DNA from: a virus
Virus record (IMG/VR): IMGVR_UViG_3300035670_000059
Coordinates: 49,733-113,732 of that record
Strand: one strand, 5' to 3'
Length of the DNA stretch: 64,000 bases
The notes beneath the pieces were generated by a model. It did not search any database. It saw nothing but the letters and a program-made list of their open reading frames with translations, and was not told where the DNA came from. Numbering within the stretch: position 1 is the stretch's first letter; the number at the start of each line of letters is the position of its first letter. Of this stretch, positions 1 to 64,000 are shown piece after piece. The position numbers and the translations under genes were made by a program.

Positions 1-4
1 TGCT

Positions 5-505
5 ATGGAGAAAGAATCAGACCTAGAATTTGCTGTATCTGGTGATTGGTACCAAGAACAATTAGATGATCTAGAAAACTCAATTGGTGATTTAGAAAAC
101 AAAATTCAATCTATTAACGAAAATGCAATTGGTGAAGAAGTAGAAATAACAGCTGAAGTTGAAAATGTTGAAGAAGCTGAACCAAAAGCTGAAAAGAAAG
201 TAGTTAAAAAAGAATCTTTAGATAGTGAACTAGCCGAAATCGATACTCAAGCTGGAATCGTTGCTATGGAAGCTAAATTGGACAAAATCAGCGAAATGAT
301 TTCTACTAAAATGGAACGTTTAAGCATGATTGAAGAAGATGCTAATCTAGCGGATCTAGTAGATAAAGTTAAAGTAAAAGAAATGCAAAAAGAAATCAAA
401 ATCTTAGAAAAAGCTAAAGCTAAGATGGAGAAAATGTACGAAAAAATGAATGGTAAAGCATATACCAAAGAAATGGTAGACGAATCCTCATTTGACAATG
501 AATAA
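5..505 (+). CDS. Putative prohead core (scaffold-associated) protein, possibly 5'-truncated
   Basis: A 166-residue acidic, lysine-rich protein with long heptad-like stretches (about residues 15-40 and 85-150) that suggest coiled coil. It directly precedes the prohead protease, and T4 keeps its small prohead core proteins (gp67, gp68) in this place. No sequence motif identifies it, so the role comes from position and composition only. The codon before the first ATG is in frame and open to the window edge, so the true start may lie outside. Its stop overlaps the start of the protease gene by 8 bases, which suggests translational coupling. It could instead be the tail end of a longer head protein. 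Confidence 0.5.
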   Translation: MEKESDLEFAVSGDWYQEQLDDLENSIGDLENKIQSINENAIGEEVEITAEVENVEEAEPKAEKKVVKKESLDSELAEIDTQAGIVAMEAKLDKISEMISTKMERLSMIEEDANLADLVDKVKVKEMQKEIKILEKAKAKMEKMYEKMNGKAYTKEMVDESSFDNE

Positions 506-1103
506 GCAATTACTTATAGAAACCCACCCTATTAAAATTTCTGCATCCCCACTAACTGAAAATGTTGGTGGGGTAAAGAAACCTCTAATAGTAGAAGGTA
601 TACTAGCTACAGCCGAAGTTAAAAACGGTAACGGTAGATATTATGCCCGTGATTTGTGGGATCGTGAAATGAAAAAGTACTCTGAGCTAATCAAGCAAAG
701 ACGTGCTATGGGTGAATTAGATCACCCTGAATCCCAAGTTATTAACTTAAAAAATGTATCTCATATCATCTCCGATTACTGGTGGGATGGAGATAATGTA
801 ATGGGTAAAATTGAAGTACTTAATACTCCATCTGGTCAAATTTTAGAAGCACTAATCCGTAACAACGTTACCGTAGGTGTATCTTCCCGAGGAATGGGCT
901 CATTAGAACAAAATGGTAACGTAATGGAAGTACAAGATGATTTCGAATTATTATGTTGGGATTTTGTTTCCACTCCATCCAATCCAGGCTCATATATGTC
1001 TGTATTGCGAGAAGGTAAAGAATATCCTACCACAAACTATAGTAAAGTAAATAGTATTATACACGAAATACTCTGCTCTAAAGGCAGTTGCCCAATATTT
1101 TAA
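498..1103 (+). CDS. Prohead core protease, T4 gp21-like
   Basis: A serine peptidase of the T4 prohead endopeptidase type. It would degrade the scaffold and trim capsid proteins inside the prohead during maturation. The protein shows the family's two active-site blocks: GELDHPES with the catalytic His (residue 76 from ATG 498) and VGVSSRGMG with the catalytic Ser (about residue 129-130), followed by a conserved DFVSTPSNPG stretch. Its 201 residues fit the family. An in-frame TTG lies 6 bases upstream, but ATG 498 gives the expected MNKQ start and overlaps the previous stop. The order core protein, protease, scaffold, capsid is that of T4 (67/68-21-22-23). Confidence 0.9.
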   Translation: MNKQLLIETHPIKISASPLTENVGGVKKPLIVEGILATAEVKNGNGRYYARDLWDREMKKYSELIKQRRAMGELDHPESQVINLKNVSHIISDYWWDGDNVMGKIEVLNTPSGQILEALIRNNVTVGVSSRGMGSLEQNGNVMEVQDDFELLCWDFVSTPSNPGSYMSVLREGKEYPTTNYSKVNSIIHEILCSKGSCPIF

Positions 1104-1138
1104 TACTCCCCAACGGACGCTACCGAAGGATGTGCCCC

Positions 1139-1184
1139 TCCTAGAATAGTCTTCTAGGACCGAAGCCCTCTCTGGAGGGCTTTT
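1139..1184 (+). terminator. Tandem hairpins after the protease gene, the second a terminator
   Basis: Two hairpins in a row. The first has an 8-bp perfect stem (1139-1146 with 1152-1159). The second has a 7-bp GC-rich stem (1164-1170 with 1175-1181, loop TCTG) followed by TTTT. A third, weaker hairpin (1224-1230 with 1240-1246) lies further down. The 212-base gap before the scaffold gene holds no ORF. The hairpins may limit read-through and set protease dosage against scaffold and capsid. Confidence 0.7.
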
Positions 1185-1315
1185 CGCGTTTTGAAAAATC
1201 CCAATATACGTATAATCGTAAATGTGCTATCCCCGCTATATAGCACCATATTTTTAATTTATATTATTACGTTACTATCTAATAAACGTATTTCACTAAA
1301 AAAATTTTAGGACAA

Positions 1316-2722
1316 ATGACAAACAGAGACTTGCTTAAAGAAGCAATCGCTGATGCAAAAGCTGTTAAAGAAACTGCTATTGCAAATGCAAAAGCTGCTT
1401 TAGAAGAGGCATTTACTCCACATTTGAAGTCTATGTTGGCCGCTAAATTAGAAGAAATGGATAAAGACGATGACGTTGAAGAAGCCATGAAAGCTAAGAA
1501 AGAGAAAGACATGATGGAAGAATTTGAAGTAAATGAAGTAAAGGATGAAATCGAAGAAGAATTTGATTTAAACGAAATCCTTGCGGAACTTGAAGAAGGT
1601 GAAGACAAAGACGAAATGTACGAAGCTGAAGAAGAAGAAATGGAAGCCGGAGAAGAAGGCGAAATGGAAGCTGGCGAAATGGAAGATGTAGAAATCGACC
1701 TAGAAGACATGACCGAAGATGATCTCAAATCCTTTATCGAGGATGTAATTGCCGACATGGTAGCTGCAGGTGAATTGGAAGCTGGAGAAGAAATGGAAGC
1801 CGAGATGGGCGACATGGAAGCTGAAGAGGAAATGGGCGACATGGAGGAATTAGACGAAATGGATGAAGTAAGTTGGAACGAGAAAAACAATCCTGCAAGA
1901 GGTGCTACTTTAGATAAGTTAGCCCCAACAAAAGTAGGACAATCTACTTCCGCTTATGCTGTTAACGAAGTTGAAGAATCTTTAGCAGATCCACAATTAT
2001 TAGATGTTGCAGCAGGTGTTGCAGGATTAATTGGTGGTGGTGCTGGATTAGCTTATGTAATTGATGCTTTAAAATCAGGTAAAGCTGGTAAAGCTGGAGC
2101 AGCATTAGCTAATGCGCTTGAAAAAGCAGCAGGTTCCGCCGGAGTTAACAAACCTACAGGTACAAAAATGATGGAAGAGAAAGAAGAAGTGGAAGAAGTA
2201 ACAGGAGCAAGTGGTGGATATGATCCATCTAGTGCTGCAGGTGCTGGTTTAGAAAACCTTATTGATGGTGTTAAAGCCCTTATTAAAAAAGGTGGACCAG
2301 CTGCTAAAAAGGCTTACGCTGTGTTACAACAGTTAGGTGCTGGAGCTGCTGCTGGTATGAAAGAAGGTGAAGACGAAATGAGCGAAATGGAAGAACTTAA
2401 GAAAGAACTTCAAGAAGTTAATTTGTTGAACGCTAAACTTTTATACACCAACAAAATCTTCAATTCCAAAACCCTTAACGAAAGCCAAAAACTTAGAGTA
2501 TTGAAGGCATTTGATAAGGCTACATCCGTAAAAGAAGCAAAAGTTATCTATGAAACATTAAACGAAGGAATGACATCTAAAAATGTTAAAACTTCTATGG
2601 CAAATGAAATCAAAGGTAGTGCTTCAAAAGCTACAGGGTTTATTAGCGAAAGCAAACACCCAATTGTAGAGGTTGATCCAATGGTAGCCAGATGGCAAAA
2701 ACTAGCTGGTATCAATAAATAA
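1316..2722 (+). CDS. Prohead scaffold/core protein, T4 gp22-like
   Basis: A 468-residue protein whose residues about 45-190 are extremely rich in Glu, Met and Asp. A Gly/Ala-rich middle and a helical C-terminal part follow. It would fill the prohead as the assembly core and be degraded by the gp21-like protease. Sites of the T4 protease type (Leu/Ile-X-Glu) are frequent in the acidic part. The call rests on its place between protease and capsid genes, its composition and its size; no strict motif is available. It is longer than T4 gp22 (about 270 residues). A long Ser-rich reading frame on the opposite strand is only the mirror of the Glu codons. Confidence 0.75.
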   Translation: MTNRDLLKEAIADAKAVKETAIANAKAALEEAFTPHLKSMLAAKLEEMDKDDDVEEAMKAKKEKDMMEEFEVNEVKDEIEEEFDLNEILAELEEGEDKDEMYEAEEEEMEAGEEGEMEAGEMEDVEIDLEDMTEDDLKSFIEDVIADMVAAGELEAGEEMEAEMGDMEAEEEMGDMEELDEMDEVSWNEKNNPARGATLDKLAPTKVGQSTSAYAVNEVEESLADPQLLDVAAGVAGLIGGGAGLAYVIDALKSGKAGKAGAALANALEKAAGSAGVNKPTGTKMMEEKEEVEEVTGASGGYDPSSAAGAGLENLIDGVKALIKKGGPAAKKAYAVLQQLGAGAAAGMKEGEDEMSEMEELKKELQEVNLLNAKLLYTNKIFNSKTLNESQKLRVLKAFDKATSVKEAKVIYETLNEGMTSKNVKTSMANEIKGSASKATGFISESKHPIVEVDPMVARWQKLAGINK

Positions 2723-2758
2723 TTTAAATAATAACTTAAAACAAACAATCGAAAAACA

Positions 2759-4378
2759 ATGAGCTTACAATCTCTTTTAGAAAGCGCAAACCCATACCAC
2801 TCTGTACAGAGTGATGCTGCTAGATTATCTAGCAAGTGGGAAAAAACAGGATTGCTAGAAGGTTTGGCTGGTACACATAAGAATAACATGAGTATCATCC
2901 TTGAAAACCAAGCTAAGCAATTAGTAACTGAAACATCTCAAACTGGTGGTGGTACTGCTTCAACAGGTACATTCACTGCAGGTGTAGGTGAGCAGTGGGC
3001 AGGAGTTGCTCTTCCATTGGTAAGAAAAGTATTTGGTCAAATTGCAGCGAAAGAATTCGTTTCTGTTCAACCAATGAACTTACCTTCTGGTTTAGTATTC
3101 TACCTTGATTTCCAGTACGGAACTACAAAAGCTCCATTTGCTGCTGGTGATTCTTTATATGGTGCAACTGGTGGAAACGATCCATTTGGTAACACTAACT
3201 CTGGTGGTTTCTACGGTGCTGGTAGATTCGGATATTCTATCAACAACACTGCTTCTGCAGTAACTGCTACTACTGCTTCTGCAGTATGGTCTGATATGGA
3301 CTTTGATTCTGATTATTCTGCTTCTGCAGTTGCTGGTGAATATAAGACAGTTAGTGTAGCTGTATCTGGATTACCTAATTACGATGCTGAAGGTATTAGA
3401 GCATTTGCTTTAGCTTCTGGATCTCTTTCTAATATCAATTTACCACAATTTACTAAAATTGTTGGATCTAACTTGGTATTCATCGTTTCTGGTTCTCAAG
3501 CTCCAGTTCAGTCTTCTACTGTAACTGTAACTTACCAATTACAACCACTTGATAAATTCAGAGGTGATTTTGAAGATGGAAACAATGCCTTGAACGGTAA
3601 CAACACTCCAATTTCAATCCCTGAAATCAACGTACAGATGAAATCTTCTGCTATCGTTGCTAAAACTCGTAAATTGAAGGCTGTATGGACTCCTGAATTT
3701 GCTCAGGATCTTAACGCTTACCATGCTCTTGATGCTGAAGCTGAATTGACTTCTATCCTTTCTGAGTACATTTCTTTGGAAATTGACCTTGAAATCTTGG
3801 ATATGTTGATGGATTCTGCTGCTGCTGGAACTGAAGTATGGTCTGCAGTTAACAACCAAGCTATCGTTGACAACGGAGCTAACGGAACTATCTCTAACTT
3901 AGGCTTCTATAACAGCCAAGGTCAGTGGTTCCAAACTCTTGGAACTAAAATCCAGAAGTTAAGCAACATTATTCACCAGAAAACTCTTCGTGGTGGTGCA
4001 AACTTCATGGTATTGTCTCCAGCTGTTTCTACAATCATCGAATCTATCCCTGGATTTGCAGGTGATGTTGATGGTGATGTTGAAAAGTCAACTTACGCAT
4101 TCGGAGTACAGAAAATTGGTGCTTTAGGCGGTGGTAAGATTAAGGTTTACAAAAACCCTTACATGCTTGAAAACCAAATCTTGTTAGGATTTAGAGGAAC
4201 TCAATTCCTTGAGTCTGGTGCCGTATTTGCTCCTTATATTCCATTGATCATGACTCCACTTGTGTACGATCCAGATACCTTTACTCCAAGAAAAGGTCTA
4301 TTGACTCGTTACGCTAAGAAGATGGTACGTCCTGAATTCTATGCGACTATTAAGGTTAATGGTTTGAATACTCTTTAA
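2759..4378 (+). CDS. Major capsid protein, T4 gp23-like
   Basis: This 539-residue protein forms the hexameric capsid lattice (HK97 fold in T4 gp23). Recognisable are the helical N-terminal pro-region, the block GVGEQWAGVALPLVRKVF near residue 80, and the C-terminal capsid region with FAPYIPLIMTPL and the RYAKKMVRPEFYA ending, all typical of gp23 relatives. The length matches T4 gp23 (521). A likely protease site of the Ile-X-Glu type ends at Glu49. Codon use is biased to a smaller set than in neighbours, as expected for the most abundant virion protein. A strong terminator follows. Confidence 0.95.
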   Translation: MSLQSLLESANPYHSVQSDAARLSSKWEKTGLLEGLAGTHKNNMSIILENQAKQLVTETSQTGGGTASTGTFTAGVGEQWAGVALPLVRKVFGQIAAKEFVSVQPMNLPSGLVFYLDFQYGTTKAPFAAGDSLYGATGGNDPFGNTNSGGFYGAGRFGYSINNTASAVTATTASAVWSDMDFDSDYSASAVAGEYKTVSVAVSGLPNYDAEGIRAFALASGSLSNINLPQFTKIVGSNLVFIVSGSQAPVQSSTVTVTYQLQPLDKFRGDFEDGNNALNGNNTPISIPEINVQMKSSAIVAKTRKLKAVWTPEFAQDLNAYHALDAEAELTSILSEYISLEIDLEILDMLMDSAAAGTEVWSAVNNQAIVDNGANGTISNLGFYNSQGQWFQTLGTKIQKLSNIIHQKTLRGGANFMVLSPAVSTIIESIPGFAGDVDGDVEKSTYAFGVQKIGALGGGKIKVYKNPYMLENQILLGFRGTQFLESGAVFAPYIPLIMTPLVYDPDTFTPRKGLLTRYAKKMVRPEFYATIKVNGLNTL

Positions 4379-4402
4379 TCCTAGATTAAATATTCTTTAA
4401 AG

Positions 4403-4428
4403 GAGGCGCATTTTGCGCCTCTTTTTTT
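4403..4428 (+). terminator. Rho-independent terminator after the capsid gene
   Basis: A perfect 8-bp GC-rich stem (4403-4410 with 4414-4421), a TTT loop and a run of seven T. Confidence 0.93.
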
Positions 4429-4460
4429 ATATGTATAACCGACACGAATTATTCTGGGCT

Positions 4461-5048
4461 ATGAAAATATGTAAAAGATGTAATATTGAAAAACCATTAA
4501 ACGAATTTTTTTCTCGAAAAGGTGAAAAAGACGGCAAACATAGATATTGTAAACTATGTTTAAAACATGAAAATGACAATTGGTACCAAAACACTAAACA
4601 TCAAAGAATAAACTACTATAAAACCTACCGTGAACAAAATAAAGAGTATTTTAACCAATATTCAAATATACATTATCACACCAAAAAGGAATTATACAGA
4701 GAGTGGGAAAAAAACAAATATGCCACCGATTTTGAATTTCGCATAAAACATTTAACAGCAGGACGTATCCATGCCGCTTTATCCACTTATCAATCCCTAA
4801 AAAAAGACAGAACAATAGAATACCTAGGGTGTACTATATCCGAATACTGTGATTATCTAGAATCTAAATTTGATTCTAATATGACATGGGAAAATCAGGG
4901 AGTATATTGGCATATTGACCACATCAGACCTATTGCTTCATTTGATTTAACAGATGAAGAGCAATTATACCAATGTTTCCACTACACTAATACCCAGCCA
5001 ATGGAAAAAACGGAAAATAGATTAAAAAGCGACAAATATTTAAAGTAA
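4461..5048 (+). CDS. HNH homing-type endonuclease
   Basis: A free-standing HNH nuclease of 195 residues. The N-terminus has two CxxC knuckles (CKRC and CKLC) that should bind zinc. The C-terminus has the HNH core WHIDHIRPIASF followed by an Asn-containing block (HYTNTQPM). It sits between two strong terminators directly behind the capsid gene, which is a typical place for a homing gene. Upstream TTG 4413 lies inside the capsid terminator and ATG 4431 is possible. ATG 4461 gives the start MKICKRC, which fits the other HNH genes here. It is related to the copy at 59727 (same WHxDHI block). Confidence 0.85.
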   Translation: MKICKRCNIEKPLNEFFSRKGEKDGKHRYCKLCLKHENDNWYQNTKHQRINYYKTYREQNKEYFNQYSNIHYHTKKELYREWEKNKYATDFEFRIKHLTAGRIHAALSTYQSLKKDRTIEYLGCTISEYCDYLESKFDSNMTWENQGVYWHIDHIRPIASFDLTDEEQLYQCFHYTNTQPMEKTENRLKSDKYLK

Positions 5049-5052
5049 ATTA

Positions 5053-5080
5053 AGCCCAATCCTTTGGATTGGGCTTTTTT
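5053..5080 (+). terminator. Rho-independent terminator after the HNH gene
   Basis: A perfect 10-bp stem (5053-5062 with 5066-5075), a TTT loop and a T run. Together with the capsid terminator it brackets the HNH gene. Confidence 0.93.
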
Positions 5081-5087
5081 ATTGTTA

Positions 5088-5096
5088 TATTTATAA
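5088..5096 (+). promoter_or_regulatory. TATTTATAA promoter-like motif
   Basis: Exact 9-mer, 21 bases before the phoH-like start and just behind a terminator. Confidence 0.55.
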
Positions 5097-5117
5097 CTGA
5101 ATTTTAAAGTTATCTAT

Positions 5118-5804
5118 ATGACATCAAATCATCATTCGGACGACGTGTTCGTCCAAAAGCGTAAACCAAAGAATCCAATTAAGTTTAATGTAGTTTTAAA
5201 TGCCGAACAAAAACAAGCCAAATCACTTATTTTAGAAAATCCCATTACTGTAATAAAAGGTATGGCTGGCTCTGGTAAAACGCTAGTTGCTGTCCAATGT
5301 GCTCTTGACATGTTTTTCAATAAACAGGTGGAAAAAATAGTCATATCACGGCCCACTGTATCCAAAGAAGATATCGGGTTTTTACCGGGCGATATACGTG
5401 AAAAAATGGATCCTTGGTTGGCCCCAATATACCACAATCTATATATGTTATACTCTAAAGAAAAAGTAGATAAACATTTAGAAAATGGAGATATTGAAAT
5501 TGTACCATTTGCTTTTATGCGAGGTAGAACATTTGTAAACTCGTTCGTAATTGTAGATGAGGCCCAAAACGTAACACATCCTCAAATGGAAACTGTTATA
5601 GGACGTTTAGGAAAAAATTCTAAAATGGTAATATGTGGCGATATAGCCCAAATAGATTTAAAGAATAAAAAAGAATCTGGATTTACCTTCCTATATAGAT
5701 TGGAAGAAAATGTTAAAGGATTTAAAACAATTTCTCTAGAAACAAACCACAGACACGAAATAGTTGCCCCTATATTAGAGGTATACAAGCTTTTTAGGGA
5801 CTAA
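5118..5804 (+). CDS. phoH: PhoH-like P-loop ATPase
   Basis: A 228-residue ATPase of the PhoH family, common in T4-like phages; its exact role is unsettled (RNA or phosphate-stress link). Seen in the sequence: Walker A GMAGSGKT (residues 48-55), the ISRPTV block, Walker B FVIVDEAQN (about 143-151) and the motif GDIAQID. The protein consists almost only of the ATPase domain. It has its own terminator upstream and a TATTTATAA motif. It separates the head genes from the neck genes, so it may be an insertion in an otherwise T4-like order. Confidence 0.93.
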   Translation: MTSNHHSDDVFVQKRKPKNPIKFNVVLNAEQKQAKSLILENPITVIKGMAGSGKTLVAVQCALDMFFNKQVEKIVISRPTVSKEDIGFLPGDIREKMDPWLAPIYHNLYMLYSKEKVDKHLENGDIEIVPFAFMRGRTFVNSFVIVDEAQNVTHPQMETVIGRLGKNSKMVICGDIAQIDLKNKKESGFTFLYRLEENVKGFKTISLETNHRHEIVAPILEVYKLFRD

Positions 5805-5815
5805 CATTTCTTCAA

Positions 5816-5824
5816 TATTTATAA
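5816..5824 (+). promoter_or_regulatory. TATTTATAA promoter-like motif
   Basis: Exact 9-mer, only 7 bases before the ATG at 5832. If it is a -10 element, the mRNA would be almost leaderless. Confidence 0.5.
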
Positions 5825-5831
5825 TAAAAAG

Positions 5832-6260
5832 ATGGCAACCTTAAAACTTTTTATAAACGAACAAATTAGCTTAGACGGAGATGATAGAAGCACTCTTCAA
5901 TCTATTGACATATCAGATATAAACTATCTAGATCATAGAACTATGCTTCTTCCTGCTGGTGTTAAAACCACTATATTTAACTTTGATACCGAAGTAACAT
6001 CCGGTACTTTTAAGGAAGATAAGCTAAAATATGCTCGTGTAACAAACCATTCTACTAGCATTCCAGTTAATATAGAGGTATCTTCCTCTACACAAGCATT
6101 TAACTTTAGGATGGAACCACAACAATCTTTCTATCTTCCAAGTTCACAGGTAACAGGAAGCTTAGTAGGTTTTTCATACGATTATATTTCTTCTATAAAC
6201 TTAAGACCATCTGGAAGTGGTAATACTGCTAAAGTAGAATTTTTTGTAGCAACATCTTAA
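5832..6260 (+). CDS. Hypothetical beta-rich virion protein
   Basis: 142 residues, no family recognised. The sequence alternates short hydrophobic strands with Ser/Thr/Gly turns, and has no signal peptide or membrane segment. It is the first gene of the neck block and ends 10 bases before the gp13-like gene. A small head-decoration or connector-associated protein would fit, but this is inference from position. Confidence 0.6.
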   Translation: MATLKLFINEQISLDGDDRSTLQSIDISDINYLDHRTMLLPAGVKTTIFNFDTEVTSGTFKEDKLKYARVTNHSTSIPVNIEVSSSTQAFNFRMEPQQSFYLPSSQVTGSLVGFSYDYISSINLRPSGSGNTAKVEFFVATS

Positions 6261-6270
6261 TTAAAATAAT

Positions 6271-7416
6271 ATGAATATTCCTATATGGTCAGGTACTAGT
6301 ACTTTCTCTCCAGGTGAAACCCCATTCGGGTTTTATGACTATGATGCGGATTTCCAAAGAGATGCAGATAAAGTAGCAAATTTTTGTGCTAGACGATTAG
6401 GCTATCCTTTAGTAGATGTTGAATTACAAGATATTAGCTTTTATGCCGCATTCGAAGAAGCAATTACTACATACGGAAATGAACTATATTCTTATCAGAT
6501 TAGAGACAATCAATTAGATCTAATTGGTATAAATACTTCTACTCCATTAAACAATTCTATAGTTACCCCTAACTTTAGTTCCATAATTCGTTTATCACAA
6601 CAGTACGGATCTGAAGCAGGTACAGGTGGTAACATTACCTATTATAAAGGATCTATTCCTTTAACTGCTTCTATACAGGATTACGATCTAAAACAGTGGG
6701 CAGAAGACCAAGGTATAACTGGTGGTATTGAAATTAAACGAGTATTTTATGAGGCTCCACCTGCGGTAGTAAGATATTTTGACCCATACGCTGGTACAGG
6801 ATATGGATATCAAGCATTATTTGATAGTTTTGGATTTGGATCGTTTTCTCCTGCCATCAACTTTTTGATGATGCCCCTAAACTATGATCTGCAAACATTA
6901 CAAGCCATTGAGTTAAATGATATGGTTCGTAGATCTAATTATAGTTTTGAGATGAAAAACAATGTGTTAAGAATATTTCCTATCCCCAATAACTCGGATG
7001 CTAAAATGTTCTTTGAATACATTAAAGATAGTGAGCGAATAAGCGATTCGGTTGCTGCCCCTAATACTGAAGCAGCTAATAATGTATCTAATATACCTTA
7101 TGCTAACCCCACCTATGCCTTAATTAATAGTGTAGGCCGCCAGTGGATATTTGAGTATACTTTAGCTCTTGCTAAAGAAATATTAGGTTTAGTTAGAGGA
7201 AAATACACTAATATACCTATCCCTGGCTCTGAGGTAACATTAAATCAACAAGATTTATTAACACAAGCCGCAACCGATAAACTAAGATTAATTGAAAAAT
7301 TAAGAGAATATTTTGATCAAACTTCTCGTCAAGCTTCTTTGGAACGCAGAGCAGCCGAAGCAGGATTTAGAAAAAATGAATTAGCCGAAGTGCCATTTAC
7401 CATTTATATAGGATAA
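6271..7416 (+). CDS. Neck protein, T4 gp13-like
   Basis: 381 residues. It would form part of the neck that closes the filled head and accepts the tail. The block FYAAFEEAITTYGNELY near residue 67 and the helical C-terminal part (KLREYFDQTSRQASLERR) are typical of the gp13-like connector proteins of T4-related phages. It is followed at once by gp14- and gp15-like genes in the T4 order 13-14-15. It is longer than T4 gp13 (309). Confidence 0.65.
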   Translation: MNIPIWSGTSTFSPGETPFGFYDYDADFQRDADKVANFCARRLGYPLVDVELQDISFYAAFEEAITTYGNELYSYQIRDNQLDLIGINTSTPLNNSIVTPNFSSIIRLSQQYGSEAGTGGNITYYKGSIPLTASIQDYDLKQWAEDQGITGGIEIKRVFYEAPPAVVRYFDPYAGTGYGYQALFDSFGFGSFSPAINFLMMPLNYDLQTLQAIELNDMVRRSNYSFEMKNNVLRIFPIPNNSDAKMFFEYIKDSERISDSVAAPNTEAANNVSNIPYANPTYALINSVGRQWIFEYTLALAKEILGLVRGKYTNIPIPGSEVTLNQQDLLTQAATDKLRLIEKLREYFDQTSRQASLERRAAEAGFRKNELAEVPFTIYIG

Positions 7417-7417
7417 T

Positions 7418-7936
7418 ATGTGTGCAATGTTTGGAGGCTTACGAGATGTAAGCTTAATTAGAAAGATGAATCGTGAGCTGTTAGGTAATATAATTACCCA
7501 ACAAGCTGCTTTCTACAAATACAAATTGCAGGAAACTAAAGTAAATTTATATGGTGAGGCAGCAGGTGTAAAATATTACGATGGTCCATTTCTATTTAAC
7601 TGTTTAATAACTAGAGTAGACCAGCAATACCCAGTAAGTGATATGGGTGTAGAATACCAACAAGGTATGTCATTTGCTTTTTTTAGAGATGATTTAGTAG
7701 ATGCTAATGTAGTACCTGAAGTAGGAGATATTATATTATATCAAGATAGCTACCATGGAGTACAATCTACAATAATTAACCAATACTTTGTAGGCAAAAA
7801 CCCAGATTATCCAAATAATCAAAACCCATTAAACCCCGGATTAGAAGAATTTGGCTCAAGTATATCTATAATATGCGATACTTTCTATATTCCAGCAGAT
7901 AAGGTTGCAATTTCTCCATATAAAGAACGCATGTAA
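7418..7936 (+). CDS. Neck protein, T4 gp14-like
   Basis: 172 residues. It carries the pattern seen in gp14 relatives: LYGEAAGVKYY near residue 47, FAFFRDDLVD near 87, and VVPEVGDIILYQDSYHGV near 98, a turn typical of head-tail joining proteins. It is shorter than T4 gp14 (256). ATG 7418 follows the previous stop by one base; an in-frame ATG at 7427 is possible. It shares one base with the next gene, so the three neck genes form one coupled unit. Confidence 0.65.
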   Translation: MCAMFGGLRDVSLIRKMNRELLGNIITQQAAFYKYKLQETKVNLYGEAAGVKYYDGPFLFNCLITRVDQQYPVSDMGVEYQQGMSFAFFRDDLVDANVVPEVGDIILYQDSYHGVQSTIINQYFVGKNPDYPNNQNPLNPGLEEFGSSISIICDTFYIPADKVAISPYKERM

Positions 7937-8949
7937 TGGCTCGACCAAGAAAACCTGTACCCAAATCGCAACGAGAGATTAGTGAAAATCTCCAAAAAGC
8001 AACCGATCCGGTTAGAGGTAATCCTAATGCTAAAGTCAATCCAAACGAAAATGAAACCGGTATAGAGTTTAATCGTTCTACAAAACTAAGTTTTAAAGAC
8101 GATACTACAAAGCCATTTTCTATTGGTATACAAGATTTAGATGAAGCGGTATTTTACTATTTTAAAAATGTAATAAAACCATTTGTATATCAAAATGGTG
8201 AAAGAATTGAAGTACCAGTTATATATGGTTCTCCCGAAAGTTGGAAATCATTCCAAAAGGATGGATACTATAGAGATAAAAATGGGGCAATAATGCTCCC
8301 ATTAATAGCAGTAAAACGAGATTCTATATCTAAAGATAGGACTGTAGCAAACAAATTAGATTCAAACCAACCTAATCTATACGCTACATTCCAGAAGTCA
8401 TTCAACCCTAAAAACTTCTATAGCAATTTTGCTGCTTTAAACAATAGAATTCCGGTTAAAACATTTCATGCCGTAACTGTTCCCGATTACGTTACCTTAG
8501 AATACAGCTGCATTGTGCAAACATATTACATGGAACAATTAAATAAAGTAATTGAAGCCATTGAATATGCTTCGGATGCATATTGGGGTGATCCTGAACG
8601 CTTTAAATTTAGAGCATTTATAGACCAATTTACTACAGCTACTGAGCTATCAGCAGGTCAAGATAGACTAGTAAAAGGAACATTTACTATTCGTTTACGT
8701 GGCTATATTATACCTGACACATTGCAAAAGGATTTGAATTCTATCAAGAAGGTAAACTCCAAATCCAAAATTATTATACAAGTAGAAACAGTAACTAACT
8801 CCGATATATTTGATCCAAACATCAGAAAACTAAGTGATGGTAGAACTAGAAAAGATAGAGATACCGATGGTAGAATCAACAGTGTTGGAGACGTAACACC
8901 AGGAAGAGAAACACAATCACCCGATCCCGGATCAGAATTAAGATCATAA
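7936..8949 (+). CDS. Tail completion / sheath terminator protein, T4 gp15-like
   Basis: 337 residues, probably the protein that caps the tail and joins it to the neck. The PVIYGSPESW block (about residue 94) followed by LPLIAVKR matches the pattern of gp15 proteins (PVxYGxP then a beta strand). A second conserved-looking stretch is LEYSCIVQTYYMEQLNKVIEAI. The N-terminal 60 and C-terminal 50 residues are polar and probably disordered. Position after gp14 supports the call. It is longer than T4 gp15 (272), mainly because of the two tails. Confidence 0.6.
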   Translation: MARPRKPVPKSQREISENLQKATDPVRGNPNAKVNPNENETGIEFNRSTKLSFKDDTTKPFSIGIQDLDEAVFYYFKNVIKPFVYQNGERIEVPVIYGSPESWKSFQKDGYYRDKNGAIMLPLIAVKRDSISKDRTVANKLDSNQPNLYATFQKSFNPKNFYSNFAALNNRIPVKTFHAVTVPDYVTLEYSCIVQTYYMEQLNKVIEAIEYASDAYWGDPERFKFRAFIDQFTTATELSAGQDRLVKGTFTIRLRGYIIPDTLQKDLNSIKKVNSKSKIIIQVETVTNSDIFDPNIRKLSDGRTRKDRDTDGRINSVGDVTPGRETQSPDPGSELRS

Positions 8950-8950
8950 G

Positions 8951-9334
8951 ATGTCAGATATTAGATTTATAGATTCGTTAAATGTAGGAGCATATACCAT
9001 TGAACCTGTCAGTGGTAGTATTAATATATTAGAAAATGTTAACAATTATGTAATTACGGCTACAGGTTATCCTGACATTATACAAGGTGAACCTAATTTA
9101 CAGTTCGATGGCTTAAATTTAACTATAGGCGGTAATTCCAGTGGTACATCTCGTTTAGAGGTATACCACACGGGAAGTGTTGATAATTTAATGTTAATAC
9201 GAAATGCGAGCACAAATACCGGTATTAAAGTAGATGGTGATGGTAGATTTCAATTACTAGAATTTGCTTCTTTACCCTCACCTATTGAAGGGGGGATTGT
9301 GTACGCGAGCAATGAATTTTATATAGGAATATAA
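8951..9334 (+). CDS. Small fibre-like structural protein
   Basis: 127 residues, beta-rich, with the pattern LQFDGLNLTIGG...SRLEVYHTGS that also occurs in the repeats of the large fibre proteins downstream. It starts one base after the gp15-like stop. It has no chaperone domain. It may be a short head or tail fibre or an adaptor for a longer one. Confidence 0.55.
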   Translation: MSDIRFIDSLNVGAYTIEPVSGSINILENVNNYVITATGYPDIIQGEPNLQFDGLNLTIGGNSSGTSRLEVYHTGSVDNLMLIRNASTNTGIKVDGDGRFQLLEFASLPSPIEGGIVYASNEFYIGI

Positions 9335-9343
9335 AAATAATAA

Positions 9344-9352
9344 TATTTATAA
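9344..9352 (+). promoter_or_regulatory. TATTTATAA promoter-like motif
   Basis: Exact 9-mer, 23 bases before the first large fibre gene. Confidence 0.55.
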
Positions 9353-9375
9353 CAAATATACTTTTATAATATAAC

Positions 9376-10401
9376 ATGGCAACCTGGAAGAAAATAATTG
9401 TTAGCGGCTCGAATGCTCATCTAGCTCAAATCACCTCCTCTGTTTTAACAGATGGTAATCTAATAATGGCGGGCACAGGTGGTGCTTTAAAAAATAGTAA
9501 CATATCTTTATCTGGCGGAAATTTTAATATTGGGTCTAACTCCATTATTTCCACGGGTGCTAACTCAGTATTAACCGGTTCATTTAGTGGTTCCTTTGTT
9601 GGTACTACCAACTTACCAGATTTAACCCAAGGCGCGGGTATTGTTCCGTTTACTTATGATGGTGGAGGAACTGCTACTGTTGCTGTTTCTGGTGCTGCTG
9701 CTTTAAATAGTGATGCAGTAACAAAATGGAATGGTGCCGCATTCGTTAACTCTTCCTTAACAGATAATGGCACAGTAGTATCAGGTGCTTCTTCTATTCA
9801 ATTATCAGGTGCTAACTCTTCTTTAACAGGTTCATTTACCGGTTCTTTTACAGGTGATGGTTCAGGTTTAACAGGATTAGCTACTACTTTAGATGTATCT
9901 GGTTCAAATGGCTCTGGCATTTCAATTAATATCTTAACCCAAGATCTTACAATTGGTGGTACTGTAAACGAAATTGAAACTTCTGCAGCTGGTACTACAA
10001 TTACAATTGGTTTACCAAATGATGTAACAATTGGTCAAGATTTAGTAGTTAATAGAAACTTAACAGTATTTGGTACTGCTTCTTTCCAACACACTGAAGA
10101 TCTTGATGTAGCCGATAGATTTATCCGTTTAGCTTCTGGCTCAAACGCAGCTGGAGACGGTGGTATTGCAATACAACAAAGTAATGCATTAGATGCTGAA
10201 GTATTTGGATTTGATTCTGGTGCTACACGTTGGGGAGTAAGCAGCTCATTTGATGCTTCCCAAAATGCATTTGTTCCTGATGCTTACATGGCTTTAACTT
10301 TAGAAGGAGCAGGTACAGATCCAACAGTAGTAGCAGCTAGATATCAAGTAAAAGGTAATATTTTTATAGGTTCAGATGAAGGTATTTGGATCTACTCTTA
10401 A
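9376..10401 (+). CDS. Tail fibre protein A
   Basis: 341 residues of Ser/Thr/Gly-rich beta repeats (SLTGSFTGSFTGDGSGLTGL and similar), as in phage fibre shafts. The N-terminus MATWKKIIVSGSNAHL is shared with the fibre at 10761 and is probably the attachment end. The C-terminal part (about residues 235-341) contains DLDVADRFIRLASGS and a GIWIYS ending but no S74 chaperone. It opens the fibre island. Confidence 0.7.
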   Translation: MATWKKIIVSGSNAHLAQITSSVLTDGNLIMAGTGGALKNSNISLSGGNFNIGSNSIISTGANSVLTGSFSGSFVGTTNLPDLTQGAGIVPFTYDGGGTATVAVSGAAALNSDAVTKWNGAAFVNSSLTDNGTVVSGASSIQLSGANSSLTGSFTGSFTGDGSGLTGLATTLDVSGSNGSGISINILTQDLTIGGTVNEIETSAAGTTITIGLPNDVTIGQDLVVNRNLTVFGTASFQHTEDLDVADRFIRLASGSNAAGDGGIAIQQSNALDAEVFGFDSGATRWGVSSSFDASQNAFVPDAYMALTLEGAGTDPTVVAARYQVKGNIFIGSDEGIWIYS

Positions 10402-10420
10402 TACATTAAAAAATTGGTTT

Positions 10421-10660
10421 ATGTCATTTACAGCAGCAAACATTATAGTAGGGGGTTCCAAAATTGAAGTGGAAACCCCCACTACTTCCTCCACCAACAA
10501 TTCTACTACTCTTGAGCTAACAGACAAAGAACTTGAGCTGTTACTATTAACCATTAAAAATGGTTTGTTTAGAGGAGAATACGTTGAAACCGTATACAAT
10601 CTAACTCTTAAGCTACAAAAACAGCTAGTAGATTTGAAATACAAAAACAACAAGCTATAA
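10421..10660 (+). CDS. Small hypothetical protein of the fibre island
   Basis: 79 residues. The N-terminal 35 residues are Thr/Ser-rich. The C-terminal half (LTDKELELLLLTIKNG...VYNLTLKLQKQLVDLKYK) is a probable helix with heptad-like spacing. ATG 10421 is chosen because it follows the previous stop; an earlier in-frame ATG at 10376 would overlap the fibre gene. Function not recognised; a fibre assembly helper is possible. Confidence 0.5.
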   Translation: MSFTAANIIVGGSKIEVETPTTSSTNNSTTLELTDKELELLLLTIKNGLFRGEYVETVYNLTLKLQKQLVDLKYKNNKL

Positions 10661-10679
10661 CTAGAAGCAGAGTATCCAA

Positions 10680-10688
10680 TATTTATAA
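10680..10688 (+). promoter_or_regulatory. TATTTATAA promoter-like motif
   Basis: Exact 9-mer, 72 bases before the GTG start of fibre B, a longer leader than at most other copies. Confidence 0.5.
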
Positions 10689-10760
10689 CTATATTATAGG
10701 CCCGTAAGGGAAGTGGACAGCACACATTTGCTGTAGCCAACCGTAATAAACAGATATAAA

Positions 10761-12323
10761 GTGCCAAATTGGAAAAAAGTTATAGTATCGGGCTCCGATG
10801 CTAGTTTAAACTCGCTAGAAGTAACCTCTGCTTTTACAGCATCTGGTTTAATATACCCCACAACAGACGGATTAGTCAATCAATCTATAGTAACAGATGG
10901 AGCAGGGAATTTATCATTTGGTAATCCCTATTCTGATAATACAATTGTTTACGGAAAAAATATTTCCGGAACTACTATACTAAAAGGCACCCCTTTATAT
11001 TTTACAGGTAGTGGAACAGCGGGCAACGTAGTAGGTGTATTTCCTGCAGATGCCGGTAATCCTGCTAGAATGCCTGCAGGAGGCATTGCGGGAGAGCAAT
11101 TATTGGATGAGGCTGAAGGTGTTATTTTATTAGATGGCTTTATTAACGGGGTAAATACATCAGCTTTTAACTCTGGAGACCCAGTATATGTAGCAGTAGG
11201 AGGTGGGTATACAAACATTAAACCTACCGGCTCAACTATTTTAATCCAAGCATTAGGATATGTAGAAAAATCCGCAATAAACGGTTCGGGAGTAATACAA
11301 GGTTCTGGTAGGGCAAATGACGTGCCCAACATTCAACAAGGATATACTTGGGTAGGAAATGCAGATGGTGTAGCAACACCTACTGCCACTTCTTCTTTTA
11401 GTGTAGCAAATGCAGTATCTGCCTCGTTTGCTACTAACGCATCAAGCTCTTTAATCGCTATTACAGCCTCTTACGCTCTATTTGCCGCAAACGGTGGTGG
11501 TGGAGGTGGAGGTGGCTCTACAGTAGTACATACCCAGTTAACAGCCTCAACTACGTGGAGTTTTTCCCACAATCTAAACACACAAACTCCACTACTACAA
11601 GTATACAATATAGGATACGAGCAAATTATACCAAACGAAATCGTTAGTATAAACGCGTTTACCTCCGAAATACGATTTGACTATACACAAGCAGGTTACG
11701 CTGTTGCCTCTACAGGTGGTAGTTTAGCAGTTACGGGTTCAACACCTCGTTTAGTACAAACAGTAGCAGCTACAACGTGGTCTTTTGCTCACAATCTAGG
11801 AACCAAATACCCAGGATTTGAAGTATTCGATTCGAACGATGATGTTGTAATACCAGCAGGCATTCACGTAGTGGACGAAAATAATGCAGAAATATATTTT
11901 GCACTTCCTTCTACAGGTGTAGCAATAGCAAACTTTAGTGGTATAGAGGGTGTATTCCCATCTTCATCTTTTGCGTTTACCGCTTCATACTCAGACCAAT
12001 TTAACATAGGTCAAACCCAAACTCAATACGCTACTGTTACCTCTTCTATAAACGGATCAAACACTGTCTTTACACAAGCAACAGGTTCGTACACCTCTGC
12101 TTTCTTCAAATACACAGTAACAAGTGGGTCTAATGCTCGTTCCGGAGAAATAATGTCGGTATGGAATGGAACAACTACAGCTTTTACAGACAACTCCACA
12201 ACAGATATAGGCACAACAACAGATGTAACATCTTCTGTTGCTATATCAGGTACAAACGTACAGTTAAACATGCAAACCAATACCGAGGGTTGGAGAATAA
12301 AATCAATAGCAACATTTATGTAA
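10761..12323 (+). CDS. Tail fibre protein B, with duplicated C-terminal beta domain
   Basis: 520 residues starting at GTG; the N-terminus MPNWKKVIVSGSDASL matches that of fibre A, which fixes the start. Residues about 75-200 form a compact domain (GTPLYFTGSGTAGNVVGVFP...GDPVYVAVGGG) seen in phage fibre proteins. After a poly-Gly stretch (residues about 244-250) a domain of roughly 60 residues occurs twice, each copy starting with T-WSF-HNL. The end has no S74 domain. It is a structural fibre or spike; the duplicated domain is a candidate receptor-binding module. Confidence 0.7.
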   Translation: MPNWKKVIVSGSDASLNSLEVTSAFTASGLIYPTTDGLVNQSIVTDGAGNLSFGNPYSDNTIVYGKNISGTTILKGTPLYFTGSGTAGNVVGVFPADAGNPARMPAGGIAGEQLLDEAEGVILLDGFINGVNTSAFNSGDPVYVAVGGGYTNIKPTGSTILIQALGYVEKSAINGSGVIQGSGRANDVPNIQQGYTWVGNADGVATPTATSSFSVANAVSASFATNASSSLIAITASYALFAANGGGGGGGGSTVVHTQLTASTTWSFSHNLNTQTPLLQVYNIGYEQIIPNEIVSINAFTSEIRFDYTQAGYAVASTGGSLAVTGSTPRLVQTVAATTWSFAHNLGTKYPGFEVFDSNDDVVIPAGIHVVDENNAEIYFALPSTGVAIANFSGIEGVFPSSSFAFTASYSDQFNIGQTQTQYATVTSSINGSNTVFTQATGSYTSAFFKYTVTSGSNARSGEIMSVWNGTTTAFTDNSTTDIGTTTDVTSSVAISGTNVQLNMQTNTEGWRIKSIATFM

Positions 12324-12332
12324 ATATAAAAT

Positions 12333-14531
12333 ATGTTAATAAATTCACCAAATATATCAGGTTCGTTAACGGTAACAGGCAATACTGTTATAACGGGATC
12401 TTTAACTGTACTAGGCGGTATAAACGCAACCATTACAGGATCTGCTACAAGTGCCTCATACGTTGAGTATAGCAATGTAGCTAATAAACCTGCGTTAGTA
12501 TCAAGTTCGGCTCAAATTGTAGGATACAATATATTTGCTACTACTGGTTCAAACCAATTTAATGGGAGCCAAGCCATAACTGGTTCTTTGACTGTAACAG
12601 GACAAGTAGTTGCTCAAACCTTGAATGTACAACAGGTAACTTCTAGTATAGTATATTCTAGTGGAAGTAATATATTTGGAAATAGTTTAAGCAATACACA
12701 ACAGTTTACTGGAAGTGTGTCTGTAACTGGGAGTTTAACAGTGAATGGAACGTCTGCTGTAACAGGAACTGGAACAACTAACTACTTGCCAAAGTTTACA
12801 GGTGCAAGTACGATTGGAAATAGTACAATAACCGATAATGGAACGACTGTTAGTGTTTTAAATAGTGCTTATACTGACGTTTTAAGAGTTGGCTCTACAT
12901 CAAACTCGATTTATTTCTATCCAGATGGAGGCTCAGTTAACATAATGACTGGTACAGGATTTTCAGGTACTGGAATAACGTTTGCTAGTGGTTCTAATTA
13001 CTTAGACTTTAATACTAACTCGCTAACAAGAATGCGCATCACCTCAGGTGGTAATATTGGTATAGGTACAACTAGCCCAATAGGGCCTTTAGATATAGCT
13101 GTTCCCGCAACTGGTTCCGCAATTGCTGCAACAACTTCTCAACAAGCATATAATTTTTCAAGATTTAGAATAAAACATTATACAGATTCAAATCTTGGAT
13201 TATCTATAGGATATGCAGGTGCTAACTTTACATACATCCAAGCTTGCTATAATGAAGGTAGTGTAGCACCCCTATTAATAAATCCTTTTGGAGGTAATGT
13301 AAGCATAGGCACGGCTAGTCCTTCAGCAACTCTTCATGTAGTTAGAGCAAATGATGGAGGCTCAGGAACACCTGGAGTGATTTTATCTACAGCTAATGGA
13401 GCAAATGATATTGTAAGATTCCAAGATGGAACTACTACTGTTGCTGTAGTAAAAAATAGTGGTAATATTGGTGTAGGAGTTGCTAGTCCAACTGGGAGCT
13501 TACAAGTAAGCAATGGAACACTTGGTCTTAATTTACAAGCTCATGTTGTAAATATTACTGGTAATAATTATTCAAGTGCAACTATTGGTATATATGATGC
13601 AGCCTCATTAGCTGCAAATACTGGTGGTGGAATTAATTTTGGTGCATTTTATACTTCTACACAATTCACAGAATTTGCATATATAAGAACAAATAAAGAT
13701 ACTGCTACATCTGGGGAATATGGGGGTTCATTAATATTTGCAACAAGACCAAATGGTGGGAGTGTAACTGAACGCATGCGCATCACCTCAGTCGGCAACG
13801 TGCTGATTGGGACAACAACAGATAATGGGGTAGGTAAATTACAAGTAAGTGGTAGAACATTTTTAGATAATGGTACTGGCAACGCTTTATCTATTGATAC
13901 AACTGTAGCAGATACTACTACAAGAGATGCTATTTATTTAGTTGAAAATGACGGTCAAGCAACAGGACGTCAAGCTATTTCTTGGTATAATGAAAACCAA
14001 ACCTACTATAAAGCAAGACTGTGGACTCAAGTAGGATCTAGTTATAACGCTACAGTATTTGGGATTGATGCAGCTGATGATACTAGGAGTGTAGATACTA
14101 GATTGGCAATTAGAAACGGTTATGTTTTTATGCCATCTTTAACTACAGGGACAGGTATTGATGATTTAGGATGGTGGTCGAGTTCAGGTACTACTTGGGG
14201 TTTTAATGGAATGTTGATGCGCATATCTTCATCAGCACGATACAAAAAGAATATTAGAGATTTAGAACTAGATACTTCAAAAATATTTGATTTAAGAACT
14301 ATCTCCTTTGAAAATAATGAACTTACTGCAACAGACGGTATTACAAGTTTTGGACTACTTGCTGAAGACGTAGCCGAAAAAATACCAATGCTAGCTACAT
14401 ATAATGAAGCTGGGCAGCCTGAAGGAGTTCAATACAAAATGTTAGCAGTTCTTTTGCTTGAAGAAATGAAAAAAATAAAAGCAGAAAACGACAACCTAAA
14501 ATCCAGACTAGAGATTTTAGAACAATCTTAA
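12333..14531 (+). CDS. Tail fibre protein C with S74 chaperone domain
   Basis: 732 residues. N-terminal SGSLTVTG-type repeats are followed by the shared module (residues about 45-140), a variable middle with MRITSGG...GTTSP repeats, and a C-terminal peptidase S74 domain. The S74 active-site pattern SARYKKN starts at Ser634 and should cut itself off after fibre trimerisation. The last 25 residues (KIKAENDNLKSRLEILEQS) form a coiled coil. The protein probably binds the host surface. Confidence 0.85.
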   Translation: MLINSPNISGSLTVTGNTVITGSLTVLGGINATITGSATSASYVEYSNVANKPALVSSSAQIVGYNIFATTGSNQFNGSQAITGSLTVTGQVVAQTLNVQQVTSSIVYSSGSNIFGNSLSNTQQFTGSVSVTGSLTVNGTSAVTGTGTTNYLPKFTGASTIGNSTITDNGTTVSVLNSAYTDVLRVGSTSNSIYFYPDGGSVNIMTGTGFSGTGITFASGSNYLDFNTNSLTRMRITSGGNIGIGTTSPIGPLDIAVPATGSAIAATTSQQAYNFSRFRIKHYTDSNLGLSIGYAGANFTYIQACYNEGSVAPLLINPFGGNVSIGTASPSATLHVVRANDGGSGTPGVILSTANGANDIVRFQDGTTTVAVVKNSGNIGVGVASPTGSLQVSNGTLGLNLQAHVVNITGNNYSSATIGIYDAASLAANTGGGINFGAFYTSTQFTEFAYIRTNKDTATSGEYGGSLIFATRPNGGSVTERMRITSVGNVLIGTTTDNGVGKLQVSGRTFLDNGTGNALSIDTTVADTTTRDAIYLVENDGQATGRQAISWYNENQTYYKARLWTQVGSSYNATVFGIDAADDTRSVDTRLAIRNGYVFMPSLTTGTGIDDLGWWSSSGTTWGFNGMLMRISSSARYKKNIRDLELDTSKIFDLRTISFENNELTATDGITSFGLLAEDVAEKIPMLATYNEAGQPEGVQYKMLAVLLLEEMKKIKAENDNLKSRLEILEQS

Positions 14532-14534
14532 AAA

Positions 14535-14543
14535 TATTTATAA
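14535..14543 (+). promoter_or_regulatory. TATTTATAA promoter-like motif
   Basis: Exact 9-mer, 3 bases after the stop of fibre C and 25 bases before the next ATG. Confidence 0.55.
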
Positions 14544-14568
14544 ACATAAAACACAAACACACAACACT

Positions 14569-14913
14569 ATGGCACTAACTTACAATTGGGTAGTATCTTC
14601 AATGGAAGAATATCCCACCACAGGCAGCTTAACCGATGTAGTATTTAACGTACATTGGAGAAGAAATGCAACAGAAACAGTAGATGATAAGCAATACTAT
14701 GCGGACATATACGGTTCACTTTCCGTACCTGCTCCATCTCCAGAAGACTTTACCCCGTACGAAGATCTCACATTCGAGCAAGTATGTGGATGGTTGGAAG
14801 CAGGAATGGATGTTGAGGCTTTAAACACAAATCTAGCTGCTCAAATTGAAAGACAAATCAACCCACCAGTAGTATCTTTACCATTGCCTTGGGTTTCTGG
14901 AAGCGTTATCTAA
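14569..14913 (+). CDS. Small fibre-associated protein, paralogue of 21569
   Basis: 114 residues. It shares with the protein at 21569 the pattern W-V/I...EE-P-TGSLT/EGSLTEV, an aromatic-rich strand, a P-F-PY-DLT/ADIT block and a helical end, so the two are paralogues. Each follows a large fibre gene. A role in fibre assembly or as a small decorating subunit is inferred from this pairing. Confidence 0.6.
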   Translation: MALTYNWVVSSMEEYPTTGSLTDVVFNVHWRRNATETVDDKQYYADIYGSLSVPAPSPEDFTPYEDLTFEQVCGWLEAGMDVEALNTNLAAQIERQINPPVVSLPLPWVSGSVI

Positions 14914-14924
14914 ACTATTAAAAC

Positions 14925-15098
14925 ATGCAATACTACGTTTTAAAGCAATTCCTACCCGGTACACAGATATGGGTATGGAAATTGAACGAGGAAGATACAG
15001 GATATGTCTTTGACACCGAACAAGAAGCCGAAGATATGTGTATTACTTTAAAGGAGCAAGACCCGTCTCGCGACTATAAGGTATCTACATCCATCTAA
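14925..15098 (+). CDS. Small hypothetical protein (57 aa)
   Basis: A short ORF starting MQYYVLKQFLPGTQIWVWKL, then an acidic helix-like part (DTEQEAEDMCITLKEQDPS). It starts 11 bases after the previous stop and is followed by a promoter-like motif, so it fits the tight gene packing. Function unknown. Confidence 0.5.
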   Translation: MQYYVLKQFLPGTQIWVWKLNEEDTGYVFDTEQEAEDMCITLKEQDPSRDYKVSTSI

Positions 15099-15106
15099 AC
15101 ACTATA

Positions 15107-15115
15107 TATTTATCA
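15107..15115 (+). promoter_or_regulatory. TATTTATCA, variant promoter-like motif
   Basis: One mismatch to TATTTATAA; 45 bases before fibre D. Confidence 0.4.
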
Positions 15116-15160
15116 CAAATAGGTTGTGTTCCTTTTGGACAGTGAAAAAAGGCATATAAT

Positions 15161-17908
15161 ATGGCAAACGAATTTATAGCAAGAAAGGGTATTATATCCC
15201 TTGATGGTGCTCAAGTAACCGGCTCTTTATCCGTAACCGGCAACATTTCAGCCTCAATCTTTACAGGCTCATTTGTAGGAGATGGTTCCCAATTAAGTGG
15301 AATAGAAGGATTTCCGTTCACAGGCTCTGCAGGCATAACAGGCTCACTAACAGTAGTGGGCCCCGTTAATGCTACCACATTTACAGGAGACGGTTCCCAA
15401 CTTACAGGTATAGAAGGATTTCCATTTACAGGCTCCGCAGACATAACAGGCTCGCTTACAGTAGTAGGACCAGTTAACGCTACTTCTTTTACAGGTTCGC
15501 TACAAGGAACAGCAACATCTGCTTCCTATATCCAACTTGCAAATATAGATGGATTTACCGCATATTCCTCTTCGGTCAACACTGCTATTGACAGCGTGTT
15601 GGATGCAACAACTCCGCTAACTGCCACGGTAAATACCGGAAGTTCTCCATTTACCTTAACGAGCCAAAGCATTGTAGTAGCCGATAGTACAAATGGAAAC
15701 TTAACTATCAACCTACCAGACTTAAACACTATAGTTGGAACGCCAAACCAAAAACCAATTGTAGTATATAAAAACGACTATTCGCAAAACGTAATATACG
15801 TTAATCCTAGTGGTTCCCAACTAGTAAATGGGGCAAGCCAAGATATAATCGTAAGTATACAACTTGCGGTAATTTACAATCCAACAAGTGCGGGATGGGT
15901 AACGGAAGGTACTTCGGCCCAAAGTTTAGCGGAACTAGAACTATTTTTTCTTCCGTTAACAGAAACGGGTTCGCTTGCAACAACGGGTTCAAATGTATTT
16001 ATTGGAAACCAAACCATAACCGGTTCTTTAACAGTAACCGGAGGTATAAACGCAACCATAACAGGTTCAGCTGCTTCAGCTTCCTATGTAGAATATGCTA
16101 ACGTGGCAAATAAGCCTACGTTGGTATCAGGATCTGCTCAAATATCGTTTAACGGTATAACAGACAAACCAACACTTGTATCTGGTTCTTCTCAAGTAAG
16201 CTATACAGGATTATCCGATATACCCGCTAGTATAGTGTCTAGCTCAACTCAAATCACAGGATACAATATATTTGCTACTACGGGTTCTAACCAGTTCAAT
16301 GGTAGCCAAGCTATAACTGGCTCACTTACTGTAACTGGTCAAGTTGTAGCTCAAACTTTAAACGTACAACAGGTAACTTCTAGTATTGTGTATTCAAGCG
16401 GGTCCAATGTGTTTGGAAACAGTTTATCTAACACTCAACAATTTACTGGTTCTTTACAGGTAAGTGGTTCATCACATAATATATTAGGAAATGTTGGTAT
16501 AGGTCCTACTGGAACCCCAGTATCCGAACTACAAGTTGGTAAATCAAGTGATGTAACCATTGCAATGTCCAATTCAAGTTCTGTTACAAGCGGTAATAGA
16601 GGGAGCTTAGCATGGTACAATTCAAGCAACTCAACTGTTGCTAATATTAAAGCAACTGCAGTTACCGACAACGTAGGCACACAATTAGAGTTTTACACAA
16701 GACCGGCTGCTGGTTCTCTTACTCAAGTGTTAACCATATCCTCCACAGGTGCAGCTACCTTTAATACAACTACCGATACCACATCAATTTCAATGTTAAG
16801 CACTGGGACTGCAAGTGGATTAAGACTACAAAATACAGGTGGCACTGCATCAGATTGGATAATTCAAAGTGATGGGGGTGCAGTAGCTGGGCAAGCAGCA
16901 TTAAGATTTTATTCAATTACAGCAACTGCTTATAGAATGTCTATTGATGGATCTGGTAATGTTGGTATAGGCACTACTAGTCCAGGATATGATGGTGCCG
17001 GATATGGAGCAGTAAGATATGTAACTATAAACAATGCTTCAGGTACAGGTAGTAACTTAGAACTAGCAACAGGCACTACTGCCAATGATGGCTATATAGG
17101 TGCAATTGATTTTATTAACACTTCTAATACAGGTGCACCAGGTGCAGGCAGATATGGAATTGCTTCAATTAGAGCATATACAACTAATGCAAGTGCAACA
17201 AATACAGGAGGAGGATATTTAACATTCAACACTAAAGCAGATGGTGGAAGCGGAGCAGAAAGAATGCGCATCACCTCAGGAGGGGAAGTATCAATCACTG
17301 GAATTAATTTAACAGTTGGTACTGGCGGAGGTGCAGGTACACTTAATTTAGACCAATCTACAGTTAGAAGATGGAAACTAAGTTCAGGTGGAATTACTTC
17401 GGGGGTTTTTAGTATAATTAATGGGAGTGACGATTCTCCTGCATTAAATATTAGTAGCTCAAATATAGTATCTTTCTATATTGGGGGTGGTTTTGCAAAC
17501 CAAACAACTTTAGATGCTAATACTCGTTTTCAAGGTCCAAATATTTCTGTAGCAGCAGCTAAAGCATATGCTTGGAATACCTATTCAGACCAAAGAATTA
17601 AGGAAAATATAAATCCTTTACCTTATGGCTTAAACGAAATACTACAATTAAATCCTGTTTCATATAATCAGCACGATTCAGAAGTAATTGATAGTGAAAT
17701 AGTATTAAAAGAAACATATAAATCAACAATTGGATTAATTGCACAGGAAGTTAATGATTTTATACCTGAAGCTGTAGGTATTGGAAATGATACTGAACTT
17801 TGGGGATTAGATTATAACAAAATAGTCCCAGTCCTTGTCAAAGCCATCCAAGAACAACAAGCCCAAATCGAATCCCTTAAAGCCGAAATACAAACACTAA
17901 AACAATGA
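15161..17908 (+). CDS. Tail fibre protein D with S74 chaperone domain
   Basis: At 915 residues this is the longest fibre here. The N-terminal 110 residues repeat TGS(F/L)...GDGSQL(T/S)GIEGFPFTGSA. A beta domain (about 130-250) ends in the Leu-rich SLAELELFFLPL. Then comes the shared module (about 370-435), a variable region with MRITSGGEVSI, and an S74 domain starting at Ser809 (SDQRIKEN). The protein closes with a coiled coil (QQAQIESLKAEIQTLKQ). Its stop overlaps the next start (ATGA). Confidence 0.85.
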   Translation: MANEFIARKGIISLDGAQVTGSLSVTGNISASIFTGSFVGDGSQLSGIEGFPFTGSAGITGSLTVVGPVNATTFTGDGSQLTGIEGFPFTGSADITGSLTVVGPVNATSFTGSLQGTATSASYIQLANIDGFTAYSSSVNTAIDSVLDATTPLTATVNTGSSPFTLTSQSIVVADSTNGNLTINLPDLNTIVGTPNQKPIVVYKNDYSQNVIYVNPSGSQLVNGASQDIIVSIQLAVIYNPTSAGWVTEGTSAQSLAELELFFLPLTETGSLATTGSNVFIGNQTITGSLTVTGGINATITGSAASASYVEYANVANKPTLVSGSAQISFNGITDKPTLVSGSSQVSYTGLSDIPASIVSSSTQITGYNIFATTGSNQFNGSQAITGSLTVTGQVVAQTLNVQQVTSSIVYSSGSNVFGNSLSNTQQFTGSLQVSGSSHNILGNVGIGPTGTPVSELQVGKSSDVTIAMSNSSSVTSGNRGSLAWYNSSNSTVANIKATAVTDNVGTQLEFYTRPAAGSLTQVLTISSTGAATFNTTTDTTSISMLSTGTASGLRLQNTGGTASDWIIQSDGGAVAGQAALRFYSITATAYRMSIDGSGNVGIGTTSPGYDGAGYGAVRYVTINNASGTGSNLELATGTTANDGYIGAIDFINTSNTGAPGAGRYGIASIRAYTTNASATNTGGGYLTFNTKADGGSGAERMRITSGGEVSITGINLTVGTGGGAGTLNLDQSTVRRWKLSSGGITSGVFSIINGSDDSPALNISSSNIVSFYIGGGFANQTTLDANTRFQGPNISVAAAKAYAWNTYSDQRIKENINPLPYGLNEILQLNPVSYNQHDSEVIDSEIVLKETYKSTIGLIAQEVNDFIPEAVGIGNDTELWGLDYNKIVPVLVKAIQEQQAQIESLKAEIQTLKQ

Positions 17909-19614
17909 GCTATTTAAAAGACAGAGAAATATGGTTAAGTAGTGTACCAACCGGTAATCCACCAGCAGGGTACGTTTGGGTATTTATCCAAAACGGTGTT
18001 TTCGTTGTACGAGACAGCAGTGGTGTAGATAAAATCATGGCTACTACCACGGGCACTGTTACGAACGCAACAAGTGCATCCTACGTTGAATATAGTAACG
18101 TAGCAAATAAACCCGCGTTGATTTCCAGTTCAGCTCAAATTGTAGGATACAATGTGTTTGCAACTACGGGTTCAAATCAATTTAATGGGAGCCAAGCTGT
18201 TACCGGGTCTTTGACTGTGACGGGACAGGTAGTTGCACAGACTTTAAACGTGCAACAAGTAACTTCTAGTATAGTATATTCAAGTGGGTCCAATGTGTTT
18301 GGAAACAGTTTATCCAATACACAACAGTTTACAGGTAGTATGTCTGTAACTGGAAGTATGACAGTGAATGGAGCAGGTACATTTGCAAGTAGTATAACGG
18401 CTGGAAACAATTTATTAATAAATAATCTTGCAGCATCCAAAAAAGGATACACATACCAAAGCCCAGCATCTAACTGGGGTCCACAAGTTTCGGGCTTATA
18501 TTTTACTCCAAATAATGCTGTTGATGCACAAACAACATTTACACTTGAGTTGTGGAATGGTGTCGGTTCAATAATAACACCTTTAACAATAACAGATACA
18601 GGCACATCTACCTTTACAGGTACAAGTGCTTCTCCTGTTTTAACATTATCAAATAGTACCGGGGGTACTAAAGCAGATTTTACAATTACAGAAAATACAG
18701 GCTTAATTGTTAATTCATACGAAAGCACATCAGCAAGAAGTATTGATTTTAGAGTTGCTGGAACATCTGCTTTATTAATAGCATCCTCAGGCGCAGCTAC
18801 CTTTTCGAGTAGTGTAACGGCTACAAGTTTAATTACGGGAACAGCTGGTGGTTCTTCTATTAACATTACAACAAATGGTAATAACGGAACATCTGGAAGT
18901 CCATTACAAACTAATCTTAATTTTTACGGATTCAACTCAAATTTAAATGGTCAAATACGAGTAGATGATATTGCGGGTACTGCACAAATTGGTACAATGA
19001 AATTTTACACTTGGAACTCAGGCCAAGTATTAGCACTAACATTAACTCAAACAGGTGCAGCTGCATTTTCAAGCACTATTGACTTAAGTGGTGCTATTAC
19101 TAATTTTGGAACAGGTACTGGAACATATACTAGATCTGTTTGGTATAATGATCCTACTAATCAAATCCTATTTGAAAATGCTAGACAAACTGATGATGCC
19201 AGCGGTACTGGTAGAACAGTATACTTTACTTGGAGAGGAGGACCTAGTGTAGGTGGAGGTGTTCAACTACAACATGGAACAAACGCTTGGGCAGCATACA
19301 CTTCAGATGCTCGACTTAAAACCAAAGTAGCTGATGTTGAAAATGGTATAGAGGTTGTAATGAGATTAAACCCAATTAAATTTAAATGGAGTAGAGAACT
19401 AGAAAATAGTAGAACAGTAACAGGATTTACAGCTCAAAACGTTGAAGAAGCAATACCTGATGCGGTATTTAATTCATGGCAGGATGAAGAATTAGGTGAT
19501 GTAAAATCATACTACTCAGACTATTTAATTCCTTATCTAGTAAAAGCTATCCAAGAACTCAAATCCGAAAACGACAACCTAAAATCCAGACTAGAAGTTC
19601 TAGAACAATCCTAA
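17905..19614 (+). CDS. Tail fibre protein E with S74 chaperone domain
   Basis: 569 residues. A distinct N-terminal 50 residues (KDREIWLSSVPTGNPPAGYV...) probably forms the attachment part. Then come the shared module (about 60-155), a variable middle, and an S74 domain from Ser467 (SDARLKT, the classic form). The coiled-coil end NDNLKSRLEVLEQS is almost the same as in fibre C. ATG 17905 overlaps the stop of fibre D by 4 bases, so D and E are co-translated. Confidence 0.85.
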   Translation: MSYLKDREIWLSSVPTGNPPAGYVWVFIQNGVFVVRDSSGVDKIMATTTGTVTNATSASYVEYSNVANKPALISSSAQIVGYNVFATTGSNQFNGSQAVTGSLTVTGQVVAQTLNVQQVTSSIVYSSGSNVFGNSLSNTQQFTGSMSVTGSMTVNGAGTFASSITAGNNLLINNLAASKKGYTYQSPASNWGPQVSGLYFTPNNAVDAQTTFTLELWNGVGSIITPLTITDTGTSTFTGTSASPVLTLSNSTGGTKADFTITENTGLIVNSYESTSARSIDFRVAGTSALLIASSGAATFSSSVTATSLITGTAGGSSINITTNGNNGTSGSPLQTNLNFYGFNSNLNGQIRVDDIAGTAQIGTMKFYTWNSGQVLALTLTQTGAAAFSSTIDLSGAITNFGTGTGTYTRSVWYNDPTNQILFENARQTDDASGTGRTVYFTWRGGPSVGGGVQLQHGTNAWAAYTSDARLKTKVADVENGIEVVMRLNPIKFKWSRELENSRTVTGFTAQNVEEAIPDAVFNSWQDEELGDVKSYYSDYLIPYLVKAIQELKSENDNLKSRLEVLEQS

Positions 19615-19617
19615 AAA

Positions 19618-19626
19618 TATTTATAC
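19618..19626 (+). promoter_or_regulatory. TATTTATAC, variant promoter-like motif
   Basis: One mismatch to TATTTATAA; 24 bases before fibre F. Confidence 0.4.
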
Positions 19627-19650
19627 GAAGAATACAGTAAACAAGACCTA

Positions 19651-21567
19651 ATGATACAAGATAAAATATTCTTTGACGAAAAAGACCCAACCGGTGTTTC
19701 CTACAACACCCCATTCACCGTTTACGGAAGCTACGAGGGTAGATTGTGGAGTAAAACCCCAAGTGGTACTATAAAATACTACACACAAAACAGTGATTTA
19801 TCTGTTTATGCTACAACAGGTTCAAATTCCTTTAACGGAAACCAAACCGTAACTGGTTCTTTAACAGTAACAGGAGGAATAACGGGATCCGCTACAACTG
19901 CTTCTTACGTTGAATATACTAGTGTAGCAAATAAACCTTCACTTGTATCAAGTTCGGCTCAAATTGTTGGGTATAACGTATTTGCTACTACCGGTTCCAA
20001 TCAATTTAACGGAAGTCAAGCTGTAACAGGGTCTTTAACGGTAACAGGGCAGGTAGTTGCTCAAACATTGAATGTACAACAGGTAACCTCTAGCATTGTG
20101 TATTCTAGTGGAAGCAATATATTTGGAAATAGTGTATCCAACACACAACAGTTTACTGGTAGTGTGTCTGTGACTGGGAGTTTGACAGTGAATGGAGCAG
20201 GTACATTTTCTAGCGCAGTTACATCTAATTCCTTTATCTCTGATGGAACTGCAAATGAAGGCGTAATACGAATTGAACGTGACACTGTAAGTACTAACAC
20301 AGTTATTGGAGCTTTAAACTTTACAAACAATAATGGCTCTACAGTTTATGGTAGAGTTCGTGGGGGTAGAAATTCTGCTGGAGACGGATATGCAAGTTTA
20401 GGTACAGGTGTTGGGGATAATTTATATGCAATAGAAGGTGGTAGTGTGGGTATAGGCACGGCTAGTCCTGAAACATTAAGCAACAATACTACTTTGCAAA
20501 TTGATGGGACAAACCATTCATTTGTAAGAACTGGAAATTCAAGTTATGGGGGATATTTTGCTACAATCCCAACTGCTGAAGTTTTATGCATCGCCAATGT
20601 TCGAAACCCAGTTACAGGTACTTACAACAATACTGGAAAAGCCGCTAGCGGGATAAATTTATTTTCTGAAAGTTCAAATGGTTATATTACTTTTCTTACT
20701 ACTGCAACAAATAATAGTGGTCCAAGCGAACGCATGCGCATCACCTCAGGTGGCAATGTTGGTATAGGAATTACAAACCCAACAGCACAACTATCATTAA
20801 AAAACCAAATTTCAAATGGTTCAACCCCTGTTTCATCTTATGCTGCAACAAATGGGGTTGATGGGCAAAATTTCTTTAATGGATATTATGCTGTAAATAG
20901 TGATGGTTTAGGACCATATCCAAGATATTTTGATATTGTTTCAACTGGCTCTCCTGATGGTTCAAACGGTGGTAGTAACATTAGATTCTTTACAAATCCA
21001 ATTACAAATAATTCACCAGCAGTAGAACGCATGCGTATCACCTCAGGTGGTGTTGTTAGAATAACCAGCTTTACAACTAATGGTTTAGTTGGCACAGATT
21101 CATCAGGAAATTTAGGTGTTGTAATTTCAGAATACACTGAAATTGCCACAGGAACAATAACTTACTCAATGAACTCTGGTTCTCCTTGGGCAATTAATAA
21201 TTCATTCCCTGCTACTATCAGAAACTATGAGGATGATGGGATGGCAGGTTCAGGAGGTGTAGATACTAACCTTAACTTAGGTAGAGGAGTAACATTTGAT
21301 TTAGGTTCAGCAAAAACAGTGAGAAAAATAGTTGAAAGAGGGTATCCTACAAAAAATCTAAACCAAATTATTGTTCAATATTCAACAGATAATTCAAATT
21401 GGACTGACATATACGTTTATAATCATGTTTATGGTAATACACAGAAGGATATGGAATTTAATCCAACAGGAGCAATTTCTGCTAGATATTGGAGATGGTT
21501 TATACATAGCTGGTCAGAAAGAGAAGTACAAAACTACTATACATACGAATCAATAATTTATACATAA
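19651..21567 (+). CDS. Tail fibre protein F with C-terminal discoidin-like domain
   Basis: 638 residues. It has the shared module and the MRITSGG repeats of its neighbours but no S74 domain. Residues about 495-638 instead form a domain with RGVTFDLGSAKTVRKI, IIVQYSTDNSNWTDIY and ARYWRWFIHSW, the pattern of F5/8 type C (discoidin) domains that bind sugars. The tip may therefore bind a surface glycan and fold without the self-cutting chaperone. A small paralogue of 14569 follows after one base and could assist it. Confidence 0.75.
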   Translation: MIQDKIFFDEKDPTGVSYNTPFTVYGSYEGRLWSKTPSGTIKYYTQNSDLSVYATTGSNSFNGNQTVTGSLTVTGGITGSATTASYVEYTSVANKPSLVSSSAQIVGYNVFATTGSNQFNGSQAVTGSLTVTGQVVAQTLNVQQVTSSIVYSSGSNIFGNSVSNTQQFTGSVSVTGSLTVNGAGTFSSAVTSNSFISDGTANEGVIRIERDTVSTNTVIGALNFTNNNGSTVYGRVRGGRNSAGDGYASLGTGVGDNLYAIEGGSVGIGTASPETLSNNTTLQIDGTNHSFVRTGNSSYGGYFATIPTAEVLCIANVRNPVTGTYNNTGKAASGINLFSESSNGYITFLTTATNNSGPSERMRITSGGNVGIGITNPTAQLSLKNQISNGSTPVSSYAATNGVDGQNFFNGYYAVNSDGLGPYPRYFDIVSTGSPDGSNGGSNIRFFTNPITNNSPAVERMRITSGGVVRITSFTTNGLVGTDSSGNLGVVISEYTEIATGTITYSMNSGSPWAINNSFPATIRNYEDDGMAGSGGVDTNLNLGRGVTFDLGSAKTVRKIVERGYPTKNLNQIIVQYSTDNSNWTDIYVYNHVYGNTQKDMEFNPTGAISARYWRWFIHSWSEREVQNYYTYESIIYT

Positions 21568-21568
21568 T

Positions 21569-21880
21569 ATGAGAACTACTTATTGGAAAATAAACAAACT
21601 TGAAGTAATACCCGAAGAAGGTAGCTTAACAGAAGTAATACAATATGCATATTATCAAAGAATTGTTGAAGAAGGACAGTATTCTACTTTTATAGAAGGT
21701 AAGATGTTGTTCCCTACTCCCGAAAGTTCAAATTTTATACCTTATGCAGATATTACTGAAGCTGATATTATATCTTGGATTTTACCTAATATGAATTTAG
21801 AAGAAGTTGATTTATTTTTAAATCAAAAATTAGATAGCATTATATCAGAAAGTGCTTATTTTCCCCCTTTACCATTTTAA
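21569..21880 (+). CDS. Small fibre-associated protein, paralogue of 14569
   Basis: 103 residues, beginning MRTTYWKINKLEVIPEEGSL. It resembles the protein at 14569 in order and spacing of aromatic and acidic residues (FIPYADITEADIISWI compared with FTPYEDLTFEQVCGWL). It lies one base behind the only fibre that lacks an S74 chaperone. A fibre chaperone or small subunit is possible; function is not shown by any motif. Confidence 0.6.
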   Translation: MRTTYWKINKLEVIPEEGSLTEVIQYAYYQRIVEEGQYSTFIEGKMLFPTPESSNFIPYADITEADIISWILPNMNLEEVDLFLNQKLDSIISESAYFPPLPF

Positions 21881-21888
21881 AATTTTTA

Positions 21889-21897
21889 TATTTATAA
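21889..21897 (+). promoter_or_regulatory. TATTTATAA promoter-like motif
   Basis: Exact 9-mer, 32 bases before fibre G. Confidence 0.55.
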
Positions 21898-21929
21898 CAC
21901 GAATACCCACCTACCCAATACATTAACAA

Positions 21930-24083
21930 ATGCTAATACATAACGCAGAAGTAACCGGATCGTTAAACATAAACAATGTTCCATTTAATAGCGGCTCTTT
22001 TAGCGGCTCGTTTCAAGGAGATGGTTCTCAATTATCCGGTGTAACAGGGGCAACAACTGCCTCGTACGTTGAATATAGCAATGTTGGAAATAAGCCCGCG
22101 TTAGTATCGGGCTCCTCTCAAATTATATATAGTGGATTATCTGGTATCCCGAGTGGGATAGTATCAAGTTCCGCTCAAATTGAAGGGTATGGTATATTTG
22201 CCACTACGGGTTCAAATTCATTTAACGGTTCTCAAACTGTAACTGGTTCTTTGACCGTGACCGGTCAAGTTGTTGCACAAACTTTGAATGTACAACAGGT
22301 AACTTCTAGTATAGTATATTCAAGTGGAAGTAACGTGTTTGGAAATAGTTTAGCGAATACACAACAGTTTACTGGAAGTGTATCTGTGACAGGGAGTTTA
22401 GCGGTAAATGGAGCTGGTACATTTGCAAGTAGTGTTGGGATTAATGGAAGTCCTGGAACTTCTTTTCCATTAGAAGCATACATAAACAATTCAACTGCTT
22501 ACTCTTCAACATCAAGAGGAAACGTATTTCGTGTTTACAATAGCAATACGGGCGCAAATATTTTTGCAGGAATTGAATTAGGGGGTGCAGGAAGTGCTAA
22601 TGATGGATTAGCAGGATTGAATGCAATAGTAACTGGAAATGGCAGTGCTGCCTTAACTTTTTACACAAGAGATTCCAATACATTTGCCGAACGCATACGT
22701 CTCACTTCCGGAGGTAATGTCGGTATAGGTACTAATAGTCCTGTTGGAGGAGGTGGTGCCTCGGATAGAACATTGGGTATAAATGCCGCAACAGGTGCTG
22801 CTACATTTGTAACAGGAATGATAAACGGTACACGATATAGTACCTTATTTACTGCTGCCGATAGTGTTGTTTTAGAAACTAATGCAGCTATACCTTTAGC
22901 ATTTAATACCAACTCAACCGAACGCATGCGTATCACCTCAGGTGGGGATGTTTTTATAAACAATTCATCTGGAGTAACATTAAATAGTTTAACAAATAAA
23001 CTAAGCGTTTCATCTACTACTTATAATTTATTTGATATTTCAAGATTTTCCGATAATGCTTTTGGTCCAAACTTTTACCTTGTTAAATCAAGAAATGGTA
23101 GTATTGGTGGAAATACAATTGTTGCAAATGGAGATAATTTAGGTAATATAAATTGGGTAGGAGCAAACGGAACAGGATTTACTGATGCTGCAAGTATTAA
23201 AGCAGAGGTTGATGGTGGCCCTGGAGCAAGTGATATGCCAGGTAGATTAGTATTTTCTACTACAGCTGATGGTGCTACTAGTGTTACCGAACGCATGCGC
23301 ATCACCTCAGGTGGTAATATTGGTATAAGTACAAATTCTCCTTTGGGCAGTTCTGTTGAAAGAACAATTCATTTAAGTGATGGAGGTGGAGGTTATGCTA
23401 CGGTATATGTTACTAATAGCGCAAATACTGTTAGGTCTATTTTTGGCATGCAAAGTGCTCAAAATTTAGTAGTAGTAGGGAGTCAAACAAATACTCCTGT
23501 TGCTATATACACTAACGATACCGAACGAATGCGCATCACCTCAGGTGGTAATGTTGGTATAGGCACTAATAACCCAGGGAAAAGACTAGATGTTAGGGCT
23601 AGTGCTGCAGGAGAAGTCGCAATAATTTCAAATGAAAGAAATAGCACCGGAGATTATGCCCTTGTTACTTCTTTAGGGTCAAATTGCAATAATACTTCTG
23701 CATATCATTACATAGCCGCTACAGGTGGAGCAGATCGATTATATATTTATGGAAATGGAAATGTAGTAAATATAAATGGTTCTTATGGTACTCTATCAGA
23801 TATTTCATTAAAGGAAAATATTGTAGATGCTACACCAAAACTTGCTGATTTGCTACAATTAAAAGTTAGAAACTTTAATTTAATTGGTAGTGAGGAAAAA
23901 CAAATTGGTTTTATAGCCCAAGAATTTGAGAAAATATTTCCTAAAATGGTAGATATTGATGGTAAAAATGGGATGAAAACTATTAAAACATCTGTTTTAG
24001 TACCTATGTTAGTTAAAGCCATCCAAGAACTCTCAGCAAAAGTAGAAACATTAGAAGCTGAAATACAAACACTAAAACAATAA
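21930..24083 (+). CDS. Tail fibre protein G with S74 chaperone domain
   Basis: 717 residues. N-terminal GSFSGSFQGDGSQLSGVTG repeats are followed by the shared module (about 85-165), then by four MRITSGG-type repeats, each next to GIGTNSP-like turns. The S74 domain starts at Ser623 (SDISLKEN), with a coiled-coil end (VETLEAEIQTLKQ) that matches fibre D. It is the last member of the island. Confidence 0.85.
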   Translation: MLIHNAEVTGSLNINNVPFNSGSFSGSFQGDGSQLSGVTGATTASYVEYSNVGNKPALVSGSSQIIYSGLSGIPSGIVSSSAQIEGYGIFATTGSNSFNGSQTVTGSLTVTGQVVAQTLNVQQVTSSIVYSSGSNVFGNSLANTQQFTGSVSVTGSLAVNGAGTFASSVGINGSPGTSFPLEAYINNSTAYSSTSRGNVFRVYNSNTGANIFAGIELGGAGSANDGLAGLNAIVTGNGSAALTFYTRDSNTFAERIRLTSGGNVGIGTNSPVGGGGASDRTLGINAATGAATFVTGMINGTRYSTLFTAADSVVLETNAAIPLAFNTNSTERMRITSGGDVFINNSSGVTLNSLTNKLSVSSTTYNLFDISRFSDNAFGPNFYLVKSRNGSIGGNTIVANGDNLGNINWVGANGTGFTDAASIKAEVDGGPGASDMPGRLVFSTTADGATSVTERMRITSGGNIGISTNSPLGSSVERTIHLSDGGGGYATVYVTNSANTVRSIFGMQSAQNLVVVGSQTNTPVAIYTNDTERMRITSGGNVGIGTNNPGKRLDVRASAAGEVAIISNERNSTGDYALVTSLGSNCNNTSAYHYIAATGGADRLYIYGNGNVVNINGSYGTLSDISLKENIVDATPKLADLLQLKVRNFNLIGSEEKQIGFIAQEFEKIFPKMVDIDGKNGMKTIKTSVLVPMLVKAIQELSAKVETLEAEIQTLKQ

Positions 24084-24088
24084 CCCAA

Positions 24089-24097
24089 TATTTATAA
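24089..24097 (+). promoter_or_regulatory. TATTTATAA promoter-like motif
   Basis: Exact 9-mer, 5 bases after the fibre G stop and 78 bases before the next ATG. Confidence 0.5.
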
Positions 24098-24175
24098 CCA
24101 TACAAGTTTAAAATTATTTGGAAATCCAAACTATATTTCATATATTAACCAACAAAACTAAATTTTAAATCGTTT

Positions 24176-24634
24176 ATGCAAAACACAACGTTACAATTAG
24201 GACAAATTTTACAATTAGAAACCGAAGTAAATGGAGTAGTAAACACTCAAACTGGCGAAGTTGTTTCTAAAGGCCTCATGAAGGAAGTCCTCAAATTCAA
24301 AACCAAATACTGGCTAATGCAATTGTCCGATGATTTGGTAGAAGAAAAAAAGAAAATCGAAGCTGTTCGAGACCAACTGGTTAAAGAATTAGGTCAAGAA
24401 GATGAAACGGGAGCAATTTCCCTACCCGTGTTCATCAATGAAGTACAGGATGAAGAAGGTAAACTAGTTTCTAGAGAAGTTAACCCAAAGTTCCTCGACT
24501 TTCAAGAAAAATTCAATGAGCTATTAGCCGAAACTAAAGAACTTTCCCACGGTAAATTTTTACTAGAGGATTTCGAACTTGTAGAATCTGCTGAAGTATA
24601 TCCTGTATTTTTCAAGCTAATTTCTGCTGAATAA
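24176..24634 (+). CDS. Hypothetical helical protein upstream of the tail sheath
   Basis: 152 residues, acidic, mostly helical, with no membrane segment or signal. Blocks such as LVEEKKKIEAVRDQLVKELG suggest coiled coil. It forms a pair with the next small gene (1 base apart), between fibres and tail sheath. No family recognised. Confidence 0.6.
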   Translation: MQNTTLQLGQILQLETEVNGVVNTQTGEVVSKGLMKEVLKFKTKYWLMQLSDDLVEEKKKIEAVRDQLVKELGQEDETGAISLPVFINEVQDEEGKLVSREVNPKFLDFQEKFNELLAETKELSHGKFLLEDFELVESAEVYPVFFKLISAE

Positions 24635-24635
24635 C

Positions 24636-24887
24636 ATGGAAAAAATCCAATTAGCTCCTGAGGAGCTATCTAAGTTGCAAGATTTAAACAATAAAGTAGC
24701 AGATATTGTAGCATCTCTAGGTCAAATAGAAATACAAACATCTCTTCTGCAAGAAAACAAAAAATCTCTATTGGCTAGTTTTTCCCAAATCCAACAGGAT
24801 CAAGATCAACTAGCCCAAGAGCTAACCCAAAAATATGGGGATGGTACAATAGACATGACTTCCGGAGAATTTACTAAGGCAGGATAG
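24636..24887 (+). CDS. Small coiled-coil phage protein
   Basis: 83 residues, nearly all heptad-like helix rich in Gln and Leu, ending in QKYGDGTIDMTSGEFTKAG. A comparable QKYG-G-ID/N-TGEF ending occurs in small proteins of other T4-like phages (from memory, not checked). Function unknown. Confidence 0.6.
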   Translation: MEKIQLAPEELSKLQDLNNKVADIVASLGQIEIQTSLLQENKKSLLASFSQIQQDQDQLAQELTQKYGDGTIDMTSGEFTKAG

Positions 24888-24907
24888 TTTTTTGAAAGGG
24901 TTTCTCA

Positions 24908-24916
24908 TATTTATAA
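24908..24916 (+). promoter_or_regulatory. TATTTATAA promoter-like motif
   Basis: Exact 9-mer, 27 bases before the tail sheath gene. Confidence 0.6.
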
Positions 24917-24943
24917 CAAAACAATATAAAATAACTTAATAAA

Positions 24944-26668
24944 ATGGCCGAAACCTTACTTTCCCCCGGAGTACTAGCAAGAGAGAACGATCAATCTTTT
25001 ATACAAGGTCAGCCACTTGAAAGAGGAGCAGCTATAATTGGACCCGCAGCAAAAGGACCAGTTGAAATCCCAACACTAGTAGGTTCGTTCAGCGAATATA
25101 CTGCTATTTTTGGTGGTGCTATTGAAAGTGGATCTAACGTATATTCTTACCTTACCTCAATTGCCGCTAACAACTATTTCCAAAATGGTGGTACTTCTTT
25201 ACTAGTAACTAGAGTAGTCTCTGGTTCTTTTACCTCCGCAACTAGCTCATTGATACCAACAGGATCAGGTGGTCCTGATACTGGTGTATCCCCATTTGTA
25301 CTTGAAACAATTTCTGAAGGTATTATTATGAATAATACTGGTACTGAAATTTCAGGTTCATTACCTTCAGGTTCAAGCGATAACGTTAGATGGGAAATCC
25401 CAACTGTTAACACTGCTTCTGGAACATTTAGCTTATTAATCCGAAGAGGAGATGACAATAACGTACAAAAAATAGTATTAGAATCTTACAACAACTTATC
25501 ACTAGATCCATACGCTTCTAATTATATTTCTAAAGTAATAGGTGATGTGAATTTTAACTTAACTAGTGATAGTGGTGATTATTTTATCCAACAAACTGGC
25601 TCTTACAGTAACCTTTCTCGATACGTAAGAGTAAAACAAGTAAACTTCAATACTCCAAAATATTTTGACAACAACGGTAATGCAAAACCTGCTTTCACAG
25701 GATCTTTACCAGCTGTAAGTTCAGGTTCATTTGGTTCTGCTGTTGGATCTAACATCCCAGTAGGCAGAACAGCTAATTTCTATAACAATGTTAATGCAAC
25801 TGATAGCCAAGGATTAATAGGTAGTAACTACAATAATGCAATTGCATTGTTATCAAATGTAGATGAATACAAATACAATGTAATATCTATTCCTGGCCTA
25901 TTAGCTTCTGCCCACGCTACTCAAACCACAGCTTTAGTAAATAATACAATTGGAAGAGGTGATTCTATTGCAATTATAGACTTAGTACCATATGCTTCAC
26001 AAGTAAATACAGTAATAAACCAAGCATCTGGATTTGATTCTAGCTATGCTGCTACATACTGGCCTTGGTTACAAACTATTGATCCTAACACAGGTGAGGC
26101 AGTTTGGGTACCAGCTTCAACAATGATCCCGGGTGTATACGCGTTTACAGATGCTTCAAGTGATCCATGGTTTGCTCCTGCAGGTATTACTCGCGGCGCA
26201 TTAGGTCAAGTAATCAGAGCTGAAAGAAAATTAACAGCTGGAAATAGAGACGAAATATACGAAGCAAATGTTAACCCAATTGCTACATTCCCTGGAAGTG
26301 GAGTAACAGTATTTGGTCAGAAAACACTTCAGAAACGTGCTTCTGCACTTGATAGAGTAAACGTAAGAAGATTGTTAATTGCTCTTAAGAGCTTTATCGG
26401 TCAAGTAGCAGAAGGATTGGTATTCGAACAAAATACGGCCGCTACTAGAAACAACTTCTTAAGCCAAGTAAATCCATACTTAGAATCTGTACAACAAAGA
26501 CAAGGTTTGTATGCGTTTAAAGTAGTAATGGATGAAACCAACAACACACCTGATGTAGTAGATAGAAACGAGCTAGTAGGTCAAATATTCTTACAACCAA
26601 CTCGTACTGCTGAATTCATTGTGTTGGATTTCAACGTGTTGCCAACTGGTGCAGTTTTCCCTGCATAA
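24944..26668 (+). CDS. Tail sheath protein, T4 gp18-like
   Basis: 574 residues. This is the contractile sheath subunit. The N-terminal LLSPGVLARENDQS and AAIIGPAAKGPVEIPTLVGSFSEY, and the C-terminal RRLLIALKSFIGQ...FEQNTAATRNNF and QIFLQPTRTAEFIVLDFNV, are the hallmarks of the contractile tail sheath family. The middle region is the variable outer domain. The tail tube gene follows, as in T4. Confidence 0.95.
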   Translation: MAETLLSPGVLARENDQSFIQGQPLERGAAIIGPAAKGPVEIPTLVGSFSEYTAIFGGAIESGSNVYSYLTSIAANNYFQNGGTSLLVTRVVSGSFTSATSSLIPTGSGGPDTGVSPFVLETISEGIIMNNTGTEISGSLPSGSSDNVRWEIPTVNTASGTFSLLIRRGDDNNVQKIVLESYNNLSLDPYASNYISKVIGDVNFNLTSDSGDYFIQQTGSYSNLSRYVRVKQVNFNTPKYFDNNGNAKPAFTGSLPAVSSGSFGSAVGSNIPVGRTANFYNNVNATDSQGLIGSNYNNAIALLSNVDEYKYNVISIPGLLASAHATQTTALVNNTIGRGDSIAIIDLVPYASQVNTVINQASGFDSSYAATYWPWLQTIDPNTGEAVWVPASTMIPGVYAFTDASSDPWFAPAGITRGALGQVIRAERKLTAGNRDEIYEANVNPIATFPGSGVTVFGQKTLQKRASALDRVNVRRLLIALKSFIGQVAEGLVFEQNTAATRNNFLSQVNPYLESVQQRQGLYAFKVVMDETNNTPDVVDRNELVGQIFLQPTRTAEFIVLDFNVLPTGAVFPA

Positions 26669-26683
26669 GGAGTTAAAATTAGA

Positions 26684-26692
26684 TATTTATAA
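26684..26692 (+). promoter_or_regulatory. TATTTATAA promoter-like motif
   Basis: Exact 9-mer, 20 bases before the tail tube gene. Confidence 0.6.
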
Positions 26693-26712
26693 TAAAATAA
26701 AGCACATATAAA

Positions 26713-27201
26713 ATGGCAGTATTAGATCCAAACGAAATATTCTTCACAGCTTTTGAACCAAAGCAGGCGAATAGATTTATAATGTATATAGATGGCATCC
26801 CCTCCTATACCGTAAAAGGTATGGGAGCGGTAACATTATCTCAAGGAACAGTAGCTCTTAACCACATTAACGTTCAACGTTTTGTTAAGGGTAAATCTAC
26901 TTGGGGTCCAATTCAATTCACCCTATTTGATCCAATCACTCCTTCTGGAGCACAAGCTGTAATGGAGTGGGTTAGATTACACCACGAATCTGTAACTGGT
27001 AGAGATGGATACTCTGATTTCTACAAGAAAGATCTAACATTCAACGTGTTAGGCCCAGTAGGGGATGTAGTATCTGAGTGGATTATCAAGGGTGCTTTAA
27101 TTACTGAAGCTAACTTTGGTGAATATGGTTGGGATACAGAAAATACAGCTATCAACTTAACAATGACTGTTCAACCAGATTACTGTGTATTGAACTTTTA
27201 A
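26713..27201 (+). CDS. Tail tube protein, T4 gp19-like
   Basis: 162 residues, the same length class as T4 gp19 (163). It forms the hexameric inner tube through which DNA passes. The protein shows the tube fold pattern: NRFIMYIDGIPSYTVK, the long hairpin region HINVQRFVKGKSTWGPIQFTL, and the end NLTMTVQPDYCVLNF. It has its own promoter-like motif and a strong terminator, as expected for a highly expressed virion gene. Confidence 0.93.
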   Translation: MAVLDPNEIFFTAFEPKQANRFIMYIDGIPSYTVKGMGAVTLSQGTVALNHINVQRFVKGKSTWGPIQFTLFDPITPSGAQAVMEWVRLHHESVTGRDGYSDFYKKDLTFNVLGPVGDVVSEWIIKGALITEANFGEYGWDTENTAINLTMTVQPDYCVLNF

Positions 27202-27225
27202 TTCAATTTTTTATATAAATTTTTT

Positions 27226-27256
27226 AACCTACCCTATTACTAGGGTAGGTTTTTTT
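27226..27256 (+). terminator. Rho-independent terminator after the tail tube gene
   Basis: A perfect 10-bp stem (27226-27235 with 27242-27251), a 6-base loop and a T run. Confidence 0.92.
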
Positions 27257-27259
27257 ATA

Positions 27260-27268
27260 TATTTATAA
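27260..27268 (+). promoter_or_regulatory. TATTTATAA promoter-like motif
   Basis: Exact 9-mer directly behind the tail tube terminator and 12 bases before the next ATG. Confidence 0.6.
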
Positions 27269-27280
27269 CAAAATAATAAC

Positions 27281-27526
27281 ATGAGTCTGGAGCAAAAGCC
27301 ACCTGTAAGAATTAGTGTAGATGATGAGGATGGGCTAGTTAAACAAGCTACTTTTTCAGCATTTAGTCCTAAATCTCGAGTAAAGTATCTTAATACCATG
27401 CTCCCCTTTCCAACAAGAATACCTTCTTCAATATTTTCTCCTGTTGCTAATTCTGGAGCCAACCCACCACTCCCAGACTTACTTTATGTAGCAGCAGGAT
27501 ATGTTGAAGATGGATACGTACAATAA
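27281..27526 (+). CDS. Small hypothetical protein
   Basis: 81 residues, with a Pro-rich C-terminal half (LPFPTRIPSSIFSP, NPPLPDLLYVAAGYVED). No membrane segment or motif. It is the first gene of a unit that continues with the fibre at 27547, so a structural role is likely but unproven. Confidence 0.55.
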   Translation: MSLEQKPPVRISVDDEDGLVKQATFSAFSPKSRVKYLNTMLPFPTRIPSSIFSPVANSGANPPLPDLLYVAAGYVEDGYVQ

Positions 27527-27546
27527 AAAACTATAACTAAAATAAT

Positions 27547-29526
27547 ATGCCATTAGTATTAAGAAGTGAAAAAGGCTCGCAACTGACCTTTAACGAAATG
27601 GATGGAAACTTTACCTATTTGGAAGGTTTAGATCAAGATAAATTAACAACTAGCTCCTTTAATGCCACTACTGGTTCATTTGTAACCACTAGTTCATTTA
27701 ATGCTACTACTGGCTCATTCACAACAACCAGCTCATTTAACACTTTTTCCTCTAGCTATACTACTGGATCTTTTACTGGTTCTTTTATAGGAGACGGTAG
27801 TGGATTAACTGGTATACCAGGAGTAACTCCAATAGCTACTGGTTCATTTGCTACAACTGGTTCAAATATATTTGTTGGTAATCAAACAATAACAGGTTCA
27901 TTAATACTTTCTTCTTCTGTTGCTATAGAATTAACAGTAATAGGCAATTCTGTATTATCAGGTTCATTAACTATAAGCGGTTCAACTATTCAAAGTGGAA
28001 GCATAGATGTTAGTGGAAGTATTAATGCGGATGGATTTGAATTAGATGCAACTTCTACTTCAACTGTTCTCGCACTTAATAGTGAATTTAACCTAGATTT
28101 ATCTGGTTCCCAAACTCCAATAATTTACAAAACATTAGTATTAAATGATGGAAAGGTATTAGTTGCGGGAAGATTTGAGAGTATTAATGGACATACTACT
28201 AATGATATAGCAAGATTAAATTCAAATGGTTCAATAGATACTTCATTTACAGCAACAAATGTTGGTGGTGGATTTAGTGCAACATCACAATATATAAATA
28301 CCCTTGTAACCCAATCAGATGATAAAATAATTATAGTAGGAAGCTTTAGTTCAGTAGAGAGCAATTCAAGAACAGGAGTTGCTAGACTAAATACTAATGG
28401 TACAATAGATACTGGATTCTCAAACCCAGGATTTACTACTTTTTCCGAAGTTAGAGATGTTGCAATACAAAATGACGATAAAATAGTTGTTGTAGGTAGG
28501 TTTGATGGTGGTATAAAGAGATTAAACACTGATGGTACTATAGATGCTTCATTAAATGTACCGGATTCAACTGGATTTACTGATAACGCATTTTATTCAG
28601 TAGCACTACTACCTAGTGGTTCTGAAGAAGCTATATTGGTTGGTGGAGATTTTAATCAATGGAATACATCTGCGAATTATGATAAATTAGTTAAACTTAG
28701 TATAAGTGGATCGTTAGATACTGAATTTGCTGGGATTAATTTAGACCTATCAGGAAGTCTGGATGTTATTAAAAGAATAAAAATAGGTAGTGATAGTAAT
28801 ATCTATATTGCTGGTAAATTTAGAGATACTGGAGCAGATAGAAGTGCGGGGTTTGCAAGAGTACTTCTTACTGATGATTATGGAGATGGTATTGGTGCGC
28901 TTGATAGATTTTTTAGAACATATATAACAGGTTCATTTGTAAATGATTTTGATTTCTATGGCGAGGATAAAATATTATTAGGTGGTAGTTTTACTACTAT
29001 TGGAAATCCATCATTAAGTGTTACATCCGCTAATAGATTTGCAATAGTAAATCAAAGTAATGGTAATATTATAAGTGGATGGTTTGATTCGGGTAGTGCT
29101 TCTACCTATAATTTAAATGATGGTAGTGTTAACGCCGTTACACTTCTACCGAACGATAATGTATTGGTTGGGGGTACATTTACTAGTGCAAGTTTCCCTC
29201 TTACTGCAAGAGAAGGTTTAGCAAGTTTAAAATTAACCGGATATGGTGATGTAACAACCACATCTGATTATTCAATTACTGCAGATACGAATCAACTATT
29301 AATTAGTTCATCCAATACATACTTTAGTGGAAATGTTAATATTTCTGGAAGTATAACTGGAAGTTCACTTTTAGTAACCGGAAGCGCAAACATTAATGGC
29401 TTTACAGTATTGCCACAAGTATCTGCTTCTCTAAACTTTGCAGATGATACAGCAGCAGCATCTGGCGGAGTACCATTAGGTGGTTTATATAGAAGTGGAA
29501 GCTTTATACAAATTAGATTAGTGTAA
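27547..29526 (+). CDS. Fibre/spike protein with delta-60-type beta-propeller repeats
   Basis: 659 residues. The N-terminus LRSEKGSQLTFNEMDGNFTYLE is a typical fibre attachment start. TTSSFNATTGSF repeats follow. From about residue 195 to 560 there are about seven repeats of the form DGKVLVAGRF...ARLNSNGSIDTSF, the signature of delta-60 repeats that may form a beta-propeller. The end returns to fibre-like SGSITGSSLLVTGS. No S74 domain. It is apart from the main fibre island, between tail tube and baseplate genes, and may be a receptor-binding spike. Confidence 0.75.
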   Translation: MPLVLRSEKGSQLTFNEMDGNFTYLEGLDQDKLTTSSFNATTGSFVTTSSFNATTGSFTTTSSFNTFSSSYTTGSFTGSFIGDGSGLTGIPGVTPIATGSFATTGSNIFVGNQTITGSLILSSSVAIELTVIGNSVLSGSLTISGSTIQSGSIDVSGSINADGFELDATSTSTVLALNSEFNLDLSGSQTPIIYKTLVLNDGKVLVAGRFESINGHTTNDIARLNSNGSIDTSFTATNVGGGFSATSQYINTLVTQSDDKIIIVGSFSSVESNSRTGVARLNTNGTIDTGFSNPGFTTFSEVRDVAIQNDDKIVVVGRFDGGIKRLNTDGTIDASLNVPDSTGFTDNAFYSVALLPSGSEEAILVGGDFNQWNTSANYDKLVKLSISGSLDTEFAGINLDLSGSLDVIKRIKIGSDSNIYIAGKFRDTGADRSAGFARVLLTDDYGDGIGALDRFFRTYITGSFVNDFDFYGEDKILLGGSFTTIGNPSLSVTSANRFAIVNQSNGNIISGWFDSGSASTYNLNDGSVNAVTLLPNDNVLVGGTFTSASFPLTAREGLASLKLTGYGDVTTTSDYSITADTNQLLISSSNTYFSGNVNISGSITGSSLLVTGSANINGFTVLPQVSASLNFADDTAAASGGVPLGGLYRSGSFIQIRLV

Positions 29527-29551
29527 TACACAAATTTATACATAAATTAAG

Positions 29552-29582
29552 AAAAATAGCTTGGCTTTTGTCAAGCTTTTTC
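29552..29582 (+). terminator. Probable terminator after the spike gene
   Basis: Stem 29558-29563 with 29572-29577, extended by A-T pairs, with a T run behind it. Confidence 0.65.
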
Positions 29583-29591
29583 TTATCTTCA

Positions 29592-29600
29592 TATTTATCA
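29592..29600 (+). promoter_or_regulatory. TATTTATCA, variant promoter-like motif
   Basis: One mismatch to TATTTATAA; 30 bases before the gp26-type gene. Confidence 0.4.
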
Positions 29601-29630
29601 TCGAACAAAAGTTATATTTAAAACAAGTAT

Positions 29631-30359
29631 ATGTCTGAATTTAAGTTACCTACCGAAACAATCGAATTACCCTCAAAAGGCTTATTGTATCCTTCCGACA
29701 GTCCACTTGCTAGTGGTATCATAAGCATGAAATATATGACCGCGAGAGAAGAAGATATTTTAACCAACCAATCCTACATTCAAAACGGAACTGTAATAGA
29801 TAAACTATTACAATCACTAATTGTATCTAAAATCAATTACAGTGATTTATTAATTGGTGATAAAAATGCACTATTAATTGCTTCCCGTATCTTAGGATAT
29901 GGTAAAGACTATACTTTTATGTATGGTGGCAGAGAAGAAACAGTTGATTTAACTCAACTTTCCAATAAAAAATTAGACGAGTCTTTATACACTAAAGGTG
30001 TAAATAAATTTAATTTTGAACTACCCTACACTGGTACTCATATTACATTTAAACTTCTAACTCACGGTGATGAAATAAAGATTCAAAATGAAATTAAAGG
30101 TCTACAAAAAATCACCCCAAACACTTCTCCCGAAGCTACAACTAGATTAAAACATATGATTTTAGCTATAGATGGAGATGAAGAACAGAAAAATATCCGA
30201 AATTTTGTAGATAATTATCTTTTAGCTCGGGATGCCCGAGCATTTAGAGAATATGTTTCGCAAATCCAACCTGATGTAGATTTGACTTTTTTTCCCGGAA
30301 GTGGGGGAGAATCAATTAACATTCCAATTGGACTTAACTTTTTTTGGCCTGACCTCTAA
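29631..30359 (+). CDS. T4 gp26-type baseplate/tail assembly protein
   Basis: 242 residues of the T4 baseplate (gp26) family: IELPSKGLLYPSDSPLASG, KYMTAREEDILTNQSYIQNG and a C-terminal FFWPDL are characteristic. The gene lies just before the tape measure gene and overlaps a second ORF by 59 bases. That is the arrangement of tail assembly chaperone pairs in other long-tailed phages. The overlap contains seven T (30339-30345) at the codons TTT TTT TGG. A +1 slip there would fuse the first 238 residues to the last 91 codons of the overlapping ORF. Confidence 0.85.
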   Translation: MSEFKLPTETIELPSKGLLYPSDSPLASGIISMKYMTAREEDILTNQSYIQNGTVIDKLLQSLIVSKINYSDLLIGDKNALLIASRILGYGKDYTFMYGGREETVDLTQLSNKKLDESLYTKGVNKFNFELPYTGTHITFKLLTHGDEIKIQNEIKGLQKITPNTSPEATTRLKHMILAIDGDEEQKNIRNFVDNYLLARDARAFREYVSQIQPDVDLTFFPGSGGESINIPIGLNFFWPDL

Positions 30360-30621
30360 AATAGCCCAAGAATTTAGAAAATCTGTCTTTGATCAAATTC
30401 ACCAAATTGTTTTTCATGGCAAAGGTGGATATGATTGGGGAACTGTTTATAACATGCCAATTTGGCTTCGTAAATATACTTTTAAGCTTATAAAAGACCA
30501 TTACGATGAAGAAGCAAAACAAATTGAATCTTCTAAAACCAAATCCAATCAACAAACAGTTATAGACTCCTCTGGAAAGATCACTGCTCCCCAATTCTTA
30601 AAACAAACAAGTTATAAATAA
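30301..30621 (+). CDS. Overlapping downstream ORF, possible frameshift partner of the gp26-type protein
   Basis: 106 codons from a GTG that lies inside the gp26-type gene. No ATG or ribosome site supports separate initiation. From residue 16 on the sequence looks like a real domain (IAQEFRKSVFDQIHQIVF, GGYDWGTVYNMPIWLRKYTF, then a polar tail), similar to small proteins seen behind gp26-type genes in other phages (from memory). It may be made as a +1 (or -2) frameshift extension at 30339-30345, or from the GTG. Confidence 0.7.
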   Translation: MGENQLTFQLDLTFFGLTSKIAQEFRKSVFDQIHQIVFHGKGGYDWGTVYNMPIWLRKYTFKLIKDHYDEEAKQIESSKTKSNQQTVIDSSGKITAPQFLKQTSYK

Positions 30622-30636
30622 AACTGTATATTTCAA

Positions 30637-30645
30637 TATTTATAA
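30637..30645 (+). promoter_or_regulatory. TATTTATAA promoter-like motif
   Basis: Exact 9-mer, 12 bases before the tape measure gene. Confidence 0.55.
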
Positions 30646-30657
30646 CAAAATATTTTT

Positions 30658-32655
30658 ATGGCTTTAGGAGACGGCAAAGCAAAACAAGAATCTCAAGAAA
30701 TAAAAGGAGAATTATCTGCTATTTTAGATGCTGTATCATCTATTGGGGATAAATTAGTATCTTCTTTTCAAGATGCTGTTGATGAAGCTAGTAAATTTCG
30801 TAATGTATCAGAAGCTACCTCAAAAACCTTAAAACGAGGTTTACTTTCAGATATAAAGGAAACAGTAAAAAATACTGAAGATCTTATTAGAGCTCAAGTA
30901 AAGGCAGAAAAAGGATTATTAAGGCAATCTGAAATTCAAAAACTGCAAAATAAACTAGCTGAAAATAGAGCATTATTTGAGGCTAGGCAAGCTATAGCTT
31001 TAGCAAATAAAGTTCCATTAACTAAAGCTCAAACTAAAAAATTTGAAGAGCAACTTGTATTACAAGAAGCATCCCTTAAAGCCACAATAAAAGCTAATAA
31101 AGAAAATGAAAAAGCTTTTGGTTTAATAGGTTTAGCTAAATCCGCAGCTAGTGGGTTAGCCGATAAAATTGATAAAAGTGGAAAATTATCTAAAGTATTT
31201 AGTGGAGAACTAAATAAAGCTCAAAAACTTACTTTGCTTGCAGATAGTGCTTTTGCATTATTGGTAAATGGTGTACTTCAAGCTAGTGATAATATAGCAG
31301 CAATTGCTAAAAATACTGGAGTATCAGCTAATGAAGCCCAAAGATTACAAGCTAGTTTTGCTACTGCTGCTTCTGAATCTGGAAAATTATTTATAAACAG
31401 TAAGGATTTAAACAAAGCATTTGGTGAACTTTCTAGCCAAACTGGATTAATAGCAGATTTTGGTGGAAAAACTTTAGTTACCCAAGCTACTTTAACTAAA
31501 CAATTAGGATTATCATCTCAATCCGCTGGTAAATTATCATTACTCTCCAGAATTCAAAGTCAAAACACTGAAGGGGTTTTATCCAATACAGTAAAGACTG
31601 TAGGGGCAATTTCAAGACAAAATGGAGTTGCACTTAACGCTAAGAGTATTTTAGAAGAAATTAGTAATACAAGTGCAGCTATAACAGTTTCACTAGGTAA
31701 AAATCCAATAGCTTTAGCTGAAGCTGCTTCTCAAGCTAAATTATTTGGTGCTAATTTATCTACTGTAGATACTATTGCCTCTAGTTTATTGAATTTTGAA
31801 GAATCTATTTCTAATGAATTACAAGCTGAATTATTAACGGGTCAAAATATTAATCTAGAAAGAGCAAGATTATTAGCTTTAAATAACGACCTATCAGGTT
31901 TATCTAAGGAATTAGCTGATAACGAAGAAATTATAACAGCATTCGCTACAGGAAATAGAATACAACAAGAAGCAGCAGCAGCCGCTATTGGATTAAGCCG
32001 AGAGCAATTAGCAGAAATAGCATTACAACAAGAATTTAATAATTTATCAGCAGAACAATTTAGAGATACTTACGGAGAAGTAACATACCAACAATTACAG
32101 TCTCAATCTGCTAGTGAAAAATTTGCCTCAACTTTAGAAGCAATACAAGGAATTATAGGAGATATAGGTATAGCTTTTGCTCCATTTTTAGATGGATTAG
32201 CAACAGCTGTTGGATTTCTCGCTAAAAATAAGGCAGCAGCTATAGGATTAGCGGCTGTATTAACTACATTAGCTAGTATCTCTCTTGCTAATGCCATAGC
32301 TAATATATTTGCTTCTTCTGTATTAACTGGTCCAATTGCTGGTCCAATACTTGCAGCTGCTACAGTTGCAGGAATGATTGCAGCAATTGCATCCTCTAAA
32401 TCATTAACTACAGCAGATGATATGATAGCTCCTTCAGGTTATGGAGACAGAATTTTATCTACACCTAAAGGATCTATAGCATTAAACAATAACGATACAG
32501 TTGTAGCAGGTACAAACTTAGGTGGAGGAGGAAACCAAGAAACTAAACGTACCAACCAACTGCTAGAAAGATTATTAAATCAACCCGCAGTATTTAAAAT
32601 AGGAACAGATGAATTCTATACTGCTACCTCAAAATATAGCTATCAAATTCAATAA
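30658..32655 (+). CDS. Tape measure-like tail protein
   Basis: 665 residues, almost all helical: coiled coil in the first 170 residues, then Ala/Leu-rich helices, and two hydrophobic stretches near residues 505-525 and 535-585 (AAIGLAAVLTTLASISLANA, GPIAGPILAAATVAGMIAAI). This is the usual build of tape measure proteins, which fix tail length and later enter the host membrane. Position behind the gp26-type pair supports it. It would do the job of T4 gp29. Confidence 0.75.
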   Translation: MALGDGKAKQESQEIKGELSAILDAVSSIGDKLVSSFQDAVDEASKFRNVSEATSKTLKRGLLSDIKETVKNTEDLIRAQVKAEKGLLRQSEIQKLQNKLAENRALFEARQAIALANKVPLTKAQTKKFEEQLVLQEASLKATIKANKENEKAFGLIGLAKSAASGLADKIDKSGKLSKVFSGELNKAQKLTLLADSAFALLVNGVLQASDNIAAIAKNTGVSANEAQRLQASFATAASESGKLFINSKDLNKAFGELSSQTGLIADFGGKTLVTQATLTKQLGLSSQSAGKLSLLSRIQSQNTEGVLSNTVKTVGAISRQNGVALNAKSILEEISNTSAAITVSLGKNPIALAEAASQAKLFGANLSTVDTIASSLLNFEESISNELQAELLTGQNINLERARLLALNNDLSGLSKELADNEEIITAFATGNRIQQEAAAAAIGLSREQLAEIALQQEFNNLSAEQFRDTYGEVTYQQLQSQSASEKFASTLEAIQGIIGDIGIAFAPFLDGLATAVGFLAKNKAAAIGLAAVLTTLASISLANAIANIFASSVLTGPIAGPILAAATVAGMIAAIASSKSLTTADDMIAPSGYGDRILSTPKGSIALNNNDTVVAGTNLGGGGNQETKRTNQLLERLLNQPAVFKIGTDEFYTATSKYSYQIQ

Positions 32656-32662
32656 CATTTAA

Positions 32663-32671
32663 TATTTATAA
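32663..32671 (+). promoter_or_regulatory. TATTTATAA promoter-like motif
   Basis: Exact 9-mer, 20 bases before the small ORF at 32692. Confidence 0.55.
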
Positions 32672-32691
32672 TAAATTAAACCTTATACACA

Positions 32692-32871
32692 ATGGCATTA
32701 TTAGATAAATTGCAAAAAGATGGTACAGTATTAACTCCTTTAAGAGGTACTAGACCAACTGCTACATTAGTAAAAGATGTAATCCAAGTAAACAATACCT
32801 TCTCTAAAGGGCAGTATCAAAATTACGTTGTTAATACCCCTAGAGCTCAGGATCTTACAGGTAACAAGTAA
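32692..32871 (+). CDS. Small hypothetical protein (59 aa) of the baseplate unit
   Basis: A short ORF starting MALLDKLQKDGTVLTPLRGT. It is preceded by a promoter-like motif and followed after 6 bases by the next start, so it is very probably real. Soluble, no motif recognised. Confidence 0.65.
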   Translation: MALLDKLQKDGTVLTPLRGTRPTATLVKDVIQVNNTFSKGQYQNYVVNTPRAQDLTGNK

Positions 32872-32877
32872 TATTAA

Positions 32878-34800
32878 ATGTCATTAGTAAATCTAAAAAC
32901 TAACCTAAAATCTCTACGATACGGACAGGATAGAGTAGGTGGGGGGAACAGTAATCAACCATATATTAAAAGCCCAATCCCCGACAATGCTTCTAGCTTA
33001 GATCGTAGTGGGGGAGTTGACTTTCTCTTACGTGGTGGAATATTAACCCCTTCTAGAGCTGCCAAAGATGTATCTAGATTAACTAAGATGTTTTTTGATT
33101 TTAAATCCCCAAACGGGGTACTTTTTACTGCTAAACAAAATTTACTTTCTAGAACAGGTGTAAAAACACAAGCAGGTGGATTTATAAATGAAGGTGCATA
33201 TTTACCTACCTCTACAATACTACAAGCTGGTGGAAATGCTTTTGGTACCCACTTACTAAAACAAGGAATAAACCCATTCCGAAACACATCCCCAGATGCT
33301 GGAGCAATTAATAATCCACTTTTAAATCTATTAGGTGTAGGTGGTGCTGTTCAAAGTCTTATCAACAACGCCGGAGGATTACCTGTATATTCACAAACAG
33401 TAAGATCTGATCAATCCCCCGATAATAACCGTTTAGTTCAACTAAAAGATTCTAAAATAGGATCTAATATTAACCGCAAACAAGAAGGAATATTTGGTGA
33501 CCAAACATTTAGACAAATTTTAGGCCAAATCAATCCATTTAAAAATAAATTAAGTAGTATAGCTAAAACTATCTTCACTAATAAAACCCAAAAACTAGGA
33601 ATATCTAGTGATAACAGAGAAATTTTAAGATATGGTGGAGGCCCGGGTTCTATATTAGGGGTAGGACAAACTGCTATAAGAAGATACTATTTTTCTACTA
33701 CCGAAGGATTTAGCTATGATGTATCTAAAGGATTTTTTAATGTTTTAGGAGCAGGACAAGGAATAGAAGACAGACGTTTAGGTAATAATGGTGGCAGTAC
33801 CGTATCTGATTTTAGAAGTTTATTAGATATTAATAAAAATGCTACTCGACAAACTATCCTCTCCAAATCCCCAGATTATAAAACTAAAAATATTGAAAAT
33901 AGAGTTAATCTAGGAGACCCAGGAAGAAAAAATAAAAATGTTTCTAGTTATACTGCGGGATTAGGTAAATTAGATAAAATTACTTCTATGCCCCTATATC
34001 AATCTGATAAAGGAAATCATAGTGGTCACCGAAATGATTTAGTTAAATTTAGTATTGGAATAATAGACAATAAACTCCCTGATCAAAGAGTTTATATTCA
34101 CTTCCGTGCATTTTTGGATTCAATGGAAGATAACTATAATGCACAGTGGGATAGTTTTAAATACATGGGTAGAGGTGAAAACTTCTATAGATACAACGGA
34201 TTTACTCGTAATATAAATTTAAGCTGGACGGTAGCAGCTCAATCCAAAGAAGAATTAATACCAATGTATCAAAAATTAAACTTTTTAGCTTCATCTCTAT
34301 CACCAGATTTCTCTGATGCCGGTTATATGAGAGGCAATTTAGCAGTACTTACCGTTGGGGGATATATATTTGAACAACCCGGTATAATAACAAGCATAAA
34401 CTATTCAGTTCCACAAGAATCCCCATGGGAAATTGGAATAAGTGATACTGCGGGATTTGATGATACTGTTAAAGAACTCCCTCACATAATTAAAGTAACA
34501 GGATTTAGCTTTATACCTATTCATGAATTTGTACCTAAAATCCAGAAAAATACTTATGATGGTCTTTACAATGAAGACGGAACTAATTTAAGAAACGTAA
34601 TTAGCAAATTTGGAAGAGGGGATGAAATTGGAAAAGAAAGATACATAGCCCTATCAAAAGACACCACCCCCTCTGCTGCTACTACTAATTATAATCCCCC
34701 CAATGATTATACTTATGATGTTAAACAAGCTAGAGCTAATCTTAACCAAAATATCCCTACTTCTCCTACTAGAATTTTACCTGCCTTTTCCTCTACCTAA
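32878..34800 (+). CDS. Baseplate / tail-tube junction-like structural protein
   Basis: 640 residues. Residues about 375-560 carry a pattern seen in baseplate or tube-initiator proteins of uncultured myophages: IHFRAFLDSMEDNYNAQWDS, YMGRGENFYRYNGFTR, WTVAAQSKEELIPMYQKLNF, VGGYIFEQPGIITSINYSVP and ESPWEIGI. This resembles a tube-like beta fold, so a role similar to T4 gp48 or gp54 is plausible. The N-terminal 350 residues are Gly/Asn-rich and not recognised. Confidence 0.6.
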   Translation: MSLVNLKTNLKSLRYGQDRVGGGNSNQPYIKSPIPDNASSLDRSGGVDFLLRGGILTPSRAAKDVSRLTKMFFDFKSPNGVLFTAKQNLLSRTGVKTQAGGFINEGAYLPTSTILQAGGNAFGTHLLKQGINPFRNTSPDAGAINNPLLNLLGVGGAVQSLINNAGGLPVYSQTVRSDQSPDNNRLVQLKDSKIGSNINRKQEGIFGDQTFRQILGQINPFKNKLSSIAKTIFTNKTQKLGISSDNREILRYGGGPGSILGVGQTAIRRYYFSTTEGFSYDVSKGFFNVLGAGQGIEDRRLGNNGGSTVSDFRSLLDINKNATRQTILSKSPDYKTKNIENRVNLGDPGRKNKNVSSYTAGLGKLDKITSMPLYQSDKGNHSGHRNDLVKFSIGIIDNKLPDQRVYIHFRAFLDSMEDNYNAQWDSFKYMGRGENFYRYNGFTRNINLSWTVAAQSKEELIPMYQKLNFLASSLSPDFSDAGYMRGNLAVLTVGGYIFEQPGIITSINYSVPQESPWEIGISDTAGFDDTVKELPHIIKVTGFSFIPIHEFVPKIQKNTYDGLYNEDGTNLRNVISKFGRGDEIGKERYIALSKDTTPSAATTNYNPPNDYTYDVKQARANLNQNIPTSPTRILPAFSST

Positions 34801-34808
34801 AAAATAGT

Positions 34809-35111
34809 ATGAACCGTTACAAAAATACACCTGTATTTAAAAACCAACCCGGAAAACGATATTATGGTACTACCAAATATCCTGATCTTCCTTTGGATTT
34901 CAACGATATTTACGTATATTCAACCGTAGGTGATAGATTTGATATATTAGCATTACAATATTATAGTGATTCTACTTTATGGTGGGTAATTTCAATTGCA
35001 AACACTAATTTAACACAAGGCTCATATTACATACCCGAAGGATCTCAAATTAGAATACCTGCTAATATAAGCAGAATTATGGCTCAATACAATGCGTTAA
35101 ACTCAATTTAA
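34809..35111 (+). CDS. Baseplate protein with LysM-like fold, gp53/gpX type
   Basis: 100 residues. The block DRFDILALQYYSDSTLWWVI, then IANTNLTQGSYYIPEGSQIR, is the compact LysM-like pattern of small baseplate proteins (T4 gp53, P2 gpX), where it acts as a structural joint rather than free peptidoglycan binder. It lies 8 bases behind the tube-junction gene and 4 bases before the hub gene, which fits the baseplate cluster. Confidence 0.7.
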   Translation: MNRYKNTPVFKNQPGKRYYGTTKYPDLPLDFNDIYVYSTVGDRFDILALQYYSDSTLWWVISIANTNLTQGSYYIPEGSQIRIPANISRIMAQYNALNSI

Positions 35112-35115
35112 AGTT

Positions 35116-38100
35116 ATGACTGGAAATGTAGTAGGAGAACCGATTGAAGACTTTGTAGATAAACAAATTGGTATAAGACAGCAAAATCAATTTGGAGGTT
35201 ATGGAACTACTCTTAGAACTGATGATCAACTCCAATATCTCAATAATAGAAATGCTTGGGTAAAATTAGCTTCTTCGGTTAGTGTATTACCGGATGCTAC
35301 CATTCCTTCTACTCCTGAGGAATCTGTAGCACAAAGATATGGGTTAGAGTTTACGGGTACAACAATACCTTTAGGAGAATCTAAACTTAAAAATATAGGT
35401 ATACAAGATACTTCAAATTATTTAGGCACTAAACTTGCAGAAAAAGCAATACTTTTTAATACTATCTCCCAATATACCTCTGGTGGCACTTTAAGTAATA
35501 ATAGAGCGGGTGTTGCTAATACTAACAATTTATGGAATGATGGTTTTATTTATGGAATAGGTGGGACAGAATTTGGCATCCAACCCCCTCCCGGTATTAT
35601 AGGAGTTACTATTGATTCTTTAAACCGAGGTTCTATTCGAAAAGCAAATATAACACTTAAAGCCCACAACAAATTTCAATTCGATCTTATTGAATTACTC
35701 TATTTGAGATTAGGTTTTACAATGATGTTAGAATGGGGGTGGGACAAATACCTTGATAGTAAAGGAGTTCTCCAACAAACAGGCAATACTATAATTGAAG
35801 ATGAATGGTTCAAAACTAATGGAACTACTCAACTTCAAATGCTCAACTCTATCCAGAAAAAAAGAAGAGACTACCAAGGGAATTATGATGGATTTTTTGG
35901 TAAAGTATCTAATTTTACTTGGAATTTTAATCCTGATGGCTCATATGACATTTCAATAGATTTAATTACACTTGGGGATGTTATTGAATCTTTAAAAGTT
36001 AACACCTCAGTTAAAGAAAAATTTTATCCCGATGGGGGTCTTTTTGAAGACATCAAATTTCCAGAAGATAAAAGTAATACTAATATAGCTAAAGTTGCTA
36101 CTTTAAATACTTTAGGTTATTTTCTTTTTAGTAAAATAAAAGAAATTACAAATAACTTTACTTATACACGTAGTGAAAATATAAATACTAACTACCCCAA
36201 TTATATATCATTTTTTACCACAAATACAACTTCATATCAAAGTCCTCAATATTATGTAAGACTGGGTGAGTTTTTAACTCAATTAGAGGGTTTAATAGTA
36301 CCTAAAGTACAAAATAATAATTCTGATAAATTTTCTCAAATTACTTTTGAAAAAACAGGATGTTTAATTTCATATTTTCCTAATCAGATACCTTTAGATC
36401 CTAGAGTTTGTATTTTTAAACCTTCTTTAAATTCTTATGGTGATATAAAGGGCATAATTAGTCCTACTTATTTTAACCTTATTCCTATCCCTTATCTAGT
36501 TTCTATTGATGGGAGCATATATGGGTCACTTATGGACTTATACATAAATTTTGAATTTATTGCAGGATTACTAGTAGCAAACGGAGGCCCAGATCAAGAA
36601 TTATTCTTATTTAAATTTTTACAGGATTTATGTAATGGAATAAATACGGCTTTAGGTGGAGTTAATAAACTAGAACCCATTATAAAAGATGATTATTTTA
36701 TTACAATAATAGATCAAACTCTTTCATCACCCGAGGTTAAAGACACAGTTAATTTAGAAGTATATGGATACAACCCTTCAGATCTCAATAATCCAGTTTC
36801 TAACTTTGTAAAAGATGTAAAATTTATATCTAAAATTACACCTCAATTAGCCTCTACAATTAGTATTGGGGCTACAGCCGCAGGGAGCTCAACTTCTGAA
36901 ATAGATGGGACAGCATTCTCAAAATGGAGTGAAGGATTAGTAGATAGATTTGCTGAAAAAATATCAGAACCCGCAGGACTTGATCTTATTACAGACAATC
37001 AAGAAAAAGGAGCAAAATCTGTAGAAGAATATAAAGCAATATTTGAAAGATTTGAGTACGCAGATGATACTATTTCAATATTGAGGTCATTCCAATATGC
37101 TTTAGCAAGATTAGGAAATAATCTTAACCCTGGGGGCACAAGTACAGTAGTATTGCGAAATTTAGAAAAAGAAGAGGAAACTAAAAAAAGAATAGTAAAA
37201 AACAGTCCTAGATACAAAGATTTAGAAAACAGAGCTATGACCTTTTCTCAATTTTATGCCGCAGCTTCCCAAATAGATATAAATAAAAGATTACAAGGTA
37301 TTAGGGGTGAAAATGAAATTAATGAATTAGCTTCTAGTAATTATATTATATACTTAATTAAAGCTTTTGGAGGTAATTCAGAGGAAATTAAAGTTGAATA
37401 TGCAAATTATGATAATATTCAGAGTGGAACAGGTTTTTCATCTATTGGAAGATCTTTAAAAAATTCTACAACTATTAAAAATTTACAAGTAGATCCTAAT
37501 CAAGGTCGTTATCTAGAGTTTGATGATGTTTTTATTTCTCAAGGTAAATCTGCTTATAAAACTTATATAAATACTTTAAATAATAGCAGATATAAGATAG
37601 ATAATATTCCTTCTAGTGATGTAGGTTTTATTCCCCTATCTTTTGAATTAGTGCTAGATGGTATATCAGGTATAAAAATGTACAATAAATTAAAAATTAA
37701 TAGTAAATTTTTACCCTCTAATTACCCCGAATCGTTAAGTTTTATTATAACTAAAGTTAATCACAACATATCAAATAATAGTTGGGATACTTCTTTATCT
37801 ACTATTTCTATACCTAAAACAGAGCCTTATAAATATACCACCCTCCCTTCAGAAAATACTGGAAACACAGGTGAAAAAAATACAGGTGGTTTCGGAGGGG
37901 GAACTATTGCTGGACTTACTCCTAATGCAGATTATTTAAGAGGTGTATTAAGGCAGCTAGGCTACAAAGAAAAAGGTATAGAATTAGCAGAAAATGGAGA
38001 TATAACACTAGAAGTAGCTAAAGTTGCAGAATCAGTGTTTAGAATGCTTAAAAAGAGATATCCTACTAGTGACATAATAGTTACTGCTGGTAATGATACA

Positions 38101-38421
38101 GAGCATAAACGTTCCTCAGGATCAAGTCATCCAAAAGGTAATGGTATAGATTTTGTAATTACAGGAACAACTAAAAAAGTAAGAACAGAACAAATAGATG
38201 CAGATTTGGCCACTATGGTATTTCTAAACCCAGGCTTTCGATTTATAAATGAATATGAATACCCAAGTTCAAGAGCATCTGGTCCTCACTACCATATTTC
38301 TTGGAATCAAGCGGGTGATGGAGGTACTACATCTATGAAGATGGCGCTGCAATATGCAATAGATCAAAAACTAGAGGCAAAAAGACTTTTACTTAATCCT
38401 ATATACCGAATTAAGTTTTAA
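35116..38421 (+). CDS. Baseplate hub protein with C-terminal M15-type peptidase domain
   Basis: 1101 residues, the largest protein here. The N-terminal and middle parts (such as IELLYLRLGFTMMLEWGW near residue 195) look like a hub/structural protein. After a Gly-rich linker near residue 915-930, residues about 935-1080 show the metal ligands of D,D/L,D-peptidases of the M15 type: SSHPKGNGIDF (His1005, Asp1012) and GPHYHISW (His1058, His1060). It probably opens the peptidoglycan at infection, the job of T4 gp5 lysozyme, but by cutting the peptide instead of the sugar chain. Confidence 0.8.
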   Translation: MTGNVVGEPIEDFVDKQIGIRQQNQFGGYGTTLRTDDQLQYLNNRNAWVKLASSVSVLPDATIPSTPEESVAQRYGLEFTGTTIPLGESKLKNIGIQDTSNYLGTKLAEKAILFNTISQYTSGGTLSNNRAGVANTNNLWNDGFIYGIGGTEFGIQPPPGIIGVTIDSLNRGSIRKANITLKAHNKFQFDLIELLYLRLGFTMMLEWGWDKYLDSKGVLQQTGNTIIEDEWFKTNGTTQLQMLNSIQKKRRDYQGNYDGFFGKVSNFTWNFNPDGSYDISIDLITLGDVIESLKVNTSVKEKFYPDGGLFEDIKFPEDKSNTNIAKVATLNTLGYFLFSKIKEITNNFTYTRSENINTNYPNYISFFTTNTTSYQSPQYYVRLGEFLTQLEGLIVPKVQNNNSDKFSQITFEKTGCLISYFPNQIPLDPRVCIFKPSLNSYGDIKGIISPTYFNLIPIPYLVSIDGSIYGSLMDLYINFEFIAGLLVANGGPDQELFLFKFLQDLCNGINTALGGVNKLEPIIKDDYFITIIDQTLSSPEVKDTVNLEVYGYNPSDLNNPVSNFVKDVKFISKITPQLASTISIGATAAGSSTSEIDGTAFSKWSEGLVDRFAEKISEPAGLDLITDNQEKGAKSVEEYKAIFERFEYADDTISILRSFQYALARLGNNLNPGGTSTVVLRNLEKEEETKKRIVKNSPRYKDLENRAMTFSQFYAAASQIDINKRLQGIRGENEINELASSNYIIYLIKAFGGNSEEIKVEYANYDNIQSGTGFSSIGRSLKNSTTIKNLQVDPNQGRYLEFDDVFISQGKSAYKTYINTLNNSRYKIDNIPSSDVGFIPLSFELVLDGISGIKMYNKLKINSKFLPSNYPESLSFIITKVNHNISNNSWDTSLSTISIPKTEPYKYTTLPSENTGNTGEKNTGGFGGGTIAGLTPNADYLRGVLRQLGYKEKGIELAENGDITLEVAKVAESVFRMLKKRYPTSDIIVTAGNDTEHKRSSGSSHPKGNGIDFVITGTTKKVRTEQIDADLATMVFLNPGFRFINEYEYPSSRASGPHYHISWNQAGDGGTTSMKMALQYAIDQKLEAKRLLLNPIYRIKF

Positions 38422-38471
38422 AACTATATATCCATACCTAAGCATCAATACTAAGATAAATAATTCTTATA

Positions 38472-39086
38472 ATGTATTATCCAAAATCTCAAGTTAAAAT
38501 TAATTTATATACCAACGGGGGAGAATATATTGTGTTGAACACAAACACCTCATATAAAGGGTATTATTATGAAACCTCTACTGGGGAGTATTTTAGTGGT
38601 AGAACACCAAATGAATCCCCTTCTTTTAAACTTATAAAAGATATTGCATACGAAACGAGTGGGGAGTCTTCTACTCCTTCTTCCTTTGGATTTGAAAATG
38701 ATAATTTCTATCTAATAGAAAGGGGATATGCTAATTCTACTAATTTATCATTCAACCAAATCCCTCCATCTCCACCTAAACAATCTTATCCTGTTGTAAC
38801 CGATAACGACTATAAACTAGGAGAATTTCAACGATATTTTTTAAAGAAAGGCAACGAAATCAAATTCCTAGAAATATCTCTAGAAGACTATAGAAAATAT
38901 ATAAACCGAGATAAAGACGTAATGTTTGAGCTCTACACCCCAATCCAAATAAATTGGATATTAACAGGGGAAGAAAAACAAGTTTACCAAGTAAACCAAA
39001 GCATAGTAGCTAGAGCAGAACGCGAACAAAACCTACCAGGATTTACACAATATTTTAGAGGTAAATTCACCCAGTTTTATAAATAA
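38472..39086 (+). CDS. Hypothetical structural protein, end of the tail block
   Basis: 204 residues. The N-terminal part (INLYTNGGEYIVLNTNTSYKGYYYETSTGEYFSGRTP, here shortened to the gist) is a beta domain with a YKGYYY...G-YFSG-TP pattern. The C-terminal half is charged and helical. No signal peptide. Its place after the hub suggests a baseplate or virion protein; no family is recognised. Confidence 0.6.
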   Translation: MYYPKSQVKINLYTNGGEYIVLNTNTSYKGYYYETSTGEYFSGRTPNESPSFKLIKDIAYETSGESSTPSSFGFENDNFYLIERGYANSTNLSFNQIPPSPPKQSYPVVTDNDYKLGEFQRYFLKKGNEIKFLEISLEDYRKYINRDKDVMFELYTPIQINWILTGEEKQVYQVNQSIVARAEREQNLPGFTQYFRGKFTQFYK

Positions 39087-39119
39087 CTAGGCTCCTAAAA
39101 AGAGCCTTCTTATATTTAC
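39087..39119 (+). promoter_or_regulatory. Host-like promoter, CTAG-N20-TATATTTAC
   Basis: The -7 part (39111-39119) matches TAnnTTT and the spacer from 39090 is 20 bases. The -33 part is CTAG rather than TTTG. It lies 18 bases before the DNA polymerase start. Confidence 0.45.
39089..39110 (+). terminator. Weak hairpin, possible terminator of the tail block
   Basis: Stem AGGCTC (39089-39094) with GAGCCT (39102-39107), followed by a short T-rich stretch. It overlaps the spacer of a promoter-like element, so it may be regulatory rather than a terminator. Confidence 0.4.
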
Positions 39120-39137
39120 ATAAATAAAGGTTACGCA

Positions 39138-40409
39138 ATGTACTGGTTAATCGAAGACATAGACCAACTTAAAAATTTCTATAATTTAGGCTATAAGGAA
39201 GCATTCATAGAGGTAATACCCTCAAATGATAAAATCCACCCTATCCAAAACACTGTATCTTTGGTGTATATTCGCCCGCTTTTAGCAACTAAAGGCTTCA
39301 TGCTAGGAGTGTCCCACAGCGAAACGCTAAACGAAATATCGCAACACATTACCGCAATTCTACAAAAATTTGATGTGTTGTATTGTAGGGATAAGAAGGA
39401 AATATTACATTATTTTCCAATTAAGCATTTGCTTGACATCACACCCCCTCCTCATCCGTATATACGACCCACTACAACAACACACGATCTATTTTATAGA
39501 AACCACGGTTTAAACATAGAAGTAAACAAAATTATCCCTATTGTTAAACATTATGAGGTATGCGAGCAAATGTATAATGATTTGCTGCCAAACATGTGTG
39601 AGCCTAAAACACAATACCACAAGTTTTTTAACAATAAAGTAACAGTAGTGTTTAACGCTATTGAACAAAACGGTTTGCACATCAATAAACCCGAATTTGA
39701 AAATTATTTTACTAAAACAAATTCGGATTTTGTCTATACACAATACAATTTAAAAACAACAACAACAAGACCATCAAATACATTTGGAGGAATTAACTAT
39801 GCGGCGCTCAATAAAGAAAACGGTTGTAGAAAAAGCTTTATACCACGTAACGATAAATTTGTTGAAATTGATATTTCTGCTTACCATCCTAGCTTGGCTG
39901 CTCGTCTCATTGATTATGTTTTTTCCGTTGATGATATTCATGCTCATTTTGCTGCCTTATATAAAGTGGACTACGCAAAGGCAAAAGAACTCACATTCAA
40001 ACAGTTATATGGAGGAGTTTTTGAATCTTACAAAAATATTGATTTCTTTAAGAAAAGCCAAGTATATATTGAGAAAAACTGGGAGCAATTTGAAAACACG
40101 GGAAGTATAGAGGTACCAATCTCTGGATATAAAATTGAAAAAAATAATGTGGGAGAGATGAACCCACAAAAATTGTTTAATTATTTGCTACAAGGATACG
40201 AGACAGCTCAGAATATTTTGATATTGTGGGATATGTTGCGTATCTTAATGGGAAAGAATACGAAATTGGTTCTGTACACTTACGACAGTTTTATGCTTGA
40301 TGTAGATAATAAAGAGATAGAAATTTTAGAAGATATTAGAGATATATTTAAAAAATATAAATTAAATATTAAAGAAAAAAGTGGAGTAAATTATGGGGAT
40401 TTGGTGTGA
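39138..40409 (+). CDS. Compact family A DNA polymerase
   Basis: 423 residues. Polymerase motifs of family A are seen in order: the NLKTTTTRPSNTFGGINYAAL stretch (residues 204-224, here split), motif A VEIDISAYHPSLAARL with Asp245, motif B KELTFKQLYGG (Lys283-Gly292), the helix NYLLQGYETAQNI and motif C YTYDSFMLDV with Asp383. Motif C has YDS where Pol I has HDE, and motif A lacks the usual Glu of the steric gate. The first 120 residues show no intact 3'-5' exonuclease motifs. T4 itself uses a family B enzyme, so this may be the replicase of a different lineage or a second polymerase. Confidence 0.8.
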   Translation: MYWLIEDIDQLKNFYNLGYKEAFIEVIPSNDKIHPIQNTVSLVYIRPLLATKGFMLGVSHSETLNEISQHITAILQKFDVLYCRDKKEILHYFPIKHLLDITPPPHPYIRPTTTTHDLFYRNHGLNIEVNKIIPIVKHYEVCEQMYNDLLPNMCEPKTQYHKFFNNKVTVVFNAIEQNGLHINKPEFENYFTKTNSDFVYTQYNLKTTTTRPSNTFGGINYAALNKENGCRKSFIPRNDKFVEIDISAYHPSLAARLIDYVFSVDDIHAHFAALYKVDYAKAKELTFKQLYGGVFESYKNIDFFKKSQVYIEKNWEQFENTGSIEVPISGYKIEKNNVGEMNPQKLFNYLLQGYETAQNILILWDMLRILMGKNTKLVLYTYDSFMLDVDNKEIEILEDIRDIFKKYKLNIKEKSGVNYGDLV

Positions 40410-40426
40410 TTCTTTTTTGTTTGACA

Positions 40427-40435
40427 TATTTATAA
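40427..40435 (+). promoter_or_regulatory. TATTTATAA promoter-like motif
   Basis: Exact 9-mer, 12 bases before the HNH gene, in the middle of the replication block. Confidence 0.5.
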
Positions 40436-40447
40436 TAAAATAATATT

Positions 40448-41125
40448 ATGGTGTGTTCTAAATGTAAAGAAGATAAAAATCTTGAATGTTTTTCTAAAAA
40501 CCAAAAACAATGTAAAGCTTGTAAAAAAGAGTTTTATATTAAAAATAAAGAAAAAATAGTAGTTAAAAGTAAAAAGACTTACGCTGATAATAAAAGTATA
40601 GTTTTAGAGAAACAAAAAGAGTATTATAAAAATAATAAAATAGAAAGAAAATTATACCAAAAAAACTATGAAATTCTAAATAAAGATAAAATTCAAAAGT
40701 ACAATGAAGAATATTATCAAAAGAATAAAGAAAAAATAAAAAAGAATAGTACAGAATGGATTAAAGAAAAATATAAAAATAACCAAGAATTTAGAATTCA
40801 AACTAAACTCCATCTCCAGATAGTAAAATATCTGCATCAACATCAAAATATAAATAAAATACCCCAAATACTGGGTTATGAAATAAAAGATTTTATTAAT
40901 AAAATAGGTTCCCCTAAAAAAGGTTATGATATTGATCATAAAATTCCTTTAAGCTGGTTTGAAAATTTTACCCCCATTAACATAATTTGGGACTTAAGAA
41001 ATTTACACATAATTAAATCACAAGAAAACAAGAAAAAAGGAAATAGGTTTGCCCACCCTATCACAGAAGAATATAAAAATAGTATAAAACAATACATAAA
41101 AACTAAATACCAATCAAAGTTATGA
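40448..41125 (+). CDS. HNH homing-type endonuclease
   Basis: 225 residues, very Lys-rich and AT-rich in codon use compared with its neighbours. The N-terminus has two CxxC pairs (CSKC, CKAC), a Lys-rich linker with repeated YYKNN/YYQKN blocks follows, and the HNH core is YDIDHKIPLSWF with Asn in DLRNLHII. It lies between the polymerase gene and a replication-block gene, which points to insertion of a mobile gene. Its stop overlaps the next start (ATGA). Confidence 0.85.
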   Translation: MVCSKCKEDKNLECFSKNQKQCKACKKEFYIKNKEKIVVKSKKTYADNKSIVLEKQKEYYKNNKIERKLYQKNYEILNKDKIQKYNEEYYQKNKEKIKKNSTEWIKEKYKNNQEFRIQTKLHLQIVKYLHQHQNINKIPQILGYEIKDFINKIGSPKKGYDIDHKIPLSWFENFTPINIIWDLRNLHIIKSQENKKKGNRFAHPITEEYKNSIKQYIKTKYQSKL

Positions 41126-41592
41126 ATTTAATTTTAGAAAATCCTACTAATATGTATAATCCGCAATATGATGTTATCACGGATTTAAATTTATTAGAGT
41201 TGAACAGCAACAACAAATTATTCTGCACATTTACAGACCCGAAAAATCTGGATGTACTAATTGAGGATATAAAAGCAAAATACAGTATTATATATAATAA
41301 AATGTTTGTTTTGGAAATTATAGGTAAAGAGGAGTACGTCATTACCTACAATGTAGAACATGCAAACGTAAGCTATATACCTGAAAATACTATTTTGGTT
41401 CATAGAAAGAAGGAATCAAATACCCTATATACAATTAATGCTTTAAACGAGCTAATTAAAAAATTGAATGGTGGTGTAGTTGATACTAAATTTGCTATTA
41501 ATTGGAACCATTACAAGAATTGTATTTTGCTTACTCAGCACAATGAGTTAAACCAACTAAACACAAAAATCTTTAAGATTATAGAAATATAA
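41122..41592 (+). CDS. Hypothetical protein of the replication block
   Basis: 156 residues, soluble, mixed alpha/beta. A striking block is ENTILVHRKKESNTLYTINA (residues about 93-112), followed by LNELIKKLNGG and NWNHYKNCILLTQ. I recall similar proteins near replication genes of other phages of this kind but know no function. ATG 41122 overlaps the HNH stop, although a start coupled to a recent insertion is surprising. Confidence 0.65.
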   Translation: MNLILENPTNMYNPQYDVITDLNLLELNSNNKLFCTFTDPKNLDVLIEDIKAKYSIIYNKMFVLEIIGKEEYVITYNVEHANVSYIPENTILVHRKKESNTLYTINALNELIKKLNGGVVDTKFAINWNHYKNCILLTQHNELNQLNTKIFKIIEI

Positions 41593-41625
41593 TTTGGATT
41601 TCAGGAAAAGGGTTATTACATTTAG
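41593..41625 (+). promoter_or_regulatory. Host-like promoter, TTTG-N20-TACATTTAG
   Basis: TTTG at 41593-41596, a 20-base spacer, then TACATTTAG at 41617-41625. This is close to the Bacteroidota primary sigma consensus (TTTG-N19-21-TAnnTTTG). It lies 26 bases before the SSB gene. Confidence 0.6.
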
Positions 41626-41651
41626 GGTTGTAAACATAAACAGTTATATCT

Positions 41652-42512
41652 ATGGATTTATCACTATTGAAAAAGAAGTTAGATGGTCTTCAACAGAAAA
41701 CATCACCTAAGGAAAAAACCGATTACTCTAAAATTTATTGGTCCCCTAAGGTAGGAAAACAACAAATCCGTATTGTTCCTTCTGCTTTTAATAAAGCAAA
41801 CCCGTTCACGGAACTTAAAATTTATTACGGTATTACAAACAAAGTTATGATTTCTCCTTTGAATTTTGGAGAAAAGGATCCGATTGCTCTATTTGCTTCA
41901 AAACTTAGAGGTGAATACAACAAGGAAAATTTCGTACTAGCTAAAAAACTTGACCCTAAAGTTCGTATTTTTGCTCCCGTAATTGTACGTGGTGAAGAAG
42001 ATATGGGTGTTAGATTGTGGCAATTTGGCAAGCAAGTGTACGAGGAATTGATCAGCCTAGCTGTTGATGAAGAAATTGGTGATTATACCGATATTGTAAA
42101 TGGTAGAGACATTACTGTTGATACTGTAGGACCGGAATCAACTGGTACCCCATACAATAAATCTTCAGTACGTGTTAAGTTGAAAACCTCCCCATTGAGT
42201 GAAAATAAAGCTCAAGTAGAAAGTTGGTTGGCCGAACAACCTAACCCAACAGATTCATTTAAGAAATATACGTTTGATGAAATGAAATCTGCTCTGGAAA
42301 AATGGTTGTCTCCTGGAGATGAGGCTGAAGAAGGTGATATAATTGACGAGGCTAATGATGGCTTTGAAGATGAAGCTCCGGTTAGCAAGTTACCTTGGGA
42401 AGAAGAACTCGAAACACAACCTAAAAAACAAGCCAATTATAGCTTGAACACTACTAAAGTAAAACAATCTAAAGGAGATCAATTCAACGCCTTGTTTGAG
42501 GACGAAGATTAA
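41652..42512 (+). CDS. Single-stranded DNA-binding protein, T4 gp32-like
   Basis: 286 residues. It would coat ssDNA at the fork and in recombination. The N-terminal basic part and core (YWSPKVGKQQIRIVPS, FTELKIYYGI, RLWQFGKQVYEELISL) match gp32 relatives, and the C-terminus is strongly acidic and ends FNALFEDED, the usual tail that contacts partner proteins. The zinc site of T4 gp32 is not obvious. UvsX, FEN, helicase follow in one operon behind a host-like promoter. Confidence 0.85.
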   Translation: MDLSLLKKKLDGLQQKTSPKEKTDYSKIYWSPKVGKQQIRIVPSAFNKANPFTELKIYYGITNKVMISPLNFGEKDPIALFASKLRGEYNKENFVLAKKLDPKVRIFAPVIVRGEEDMGVRLWQFGKQVYEELISLAVDEEIGDYTDIVNGRDITVDTVGPESTGTPYNKSSVRVKLKTSPLSENKAQVESWLAEQPNPTDSFKKYTFDEMKSALEKWLSPGDEAEEGDIIDEANDGFEDEAPVSKLPWEEELETQPKKQANYSLNTTKVKQSKGDQFNALFEDED

Positions 42513-42517
42513 CATTT

Positions 42518-43600
42518 ATGGCTAAAAAAAGAAACACATCACTTTCCGCGGCAGTGTCCGCGGAAATTAAATCTAACTTTGATCTAAGCAAATTTAAAAC
42601 CAAGAAAGGCTTAGATAAAAACGTTAAATTTAAAGACCAACAGTGGATTCCTTTATCTCCTGCTTTTCAAGAAGTTAGCTCTATCCCTGGAATCCCTATG
42701 GGTCATATTGTTATGCTCCGAGGACATTCAGATACAGGTAAAACAACTGCAATGATTGAAGCAGCGGTATCAGCCCAAACCAATGGTATTTTACCAGTAT
42801 TCATCATTACAGAAATGAAATGGAACTGGGACCATGCAGTGCAAATGGGATTAGACATTAATATTACTCGAGATCCAGAAACAAATGAAGTTATTGACTA
42901 TGAAGGTAATTTTATTTATGTTGATCGAGAAACATTAAATTCCATTGAAGATGTTGCCGCATTTATCATGGATTTGTTAGATGAGCAGAAAAAAGGTAAT
43001 CTACCGTATGATCTGTTGTTTTTGTGGGACAGTATTGGTTCTATTCCTTGTGATCTATCAATTCGTTCTAACAAAAATAATAACGAATGGAATGCAGGTG
43101 CTATGTCAACTCAATTTGGCAATAACGTAAACCAAAAGATTGTAATGTCTCGTAAAGAATCATCACCTTACACTAACACACTTGTGGTAGTAAATAAGGT
43201 ATGGACTTTAAAACCCGAATCACCAATGGGTCAGCCCAAACTGATGAATAAGGGTGGGTATGCAATGTGGTACGATGCAACATTTGTAATTACATTTGGA
43301 AATGTTATGTCAGCCGGTACTAACAAAATCAAAGCCATTAAAAATGGTAAGGAAGTAGAGTTTGCTAAACGTACAAATCTTCAAATCGATAAAAACCACG
43401 TTAATGGTATTACTACCAGAGGTAAGATTATCATGACACCACATGGTTTCATTATGGATGATGAAAAAGCTATCAAAGAATATAAAAATATGTACGCCGA
43501 AGAATGGGCTCGTATTTTAGGTGGTGGCGATTTCTCTATAATTGAAGAAAGCGAAGAAGCAACAATTACTGTATCTCAGTTCGCACACGAACCCGAATAA
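42518..43600 (+). CDS. uvsX: RecA-like recombinase, T4 UvsX-like
   Basis: 360 residues. It forms filaments on ssDNA and drives strand exchange and recombination-dependent replication. Walker A is GHSDTGKT (residues 69-76), Walker B lies in YDLLFLWDSIGSI, and the loop region contains NNNEWNAGAMSTQFG. The PVFIITEMKWNWDHA block is typical of phage UvsX. Five bases separate it from the SSB gene, with which it would act. Confidence 0.92.
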   Translation: MAKKRNTSLSAAVSAEIKSNFDLSKFKTKKGLDKNVKFKDQQWIPLSPAFQEVSSIPGIPMGHIVMLRGHSDTGKTTAMIEAAVSAQTNGILPVFIITEMKWNWDHAVQMGLDINITRDPETNEVIDYEGNFIYVDRETLNSIEDVAAFIMDLLDEQKKGNLPYDLLFLWDSIGSIPCDLSIRSNKNNNEWNAGAMSTQFGNNVNQKIVMSRKESSPYTNTLVVVNKVWTLKPESPMGQPKLMNKGGYAMWYDATFVITFGNVMSAGTNKIKAIKNGKEVEFAKRTNLQIDKNHVNGITTRGKIIMTPHGFIMDDEKAIKEYKNMYAEEWARILGGGDFSIIEESEEATITVSQFAHEPE

Positions 43601-43601
43601 C

Positions 43602-44645
43602 ATGAAACACAAAGAACTATTTAAACTTCTTGATGATATCAAGGAGGAGGGGAATGAATCCTTACCTAAAAGACACGATAGAGTTTTATTGATAGATGGA
43701 TTAAATCTATTCTTTAGAAACTTTGCAATGTTAAACATGGTAAACCCCGATGGGATTCACGTTGGCGGATTAGGTGGGTTCCTCCGTTCACTAGGTTCTT
43801 TAGTTAAACAAATTAATCCCACCGCTGTTTATGTTGTATTCGATGGGGCAGGGTCTTCTAGCAATAGAAAGAACCTTGTCCCCGAGTACAAATCTGAACG
43901 ACACACTCAAAGGGTAACTAACTGGGAAATATTTGATAATCTGGATGACGAACACGATTCTAAAATTGATCAAATTGTACGTTTAATCCAGTATTTAAAG
44001 CAATTACCTGTTAAAACCCTAGCCATTGATAAGGTAGAAGCAGATGATATAATTGCTGTGTTATCTATGGATTTGGTTAAAAAATACAATTCCACAGTAT
44101 TCATAGTTTCCTCAGACAAGGATTTTATTCAACTAGTAAATGATAAAGTTGTAGTATATCGTCCAATGGAAAAGGAATATTACAGCCCTAAAACAGTAGT
44201 AGAAAAATTTGATGTACTAGCTGAAAATTTTATTCTTTATAAAACACTACTTGGGGATGCTTCCGATAAAGTGCAAGGAGTTAAAGGATTGGGTGATAAA
44301 GGTATATTTAAAAAATTCCCTGAGCTAAAAACTCAACCACTTACTTTAGATGATATATTTGAAATCTCGGCTAGGAAATTTAAAGACCATGTAGTATATT
44401 CAAGAATATTACAAGATCAAAGACGATTAGAGACCAATTATAAGATTATGGATTTGTCAAAACCAATGGTAGATGAACGAGACATAGCTTATATTAACAA
44501 TATGGTTGAATCTGATCTACCTGAACTTAATTCTAAGAACTTTACTATAATGTACGAGGAAGATAAGTTGGGTGGTATGATTAAAAACGTAGATTATTGG
44601 TTGAAGGATAATTTCTTACATTTTAAAGGTTACAAAAATAAATGA
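43602..44645 (+). CDS. 5'-3' exonuclease / RNase H of the FEN family
   Basis: 347 residues. It should remove RNA primers and flaps, as T4 RNase H does. Acidic metal-site blocks are present: LLIDGLNLFFRNF, YVVFDGAGSSSNRK, KVEADDIIAVLS, VSSDKDFIQLV and the helix-hairpin part LGDASDKVQGVKGLGDKG. ATG 43602 follows the uvsX stop; an upstream start would overlap uvsX. It overlaps the helicase start by 4 bases. Confidence 0.9.
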   Translation: MKHKELFKLLDDIKEEGNESLPKRHDRVLLIDGLNLFFRNFAMLNMVNPDGIHVGGLGGFLRSLGSLVKQINPTAVYVVFDGAGSSSNRKNLVPEYKSERHTQRVTNWEIFDNLDDEHDSKIDQIVRLIQYLKQLPVKTLAIDKVEADDIIAVLSMDLVKKYNSTVFIVSSDKDFIQLVNDKVVVYRPMEKEYYSPKTVVEKFDVLAENFILYKTLLGDASDKVQGVKGLGDKGIFKKFPELKTQPLTLDDIFEISARKFKDHVVYSRILQDQRRLETNYKIMDLSKPMVDERDIAYINNMVESDLPELNSKNFTIMYEEDKLGGMIKNVDYWLKDNFLHFKGYKNK

Positions 44646-46009
44646 CGCTTTCAAGCTTATCACAGTACGGACACGATTTTCAAATTAAGGTATTATCCTC
44701 TCTATTAACACATAAAGAATTTCTAATAAACATCCATGACATTATCTCGGATGAATATTTTGACAATCAAGCAGTAAAATGGTGTGTTGGTGAGATTTTA
44801 AATTACTTTGATAAGTACCATACAGTTCCTACTCTAGAAATTCTTAAAATTGAATTACAAAAAGTAGAAAATGAGGTACTGCAGATATCGATCAAAGATC
44901 AACTTAAACAAGCTTATATTTCCTCAGATATAGATTTACAATATGTGCAGGAAGAGTTTACAAATTTCTGTAAAAACCAACAATTAAAGAAAGCGCTATT
45001 AACATCTGTTGATTTACTTAAGGCTGGAGACTTTGATGGTATTAGAAATTTAGTAGATAATGCTTTAAAAGCAGGTAATGATAAAAATTTAGGACACGAA
45101 TATGTTAAAGATATTGAAGATCGCTATAGAGAAGACTCAAGAGCTACTATACCTACGCCTTGGGAACTTATTAACAATCTACTCCAGGGCGGACTGGGAA
45201 ATGGAGATTTTGGCCTTATATTTGGCAATCCAGGAGGTGGAAAATCTTGGTCTCTAGTAGCCCTGGGGGGATATGCCGTAAAGTTAGGATATAATGTTTT
45301 ACACTATACTCTAGAACTAGGAGAAAATTATGTTGGTAAACGATACGATGCATTTTTCTCTAAAATTTCGGTTACTAAAATTGATAGTTTTAAGCATAAA
45401 ATAGAGGAATTAATTCCCCAATTACCAGGACAACTTATTATAAAAGAATTTCCTACTGGTAAAGCTACGATTTCCACAATTGAATCCCATATTAGCAAAT
45501 GTTCAGATTTAGGTGTTAAACCTGATCTTGTTATAATAGATTATGTGGATTTGTTGTCTTCCAAGAAAAAGAATCGTGAGCGTAAGGAAGAAATCGATGA
45601 TATTTATCAAAGCACCAAAGGACTGGCTCGTCAATTGAACATACCAATTTGGTCTGTTTCACAAGTCAATAGATCTGGTGCGCAAGATAAAATTATTGAA
45701 GGGGATAAAGCAGCAGGATCATATGATAAAATGATGATTACTGATTTTGCAATATCTCTTTCGAGAAAAAAAGAAGATAAAGTAAATGGCACAGGACGGT
45801 TCCATATTATGAAAAATAGATACGGGGCAGATGGTTTAACATTCATGGTAAATGCCGATACTTCAACTGGGCATTTTGAGGTAACAGAATACCACGACCA
45901 AGATGAAGAAGACAAACCATCCCCCAAATCTAAATCTAATCCTTTTGACAATGTAGATAACTACGATAAAGAATTATTAAGGAAGAAATTCTTTGAACTA
46001 AACGACTAA
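44642..46009 (+). CDS. Replicative DnaB-type helicase, T4 gp41-like
   Basis: 455 residues. A hexameric 5'-3' helicase that unwinds the fork. The N-terminal helical domain is followed by the RecA-type motor: Walker A GNPGGGKS (195-202), Walker B DLVIIDYVDLL (from 295), and WSVSQVNRSG for the sensor. The C-terminal 45 residues are acidic and variable. ATG overlaps the previous stop (ATGA). Confidence 0.92.
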   Translation: MTLSSLSQYGHDFQIKVLSSLLTHKEFLINIHDIISDEYFDNQAVKWCVGEILNYFDKYHTVPTLEILKIELQKVENEVLQISIKDQLKQAYISSDIDLQYVQEEFTNFCKNQQLKKALLTSVDLLKAGDFDGIRNLVDNALKAGNDKNLGHEYVKDIEDRYREDSRATIPTPWELINNLLQGGLGNGDFGLIFGNPGGGKSWSLVALGGYAVKLGYNVLHYTLELGENYVGKRYDAFFSKISVTKIDSFKHKIEELIPQLPGQLIIKEFPTGKATISTIESHISKCSDLGVKPDLVIIDYVDLLSSKKKNRERKEEIDDIYQSTKGLARQLNIPIWSVSQVNRSGAQDKIIEGDKAAGSYDKMMITDFAISLSRKKEDKVNGTGRFHIMKNRYGADGLTFMVNADTSTGHFEVTEYHDQDEEDKPSPKSKSNPFDNVDNYDKELLRKKFFELND

Positions 46010-46023
46010 ACAATATATTAAAT

Positions 46024-46980
46024 ATGAGCAAACTTACAGAACCCCGTCATTTTTATAAGCCATTTGAGTACCCACAAGCATTTGAATACTATAAAAACCA
46101 ACATAGAGCACACTGGCTTGCAGATGAGGTACCATTAGCCTCAGATTTGAACGACTGGAGATTAAATTTAAATGAAAGTGAAAAAAACCTAATCGGAAAT
46201 ATTTTAAAAAGTTTTGCTCAAACTGAAGTACACGTGAACGATTACTGGTCAAGTAAAATTTCACAATGGTTCCCAAAACCTGAAGTTGTTGCTATGGCTA
46301 GTTCATTTGGTGCATTTGAAGCAATCCATGCTGAAGCTTATGCTAGATTAAACGATGAACTTGGATTAGACAACTTCCAGGCATTTATGGAAGATGAAGC
46401 ATCACGTAACAAAATTGAGCGTTTACTTGAAACTCCTTCCGAAACACTAGAGGAAAAAGCATTGGCATTAGCTATTTTTTCTGCTTTTACTGAAGGTGTA
46501 AATTTGTTTTCCTCTTTTGCAATCTTGATGTCGTTCCAACTACGCAATATGCTTAAAGGAACCGGTCAAATTGTCGAGTGGTCGGTGCGAGATGAATCGC
46601 TACACTCAACAGCGGGCTGTTGGCTGTTCCGTACGTTGATGCAGGAAAGTCCCGAGTTAAATACCGTAGAAATGCGAAATAACGTTATTGAGGCATGTAA
46701 CTTATCTGTTAAACTAGAATTTGATTTTATCGATAAAGCATTTGAAATGGGTGAAATTGAAGGTTTAAATAAAGAACAACTCAAGAACTTTATCAAAGCA
46801 AGAGCAAACGATAAAATGAAAGAACTTGGATACAACCCAGTTTATAATGATATTGACCCATCACTATTAAAACAAATGGAATGGTTTGGTCACTTAACTT
46901 CAGGTAAAACCCATCAGGATTTCTTTGCAAATAGAGTTACGGATTACTCCAAATCAACTGGAGACTGGTCAGATTTATAA
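46024..46980 (+). CDS. nrdB: Ribonucleotide reductase class I small subunit
   Basis: 318 residues. With NrdA it makes dNTPs. The metal ligands can be followed: Glu68 (AQTEVH), Glu99 and His102 (FEAIHAEAY), Glu157 (FTEGVNLF), Glu191 and His194 (RDESLH). The radical tyrosine position is kept as Tyr106. Spacing Glu68-Glu99 equals the E. coli Asp84-Glu115 spacing, so the first ligand, normally Asp, is Glu here. The gene sits between helicase and nrdA in the same direction. Confidence 0.92.
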   Translation: MSKLTEPRHFYKPFEYPQAFEYYKNQHRAHWLADEVPLASDLNDWRLNLNESEKNLIGNILKSFAQTEVHVNDYWSSKISQWFPKPEVVAMASSFGAFEAIHAEAYARLNDELGLDNFQAFMEDEASRNKIERLLETPSETLEEKALALAIFSAFTEGVNLFSSFAILMSFQLRNMLKGTGQIVEWSVRDESLHSTAGCWLFRTLMQESPELNTVEMRNNVIEACNLSVKLEFDFIDKAFEMGEIEGLNKEQLKNFIKARANDKMKELGYNPVYNDIDPSLLKQMEWFGHLTSGKTHQDFFANRVTDYSKSTGDWSDL

Positions 46981-47001
46981 TTTATTAATTAACACTAAAA
47001 C

Positions 47002-48726
47002 ATGAGCACACAAGTAGACACCAGCAAATGGGTTAAGGGTAAATCATATCCTAATTGGATGGACGATATTGCAATTAGCATTATCTCTAAAGGATATCTT
47101 TTACCTGGAGAAGATGTTTATAAGGCTTTTACTCGAGTAAGTAAAGCAGCCGCAAGACGACTTCGTAAACGAGAATTACAGCCTTTATTTTATGAGGCAA
47201 TTGAAAAAAACTGGCTTTGCTTAGCCTCTCCCGTACTTTCTAACTTAGGTACTGAACGCGGGATGCCCATTTCTTGTTTCGGCATTGATGTAGAAGATTC
47301 TATTGAAGGTATTGCTGGAGCAAATTCCGAACTAATGAGATTATCCTCTCAAGGTGGAGGAGTTGGTGTAGGCATGTCTCGTATTAGAGGTAGAGGTAAA
47401 GCAATCAAAGACAATGGCACATCCGAAGGTGTAGTTCCATGGGCTAAAATATTTGATTCCACTATTCTAGCAACCAACCAAGGTTCAGTTAGAAGAGGTG
47501 CTTCTTCTGTTAATCTATCAATACATCACCCAGATATTGAAGAGTTTTTGGGTATTAGACGTCCAAAAGGTGATGTTAACAGACAATGTTTGAACCTACA
47601 TCAATGCGTTGTAATTGATGATAAGTTTATGGACGATGTTGAAAACAAAGAACCTAAAGCATTAAAATTGTGGGGCGAAATTCTAAAAACTCGACTTGAA
47701 ACTGGCGAACCCTACATTATGTACGAAGATAATGTAAATAATGCTAATCCTGAGGCGTACAAGCAAAACAATTTAAAGGTTTCAATGACCAATATTTGTA
47801 GCGAAATTTCCTTGTACACAGATGAATTGCATTCCTTCATTTGCTGTTTATCTTCTTTAAACGTGGCACGTTGGGATGAATGGAAAGACTACAGGTTTGA
47901 AAATGGTATGTCGTTGCCTGAACTATCCACTTGGTTTTTGGATGGTGTATTGCAAGAATTTATTGACCGCGCTAAGGGCATGAAATTCATGGAAAATACC
48001 GTTAGATCTGCAATTAAAGGCCGAGCAATTGGTATTGGGGTACTAGGATGGCATACATTGTTACAAACCAAAGAATTACCGTTTGTAAGCGTTGCTTCTT
48101 CTGCTTTACGTAAACAAATCTCTAAATTTATTTACGAGGAAGCAATTAAAGCTTCTAAAGCACAAGCAATTGAATTGGGTGAACCTGAATGGTGTAAAGG
48201 AACTGGCTTAAGACATTCTCATCACATTGCAATTGCTCCAACTGTAAGTAATGCTCACATTTCAGGTGGTGTATCTCCTTCAGTAGAACCAATTCCAGCA
48301 AATGTTTACAACCTTAAAACCGCTAAAGGGGTGTTTATCAAGAAAAACCGAATTCTTGAAGAACTACTAGAGACTAAAGGCTATAACATTGATAGTGTTT
48401 GGGATCAAATCCTAAAAGATCAAGGATCTGTACTAGGATTGCCAGATTATATCTTGACACAAGAGGAAAAAGAAGTGTTCTTAACATTTAAAGAAATCAA
48501 CCAGTTAGGTATTATTCAACAAACTGCTGTTTCTTATCCTTACGTTGACCAAGCTATTTCTCTTAATTTAACATTTGATCCTAATGATTCTCCCAAACAT
48601 ATATCAGAAGTTCACAAAGCAGCTTGGAAATTAGGAATCAAAACATTATATTATATGCGTACTGAGTCGGTTTTACGAGGTGATACTCTTTCAAGATTAG
48701 AGGATTGTGTGGCTTGCCATGCGTAA
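47002..48726 (+). CDS. nrdA: Ribonucleotide reductase class I large subunit
   Basis: 574 residues. The catalytic subunit keeps the active-site blocks LASPVLSNLG, MPISCFG (redox Cys), NICSEI (Asn, catalytic Cys, Glu), FICCLSSLN (second redox Cys), TLYYMRT (radical-transfer Tyr pair) and a C-terminal CVAC for re-reduction. The N-terminal ATP cone of the usual ~750-residue enzymes is missing, so dATP feedback is probably lost, as in many phage enzymes. A terminator and a GIY-YIG gene follow. Confidence 0.93.
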   Translation: MSTQVDTSKWVKGKSYPNWMDDIAISIISKGYLLPGEDVYKAFTRVSKAAARRLRKRELQPLFYEAIEKNWLCLASPVLSNLGTERGMPISCFGIDVEDSIEGIAGANSELMRLSSQGGGVGVGMSRIRGRGKAIKDNGTSEGVVPWAKIFDSTILATNQGSVRRGASSVNLSIHHPDIEEFLGIRRPKGDVNRQCLNLHQCVVIDDKFMDDVENKEPKALKLWGEILKTRLETGEPYIMYEDNVNNANPEAYKQNNLKVSMTNICSEISLYTDELHSFICCLSSLNVARWDEWKDYRFENGMSLPELSTWFLDGVLQEFIDRAKGMKFMENTVRSAIKGRAIGIGVLGWHTLLQTKELPFVSVASSALRKQISKFIYEEAIKASKAQAIELGEPEWCKGTGLRHSHHIAIAPTVSNAHISGGVSPSVEPIPANVYNLKTAKGVFIKKNRILEELLETKGYNIDSVWDQILKDQGSVLGLPDYILTQEEKEVFLTFKEINQLGIIQQTAVSYPYVDQAISLNLTFDPNDSPKHISEVHKAAWKLGIKTLYYMRTESVLRGDTLSRLEDCVACHA

Positions 48727-48746
48727 GTATTAAAAAACGTAAATTA

Positions 48747-48776
48747 TCCCCACCTTCGGGTGGGGAGTTATTTTTT
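48747..48776 (+). terminator. Rho-independent terminator after nrdA
   Basis: An 8-bp GC-rich stem (48747-48754 with 48759-48766) with a stable TTCG loop, then a T-rich tail. Confidence 0.88.
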
Positions 48777-48789
48777 ACTAAAAATTATT

Positions 48790-49404
48790 ATGGATACTAC
48801 TATAAAAATTTATTATCTTCATAAAGGAGATAATATTCCATTTTATATTGGAGAAACTTCCCAACCCCTTAAAGGGAGATTAAATAACCATAAGAGAAAG
48901 TTAGGAAAAGAAATTCAAATTGAATTAATCGAAGAAGTTAAAAATTGGAGATTTTGGGAAAAATATTGGATAAGCCAATTTAAAGTTTGGGGGTTTAATC
49001 TAATTAATAAAAATGAAGGAGGTGGGGGTGTTGATAAAGGTACTCCTAAGCATACCCTTGAATCCAAAAACAAAATTAGCCATTCCAGAATTGGGATTAA
49101 ATATAGTGAAGAATCAAAACAAAAAATAAGTAAAGCACTACTAGGTAAAAAACAATCTGCTCAAACTTGTGAATTAAAAAGAATTAAAAGACTAGGACTA
49201 AAACATTCAGAAATAAGCAAATATAATATTTCCCAAAATCTATGTAAACCCATTTCTCAATACTCTAAAAGTGGAGATTTTATAAAAACATGGACTAGTA
49301 CTAAACTAGCAGGTGAAACCCTTAACATTTACCCTTCGGATATAAGCAAATGTCTAAAAAACAAAGGTAAATCTGCAGGTGGATATATCTGGAAGTATAA
49401 TTAA
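48790..49404 (+). CDS. GIY-YIG homing endonuclease with NUMOD domains
   Basis: 204 residues. The GIY-YIG domain is IYYLHKGDN...FYIGETSQPLKGRLNNH with the later Glu in RFWEKYWI. Two NUMOD3-type DNA-binding repeats follow (KNKISHSRIG, KQKISKALLGKK), then a C-terminal NUMOD-like part (ISQYSKSGDFIKTW...GGYIWKY). ATG 48790 is preferred over the upstream start, which lies in the nrdA terminator. Homing genes often attach to nrd genes, and this one sits right behind nrdA. Confidence 0.88.
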   Translation: MDTTIKIYYLHKGDNIPFYIGETSQPLKGRLNNHKRKLGKEIQIELIEEVKNWRFWEKYWISQFKVWGFNLINKNEGGGGVDKGTPKHTLESKNKISHSRIGIKYSEESKQKISKALLGKKQSAQTCELKRIKRLGLKHSEISKYNISQNLCKPISQYSKSGDFIKTWTSTKLAGETLNIYPSDISKCLKNKGKSAGGYIWKYN

Positions 49405-49429
49405 CCATATTTTTTAGATTACATTTTTT

Positions 49430-49457
49430 AGAGGGGCGTAATTTGCCCCTCTTTTTT
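49430..49457 (+). terminator. Rho-independent terminator after the GIY-YIG gene
   Basis: An 8-bp stem (49430-49437 with 49445-49452), a 7-base loop and a T run. It separates the replication block from the envelope operon. Confidence 0.9.
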
Positions 49458-49458
49458 A

Positions 49459-49467
49459 TATTTATGA
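49459..49467 (+). promoter_or_regulatory. TATTTATGA, variant promoter-like motif
   Basis: One mismatch to TATTTATAA, directly after the terminator and 79 bases before the first gene of the envelope operon. Confidence 0.4.
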
Positions 49468-49546
49468 GCAAATAACACGTTTTTTCCCTCCCCTAGTTTT
49501 TCTTATTGTTACATAATGGTTGTTTTAACTTTAAACCTAAGTTAAA

Positions 49547-50020
49547 ATGAAATTATTATATTTGTTTTTTGCTTTATTTTTAAGCATGAACCTTTATGGT
49601 CAAGAAACTATACGAATTGAGGGAGTAGAAAATAAAATTATACTTGGTCCTTTAGCTAACAACCGAGATTTAGCTTTTGGGGTTAAAAACATACTAGAAG
49701 AAACAATCCAAGATAAAGGATGGGATCTAGATGAAGCATCTTCTCGTAGTATTAAAGTAGAAATAGTATATTTTGATGTATTAAAAAATAATGTACAGTT
49801 AGGTGCATTTGGTAAAAATTTAAGCATAACTGTAGTTATAGCTAAAGCTTATTTAATTGAAAATGGTAAAATAATAAAAACAACTGAGGCAAAAGGTCAA
49901 GCCAAAGATATCTCTACTGCAACTTTAATCATAGATCAGGGAGGTCAGTTTTCACAAGCAGGAGTTTCAACAGCACTTAAAAAGGTTTGTGAACAACTTA
50001 TCGATAACTTACTTCTATGA
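49547..50020 (+). CDS. Exported protein, possibly related to CsgG/LptE-type envelope proteins
   Basis: 157 residues with a clear signal peptide (MKLLYLFFALFLSMNLYG, cut before Gln). The mature part has alternating strands and two helices (GVKNILEETIQDKGWDL, GVSTALKKVCEQLIDNLL), a build that resembles the small alpha/beta domain of periplasmic envelope proteins such as CsgG or LptE. This is a weak fold-level guess. It is the first gene of an operon that also encodes a CsgG-like protein and overlaps the next gene by ATGA. Confidence 0.65.
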   Translation: MKLLYLFFALFLSMNLYGQETIRIEGVENKIILGPLANNRDLAFGVKNILEETIQDKGWDLDEASSRSIKVEIVYFDVLKNNVQLGAFGKNLSITVVIAKAYLIENGKIIKTTEAKGQAKDISTATLIIDQGGQFSQAGVSTALKKVCEQLIDNLLL

Positions 50021-51585
50021 AAAAATTAATATTTCTTTTATTATTATTACCAACACTTTCTTTTGGTCAAATTATTGTTAACCAAGAAGTAGTTGAGGCT
50101 CCACCATATCAAGTAGGAGATACTATTACAATTCGATACACATTACAAAACTTAACAGGCCAACCAGATTTTAGATATTTTTGGTTAAGATTGCAATATT
50201 CCAATCAACATTTACAACTAGTACCTAACTCAACTGTCTTTGTTAATGCTTCTACAAGACAAACCTATTTTTATCAGTGGGTGGGATATAGATTTGTTCA
50301 AAACCCTAATATAGGGGTAGGAGAATTAAACCGACAATTAAATGAAGGTGGATACCAGTATGTAGGTGATCAAAACTGGAATATTGTTCAACTTAATGTA
50401 CAAACCCCAACAGATTTTCAAGATGGAGAATGGGTAAGACAAAAGTTTATTATAAAAGACCAATTAACTTTTAATAGTATCCATAAATTGGATATGGCAG
50501 ATGCCCGAAACTCAGCTAACCAACCTAAATATCCTATTGGATCTCAAGTATTACAGTTAAGTTTAAATAACGTATCTGGTGCTTCTTCTGCAGTAACATT
50601 TAGAGTAGCATTTCCTGCAGGATACGATATTACTAGACACAATGTTCAAATAGTAAATGTAGATAGCAATAATGCTCCTAATTTTAATTCCATTGTAACA
50701 TCTGTTCCATTGGATGGAGCAGGTCAAGCACTAATAACAACATTACAAACTGGAAAAAATTACTATGCTTTAATTACTCCTGCTACTCAACAATCTTTTA
50801 TGAATGATATCGTAACAGTAGCAGATGCTTACAAAGCATTTTTACAAATATCAGATAAAGGTCTAAACTTAGATCAAAACTATTTTACTACACCTATAGA
50901 ATATAAAGTAGGTAACGTAACATTAGGTGATAATACATTTGATCTAGTAGATTCCTATAATCTGTTTGCGTATGTAATGGGTATAAATGTATCTCAAACC
51001 TCTACTATACCAACTTCTACTTCTACTAATATAAGATTCTATTCTGGGAAAATTGATACATTTAATCAAGGAACATTTAATGGTCTTGTAAACATTACAG
51101 GTCCATCCCATAGATTTGATTTTGGATATGCGTGGGCGGGTGATTTAGATTTCTCCCACTCTACACCTAAAACGATTACCAGCATAGCTAATAGATCAAA
51201 CCGAATAGAAACAACTGATAAGCAAGCTAATACTACAATTACAACTAAGCTAGTAGATACTAAAGTAGTTGTAGAAATAAAGCTAGAAGAAACAAATTTA
51301 GCAGGAGCACAATATAAAATTAAATATGATGTTAACAAATTAGAGTTAGAAGAAGTAGTATTTGATGCTGGAAGAGATATAACAAATTTCTCTACCCCAA
51401 GAGATAATGCTATAGTATTTGGTTCTATTGACAATATTGGTACTGCTAAAGTAAAACCAGGCATGCCATATAAACTTATATTTAAAACAAAATCTACAAT
51501 ATCTAATACAACAGGTTTAGTATTTATTGAATTTGCCGAAGCGGTTGCGCAAAATGGTGATAAAATAATTCTAAACGTAAAATAA
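50017..51585 (+). CDS. Exported protein with cohesin-like domains
   Basis: 522 residues with a signal peptide (LLLLPTLSFG, cut before Gln). The N-terminal domain (about 25-185) and the C-terminal domain (about 415-520: VEIKLEETNLAGAQYKIKYD, NKLELEEVVFDAG) have the pattern of cohesin-like beta sandwiches. A central segment FDLVDSYNLFAYVMG resembles the helical part of dockerins. In bacteria such pairs build protein complexes on the cell surface. In a phage this is unusual; it may be a surface protein of the infected cell or a virion-associated factor. Confidence 0.7.
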   Translation: MKKLIFLLLLLPTLSFGQIIVNQEVVEAPPYQVGDTITIRYTLQNLTGQPDFRYFWLRLQYSNQHLQLVPNSTVFVNASTRQTYFYQWVGYRFVQNPNIGVGELNRQLNEGGYQYVGDQNWNIVQLNVQTPTDFQDGEWVRQKFIIKDQLTFNSIHKLDMADARNSANQPKYPIGSQVLQLSLNNVSGASSAVTFRVAFPAGYDITRHNVQIVNVDSNNAPNFNSIVTSVPLDGAGQALITTLQTGKNYYALITPATQQSFMNDIVTVADAYKAFLQISDKGLNLDQNYFTTPIEYKVGNVTLGDNTFDLVDSYNLFAYVMGINVSQTSTIPTSTSTNIRFYSGKIDTFNQGTFNGLVNITGPSHRFDFGYAWAGDLDFSHSTPKTITSIANRSNRIETTDKQANTTITTKLVDTKVVVEIKLEETNLAGAQYKIKYDVNKLELEEVVFDAGRDITNFSTPRDNAIVFGSIDNIGTAKVKPGMPYKLIFKTKSTISNTTGLVFIEFAEAVAQNGDKIILNVK

Positions 51586-51587
51586 AA

Positions 51588-51956
51588 ATGAAATCATTAA
51601 AATATTTAAGCATTGCCTCCATTTTATTACTAGGTGGGTGTTTCCAAGAGGATGTATACGAGCCTGAATTACCTGCTAGTAATTTAGAAATAAAAGAGCA
51701 AGTAGGTATAAAACTAGAATCAGTATTTGCTACTGAAGAGGTAGCAATGAATATAAAAACAGAAACTTCTGGTACTTATACTTTAAAAATACACCATATA
51801 AGTGGCAGAGTTGTATCTAAAGAAGAAATAAAAGTACAGGCTGGAAATAATATATTAAAATTGTATACAGGGGCTTTACCTAAAGAACCTTATACTATTG
51901 CTTTATATAATTCCCGTAATGCTAGGTTGGCGGAAACTATTGTAAACTTATTTTAA
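51588..51956 (+). CDS. Lipoprotein with sorting-domain-like C-terminus
   Basis: 122 residues. The N-terminus MKSLKYLSIASILLLGGC is a lipoprotein signal with the lipobox LGGC, so Cys18 should be lipidated. The C-terminal ~75 residues (TYTLKIHHISGRVVSKEEIK...GNNILKLYTGALPKEPYTIAL) look like the beta sandwich of type IX secretion C-terminal domains. Because the protein is a lipoprotein, that domain may serve as a binding module rather than as a secretion signal. It starts two bases after the previous stop. Confidence 0.72.
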   Translation: MKSLKYLSIASILLLGGCFQEDVYEPELPASNLEIKEQVGIKLESVFATEEVAMNIKTETSGTYTLKIHHISGRVVSKEEIKVQAGNNILKLYTGALPKEPYTIALYNSRNARLAETIVNLF

Positions 51957-51967
51957 CTTAAACAGCT

Positions 51968-52288
51968 ATGAGCGAAGAACAAGAAGTTGGATTTTTTGGT
52001 CAATTAAAAAACCAAATTATTACAGGAGCAGGAGTTATTTTAACTACTGTTGGAACTATTTTTATAGACGAAATCAAGTCTATAGTAGGAATTGAGGATG
52101 AAACTGAGCAAGTACAAGGTACTCAACAAAACAACCAACAACAACAAAATGTTGTAATCAACATCCCAGAACAAAAAGCAGCAGAAACTAAAACTGTGAT
52201 TGTTAAAGAGGCAGCCCCCGCTGCAAAACCTACACCACCTAAGAAGACTGAAACAGAAAAACGTAAAGAAGAGGGGCTAGACTGGTAA
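51968..52288 (+). CDS. Small membrane-associated protein with Gln-rich and Pro/Ala-rich tail
   Basis: 106 residues. One hydrophobic segment (IITGAGVILTTVGTIFI, about 17-33), then an acidic part, a Gln/Asn run and an Ala/Pro/Lys-rich tail (AAPAAKPTPPKK). Such tails can span the periplasm. It shares one base with the holin-like gene behind it (TAATG). A spanin-like or holin-accessory role is possible; no motif proves it. Confidence 0.6.
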   Translation: MSEEQEVGFFGQLKNQIITGAGVILTTVGTIFIDEIKSIVGIEDETEQVQGTQQNNQQQQNVVINIPEQKAAETKTVIVKEAAPAAKPTPPKKTETEKRKEEGLDW

Positions 52289-52611
52289 TGGAAAACAACA
52301 CACAACAAGCTACAGGGTTTAAGCAATTGTTAAACTCTATGATGCAAAGAAGATGGTTAATGACATTAATCGTCTTGATTACTTTTATGTTTATAACATT
52401 AGGTATAATGATTTCTATTCACGTTGATACTGCTGTAGGACAGGAATGGAAAGAGTTATTATTATTGTTATTAGGTGCATTTATCGGTTCTTATGGTAAA
52501 ATCATTGATTACTGGTTTTCTGATACAGATAAAGATAAAATGTTAGTCCAGAAAATGGACGAAGAAGATGGAGTTTCTTTATCAAATACAAACTCAACAG
52601 AAGAAAAATGA
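52288..52611 (+). CDS. Holin-like membrane protein
   Basis: 107 residues with two predicted membrane segments (about 27-46 and 56-73) and a charged C-terminus. The end LLLLLLGAFIGSYGKIIDYWFSDTDKDK resembles phage holins of the 3TM type, where a Gly-rich last segment leads into YWFG-S-GS. Its place in an operon with an endolysin fits a lysis role. It overlaps both neighbours. Confidence 0.6.
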   Translation: MENNTQQATGFKQLLNSMMQRRWLMTLIVLITFMFITLGIMISIHVDTAVGQEWKELLLLLLGAFIGSYGKIIDYWFSDTDKDKMLVQKMDEEDGVSLSNTNSTEEK

Positions 52612-52706
52612 CAAACCGCGAAACAAAAGACAAAAACAGAAAAGCAATGGCTAAAGCCACTATTAAGGCTCAACAGAAGTCAGGAATGTATAAAAAGAAA
52701 ATGTAA
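52608..52706 (+). CDS. Small basic peptide (32 aa)
   Basis: A very short ORF of 32 codons, one third Lys/Arg (MTNRETKDKNRKAMAKATIK and so on). It overlaps the holin-like gene by ATGA and the nuclease gene by TAATG, so its reading frame fits exactly into the coupled operon. This supports a real gene; function unknown. Confidence 0.55.
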   Translation: MTNRETKDKNRKAMAKATIKAQQKSGMYKKKM

Positions 52707-53317
52707 TGAGACTTACCTTACTCTTATTTATCCTTTCAGTACAGTCTCTCTTGGCACAAACCAAGAGGGATTCTGTTTTAATAGAAACACCCGTTTTTAC
52801 AGTAATGTATTCTGAGACCTTAGAGCAACCTCTTTGGATCAAATACCGGTCTACAAACCGTCCTACAAATGTAAATAGAGGTCACATGAATTTCTATAAA
52901 GAAAAAAATATCCTCACCTCTGATGATGAAGATTACAAGGCAAATGTATATGATAAAGGACATGGAGCACCAGCTGCAACATTTTCTGATAGTGAAGAAA
53001 ATCTTAAGCAAACATTTTCGTATTTAAACTCTATAATGCAAGACCAATACCTTAACAGAGGTGTATGGAAAATGTTAGAAGAGCAAGAGCGAAAGTGGGA
53101 CGATGAAGAACCATTGACTGTAATCATCAAAACTTATTTTGATGAACCTGTAAAAAGAGTAGCAACAGGAGCAGCAATCCCTTCACACATGGAAAAACAT
53201 ATTCATTTTGAAAAATCAAAAAAGTGGAGATGCTATGTATTTTTAAATGAAAAACCTAAATATATGCTACCACAATTAGAAACAATATGCAAACCAAATC
53301 AACATAAACTAAAATAA
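52706..53317 (+). CDS. Secreted DNA/RNA non-specific endonuclease (NUC1 type)
   Basis: 203 residues with a signal peptide (LLLFILSVQSLLA, cut before Gln). The mature protein has the beta-beta-alpha metal site of the EndoG/NUC1 family: YDKGHGAPAATF, with His86 as the base (DKGH in place of DRGH), Asn108, Asn117 in LNRGVW, and Glu in MLEEQE. It should cut DNA or RNA outside the cytoplasm. Possible uses are destroying incoming DNA of other phages in the periplasm or clearing DNA after lysis. Confidence 0.82.
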   Translation: MRLTLLLFILSVQSLLAQTKRDSVLIETPVFTVMYSETLEQPLWIKYRSTNRPTNVNRGHMNFYKEKNILTSDDEDYKANVYDKGHGAPAATFSDSEENLKQTFSYLNSIMQDQYLNRGVWKMLEEQERKWDDEEPLTVIIKTYFDEPVKRVATGAAIPSHMEKHIHFEKSKKWRCYVFLNEKPKYMLPQLETICKPNQHKLK

Positions 53318-53319
53318 TT

Positions 53320-53523
53320 ATGAAAAATCTACTAAGTTCTTTATTATTAATTTCTATCATATTCATTATCCCAAGTATTGGATTATATACTGCCATAAAT
53401 GACATTTATAGCCCATTTGGATATCTTGCTAGTTTTGCGGTAAGTGTTACCTTATGGTTTAGCTTACGTAAAGTATTTGGATGGAAAATTGATCAAAAGA
53501 CAAAACAATTTCACTCATGGTAA
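53320..53523 (+). CDS. Small membrane protein (67 aa)
   Basis: Two hydrophobic segments (about 4-26 and 31-50) and a short basic, aromatic tail. No signal cleavage site. It overlaps the CsgG-like gene. Possible roles are holin regulator or membrane anchor; no family recognised. Confidence 0.6.
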   Translation: MKNLLSSLLLISIIFIIPSIGLYTAINDIYSPFGYLASFAVSVTLWFSLRKVFGWKIDQKTKQFHSW

Positions 53524-54236
53524 AATATCTTTTAAGTATTCCATTCTTTTTCCTATCCACTACTTTATTTGCTCAAGTAATAGGAAAAACCTCAACTGAA
53601 AGCTATCAGGCAGAGTTTGAAAAATCAGCCTCTGTTTACGATATACCGGAATACAATGGCAAACCTGTACCTGTTGCTTTATTAACAATTGGTATAAGCG
53701 ATGAAGTACTAGCTCAATACCCAGAATTAGGTGACTATAGAGTAGGACTAGGTCTAGCTAACATTGTAGTAGCATTTATGGACGAAACTTTTAGATTTGA
53801 ATTTGTAGAAACAAAGGATGAAATAAAGGATCGTATGATTGCCCAAATGAAAGCCTCAGATAAAGGTATTTCTGCAAATAAAATAGAGGTAAAAGGAAAT
53901 ATAGTACTAGCCAAATATTTAGGCTATGTTGAAGTATACGATTTCTCTATCTCAGAAGACGAAACTATAAACCTAAAAGATGGTGTAAAAAATACACTAG
54001 TAACTAGATTAGGTTTACAGTTAAAACTAGTAGACGCAGAAACTGGATTGTACATGACTGGTTCAGGATTAGGCATGGCAACTACAACAAGAGAATTAAC
54101 TCTATTAAGTGATCAAAATTTAGAGGAAGTAGCATTTAACCAATCTTCTATTGGTACTTCTACTAAAAAAGCTCTAGAAACTGCAGTAGCAAAAGTTGTA
54201 AAAAGAATGATGCAAAAGGGTGTGTTTGATCACTAA
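53517..54236 (+). CDS. CsgG-like outer-membrane secretion protein
   Basis: 239 residues with a signal peptide (SIPFFFLSTTLFA, cut before Gln). The mature part follows the curli secretion pore CsgG: IEVKGNIVLAKYLGYVEVYDF, LGLQLKLVDAETGLYMTGSG and a C-terminal helix AFNQSSIGTSTKKALETAVAK. Unlike E. coli CsgG it has no lipobox Cys after the signal. In bacteria CsgG forms a nine-fold pore that exports curli subunits. Here it may export or anchor the neighbours' proteins, or remodel the outer membrane of the infected cell. Confidence 0.65.
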   Translation: MVKYLLSIPFFFLSTTLFAQVIGKTSTESYQAEFEKSASVYDIPEYNGKPVPVALLTIGISDEVLAQYPELGDYRVGLGLANIVVAFMDETFRFEFVETKDEIKDRMIAQMKASDKGISANKIEVKGNIVLAKYLGYVEVYDFSISEDETINLKDGVKNTLVTRLGLQLKLVDAETGLYMTGSGLGMATTTRELTLLSDQNLEEVAFNQSSIGTSTKKALETAVAKVVKRMMQKGVFDH

Positions 54237-54240
54237 CCTA

Positions 54241-55536
54241 ATGAAATATTTTCTTTTTATATTACTACTATGGGGGAATGTGGCTTTAGCCCAATCCCCC
54301 ATTATTACCCAAACATATACCGATAGATGTACGGGACAAACATTTACATTCTCTGTACCATCAAACGGGCAAACTGTAGTAGTATTTTACAATAAATCAC
54401 GTGTATTTACCGCAAATGACTTTACTAACGGTGTATTACGTGCATGGTTAGAAGAAACATATGCTTGGTGGAGAAACTTAAGTCCATGCTCTACTAATCA
54501 AGCTACTGCAACTGCTGCGCAACAAACTGCTCAACAAGCAGCCTCCACTGCTACTTCAGTAGCTACCAATATTCCAACTCCCCCTCCTCCTCCACCACCA
54601 CCACCTTCAAACCCACCACCTTCAAGTGGGGGATCAACATCTTCAAGTAGTTCATCTTCATCTAGTTCCAGCTCCTCTAGCTCTTCTAGTTCTTCCTCTC
54701 AAGAAAAAAGTGGGGGCGAAGCAGAAAAGGGTGGTGGTAGTACAGAAGAAAAATCAGGTGGATCAGAAGAGAGTAGTAGCTCTGAAGAAAGCAGCAGTGA
54801 ATCTGAATCCTCAGACAGTGAAGAATCTTCAGAAAGTTCTTCAGAAGAAGAAAAAGAGGAAAAAAAAGAAGAAAAGAAAAAATCCACTACCCCACCTGTA
54901 GTAGTTGCAAACGTAGCATCAATGCAAGGTTTAGATGGTAAATGGGCTACTGCTCTATCTTTTGGTATGAGTAAATCTTCTTTATTAGGAGATAAATCCT
55001 ATGGGGTAAATAGTATGGTGTGGTCTAACATGAAACAGTTTTTAGTAGCAGGAAACTATTCAAAAACCCACGTAATAAATGGAGAAATAGACATGATTAG
55101 CTCTACTGCTATAAGCGCAGCTAAAATGTATTCAACATATCTGGTTTCAATAGGTCACGGAAAAGTATTTCCAGGTAGAGACGGGTCTGTATTTGGGTTT
55201 AACTTTGCAAGTAATGTAATGTCTGTAGAGCTAGCTCCTTTACAACGTGATTTATCTGGGTCTTTTAATACTGTATTTTTCTATACTAAATCCTATAACT
55301 TTACTCGGTTATCTTTAGCACCATTAGCTGCTTTAGCTTCAAATCTAGTTACATATAGTTTTACTACCAAAACAATGAATATGCCTCATTCACATATATT
55401 ATTAGCAGGTAATAACTTTAACTATACTATAACACAAAGATTTGTGGCTAATTTAGGTATAATGGCTACTTCATCTTTATCTGGAGAATTTCCAACAACA
55501 TATGCTGTAACTGTTGGCTCTAGATTTCAATTTTGA
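54241..55536 (+). CDS. Exported outer-membrane beta-barrel-like protein with Ser/Glu-rich linker
   Basis: 431 residues with a signal peptide (FLFILLLWGNVALA, cut before Gln). An N-terminal domain of about 80 residues is followed by a Pro run, a long poly-Ser stretch and a Ser/Glu/Lys-rich linker (about 115-225). The C-terminal ~200 residues are amphipathic strands that end AVTVGSRFQF, with the aromatic last residue typical of outer-membrane barrels. ATG 54241 is preferred to an earlier TTG. It follows the CsgG-like gene and probably works with it. Confidence 0.7.
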   Translation: MKYFLFILLLWGNVALAQSPIITQTYTDRCTGQTFTFSVPSNGQTVVVFYNKSRVFTANDFTNGVLRAWLEETYAWWRNLSPCSTNQATATAAQQTAQQAASTATSVATNIPTPPPPPPPPPSNPPPSSGGSTSSSSSSSSSSSSSSSSSSSSQEKSGGEAEKGGGSTEEKSGGSEESSSSEESSSESESSDSEESSESSSEEEKEEKKEEKKKSTTPPVVVANVASMQGLDGKWATALSFGMSKSSLLGDKSYGVNSMVWSNMKQFLVAGNYSKTHVINGEIDMISSTAISAAKMYSTYLVSIGHGKVFPGRDGSVFGFNFASNVMSVELAPLQRDLSGSFNTVFFYTKSYNFTRLSLAPLAALASNLVTYSFTTKTMNMPHSHILLAGNNFNYTITQRFVANLGIMATSSLSGEFPTTYAVTVGSRFQF

Positions 55537-55581
55537 TATGTATAATAGATAAAATAATGTTTCACACAAATATGTTATGCC

Positions 55582-55851
55582 ATGTTAAACTATTTAAAAA
55601 ATAAATGGATGGCTTTCAAGGACATTTTTAAAGACAACAATTCTTACAACGAAAAAAACATCGTAGGATTTGGATCATTTGCGGTAATGGCAGTATTTGC
55701 GGCCGCAGACATTGTAACTGGTATATTAGGCATGCCGTTAGAAATTACCGATACTATTTTCAACTCATTTGTAATCATTACATTGGGTTCTTTTGGTATT
55801 GATGGTGTAACTAAAATCTTTAGTAAAGACAAAAAAGAAGAAGAACTATGA
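55582..55851 (+). CDS. Holin-like protein
   Basis: 89 residues with two hydrophobic segments (about 27-47 and 56-76), and charged ends. It overlaps the endolysin gene by ATGA, the classic holin-endolysin arrangement. The middle AAADIVTGILGMPLEITDTI suggests a hairpin in the membrane. This is the best holin candidate of three in the operon. Confidence 0.72.
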   Translation: MLNYLKNKWMAFKDIFKDNNSYNEKNIVGFGSFAVMAVFAAADIVTGILGMPLEITDTIFNSFVIITLGSFGIDGVTKIFSKDKKEEEL

Positions 55852-56462
55852 GCTTAAAATCATTGCAAGCTAAAATTGGAGTTGGTGCAGATGGTGCATT
55901 TGGACCTGGTACTTTAAAAGCAGCTATGGCCTATTACAAAATGACTCCTGAAAGAGCTGCCCACTTTTTTGCACAAACCGCTCACGAAAGTGGAAACTTT
56001 AAGGCATTTGCTGAGAATTTGAATTATGGTGCTGCAGGTTTAACAGGAATATTTAAAAAATATTTCCCAACCACAGAAAAAGCATTACTTTATGAGCGCA
56101 AGCCAGAAAAAATTGCTAACTTAGTTTACGCTTCTCGTATGGGAAATGGAGATGAGGCTTCAGGTGATGGATTTAAATTCAGAGGTAGAGGTGCTCTGCA
56201 ATTGACTGGTAAAGACAACTATAAAGTATTCTCTGAATATTTGAAAAAACCAGAAATTATGACTAATCCTGATTTAGTAGCAACTGAGTATGCTTTTGAA
56301 TCTGCAATTTTCTTCTTTGATAGAAATAAGCTATGGGACATCTGCGATAAAGGTGTAAACAAAGATACAATCTTAGCTCTCACTAAGAGAATCAATGGCG
56401 GAACTCACGGATTAGCTGATAGAGAAGAAAAAACACTTAAGTATTACGGCTATCTAAAATAA
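55848..56462 (+). CDS. Endolysin, glycoside hydrolase 19 type
   Basis: 204 residues. It should cut the peptidoglycan sugar chain at lysis. A short N-terminal repeat (LQAKIGVGADGAFGPGT) resembles peptidoglycan-binding domain 1. The GH19 lysozyme/chitinase-like core shows HFFAQTAHESGNF with catalytic Glu48 and GDGFKFRGRGALQLTGKDNY, plus INGGTHGLADRE near the end. No signal peptide, so a holin must release it. Confidence 0.92.
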   Translation: MSLKSLQAKIGVGADGAFGPGTLKAAMAYYKMTPERAAHFFAQTAHESGNFKAFAENLNYGAAGLTGIFKKYFPTTEKALLYERKPEKIANLVYASRMGNGDEASGDGFKFRGRGALQLTGKDNYKVFSEYLKKPEIMTNPDLVATEYAFESAIFFFDRNKLWDICDKGVNKDTILALTKRINGGTHGLADREEKTLKYYGYLK

Positions 56463-56471
56463 TATTTTAGA

Positions 56472-56900
56472 ATGAAATCCAGCTTAAGTTTAATCATTTC
56501 TTCTATCAGTATGACTGCAGCTTTTGTATGTTCATATTTTATGGAAATCACAATGCAAAACGCCGAACAATATTTAGCTATTGCAGCTTTAATATTTGCT
56601 GATGGTTTTTTTGGAGTAATTGCGGGAGTGAAAAGAGAGGGATTCAAAACCTATAAAGCAATTAAAATATTAAAAAATCTATTATTTTGGATTATATTTT
56701 TGACTGTAATATTAGGAATTGAAGCTAATTTTGATGGAACATTTTGGTTAAGTGAAACCATAATTACTCCACTCATAATATTCCAGCTAATAAGTGCTCT
56801 AAAGAACGCATCAATGGCAGGATTTATTAAGATAGATGAATTAAACAAAATACTGGATAAAATAGATAAACATAAAGGGGACAGGTCCTCAGAGAAATAA
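56472..56900 (+). CDS. Holin_4-like membrane protein
   Basis: 142 residues with four hydrophobic segments. The pattern FADGFFGVIAGVKREGFKTYK, KILKNLLFWIIFL and IISALKNAS-like end match the phage holin/toxin secretion family (Holin_4). It lies 9 bases after the endolysin gene and before a terminator, so it closes the lysis unit. Confidence 0.7.
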   Translation: MKSSLSLIISSISMTAAFVCSYFMEITMQNAEQYLAIAALIFADGFFGVIAGVKREGFKTYKAIKILKNLLFWIIFLTVILGIEANFDGTFWLSETIITPLIIFQLISALKNASMAGFIKIDELNKILDKIDKHKGDRSSEK

Positions 56901-56926
56901 GGTTGGATTTTATCCAACCTTTTTTT
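56899..56926 (+). terminator. Rho-independent terminator of the envelope/lysis operon
   Basis: A perfect 10-bp stem (56899-56908 with 56912-56921), a TTT loop and a T run. Confidence 0.92.
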
Positions 56927-56927
56927 A

Positions 56928-56936
56928 TATTTATTA
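56928..56936 (+). promoter_or_regulatory. TATTTATTA, variant promoter-like motif
   Basis: One mismatch to TATTTATAA; only 2 bases before ATG 56939, so it may not be functional. Confidence 0.25.
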
Positions 56937-56938
56937 AT

Positions 56939-57958
56939 ATGTTAAAAAATCTAAAACAAAGTATATTCCCATTTATTATAGCATTTTCTGCGCTATCTGT
57001 CAGTGCTTCTGCTGCTTTCTATTCTATAAGTGGGTTAAGCAAACTATTTGCGGGAGCCTCATTTGAGGTAATAGTTATGGCTAGTTCTTTAGAAATAGCT
57101 AAACTAGTAATTGCCTCCTTACTATATCAATATTGGAATACTATAAATAAAGTATTACGTACTTATCTAATGGTAGCTACAGTAATATTAATTCTCATTA
57201 CCTCTATGGGCATTTATGGTTTCTTGTCTGCTGCATACCAAGAAACAGCCAATAAGGCAGGCAATATGGATGCTCAAGTATCTTTGGTAGAAGTCAAGCG
57301 AGACAACATTAAAGAGCAACTAACCGTATACACGCTCGAAAAAGAAAATATCACCAAAGCCATTGCCGATCTACGGGCAGGACTAGCTAACAACATTATT
57401 CAATATAAAGATAAAGATGGTAATATAATCACCTCTACCTCTACAGCTACACGCAACGCTTTAGAAAAACAATTAGATCAAGCAGTAACTAGACAAACGG
57501 ATGTTAATCTTAAAGTTGATGAACTAAATACTCAGCTTTTTGAATACGAAACCCAAATTGTAGAAATTAAAACTGGAAGTGATCTGGCTGGGGAACTAGG
57601 ACCATTAAAATTCATTTCAGGTCTTACGGGTATACCAATGGATAAAATAATAAACGTATTACTTTTAGTCATTATATTTGTGTTTGATCCATTAGCAATT
57701 TCTTTAGTAATAGCTGCTAACTTTGCATTTGCCCAAATAAATCCCGTAAAAGAAGAACAGCAATATGATCCTCTAGATTTGAACAAAGATGGAATTGTAG
57801 ATGAAAGTGAAAGAACAATAACTAAACAAAAAATAGAAGAATTAGAATATAACATTGAAACTAAATCTTTAGGTGGTTGGTGGTTAAAAAAGGTAAAAGA
57901 TCAAATTGATTCTTTAAAATCTAAAATTAAAGAAGAAGACGAAACAAAAACATACTAG
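56939..57958 (+). CDS. Membrane protein with coiled coil and EF-hand-like loop
   Basis: 339 residues. Three N-terminal membrane segments (about 8-30, 38-62, 78-98), a long coiled coil (about 108-215), a further hydrophobic segment (about 237-262), then a soluble tail. Residues 280-291 (DLNKDGIVDESE) have the exact spacing of a calcium-binding EF-hand or dockerin loop. ATG 56939 lies right behind a terminator; an earlier in-frame TTG is inside the terminator. Function unknown. Confidence 0.7.
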   Translation: MLKNLKQSIFPFIIAFSALSVSASAAFYSISGLSKLFAGASFEVIVMASSLEIAKLVIASLLYQYWNTINKVLRTYLMVATVILILITSMGIYGFLSAAYQETANKAGNMDAQVSLVEVKRDNIKEQLTVYTLEKENITKAIADLRAGLANNIIQYKDKDGNIITSTSTATRNALEKQLDQAVTRQTDVNLKVDELNTQLFEYETQIVEIKTGSDLAGELGPLKFISGLTGIPMDKIINVLLLVIIFVFDPLAISLVIAANFAFAQINPVKEEQQYDPLDLNKDGIVDESERTITKQKIEELEYNIETKSLGGWWLKKVKDQIDSLKSKIKEEDETKTY

Positions 57959-57991
57959 TTTGGCTCCCTAAAATAGGGTTCGTACATTTAC
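57959..57991 (+). promoter_or_regulatory. Host-like promoter, TTTG-N20-TACATTTAC
   Basis: TTTG at 57959-57962, a 20-base spacer, TACATTTAC at 57983-57991, and 14 bases to the next ATG. The spacer contains CTCCCTAAAATAGGG, nearly the same as at 61970. Confidence 0.65.
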
Positions 57992-58005
57992 ATCAAATAA
58001 AAGTT

Positions 58006-58509
58006 ATGATTTACTCTCCGACATTTCCAAAACCGTACATCCAAGAAAAGCTCTCCAAGCTTCGCAAGCTAAAATACAACCAATTTAGATGGTGGAGAAT
58101 GTACGACAATCCTGTTTTACCTTTGCCAAATAAGGCTCCATTGATTGATAAAATCTTAAATGGTGATTTTGATTACCCACACTACAAACTCCAGGCTGAA
58201 CTAGTAGAGCACGAGCTAAACGAGCTAGCTCAAAGATGTGGCGGCAATAATGAAATGTTTGGAGAAAAAAGTGCACTAATGCGCACTCGAAGAAAAAGAT
58301 TGCTTGATGATTTTGAAAAAGAAGAAAACGATAAGCTAAAAAGAATATTCAAAGAATTTGAAAAAAACTTTGCTTTATCTAAAGAACAAATTGAGGAAGA
58401 AATGCTAAGATTTGTTGGTAATTTGGGAGAATTTTATTATTATATGGGAGTTAGATACCAAAAAGTACCTAATCCAAACAGACGCGGACGTAAAAAGAAA
58501 AATATATGA
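58006..58509 (+). CDS. Hypothetical protein upstream of the DpdA-like gene
   Basis: 167 residues, basic, mostly helical, with many Arg/Lys and aromatic residues in the first 60 (YNQFRWWRMYDNP) and a Lys/Arg-rich end (NRRGRKKKN). Nucleic acid binding is possible. It overlaps the DpdA-like gene by ATGA, so the two are probably co-regulated from the host-like promoter. Confidence 0.65.
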   Translation: MIYSPTFPKPYIQEKLSKLRKLKYNQFRWWRMYDNPVLPLPNKAPLIDKILNGDFDYPHYKLQAELVEHELNELAQRCGGNNEMFGEKSALMRTRRKRLLDDFEKEENDKLKRIFKEFEKNFALSKEQIEEEMLRFVGNLGEFYYYMGVRYQKVPNPNRRGRKKKNI

Positions 58510-59294
58510 TCAAAGTTTCACATGAAGTACCTAAATGCTTACTAAAAGCATCCCTTGAGTTTAATGACTACCAATATTGTCTACCTCATTTATTAGATCA
58601 GGATACAGCTTATAGAAAGCACTTCTATGATTTTAAAAAATCAGGTGGTTACATTATTATGGACAATTCGTTACATGAACTAGGAGAGGCATATGACCAC
58701 GAACGCTTAATGTTCTGGGTAAATGAGCTTGAACCCGATGAATTTATTGTACCGGATGTTTGGATGGATGTTGAAGCAACAATCCAAAATGCCAAAGAAT
58801 GGATTCAGTTTGAATATCCTAAAAACACTACTCCCGTAGCTGTTGTTCAAGGTAGAAGTTTTCAAGAAGCAGAAGAGTGTTATTTTACGTTGAAACACAT
58901 GGGATACAAGAAAATCGCATTCTCGTATGGAGCGGATTGGTACATGGATAAATTCCACGGTATTCACGTAGATAAAGCAAAAATGATGGGCCGAATATCA
59001 GCTGTAAAGCAAATGTTCCACAATGGTACTATCAAGAAAAATGATAGAGTACACCTTTTAGGTTGTTCTTTACCACAAGAATTTGGATGGTACGAAAATT
59101 GTTCGTACATTGAGTCAATCGATACTTCAAATCCAATTATGGCGGCTTTAGAAGGTATTGGGTATGACGAGTTTGGTTTATTAACAAAACCTAAAGCAAA
59201 CATGAACGATCATTTCTATATCGATATTAAAGATGTAAATTTAAAATTAGTATTACACAACGTAGAAACATTTAAAAAAATTAATGAGTTATGA
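58506..59294 (+). CDS. TGT-like transglycosylase, possibly DpdA (7-deazaguanine DNA modification)
   Basis: 262 residues with the landmarks of the tRNA-guanine transglycosylase barrel: IIMDNSLHELGE (Asp53), EFIVPDVWMD (Asp84), PVAVVQGRS (113-118), KKIAFSYGAD, HLLGCSLPQEF (183 on) and ESIDTSNP with Asp206 as candidate nucleophile. It lacks the zinc-site tail of bacterial TGT. Phage proteins of this group (DpdA) swap guanine in DNA for a 7-deazaguanine base. A QueC-like gene 1.1 kb downstream supports a role in DNA modification. Confidence 0.7.
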   Translation: MIKVSHEVPKCLLKASLEFNDYQYCLPHLLDQDTAYRKHFYDFKKSGGYIIMDNSLHELGEAYDHERLMFWVNELEPDEFIVPDVWMDVEATIQNAKEWIQFEYPKNTTPVAVVQGRSFQEAEECYFTLKHMGYKKIAFSYGADWYMDKFHGIHVDKAKMMGRISAVKQMFHNGTIKKNDRVHLLGCSLPQEFGWYENCSYIESIDTSNPIMAALEGIGYDEFGLLTKPKANMNDHFYIDIKDVNLKLVLHNVETFKKINEL

Positions 59295-59485
59295 TTTCAC
59301 TATTTGATTATTTAGGAAAAGCCGCAGGCGTAGAACTTGGGGCAAAAGTTTACCAATATGCTCTTATTCGTAGGGAAAAAATTGGACTTAGATATGTATC
59401 AACTCTTTCATATAAGGGCCCAATTTCCCTATATCCCAAAGAGTTTTTGGATGAGTTTTTTCTAGTACAAAAATTATTTAGCTAA
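59291..59485 (+). CDS. Small hypothetical protein (64 aa)
   Basis: 64 residues, soluble, basic in the middle. ATG overlaps the DpdA-like stop (ATGA), so it belongs to the same unit. No motif recognised. Confidence 0.6.
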   Translation: MISLFDYLGKAAGVELGAKVYQYALIRREKIGLRYVSTLSYKGPISLYPKEFLDEFFLVQKLFS

Positions 59486-59486
59486 T

Positions 59487-59660
59487 ATGGGACTATTTTT
59501 GAAAAATGCTTTAGATAAAGGAGTAAAAGAACCATCTAATAGATATGGGCTTGTTCCTAGTCAAAAAGATTTAAGAGATACATTAGCCAAAATCTGGAAC
59601 AACCAAGATAATTTAACAAAGGAGGATATTCAAACTCTAATGTATTTATCCAAAAAATAA
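59487..59660 (+). CDS. Small hypothetical protein (57 aa)
   Basis: A short ORF (MGLFLKNALDKGVKEPSNRY and so on) starting one base after the previous stop. It is helical, ending LTKEDIQTLMYLSKK. It fits the tight packing of the operon; function unknown. Confidence 0.55.
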   Translation: MGLFLKNALDKGVKEPSNRYGLVPSQKDLRDTLAKIWNNQDNLTKEDIQTLMYLSKK

Positions 59661-59696
59661 CGTTAAAGAAGTTGTGTGTTTTGCAGGAGGATATAA

Positions 59697-59705
59697 TATT
59701 TATAA
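59697..59705 (+). promoter_or_regulatory. TATTTATAA promoter-like motif
   Basis: Exact 9-mer, 21 bases before the HNH gene. Confidence 0.5.
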
Positions 59706-59726
59706 CCGCCATATAAATACACAACT

Positions 59727-60392
59727 ATGCCAAGCAAAGAATATTTTAGAGAATATCGAAGACGCAATAACCCTAAACTGAAAGAAAAAGAAGATTTAGC
59801 CCAACAGGAAAAAAAACGTTGTACAAAATGCAATGTTATAAAATCTTTTAAAGATTATATCCCTCAAAAAGTTGGATTTATGAGGTTAAAATCCCAATGT
59901 AAAGAATGTGATTTAAAATACGATAAAAATTATCAAGAAAAAACTAATTTCCGATCTAAACGAGATAAAACAGACAAAGTTAAACAATATAGAAAAAAAT
60001 ATATAGCTGAAAATATAGATTGGTGGAGAAAATATGAAAGAGAGTACAGATATGAACGCAGAAAAGAAGACATGTTTTTCAAAATCAAAGGAAATATATC
60101 AGGTCGATTATCTGACTTAATCAATAAAAGAAACTTGTCTACTAATACTACTGAGCTTATAGGATGTAATCGAGAAACGTTTATCAATCATATCGAAAAA
60201 CAATTTACTGAAGGTATGGATTGGGAAAACTATGGTTTAAAAGGATGGCACGTTGACCACATAATCCCTTTATCTTCTTTTGATTTAACCATTGAAAGTG
60301 AGGTAAAAAAAGCTTGCCATTACACAAATCTTCAACCACTTTGGTGGCAAGATAATTTGGAAAAGAGTAATAAAGTTATTATATTTAAATAA
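59727..60392 (+). CDS. HNH homing-type endonuclease
   Basis: 221 residues. A basic N-terminus is followed by two CxxC pairs (CTKC, CKEC), a Lys/Arg/Tyr-rich linker, and the HNH core WHVDHIIPLSSFDL with HYTNLQPLW. It is the closest relative of the HNH protein at 4461. It separates the DpdA-like unit from the queC-like gene and carries its own promoter-like motif, so it may be an insertion in a modification operon. Confidence 0.87.
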   Translation: MPSKEYFREYRRRNNPKLKEKEDLAQQEKKRCTKCNVIKSFKDYIPQKVGFMRLKSQCKECDLKYDKNYQEKTNFRSKRDKTDKVKQYRKKYIAENIDWWRKYEREYRYERRKEDMFFKIKGNISGRLSDLINKRNLSTNTTELIGCNRETFINHIEKQFTEGMDWENYGLKGWHVDHIIPLSSFDLTIESEVKKACHYTNLQPLWWQDNLEKSNKVIIFK

Positions 60393-60445
60393 AGGTTTGA
60401 AGCCCCATAACCTATAAATACCGGGGTGAATTAAATTTATATTTT

Positions 60446-61309
60446 ATGTCAAGTAAAAAACCAAATGTAGTCCTTAGCCTTTCAGGTGGAATGGATAGTA
60501 GCACATTATTATTAAGAGCATTATCTGAATATGATAATGTAATTGCAGTATCTTTTGACTATGGTCAGAAACATAGGGTGGAGCTTGAGCGAGCTCAATC
60601 ACTAGTTGAGTACCTAAAAGAGCAAGGTAAACCTGTAAAATATCAGGTTATCAAGCTTGATGGTTTAACCCCACTACTTAACTCTGCTCTTGTAATGGGT
60701 GGAGATGAGGTGCCTGAAGGCCATTACGAGCAAGACAACATGAAAGCTACAGTTGTTCCTAACCGTAACAAAATCTTTAGCTCAATTGTACAAGCTATTG
60801 CTTTGTCTACTGCTAATCAAACAGAATCTACTTGTGATATAGCTTTAGGTATTCACGCAGGCGATTTTTCAATCTATCCTGATTGCAGAGCAGAGTGGAG
60901 AGATGTAGACGACCAAGCATTTAGAGTCGGAAACTGGGATGTTGGAAGAGTGGGACATTTTACTCCTTATATCAATGTAATGAAATTTGATATCTTAAAA
61001 GATGGAGAAATGCTATGTGAAAAGTTAGGACTAGATTTTGATGAAGTATATTCAAGAACAAACACTTCATACAAACCAATTCAGCACTTGGTAGAAAAAG
61101 AAATCAGTGTATTAGCTAGTCTTAAGGAAATACAGAAAGTTCCAGTATGGTTTAGCGATTATAAATCAGCAGCATCAGTAGAACGTATTGAAGCGTTTAT
61201 TAAATTAGGACGCCCTGACCCTGTAGCTTATGCAAATAATGAAGGTCCAGTAAGTTGGGAAGTAGCTAAAGCGCACGTAGAGCAAGTACTAGCTCAACAT
61301 GGTAAGTAG
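60446..61309 (+). CDS. queC: QueC-like 7-deazaguanine synthase lacking the zinc cysteines
   Basis: 287 residues. QueC turns carboxy-deazaguanine into preQ0 with ATP and ammonia. The PP-loop SLSGGMDSST (residues 11-20), FDYGQKHRVEL and the block GIHAGDFSIYPDCRAEW are typical. The C-terminal zinc site (one Cys in TWSCY, three in CGxCxxCxxR) is changed: Ser208 in TNTSY, and Asp238, Ser241, Ser244 before Arg247. The overall fold should remain, but metal binding is lost or replaced. With the DpdA-like protein it suggests modified guanine in the phage DNA. Confidence 0.85.
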   Translation: MSSKKPNVVLSLSGGMDSSTLLLRALSEYDNVIAVSFDYGQKHRVELERAQSLVEYLKEQGKPVKYQVIKLDGLTPLLNSALVMGGDEVPEGHYEQDNMKATVVPNRNKIFSSIVQAIALSTANQTESTCDIALGIHAGDFSIYPDCRAEWRDVDDQAFRVGNWDVGRVGHFTPYINVMKFDILKDGEMLCEKLGLDFDEVYSRTNTSYKPIQHLVEKEISVLASLKEIQKVPVWFSDYKSAASVERIEAFIKLGRPDPVAYANNEGPVSWEVAKAHVEQVLAQHGK

Positions 61310-61365
61310 AAATATTACTATGATAAAACTAATTGAAAAATTATTAAACATAAGACTTATAATAT

Positions 61366-61941
61366 ATGACAATCACAGAAAAACTCCTTGCTATTACAGG
61401 TGAGTATGAAGGAACTGAATATTACAATTATGGTTTAAATAATCTAACTAAGGAACAGTTAATTTTAGTAGAAGAGCTATTAAAAGAACATCTTGGTTTC
61501 GGTAAAATAGAGTGGATAGAATTACCTACCCCAACAGTGAAAAATAGTAAAGGTGAAGAAGTAGCAGTGGTAGCTAAGACTAGAAAGCTTAGTGATGATT
61601 CTACAGACGAATACAAAGGTAGAACTTGCTACTTATACAAAGTATTATACTCACCCATTATTTATGATCCAATAGATATACACAAACCTGTAAAAGACAG
61701 TATGATTATATCTCCTTTATTTTATAATCCACATACATACGAACCTTATAGAGCTTTAGCTATTTCTTGGAAACCTGAAGACCTGTTTCACGAGAAAGAA
61801 ATTCAACCTATTACATGGGAAGATGAAAAAACATATCTAAGAGAAAAACTAGAAACATTACTAGCCAACCCCGAAGACTATAAACCAGTGGGCAAGAGAG
61901 CAGTATTGATAAGATATGCTCTTGACAAAACAGAAGAATAA
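61366..61941 (+). CDS. Hypothetical protein downstream of queC
   Basis: 191 residues, soluble, acidic at the C-terminus. Blocks such as GRTCYLYKVLYSPIIYDPID and SPLFYNPHTYEPYRALAI are aromatic-rich and may form beta strands. No family recognised. It follows queC by 56 bases without a terminator, so a link to base modification is possible but unproven. Confidence 0.6.
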   Translation: MTITEKLLAITGEYEGTEYYNYGLNNLTKEQLILVEELLKEHLGFGKIEWIELPTPTVKNSKGEEVAVVAKTRKLSDDSTDEYKGRTCYLYKVLYSPIIYDPIDIHKPVKDSMIISPLFYNPHTYEPYRALAISWKPEDLFHEKEIQPITWEDEKTYLREKLETLLANPEDYKPVGKRAVLIRYALDKTEE

Positions 61942-61969
61942 AATATATAACCCAACATGGTAAGTAGAA

Positions 61970-62002
61970 CTTGGCTTCCCTAAAATGGGTTATTACCTTC
62001 AT
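61970..62002 (+). promoter_or_regulatory. Host-like promoter, CTTG-N20-TACCTTCAT
   Basis: CTTG at 61970-61973, a 20-base spacer, TACCTTCAT from 61994. The spacer (CTTCCCTAAAATGGG) resembles the one at 57963. It lies 22 bases before the next ATG. Confidence 0.55.
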
Positions 62003-62024
62003 ATTATAATAAACAATTAAAATT

Positions 62025-62399
62025 ATGTTCGAATCAACAACATTAGGCTATTCAGGAATTACAGGAACAGGAACAATATCAAATAGTATTACTTTCCAAG
62101 GACCAACAGATGCAACAAGAATTTCAGGTGGGACAGTAGGAATGGGGGTTTTAAACCCTAATCAAATATTAACAGTATCAAATTCAAATAACATGACATC
62201 AAAACAAATAAAAGTAGCAGTATTTACAATCACAAGAGATGTAGACACAAATGAAATTACTTCAACTAAATTCGTAAAAGAATTGTGGGTTGAGAAAAAA
62301 AACGGAGCATCAATTGATTTAATTGTTGCAAAACAATTAGATGCAGATTTTGATCCTGAAACTACAGTAATTAAAGAACTATTTACAATTAGTTTCTAA
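62025..62399 (+). CDS. Hypothetical beta-rich protein
   Basis: 124 residues. The first 50 residues (GITGTGTISNSITFQGPTDA) are fibre-like; the rest is mixed alpha/beta and ends in ELFTISF. It stands alone between a host-like promoter and the tRNA cluster. No family recognised. Confidence 0.6.
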   Translation: MFESTTLGYSGITGTGTISNSITFQGPTDATRISGGTVGMGVLNPNQILTVSNSNNMTSKQIKVAVFTITRDVDTNEITSTKFVKELWVEKKNGASIDLIVAKQLDADFDPETTVIKELFTISF

Positions 62400-62406
62400 T
62401 AACGAT

Positions 62407-62477
62407 TGTCCTATGGTGTAACGGTAGCACAAGTGGTTTTGGTCCACTTAGACGAGGTTCGAATCCTTGTAGGATAA
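62407..62477 (+). tRNA. tRNA-Gln (UUG)
   Basis: A full cloverleaf can be drawn: 7-bp acceptor stem (TGTCCTA with TAGGATA, one G-T pair), 5-bp anticodon stem AGTGG/CCACT with loop TTTTGGT (anticodon TTG), and a T arm with TTCGAAT. CCA is not encoded. Confidence 0.9.
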
Positions 62478-62482
62478 CAAAC

Positions 62483-62564
62483 GCCTGTATCGCATAGCGG
62501 CAATTGCTGGGGACTGTAAATCCCCCCTCTTCGGAGTTCGGAGGTTCGAGTCCTTCTGCAGGCA
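62483..62564 (+). tRNA. tRNA-Tyr (GUA)
   Basis: Acceptor stem GCCTGTA with TGCAGGC, anticodon stem GGGGA/TCCCC with loop CTGTAAA (anticodon GTA), and the long variable arm expected for bacterial tRNA-Tyr. It lies 5 bases behind tRNA-Gln. Confidence 0.9.
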
Positions 62565-62583
62565 CATAAAATGAATTAAATTA

Positions 62584-62617
62584 CTTGGAAACCCGAAAAT
62601 AGATCATTATATTTATG
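62584..62617 (+). promoter_or_regulatory. Host-like promoter, CTTG-N20-TATATTTATG
   Basis: CTTG at 62584-62587, a 20-base spacer and TATATTTATG at 62608-62617, 10 bases before tRNA-Met. The -7 part also contains TATTTATGA (62610-62618), a variant of the other motif class. Confidence 0.5.
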
Positions 62618-62627
62618 AAATAATAAC

Positions 62628-62702
62628 GGACCCTTAGCTCAGTTGGTTAGTAGCAACGGTCTCATAAACCGTAGGTCGCTGGTTCGAGCCCAGCAGGGTC
62701 CA
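62628..62702 (+). tRNA. tRNA-Met (CAU)
   Basis: Acceptor stem GGACCCT/AGGGTCC, anticodon stem ACGGT/ACCGT with loop CTCATAA (anticodon CAT), T stem GCTGG/CCAGC. All stems pair fully. The CAT anticodon could also be the modified Ile (AUA) tRNA; the sequence alone does not decide. Confidence 0.9.
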
Positions 62703-62722
62703 CAAACAAAAAAAAACAAAAT

Positions 62723-63064
62723 ATGGAAATAGTATATTTTATCTTAGGTGTATTTACAGTTTTATCTATAATCGGAGTTGTAATTGTAGTTAGAATGACC
62801 ATTGCAGTAAGGCAGTTACAAGAAGATTTAAAAGATCATGAAAGAGGAACTCATGATGTGACAGTTGATTTACATCGTAGAATTGATGATGAAGTAAGAA
62901 AATTACGATCTGATAATGATGAAACCCTTCTTTTAATCTGGAAGGAAGTAAGAGAATTGCAAACTAAAATAGATGAAAACGAAAGGGAAATTATATCATT
63001 ACTCGATTCTCAGGTATATAGATTAACAAATAAGATTAATAAACAACAATTACCAAAAGGGTAA
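62723..63064 (+). CDS. Small membrane-anchored coiled-coil protein inside the tRNA cluster
   Basis: 113 residues: one N-terminal membrane segment (about 4-25), then a charged coiled coil (about 30-105). It lies between tRNA-Met and the Asp-like tRNA. No family recognised. Confidence 0.65.
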   Translation: MEIVYFILGVFTVLSIIGVVIVVRMTIAVRQLQEDLKDHERGTHDVTVDLHRRIDDEVRKLRSDNDETLLLIWKEVRELQTKIDENEREIISLLDSQVYRLTNKINKQQLPKG

Positions 63065-63072
63065 TTTAAAAT

Positions 63073-63190
63073 TGTAGAGTGGCGAAATTGGCAGACGTAG
63101 CCCCTCTGTCACAGGGGAGGTGATAAAGAAATAAAATACAGCTAACTGTATCTAATCTCACCATGGATGGTTCGAATCCTCCCTCTACAG
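63073..63190 (+). tRNA. Aberrant tRNA-Asp-like gene (GUC) with a large extra arm
   Basis: The ends pair perfectly (TGTAGAG with CTCTACA). The anticodon stem CCCCT/AGGGG with loop CTGTCAC (anticodon GTC) is that of tRNA-Asp. But the D arm (TGGCGAAATTGGCAGACG) looks like a class II tRNA, the variable region is about 45 bases with its own hairpins (ATACAG/CTGTAT inside GGTGA/TCACC), and the T stem has two mismatches. At 118 bases it is far too long for tRNA-Asp. It may be a mutated tRNA or a tRNA-like structure. Confidence 0.5.
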
Positions 63191-63195
63191 CACCA

Positions 63196-63267
63196 GCTCC
63201 TAAAGCATTGCTGGCGATGCGCATGACTTGTAATCATGATAACTTGGTTCGATTCCGAGTGGGAGCT
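63196..63267 (+). tRNA. tRNA-Thr (UGU)
   Basis: Acceptor stem GCTCCTA/TGGGAGC, short D stem GCA/TGC, anticodon stem CATGA/TCATG with loop CTTGTAA (anticodon TGT), T stem CTTGG/CCGAG. The discriminator base is T. Confidence 0.82.
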
Positions 63268-63473
63268 CAATGTAATGTCTACAGAAGGTGATAATGCTTC
63301 ACTGAAAGGACTATCGACTTCCGGATGGGTCGCAACCATAATTGGAAGGTGAGGAACGGCTCGATAGACTCTGTACAGGTCCCTGCTCTGCTAGCGCTGG
63401 CAACAGGTTATGGGGAACAAACCATAAATAAAAACCGGAGAAACGATATTACAGTAGTTAAAGTAGCTTATTT

Positions 63474-63617
63474 GGTTCTATAATTGTCATAAGGTAGCTC
63501 CTTATACAATGAGTGGGTTAATGTGACGGTCAATCGTAAAGGCTCAAGGTACGTAACAAGTAGCAGTTGATTGAAGTAAGTGACTTAACAAGATGGGTTC
63601 GATTCCTATTAGAACCA
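63474..63617 (+). other. tRNA-like structure within the non-coding RNA region
   Basis: GGTTCTA (63474-63480) pairs fully with TAGAACC (63610-63616), next to a proper T arm (ATGGG, TTCGATT, CCTAT at 63593-63609). The D-arm place is taken by a long hairpin (ATTG/CAAT continuing into ATAAGG/CCTTAT, loop TAGCT), and the centre holds about 75 bases without a clear anticodon arm. It looks like tRNA ends on a different body. Confidence 0.5.
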
Positions 63618-63815
63618 CAACATTTATAATAAATTAAAGTACTTACCACGCTATCCATAAGAACAGCGTCCCAGGGTAAGTCAAGGTACCTCGATGTTAA
63701 CCGTAAGAACAACACAGAGGTCTTATCGTGATAAGTGAATAGCCCAAGGCATAAGCTACAATCACACCCCTAACCTCTATTCAAATGACGATTTGATTAT
63801 GTTAGGGTTTTAACA

Positions 63816-63883
63816 ACACCCTATGACGAAGGAACTCAATTGAGAACTAGAAGTAAGGGCACTATGCACATAGGGTGTTTTTT
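63816..63883 (+). terminator. Long-hairpin terminator of the non-coding RNA region
   Basis: A 10-bp stem ACACCCTATG (63816-63825) with CATAGGGTGT (63869-63878) and a T run. The 43-base loop contains the palindrome CTCAATTGAG. Confidence 0.75.
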
Positions 63884-63889
63884 ATATTT

Positions 63890-63961
63890 GCTCGGTTCGT
63901 CTAGGGGTTAGGACGTATCCCTTTCACGGATAAAACACGGGTTCGATTCCCGTATCAAGTA
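63890..63961 (+). tRNA. tRNA-Glu (UUC)
   Basis: Anticodon stem TATCC/GGATA with loop CTTTCAC (anticodon TTC), a D arm of the Glu type (TCGTCTAGGGGTTAGGACG), T stem ACGGG/CCCGT. The acceptor stem GCTCGGT/ATCAAGT has one C-A mismatch and two G-T pairs. Confidence 0.82.
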
Positions 63962-63965
63962 CTAT

Positions 63966-64000
63966 AGTCAGGTGGCGAAAGGGGTTGGGGGTTCTCGGCC
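63966..64000 (+). tRNA. Possible 5' part of another tRNA, cut by the window end
   Basis: Seven bases followed by TGGCGAAA, the same D-arm start as in the Asp-like gene at 63073 and in class II tRNAs. Only 35 bases are visible, so identity cannot be given. Confidence 0.25.

Follow-up and report, generated by a model that had tools for sequence, protein, structure and literature searches.

The window analysed here, 64000 bases of a 113732-base virus record, raises the question of how the second of two overlapping open reading frames (ORFs) is translated when the start codon listed for it, a GTG (30301-30303, plus strand), lies inside the first. In the tail region of the window the sheath gene (24944-26668) is followed by a tail tube protein gene (26713-27201, plus strand; match to the tail tube family phrog_4542, E 1.8e-21) and by an ORF of 659 amino acids (27547-29526), which lies between the tail tube gene and a gp26-type ORF (29631-30359, plus strand; 242 aa, zero frame). 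The second ORF, in the +1 frame, runs from the GTG at 30301 to 30621 and overlaps the gp26-type ORF by 59 bases. The two lie directly upstream of a tape measure protein gene (30658-32655, plus strand), which begins 36 bases downstream of the end of the second ORF and whose product shares 43% identity, over 325 residues, with the annotated tail tape measure protein of Flavobacterium phage immuto; immuto has the same gene order. The initial annotation had likened this arrangement to that of tail assembly chaperone genes and had proposed that a frameshift at seven T joins the two ORFs. Its coordinates, the length of the overlap and the 329-residue fusion after a +1 slip were all reproduced on recomputation, and the overlapping pair and the tape measure homologue bear the comparison out.

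Gene order, homology, reading frames and a conserved site, all of which are read from the sequence, together point very strongly to a programmed +1 frameshift that would give the tail assembly chaperone of a T4-related myophage in two forms, short and long. The gp26-type ORF ends with CTT AAC TTT TTT TGG CCT GAC CTC TAA, and the putative slip site is TTT TTT T(GG) at 30339-30345 on the plus strand. We infer the slippage itself, its rate and the protein contacts as follows. One mRNA would encode two chaperone products. For most ribosomes translation would end at 30357-30359, with release of G (242 aa), the short form. The others, fewer in number, would slip forward by one base at UUU UUU UGG while their P site holds peptidyl-tRNA-Phe on UUU; they would re-pair, continue with GGC and thus read the 91-aa extension T (30346-30621, plus strand, +1 frame), the C-terminal part of a 329-aa long form, GT. 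By analogy with gpG and gpGT of phage lambda, G in many copies, and GT in few, would form a coat on the tape measure protein, and T would be the part that brings in tail tube subunits.

The assignment of G to a chaperone family comes from profile searches. G matches phrog_150 (E 2.4e-8 in the profile search, 5.2e-10 in the genome search), the family that both gp26 and gp51 of T4 also match. G had no match in the Pfam scan of the window proteins, PF12322 included, and PF12322 does match the relatives of G in GXN1, LIS04 and RM378. An AlphaFold2 model of G (pLDDT 91) was compared with the PDB, and the three entries listed were 3klu (YqbN, which we take to be a tail chaperone relative; Z 6.3, rmsd 4.1, 87 residues aligned), 2ob9 (the HK97 tail assembly chaperone; Z 5.4, rmsd 4.1, 76 aligned) and 5ir0 (Z 4.3). 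That a phage tail assembly chaperone is among these best matches we regard as supporting rather than conclusive, because the Z scores lie below 8. Matches of the model in BFVD include SP-15 and other 'baseplate hub' proteins. The model of T consists of three helices (pLDDT 73); it had no BFVD match at E <= 0.001, and its best PDB match was to the unrelated Bax (Z 3.8). Sequence searches of the PDB with gp51 and with alignment A1 returned 0 matches each. On the basis of sequence we identify the first ORF as the short form of a tail assembly chaperone, like lambda gpG, and the predicted fusion as the long form, like gpGT.

Relatives were collected at several distances. A tblastn search of annotated phages retrieved 10 phage records with the first ORF and 6 with the extension. 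Three larger sets were compiled: B20, viral contigs found with the window protein (the best 80 of at least 600 candidates) plus the window, immuto and Mel-JY01; B63, viral contigs found with the LR756508 protein; and C65, contigs found with a cyanophage-like protein (the best 80 of 280) plus seven isolates. Since the best-scoring candidates were retained, B20 and C65 lean to near relatives. The 197 loci were reduced to 163 once identical junctions were removed; the counts leave out three partial matches (L122, L123, L143) and further copies of RM378 and SP-15 (L103, L124), and four loci whose contigs end inside the T frame (L121, L133, L138, L202) were scored as consistent.

Among the matches listed, T extends in the +1 frame at the Phe-Phe site in 86 of 88 non-redundant loci, the window included. 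All 71 B20 loci among the matches listed have the +1 extension, 208-310 bases beyond the first stop, with the position of the slip site conserved; such an extension is far above chance, because 71 of 71 non-redundant close loci keep it. Upstream of the site the +1 frame of the B20 loci is interrupted by stops at many positions, and none occurs from the codon that precedes the site to the last of the 31 codons inspected beyond it. The conserved core of T in the B20 alignment is GLT..IHEIVFHGKGGYDW.TVYNMPIWLRKF. In B63 the extension is in +1 in 15 of 17 loci, including L121, which is cut by the contig end; T is also in +1 in L210 and L211, which stand outside all counts.

The T run was expected to be conserved in relatives if the slip is real, and a T-rich slip site is indeed conserved. 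The B20 motifs among the matches listed are TTT TTT TGG CCT (63 loci), TTT CTT TGG CCT (4) and four single variants, and the main B63 motif is TTC TTT TGG CCT (12 loci). A +1 extension follows the end of the first ORF in the immuto phages (Flavobacterium), Mel-JY01 (Microcystis) and the uncultured LR756508, a group with the junctions AGC TTT CTT TGG CCT, AAC TTT TTT TGG CCT and AAC TTT CTA TTC CCT. Among more distant members, a long +1 frame occupies this place in GXN1 (TTC TTT CGT), RM378 (TTT TTT TGG), LIS04 (TTT TTT AGT) and SP-15 (TTT TTT CAC). The spelling TTT by itself is weak evidence, since TTT already makes up 86% of the Phe codons in these genes, and the window contains 8 runs of seven or more T, which are therefore not rare in it. 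A second seven-T run (30287-30293, ACT TTT TTT CCC) lies 52 bases upstream of the slip site, inside G, where the +1 frame is open as well. This run is unlikely to be the main site, because the Phe pair at its position is unconserved, being found in only 45-46 of the 71 B20 loci among the matches listed.

The overlap itself carries coding sequence in each of the two frames. All 71 B20 loci among the matches listed spell the Pro that follows the site as CCT, whereas an invariant Pro 8 codons upstream is spelled in four ways in the same matches (CCA 42, CCC 15, CCT 9, CCG 5).

T could instead be a separate protein, made by translational coupling or by reinitiation at a weak start that lies within the last part of G (TTG at 30328 or GTG at 30301). 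Among the matches listed, 60 of 71 B20 loci have some ATG, GTG or TTG upstream in the +1 frame and 55 of 71 have a TTG at -11, so that for these 55 loci taken singly a weak start may be possible; this TTG, however, is a by-product of conserved Ile-Gly codons (ATT GGx), which create it. In 20 of 86 loci among the matches listed (11 of 71 in B20, 9 of 15 in B63) the stretch from the last +1-frame stop to the site contains neither ATG nor GTG nor TTG, and in 14 of these 86 the nearest upstream +1 stop precedes the site by only 5 or 11 bases (6 of 71 in B20, at 5 or 11 bases; 8 of 15 in B63, at 5 bases). A start codon at the relative position of the window's GTG 30301 occurs in 11 of 71 B20 loci among the matches listed and in 0 of 15 B63 loci, and in the window this GTG is probably not used as a start. 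In C65, where the junction has a -1 relation, a start codon is lacking both at the site and before it in 66 of 66 loci among the matches listed. Second-ORF starts are thus absent or unconserved in relatives, as the initial annotation had anticipated for a frameshifted gene.

That annotation had also named, as evidence against a frameshift, relatives whose second ORF is separate and has its own start. Two such loci exist: in L113 and L119 the T part lies in another frame and begins with its own ATG (MENIDNLL and MNIDRFLQ) immediately after the first stop. In both, however, the slip motif has been lost as well (TTC TTG TAT CCT and TTC CTT TGG CCA), and for this reason we treat them as controls rather than as a refutation. 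Although they show that T can stand behind its own ATG, the motif disappears just where T is truly separate, and we consider separate initiation of T in the window to be unlikely.

The direction of the predicted +1 slip can be weighed against a ribosomal -2 shift, which would end in the same frame, would insert one extra Phe (NFFF-GLT) and would also re-pair perfectly on the seven T of the window. The relatives distinguish the two. In the 12 non-redundant loci that read TTC TTT TGG a -2 shift of the second Phe tRNA lands on TCT, and the same is true of TTC TTT CGT in GXN1; a +1 shift of that tRNA reaches UUU in TTC TTT TGG or UUC in TTC TTT CGT, the UUC of GXN1 being a perfect match. In the variants TTT CTT, TTT ATT and TTT CTA the first Phe codon could slip to UUC or UUA, and at L004 (TTT CTA TTC) the slip would have to occur one codon earlier. 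The pairing argument, which we infer from these sequences, thus favours +1 throughout, with the exact slipping codon varying. The initial annotation had left the direction as "+1 (or -2)"; because the TTC TTT T variants would place a -2 shift on TCT, the first half of that statement stands and the second is very unlikely to hold. Seven T in a row might suggest transcriptional slippage there, or a miscounted homopolymer in the assembly; both explanations are hardly credible, because the frame relation is unchanged where the run is only 3-4 T (six B20 loci) or 4 T (twelve B63 loci) and is kept in the isolate genomes of immuto (TTT CTT TGG) and Mel-JY01, a recurrence in independent genomes with different motifs that would not be expected of an assembly error.

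In the window the A-site codon of the putative +1 site is UGG, not a stop. Elements resembling a Shine-Dalgarno (SD) sequence were absent in 66 of 71 B20 loci among the matches listed, the remaining 5 having a 4-base match, and the downstream RNA showed no clear structure in B20 (mean z -0.25 over 60 bases, n=66, and -0.78 over 100 bases; the scan used at most 66 loci per set and excluded L138). The cyanophage-type sister group differs in its SD-like elements and downstream structure. In C65 the relation is -1, at the canonical site T TTT TTN, in 66 of 66 loci among the matches listed (three of them cut by contig ends), GAGGG, GGAGG, AAGGA or GAGG occurs 9-11 bases upstream in 52 of 65 loci among the matches listed, and strong folding is seen in the 60 bases that follow (mean z -1.93, 54% below -2, among the matches listed).

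The comparison with T4 places these arrangements in one family. In the phrog_150 profile (282 positions) T4 gp51 is covered in one frame from 3 to 281, and coverage of gp26 stops at 236: the end of gp26 coincides with that of G, and gp51 goes on into a T-like C-terminal domain. In Melnitz, S-H25, P-HM1, S-SKS1 and Milchi the same profile is split between a zero-frame piece that reaches about 233-235 and a piece in a shifted frame that spans about 226-281. Profile comparison linked the cyanophage T to the gp51 C-terminus (probability 97, E 9e-11), the B63 T to the cyanophage T (87) and the B20 T to the B63 T (99.7). The direct match of the B20 T to the gp51 C-terminus is weak (23), the two being linked through these intermediates, and column-shuffled controls for the four pairs gave <= 1.1. 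A search with phrog_634 matched none of 9 genomes, namely the window genome and records W01-W08. The T part of RM378 had no profile link to other T parts.

Several deposited records and junctions deserve mention here. Seven loci (L094-L098, L101 and L102; Melnitz, cyanophage, Milchi and KVP40-type) carry entries for a 'baseplate hub assembly catalyst gp51' or for small hypothetical proteins, and these proteins are fragments of the -1 frameshift extension of 'gp26'. Salmonella phage Marshall (L099) and Vibrio phage D506 (L100) have a T-like -1 frame with the motif SMPWHL or SLMPWHL, and their junctions contain no perfect T TTT TTN heptamer. In RB43 (L209) the gp51-type and gp26-type genes stand in tandem on one strand, whereas the T4 pair is divergent.

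Copy number and phylogeny were compared with the mode of joining. Among 23 records examined, the 18 with the frameshift arrangement have one G copy, PG216 (Straboviridae) among them, and two copies were found in the 5 Straboviridae that have gp26 plus gp51. In a tree of 42 proteins, from which the second copy of RB43 was left out and in which RM378 and XacN1 form long branches of unsure placement, the gp26 and gp51 rows form one clade (96/94), and the split-gene rows of L113 and L119 pair inside the +1 clade (100/100). On the starred branches the +1 label has to change at least three times and the -1 label at least twice. We think it likely that in this T4-type family selection preserves the pair of products and not the decoding route, which at one homologous Phe-Phe site would be +1 (the window clade and the SP-15/LIS04 type), -1 (cyanophages and the KVP40 type), a duplication with in-frame fusion (T4) or a split T (L113, L119), the +1 form working on sense codons without a stop, an SD-like element or evident structure.

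How does this compare with known systems? In the parts available to us, a 2016 review describes the G-T shift as conserved in long-tailed phages 'except T4' (PMC5009743). Chaperones of this kind are produced as two forms in a constant ratio, bind the tape measure protein and do not occur in virions. Lambda gpG/gpGT use an X XXY YYZ heptamer to shift -1, a feature that not all chaperones of the kind share, whereas the window has a predicted +1 shift on U-rich sense codons, and -1 shifting is found in the cyanophage-type sister group. Profile searches run on the window proteins gave no sequence match to the lambda-type chaperone families. By this comparison the window system would not be a lambda-type -1 case, yet it would work like one. 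T4 and the window share a homologous G domain (phrog_150); in T4 two paralogues occur and the frame is not shifted, and in the window a single gene carries a +1 site. The cyanophage 'gp26' and short 'gp51' belong to the same family, in which only a frameshift out of the G gene gives access to T; that -1 site has T TTT TTN, an SD-like element and downstream structure.

Predicted +1 shifts exist elsewhere. HSTV-2 is listed as a very likely +1 case in the portion of the review consulted (PMC5009743), and for the haloviruses of the HF1 group the accessible text of another report predicts a +1 shift at TTT-CGC in the tail assembly chaperone gene (PMC7230728). These are likewise predicted +1 shifts in a myovirus tail chaperone gene, in a chaperone of another family; the HF2 chaperones, considered as homologues, were rejected, as they match phrog_14268 and phrog_12163. 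The influenza A +1 site UCC UUU CGU is named in a title cited by the same report (PMC7230728), and the UUU CGU of GXN1 equals the core of that site.

Part of the present picture is prior art. According to the portion of their report available to us, Sullivan et al. (2010) found cyanophage gp51 to be about 20% of its usual length, with the first ~200 residues missing, in marine vibriophages too (PMC3037559); such a short gp51 is what remains visible when T is made by a -1 shift from the G gene. Vladimirov, Gautam and Davidson (2022) identified T4-like tail assembly chaperones, as we gather from citing papers, in which their work is cited for a short gene and a fused long gene in some T4-like phages (PMC10885494) and for -1 signals of the poly-T type in the chaperone genes of T4-like phages (PMC12846349). 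The T4 connection and the poly-T -1 signals are thus already theirs, on the account of those papers, and the initial annotation's statement that it knew of no description for T4-type gp26 is contradicted. We found no description of a +1 shift in the gp26-type family in the literature searched, which was thin on subscription journals; what appears to be new is the +1 form, the change of shift direction between lineages at a single homologous site, and the range of four solutions there.

On these results the apparent users of tail-assembly frameshifting would grow by a large group of phages (environmental, Flavobacterium-type and huge), which would shift in the less common direction, +1. The results also bear on public records, in which T parts are listed as 'hypothetical protein' or as a short 'gp51' and for which a joined CDS is needed; the immuto annotation, for example, is limited to a 36-codon 'hypothetical protein' that starts internally. 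The family comparison puts the two genes of T4 inside the same scheme, as Vladimirov et al. (2022), to judge from the papers that cite them, evidently proposed. The natural series of +1, -1, duplication and split gene lets one ask what purpose a fixed G:GT ratio serves.

Follow-up and report, generated by a model that had tools for sequence, protein, structure and literature searches.

Does the phage behind this DNA replace guanine in its own genome with a 7-deazaguanine, and if so, where do the precursors of that base come from? The window analysed here is a stretch of 64,000 nucleotides that spans bases 49733-113732 of a linear virus contig of 113,732 bp (G000), and it holds a gene for a DpdA-like transglycosylase followed by one for a QueC homologue (Table 1). 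The preliminary description took this pair to suggest 7-deazaguanine in the phage DNA, with precursors supplied by the host or by genes outside the window; the first part is supported by the TGT fold of the one protein and the QueC homology of the other, while supply by the host is not supported. That phage DNA can carry 7-deazaguanine made with the help of DpdA, and that this is protective, is already known (PMC6884629); the window phage adds a new member to these known systems, to which the Flavobacterium immuto phages have already been assigned by annotation. We consider it very probable that the locus forms the left-hand portion of a phage 7-deazaguanine DNA modification cluster, through which guanine would be exchanged in the phage's own DNA as a protection against restriction. 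All four of the longer reading frames in Table 1 have the coordinates given in the preliminary description.

Table 1. Features of the modification locus (window positions).
Feature	Coordinates	Strand	Basis
w58006, 167 aa; candidate accessory protein	58006..58509	+	No Pfam or PHROG match
P58506, 262 aa; predicted DpdA (DpdA3-like) DNA-guanine transglycosylase	58506..59294	+	Profile, fold, invariant residues
Small ORF, 64 aa; overlaps dpdA 3' end	59291..59485	+	Homologous ORF in G001
P59727, endonuclease VII/HNH-like; apparent intergenic mobile insert outside the pathway	59727..60392	+	phrog_1035, E 7e-19
P60446, 287 aa; QueC homologue of a clade without the zinc motif	60446..61309	+	Pfam QueC, catalytic motifs

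P58506 scores only 24.2 bits (E 1.3e-5) against the NCBIfam DpdA model, far under the curated cut-off of 200, and falls outside that equivalog, which covers the longer bacterial type; its strong match (E 2e-42) is to phrog_19058, an uncharacterised phage family. Its AlphaFold2 model (pLDDT 94, pTM 0.90) was more informative. Compared by VIA-align, the model matched the TGTs of T. maritima and Z. mobilis, the arcTGT of P. horikoshii (Z 17.1) and the DNA preQ0 insertase DpdA 7ui4 (Z 17.0), with Z values of 16.7-17.1 over ~231 aligned residues, and the best 50 matches were all TGT, arcTGT or DpdA. This model makes P58506 a predicted small TGT-fold transglycosylase; the preliminary description had placed it in the TGT superfamily, and the fold search gave no placement elsewhere. 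The fold (Z ~17) and the HLLG and SID motifs are shared with the bacterial DpdA 7ui4 and with TGT/arcTGT, although P58506 is ~150 residues shorter than 7ui4 (413 residues) and only 13-16% identical. In searches of solved structures by sequence, P58506 alone found nothing relevant with phmmer and a 55-sequence profile found no TGT; a diverse 8-sequence profile had 7ui4, a DNA-guanine transglycosylase, as its best match, aligning HlLG on HLLG and SiDTsnP on SIDSTTP. Alignment of the P58506 relatives to TGTs by hhalign was limited to 19 columns, located at the LLG/LMG motif.

Relatives of P58506 are numerous. An alignment-based scan of IMG/VR found at least 502, and a search of isolate phages found 32 records, headed by the Flavobacterium immuto phages (annotated DpdA, 35-36% identity) and the Campylobacter CP220-type phages (36%), with remoter relatives in phages of Chryseobacterium, Bacillus, Weizmannia, Vibrio and Cellulophaga. 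In a conservation set of 55 sequences (P58506 itself and relatives 53-93% identical to it) the residues D53, N54, D84, Q115, H183, G186, D206, T207 and P210 were invariant in all 55. Residue 206, which had been proposed as a candidate nucleophile, is indeed an aspartate and aligns with the SID motif of 7ui4; because of this alignment and the fold match, Asp206 is well supported as the probable counterpart of the DpdA/TGT active-site aspartate, the roles of individual residues being assigned by motif position. P58506 has five cysteines, at 11, 25, 125, 187 and 199, and lacks the zinc site that TGT forms from cysteines in its C-terminal part.

A possible objection to a DNA substrate is that the transglycosylase acts on tRNA, as TGT with the same fold does, so that the pathway feeds queuosine or archaeosine and its precursor genes raise Q during infection. 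GUN-anticodon tRNAs such as tRNA-Tyr are Q substrates in bacteria, and the five tRNAs of the window include a tRNA-Tyr(GTA), which has such an anticodon. We nevertheless find this very unlikely, given the small size of P58506 (just 262 aa, without the TGT zinc site), the identity of its best match among solved structures, and the relative encoded by CP220, a phage whose DNA is fully modified (PMC8306585).

That relative, gp056 of the Campylobacter Firehammervirus CP220, is likewise of the short TGT type and is 36% identical to P58506 over 99% of its length. Firehammervirus-type DpdA was reportedly named DpdA3 in a 2023 NAR paper, and we take the CP220-type short DpdA to represent this DpdA3 subfamily, the full replacement type; P58506 has the homology to CP220-type short DpdA by which that subfamily is recognised. 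The Firehammervirus genes are dispersed around dpdA, unlike those of the window locus. In CP220, 100% of dG is replaced by dADG (PMC8306585). Several observations count against our main reading: the score against the DpdA model lies far below its cut-off, the window's contig stops ahead of queD, the QueC homologue has no zinc motif, and the CP220-type relatives hold dADG, not dPreQ0.

The preliminary description had noted that QueD, QueE and FolE are not in the window, and had called for a search of the rest of the genome. We confirmed the former, and found none of QueD, QueE, FolE or QueF either in the window or in the remaining 49.7 kb of its contig. Taken at face value, this would fit a phage that adds only QueC and DpdA and draws all precursors from its host. 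The contig is however incomplete and ends ~2.4-2.7 kb past queC, so that the absence of queD, queE and folE is most simply explained by truncation. In the contigs of two close relatives, G001 (the contig of L012; 112,983 bp) and G002 (the contig of L013; 46,450 bp), w58006, dpdA (84-90% protein identity) and queC are syntenic with those of the window, and QueD, QueE and FolE are encoded 4-8 kb downstream of QueC: queD lies 4.3-5.3 kb past queC and is followed by queE, folE and an NTP pyrophosphohydrolase gene, with a phosphoribosyltransferase gene between the last two in G001. DNA alignment furthermore showed two overlaps, one between the right end of G001 and the left end of G000 and one between the left part of G001 and the right part of G000, so that G001 fills a gap of ~55 kb (48.5-103.6 kb) containing queD, queE, folE and the phosphoribosyltransferase and NTP pyrophosphohydrolase genes. 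The end of the window's own contig thus falls between queC and the place of queD/queE/folE in both relatives, and for the window phage these genes are predicted by synteny, because its own contig stops before queD. Host supply was dropped as the preferred reading once the three genes were found in the gap, and we now regard it as highly improbable. QueF (PF14489) was found in none of G000, G001 and G002, which argues against preQ1-type bases; we rejected QueF and a preQ1-type base for the window phage on this ground.

The same arrangement recurs widely. The fetched loci contain 122 distinct DpdA ORFs, many of them on short contigs; QueC accompanied 114, w58006 91, QueD 85, QueE 77, FolE 58 and the NTP pyrophosphohydrolase 57. 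The loci also hold 62 distinct FolE ORFs, all accompanied by QueC, QueD and QueE, and 57 of them by DpdA. The usual order is w58006, DpdA, QueC, QueD, QueE, FolE, (phosphoribosyltransferase), NTP pyrophosphohydrolase, and the series from w58006 through dpdA, queC, queD, queE and folE to the pyrophosphohydrolase gene was seen again in dozens of contigs of aquatic phages. In a smaller group, which resembles immuto, the order is QueC, QueD, QueE, FolE, NTP pyrophosphohydrolase, DpdA, formyltransferase, (QueF). The Flavobacterium phages vB_FspM_immuto (MW353175-7, NC_055915), in which DpdA is annotated beside QueD, QueE, FolE and QueF, resemble the window phage in QueC (62.5% identical), DpdA (36%), endolysin (76%) and holin (60%), and have the same set of FolE, QueD, QueE, phosphoribosyltransferase and NTP pyrophosphohydrolase as the window group. 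They differ in gene order, with queC ~15 kb upstream of dpdA, and in having a formyltransferase-like gene after dpdA and QueF, the latter absent from the window contig, G001 and G002.

The conserved w58006 gene lies directly 5' of dpdA with a 4-bp overlap; neither this gene nor the missing zinc motif of QueC (below) figured in the preliminary description. Its product carries the motifs NYNxFxWWR and NGDFD and a basic C-terminal tail, which in relatives is AT-hook-like (RGRP-type), and we propose it as a candidate accessory protein. The small ORF at the other end of dpdA has a homologous ORF in the corresponding position of G001 (47174-47371).

The preliminary description had also placed an HNH gene between dpdA and queC. 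We confirmed this; P59727 matches phage endonuclease VII/HNH families, and its gene is flanked by the small ORFs that follow dpdA on one side and by queC on the other. L012, L009, L008 and L018 lack it, and among the close relatives examined only L007 has it. The DNA of the window and L007 is 97-100% identical over ~59658-60557, a segment that takes in the first ~110 bp of queC, and only about 61-94% identical deeper into queC. This sharp drop in identity inside queC looks like recent homing with co-conversion, and P59727 looks like a recent mobile insert. A functional part in the pathway was rejected for an insert that most close relatives lack.

The QueC assignment of P60446, suggested at the outset, was borne out by its Pfam QueC match (E 2.2e-37); against TIGR00364 it scored 132 bits, under the cut-off of 150.3. 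Its model (pLDDT 82) has the QueC fold and aligns with 3bl5, the QueC of B. subtilis, at Z 17.3. Canonical QueC is defined by the motifs SGGxDS, YxQxHxxE, VPxRN and YPDC together with the zinc motif C(x)8CxxCxxC (PMC13329287). P60446, which exceeds E. coli QueC in length by ~60 residues, shares all four of the former with the canonical E. coli and B. subtilis proteins, but has none of the cysteines of the zinc motif. The same holds for immuto QueC, which keeps all four catalytic motifs; of 86 metagenomic phage relatives, none has the zinc motif and 85 keep the four motifs (the exception fails the YPDC pattern). The zinc cysteines are present in the QueC of CP20, CC_R7, CAjan, Godines, nt-1, phi38:2, VpKK5, HCTV-5 and Youna2. 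Pseudomonas phage HTN2 QueC also lacks them, apparently by a loss independent of the P60446 clade. In Iggyvirus, a genus to which HTN2 may belong, phage Iggy is reported with dPreQ0, in work cited in PMC11008142. A general avoidance of zinc in the cluster is not supported, as the C.HH motif of FolE is kept in 61 of 62 ORFs.

Beyond phage-like contigs, the nearest relatives of P60446 (~42-48% identity) are cellular, from Marine Group II archaea, Pirellulaceae and one Neomarinimicrobiota contig, and they likewise lack the zinc motif; our tree, in which a number of the reference sequences have long branches, groups the phage and cellular proteins without the zinc motif in one clade (100/99). In eight of eight marine archaeal and planctomycete genomes the zinc-less protein is the sole full-length QueC, other matches being confined to ~60 positions at the P-loop. 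All eight genomes encode QueD, close to queC in the archaeal ones, and TGT was found in seven. The zinc motif occurs in only two of 121 QueC ORFs of the fetched loci, both of them displacing genes: in phage clusters L150 and L151 the queC slot is occupied by a zinc-type QueC sharing 57% identity with the one encoded by Vibrio phage nt-1. This displacement in place speaks for an ordinary QueC role of the zinc-less protein, and together with its standing as the sole full QueC in the eight cellular genomes it argues that the clade has the same function as QueC without zinc. The gene context and the displacement lend indirect support to synthesis of preQ0 from CDG by this protein. The literature that we searched, with most subscription papers outside its scope, held no earlier description of a zinc-less QueC clade.

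The product of P60446 is still uncertain because the zinc motif is absent. A QueC homologue without zinc might stop at the amide and make ADG, in which case the phage DNA would carry dADG. The nearest zinc-type QueC group in the tree, that of Campylobacter phages CP20 and CC_R7, fits this, as do the dADG of Firehammervirus DNA (PMC8306585) and the lack of QueF. The QueCs of CP20 and CC_R7 keep the zinc motif, however, so that zinc loss and dADG do not go together, which weakens the former as the cause of the latter; CP20 QueC moreover has altered YxQxHxxE and YPDC motifs, unlike P60446. Archaeosine synthesis needs preQ0, and the zinc-less protein is the sole full-length QueC in Marine Group II archaea with an archaeal-type TGT. 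Finally, the replacement QueC of L150 and L151 is like that of nt-1, whose DNA has mainly dPreQ0 (PMC6884629). We regard ADG release owing to zinc loss as possible but rather doubtful. For the base itself, we give preQ0 an even chance and ADG a lesser though appreciable one, another base being improbable.

What we infer from these comparisons is the reaction itself, which base is inserted, how much guanine it replaces and what biological role this has. FolE, QueD and QueE make CDG from GTP, and those predicted for the window phage would do the same. The QueC homologue would then convert CDG to preQ0, possibly releasing ADG, and the DpdA3-like enzyme would swap guanine for preQ0 (or ADG) in finished DNA, that is, post-replicatively. 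By analogy with TGT, Asp206 would attack the nucleoside C1', guanine would leave and an Asp-linked intermediate would form. The modified phage DNA would be shielded from host restriction. More speculatively, the downstream phosphoribosyltransferase could recycle the released guanine, and the NTP pyrophosphohydrolase could act on dGTP.

A broader proposal, which we put forward tentatively as something short of probable, is that a zinc-free QueC subfamily which hundreds of aquatic phages have in common with Marine Group II archaea and planctomycetes synthesises preQ0, and that in the phages, with the short DpdA, the AT-hook-like w58006 and a guanine-salvaging phosphoribosyltransferase, it serves to replace most or all genomic guanines. 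The DpdA3-like modification, known experimentally from few isolated phages, would be present, together with the whole pathway for its precursors, in a large group of aquatic phages. The clade without zinc cysteines calls into question the textbook view of QueC as a zinc enzyme, and w58006, the phosphoribosyltransferase and the NTP pyrophosphohydrolase are concrete candidates for how large-scale guanine replacement may be achieved.

The 167-aa protein encoded directly upstream of dpdA belongs to a conserved family whose genes adjoin dpdA in most loci; many members carry an RGRP-type (AT-hook-like) tail. We regard this protein as a candidate DpdA partner.

The zinc site of QueD, canonically HGH, reads HGY in 91 of the 92 ORFs from these phage clusters, as it also does in the Flavobacterium phages vB_FspM_immuto and the Cellulophaga phages phi13:1 and phi38:2; the C.HH motif of FolE is retained in the same clusters. 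Zinc-less QueC is chromosomal in three Marine Group II archaeal loci (L206, L209 and L245), where it is fused to an additional C-terminal domain. By eye, this domain looks like a methionine-R-sulfoxide reductase (MsrB), with the stretches SGCGWPSFH...CDAHLGHVF...RYCINSASL.

Features of the window and of related phage loci (L012, L110; G001, contig of L012)
Feature	Location	Remark
w58006	window 58006-58509	conserved family
Virion-protein-like ORF	window 10761-12323	
QueD with HGY	L012:17374-17835	example
tmRNA gene	L012:13268-13645	tag GEEKSSFTFEDALAFVGADYAVAA
Phosphoribosyltransferase (PF00156)	L110:100-513	
PRA-PH/MazG-like pyrophosphohydrolase	L110:1041-1574	
Family B DNA polymerase	L110:1795-4454 = G001 57794-60456	two adjacent ORFs, 568 + 319 aa

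The middle-to-C-terminal part of the virion-protein-like ORF partly matches phrog_24148, an HNH endonuclease PHROG. In L012, a phage relative of the window, the tmRNA gene lies among tRNAs. The two polymerase ORFs of L110 possibly represent a split polymerase. Downstream of folE, the phosphoribosyltransferase and pyrophosphohydrolase genes are conserved, and the pair may serve in guanine salvage or dGTP removal.

Follow-up and report, generated by a model that had tools for sequence, protein, structure and literature searches.

Several conserved structured RNAs among the clustered tRNA genes of a T4-like phage

The window analyzed here forms the final 64 kb of a virus record of 113.7 kb. Its major head protein is T4-like and, among isolates, is closest to that of Flavobacterium phage immuto (58% identity over the full length); the phage is T4-like and Immutovirus-related, and its host is probably Flavobacterium-like. 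A gene which we take to be queC from its sequence, identified without a profile search, is followed by a tRNA cluster (Gln, Tyr, Met, Thr, and Glu), an arrangement common to the window phage and immuto. At gathering scores, Rfam recognized nothing but tRNAs across the whole window. A tRNA-like gene at 63074-63188, with GUC where the anticodon would lie and an extra hairpin on its very long variable arm, was missed by ARAGORN; similar genes were noticed in the loci L103 (3180-3322, minus strand) and L120 (1797-1930). The stretch studied, 63268-63885, is flanked by tRNA-Thr (63196-63268) on the 5' side and tRNA-Glu (63890-63962) on the 3' side. As the initial annotation held, it contains no plausible protein gene, the largest ORFs being 52 aa on the plus strand and 61 aa on the minus strand.

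At least three conserved structured RNAs (A, B, and C) and a terminator-like hairpin (D) make up the stretch; our joint confidence in this decomposition and in the folds is very high. The folding energy of the stretch (z -1.93, with 1 of 20 shuffles as good) is weak evidence by itself; it is covariation that decides that the structure is real. Compensatory base changes, which the initial annotation had proposed to look for in homologues, were found in the stems of A, B, and C, and its view of a structured non-coding RNA beyond the common small RNAs was thereby borne out. The comparison with all Rfam models, also proposed there, went partly its way: no intron or tRNA-array match appeared, but a fragment matches freshwater-1 below the gathering score, which at relaxed thresholds is the sole significant match on the plus strand of the stretch. 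At E<=10, the Rfam search of the stretch found no GOLLD, ROOL, group I intron, RNase P, or ribozyme. The absence of tmRNA and RNase P, judged earlier by eye, agrees with ARAGORN/Rfam, which found no tmRNA in the window, and with Rfam, which found no RNase P at E<=10; as positive controls, ARAGORN/Rfam detect tmRNA in L003, L025, and L212. Phage-encoded tmRNAs beside tRNA arrays were observed in L003, L025, L037, and L212, and a permuted tmRNA in L005 (7351-7646).

RNA A (63269-63457, plus strand, ∼190 nt), delimited by the covariance model R1 and by covariation, is closed by the helix P1 (63271-63279/63445-63453), with P2-P8 inside. The match to freshwater-1 (RF02979) at 63372-63433 on the plus strand is the P7-P8 part of this fold; it reaches 60.1 bits (E 7.2e-13) against a gathering score of 72, and its alignment spans model positions 1-62 with both consensus hairpins and no non-standard pair marked. 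The direct orthologues in L004, L023, L024, L027, and L031 exceed the gathering score (72.6-79.1 bits). Scanning IMG/VR with the conserved hairpin of this match gave homologues located between tRNAs, and in their alignment homology reaches far past the Rfam fragment, over ∼190 nt with a terminal stem. In all, phage tRNA arrays contain at least 17 distinct homologues. The 62-nt Rfam model spans one third of RNA A, the 3' third; RNA A extends freshwater-1 by P1-P6, both ends, the genomic context, and the phage origin. Our search of the open-access literature found no paper on freshwater-1 RNA.

Double-sided changes were present at 31 of the 48 pairs of RNA A with nine sequences and at 35 of 48 with 17 sequences, where 92% of cells are paired versus 32-44% in slid controls, and none of 500 shuffles reached the covariation score. 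The R1 match in the window (63266-63457) scores 187 bits, the window sequence having been in the seed. Built from the first nine sequences, R1 also finds held-out members in L103, L065, L126, L090, and L049 (E 1e-33 to 1e-52), loci fetched solely for containing an S element (described below), and two more in L182 and L255, which were fetched for RNA C. The lowest real member scores 111.6 bits; in bacterial genomes, the best of the P7-motif matches listed (80 loci) has 21.6 bits, which is chance, and those candidates were rejected. Neither do we claim as homologues a second phage RNA set (L005, L008, L009, L015, L016, L029, and L038), which matches R1 at 11-19 bits, mostly over a shared CCTGCTCTGC...GCAACAGG hairpin alone, for which the search pattern had selected. 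As a separate observation, L005, L008, L009, L015, L016, L018, L029, L038, and L040 carry a different candidate RNA of ∼300 nt with the CCTGCTCTGC...GCAACAGG hairpin, which is not in Rfam.

In 17 of 19 loci, the first nucleotide of RNA A lies -7 to +2 nt from where an upstream tRNA or tRNA-like gene has its 3' end. The exceptions in the tabulated start positions are L039, where a tRNA-like gene overlooked by ARAGORN lies directly upstream, and L154, where a Bacteroidota-type promoter (TATCTTTG) and no tRNA lies directly upstream. The downstream tRNA or tRNA-like gene, where recognized, usually starts 0-31 nt past A. Since A abuts the upstream tRNAs, it is probably released by tRNA-processing enzymes. 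The identity of the flanking tRNAs varies freely among loci, which would argue against a cis-regulator of one gene. Sixteen of the 23 loci with RNA A also contain S elements.

RNA B (63474-63617, plus strand) is tRNA-like, and its ends are as exact as the initial annotation had proposed: GGTTCTA at 63474-63480 pairs 7/7 with TAGAACC at 63610-63616. This 7-bp acceptor stem encloses a D-like hairpin with a UAGCU loop, a long middle arm, and, 5' of the acceptor 3' strand, a T arm (ATGGG-TTCGATT-CCTAT), followed by A73; an unpaired GAGUGGGU and a GUNAA/UUNAC stem are conserved too. The middle is oversized and partly variable. Relatives were found by similarity, then by pattern, and then by a covariance model (R2), which identified 13 loci in addition to the window, among them L097 and L049, missed by the pattern. 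Double changes occur at 16 of 35 pairs, with 93% of cells paired versus 36-51% in slid controls; the covariation score was reached by 0 of 500 shuffles, and unconstrained RNAalifold yields the same cloverleaf. B has the 7-bp acceptor, the TTCRANN T loop, and the unpaired A past the acceptor of a tRNA. Nevertheless, neither ARAGORN nor Rfam (RF00005) reports a plus-strand tRNA at 63474-63617, and in place of a 7-nt anticodon loop on a 5-bp stem it has the long middle arm. RNA B is not an ordinary tRNA and is not in Rfam. All 14 of the 14 B loci contain S.

RNA C (63639-63811) contains two copies of a hairpin with the conserved loop CCRTAAGAWC, the pair sharing a loop core that had been picked out earlier (63639-63682 and 63686-63722); the second copy heads the ∼130-nt C2. 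The first hairpin (63639-63682, plus strand), recognized by similarity and motif, has the form GUAC-stem-(U/A)NCCRUAAGAWC loop-GUC and is 91% identical over 45-46 nt in L079 and L065. The full motif is GUAC-stem-GCW-NNCCRUAAGAWC-WGC-stem-GUC, and in 70 real members, retrieved with a pattern that left the 5' inner triplet free, the inner triplets covary perfectly (GCA/TGC in 36, GCT/AGC in 33, and GTT/AAC in 1). C2 (63686-63811, plus strand), drawn from eight aligned homologous sequences, comprises the second loop hairpin, a middle hairpin (63728-63732/63761-63765) with GUGAAUAGCCCAAGGCAUAAG, whose loop sequence is nearly invariant, and a terminal stem. The latter, terminator-like (63768-63774/63801-63807), encloses a GACG tetraloop hairpin, and this loop sits on five different complementary stems across phages. 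RNA C matches no Rfam family, either in the window or in the related loci that were scanned. The earlier suggestion that the RNA could be new is upheld. Hairpin D (63816-63883, plus strand) is the terminator hairpin that had been predicted: a 10-bp stem in which ACACCCTATG (63816-63825) pairs with CATAGGGTGT (63869-63878), followed by T6, and the long stem is also present in the predicted fold.

Just 21 of the 70 C hairpins have a tRNA within 700 nt, and a T-run follows about half of the 70. Because C hairpins are also found at a distance from tRNAs, and often with a T-run behind them, a role as terminator or in cis is conceivable, and RNA C may act in cis. We further observed a C hairpin a few dozen bases 5' of the ATG of a gene starting MAGN (e.g., in L178, L184, L214, L219, L265, L271, and others), and it may in addition belong to the 5' leader of this phage gene.

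A further family of these tRNA arrays, S, has 7-130 nt between its start AGTCAGGTGGCGGAATGGTAGACGC and its end ACAGGTTCGAATCCTGTCCTGACTA. Its shell of acceptor, D arm, and T arm is nearly invariant, and a hypervariable insert replaces the anticodon arm. In IMG/VR, we counted at least 202 distinct copies on at least 116 loci, with at least 157 insert clusters and up to seven copies per locus; the family was seen in at least 139 loci in all. Unrelated copies share 87% identity in the shell and 28%, the chance level, in the insert, whereas the inserts of orthologous copies are 85% identical. Natural inserts form more stable folds and disturb the T arm less than shuffled ones; the result for a closing helix at the tRNA core is mixed (mean expected pairs 1.44 versus 1.04 shuffled; Wilcoxon p 0.83). 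In the window, an S element begins with AGTCAGGTGGCG at 63966-64000 (plus strand) and is cut by the contig end, and two further elements lie at the other contig end (L407/C1, 300-377 and 612-758), so the assembly probably broke in an S repeat. Several smaller features were noticed around these elements: an element, L, that links S copies and has a variable middle within a conserved shell (TGTTGTTCCCTTGAGAAAGGA...ACAACACAGAGGACTTCTCATCCTC; 19 cases, e.g., L103 at 6344 and 6136 on the minus strand, L182, L120, L097, and others); a hairpin insertion in the D loop of tRNAs or S elements (L039 1049-1146 and L027 6222, both minus strand, L109, and the window at 63966); and a short recurring TTGACAGCTGGAAAGACAGC directly 5' of B or S (L068, L163, L170, L027, and L098), which could be a promoter or processing site.

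A, B, and C/C2 are distinct families, each with a fold supported by covariation, and they recur in phage tRNA arrays. As an explanation of the whole, we favor a phage tRNA operon with several independent structured RNAs that would be processed and act in trans, a reading for which belief and doubt are about evenly balanced. A, B, and C would be co-transcribed with the tRNAs and excised by tRNA-maturation enzymes: A through cleavage at the neighboring tRNAs and B via its own acceptor and T arm, with C2 ending in its own terminator. Our confidence in processing by tRNA enzymes is moderate. The released RNAs could be stable during infection and act in trans, as T4 rnaC and rnaD presumably do; the tRNA fold of B would serve as a processing and stability shell with the enlarged middle arm as the working part, and in the compact A the conserved unpaired bases may bind a protein or RNA partner. 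Our confidence in any particular molecular target is low, and a search of the incomplete phage record for the TROVE (Ro, Y-RNA partner) and RNA_ligase families found none.

The strongest competitor to this trans-acting reading is that the elements are not independent RNAs but serve the tRNA operon in cis, as spacers, processing signals, or terminators. The hairpins with T-runs at C2, at D, and at the ends of some A members, together with the T-runs behind C hairpins, fit such roles; we consider it unlikely as a general account, as A, among neighbors that vary, has 8-9 helices and numerous bases that are unpaired yet invariant, far more than a spacer would require, and B has a complete acceptor and T arm. 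An origin of B (and S) from tRNAs that have decayed or that bear an intron would explain the acceptor, the T arm, the remainder of tRNA size, and the score of S as a weak tRNA. This is quite improbable, as the middle arm, GAGUGGGU, and UAGCU of B are conserved with compensatory changes, the S shell is 87% identical between unrelated copies with inserts at chance (28%) while orthologous inserts agree at 85%, and no group I intron matches. A catalytic RNA A that serves the phage tRNA array, e.g., by self-cleavage or as a compact RNase P-like RNA, is suggested by the compact fold, the invariant loop bases, and the constant position among tRNA precursors; it is very improbable given that Rfam has no ribozyme or RNase P match at E<=10, that RNase P core signatures were not seen, and that tRNA arrays need only host enzymes. 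A single ornate RNA of ∼600 nt of the GOLLD/ROOL kind would fit the size, the dense stems, and the tRNA neighborhood described in the initial annotation, GOLLD and ROOL being found near tRNA islands (PMC12286853); it is scarcely credible and refuted as a single RNA: A, B, and C occur apart, elsewhere, and in other orders with tRNAs intervening, A alone occupies a 186-nt gap between two tRNAs in L025, and neither GOLLD nor ROOL matches at E<=10 (GOLLD searched over 62300-64000), though the GOLLD model matches L021, which also carries RNA A, at E 6e-77.

It is possible, but doubtful at present, that tRNA arrays serve as a natural tRNA-scaffold display, in which a constant shell presents many conserved inserts, several per genome, that would counter factors of the host or of rival phages as decoys, guides, or aptamers, and in which A is a common island component. 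As shells we count S, more loosely B, and the non-tRNA shell L. If the hypervariable inserts are indeed decoys or guides, they would constitute a new type of phage RNA arsenal. We found nothing in the literature on tRNA-shelled phage RNAs of this kind. In the engineered tRNA-scaffold RNAs of Ponchon and Dardel, a foreign RNA reportedly replaces the anticodon arm; the acceptor, D, and T arms are likewise kept in S and partly in B, which differ in being natural, phage-encoded, and multi-copy. A, B, C, and S are all absent from the immuto genome, and this isolated relative indicates that they are dispensable in the immuto lineage; no named phage isolate searched by nucleotide similarity carries them. 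In immuto (L410), unannotated hairpin-rich gaps between tRNAs (21005-21100 and 21171-21256) are candidate small RNAs in a cultured phage.

GOLLD (RF02032) and ROOL are likewise structured phage ncRNAs of unknown function by tRNA islands (PMC12286853), but they measure 600-800 nt against about 130-190 nt for A, B, and C and show no sequence or model match to them. In L021, GOLLD lies at 1277-1693 and shares its array with a diverged RNA A. By position and anatomy, the closest known analogues are T4 rnaC (species 1) and rnaD (species 2), late-expressed RNAs of unknown function (PMC9697503). No homology was detected in the T4 region, where R1 gave a best local match of 12.5 bits (8.9 bits within rnaD) and R2 found tRNA-Leu only (E 0.28); the resemblance of the rnaD loop GUCGCUA to the P6 loop of A, GUCGCAA, was discarded as not significant (8.9 bits). 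The likeness is that rnaC and rnaD are stable non-tRNA RNAs annotated within the T4 tRNA cluster, that the order tRNA-rnaD-rnaC resembles tRNA-A-B here, and that a T arm is present close to the 3' end of rnaC. To our knowledge, the two T4 RNAs have stood for decades without a known function, seemingly a curiosity of one phage. Standard annotation misses such genes or labels them 'undetermined tRNA', and the orphan Rfam fragment freshwater-1 now has a complete fold, a home in phages, and a rule for its genomic position, directly after a tRNA. In uncultured freshwater phages, the rnaC/rnaD niche is occupied by three unrelated covariation-supported families and a large tRNA-shelled family, and, since A, B, C, and S fill it, it is common for tRNA clusters to contain RNAs other than tRNAs, and these are diverse.
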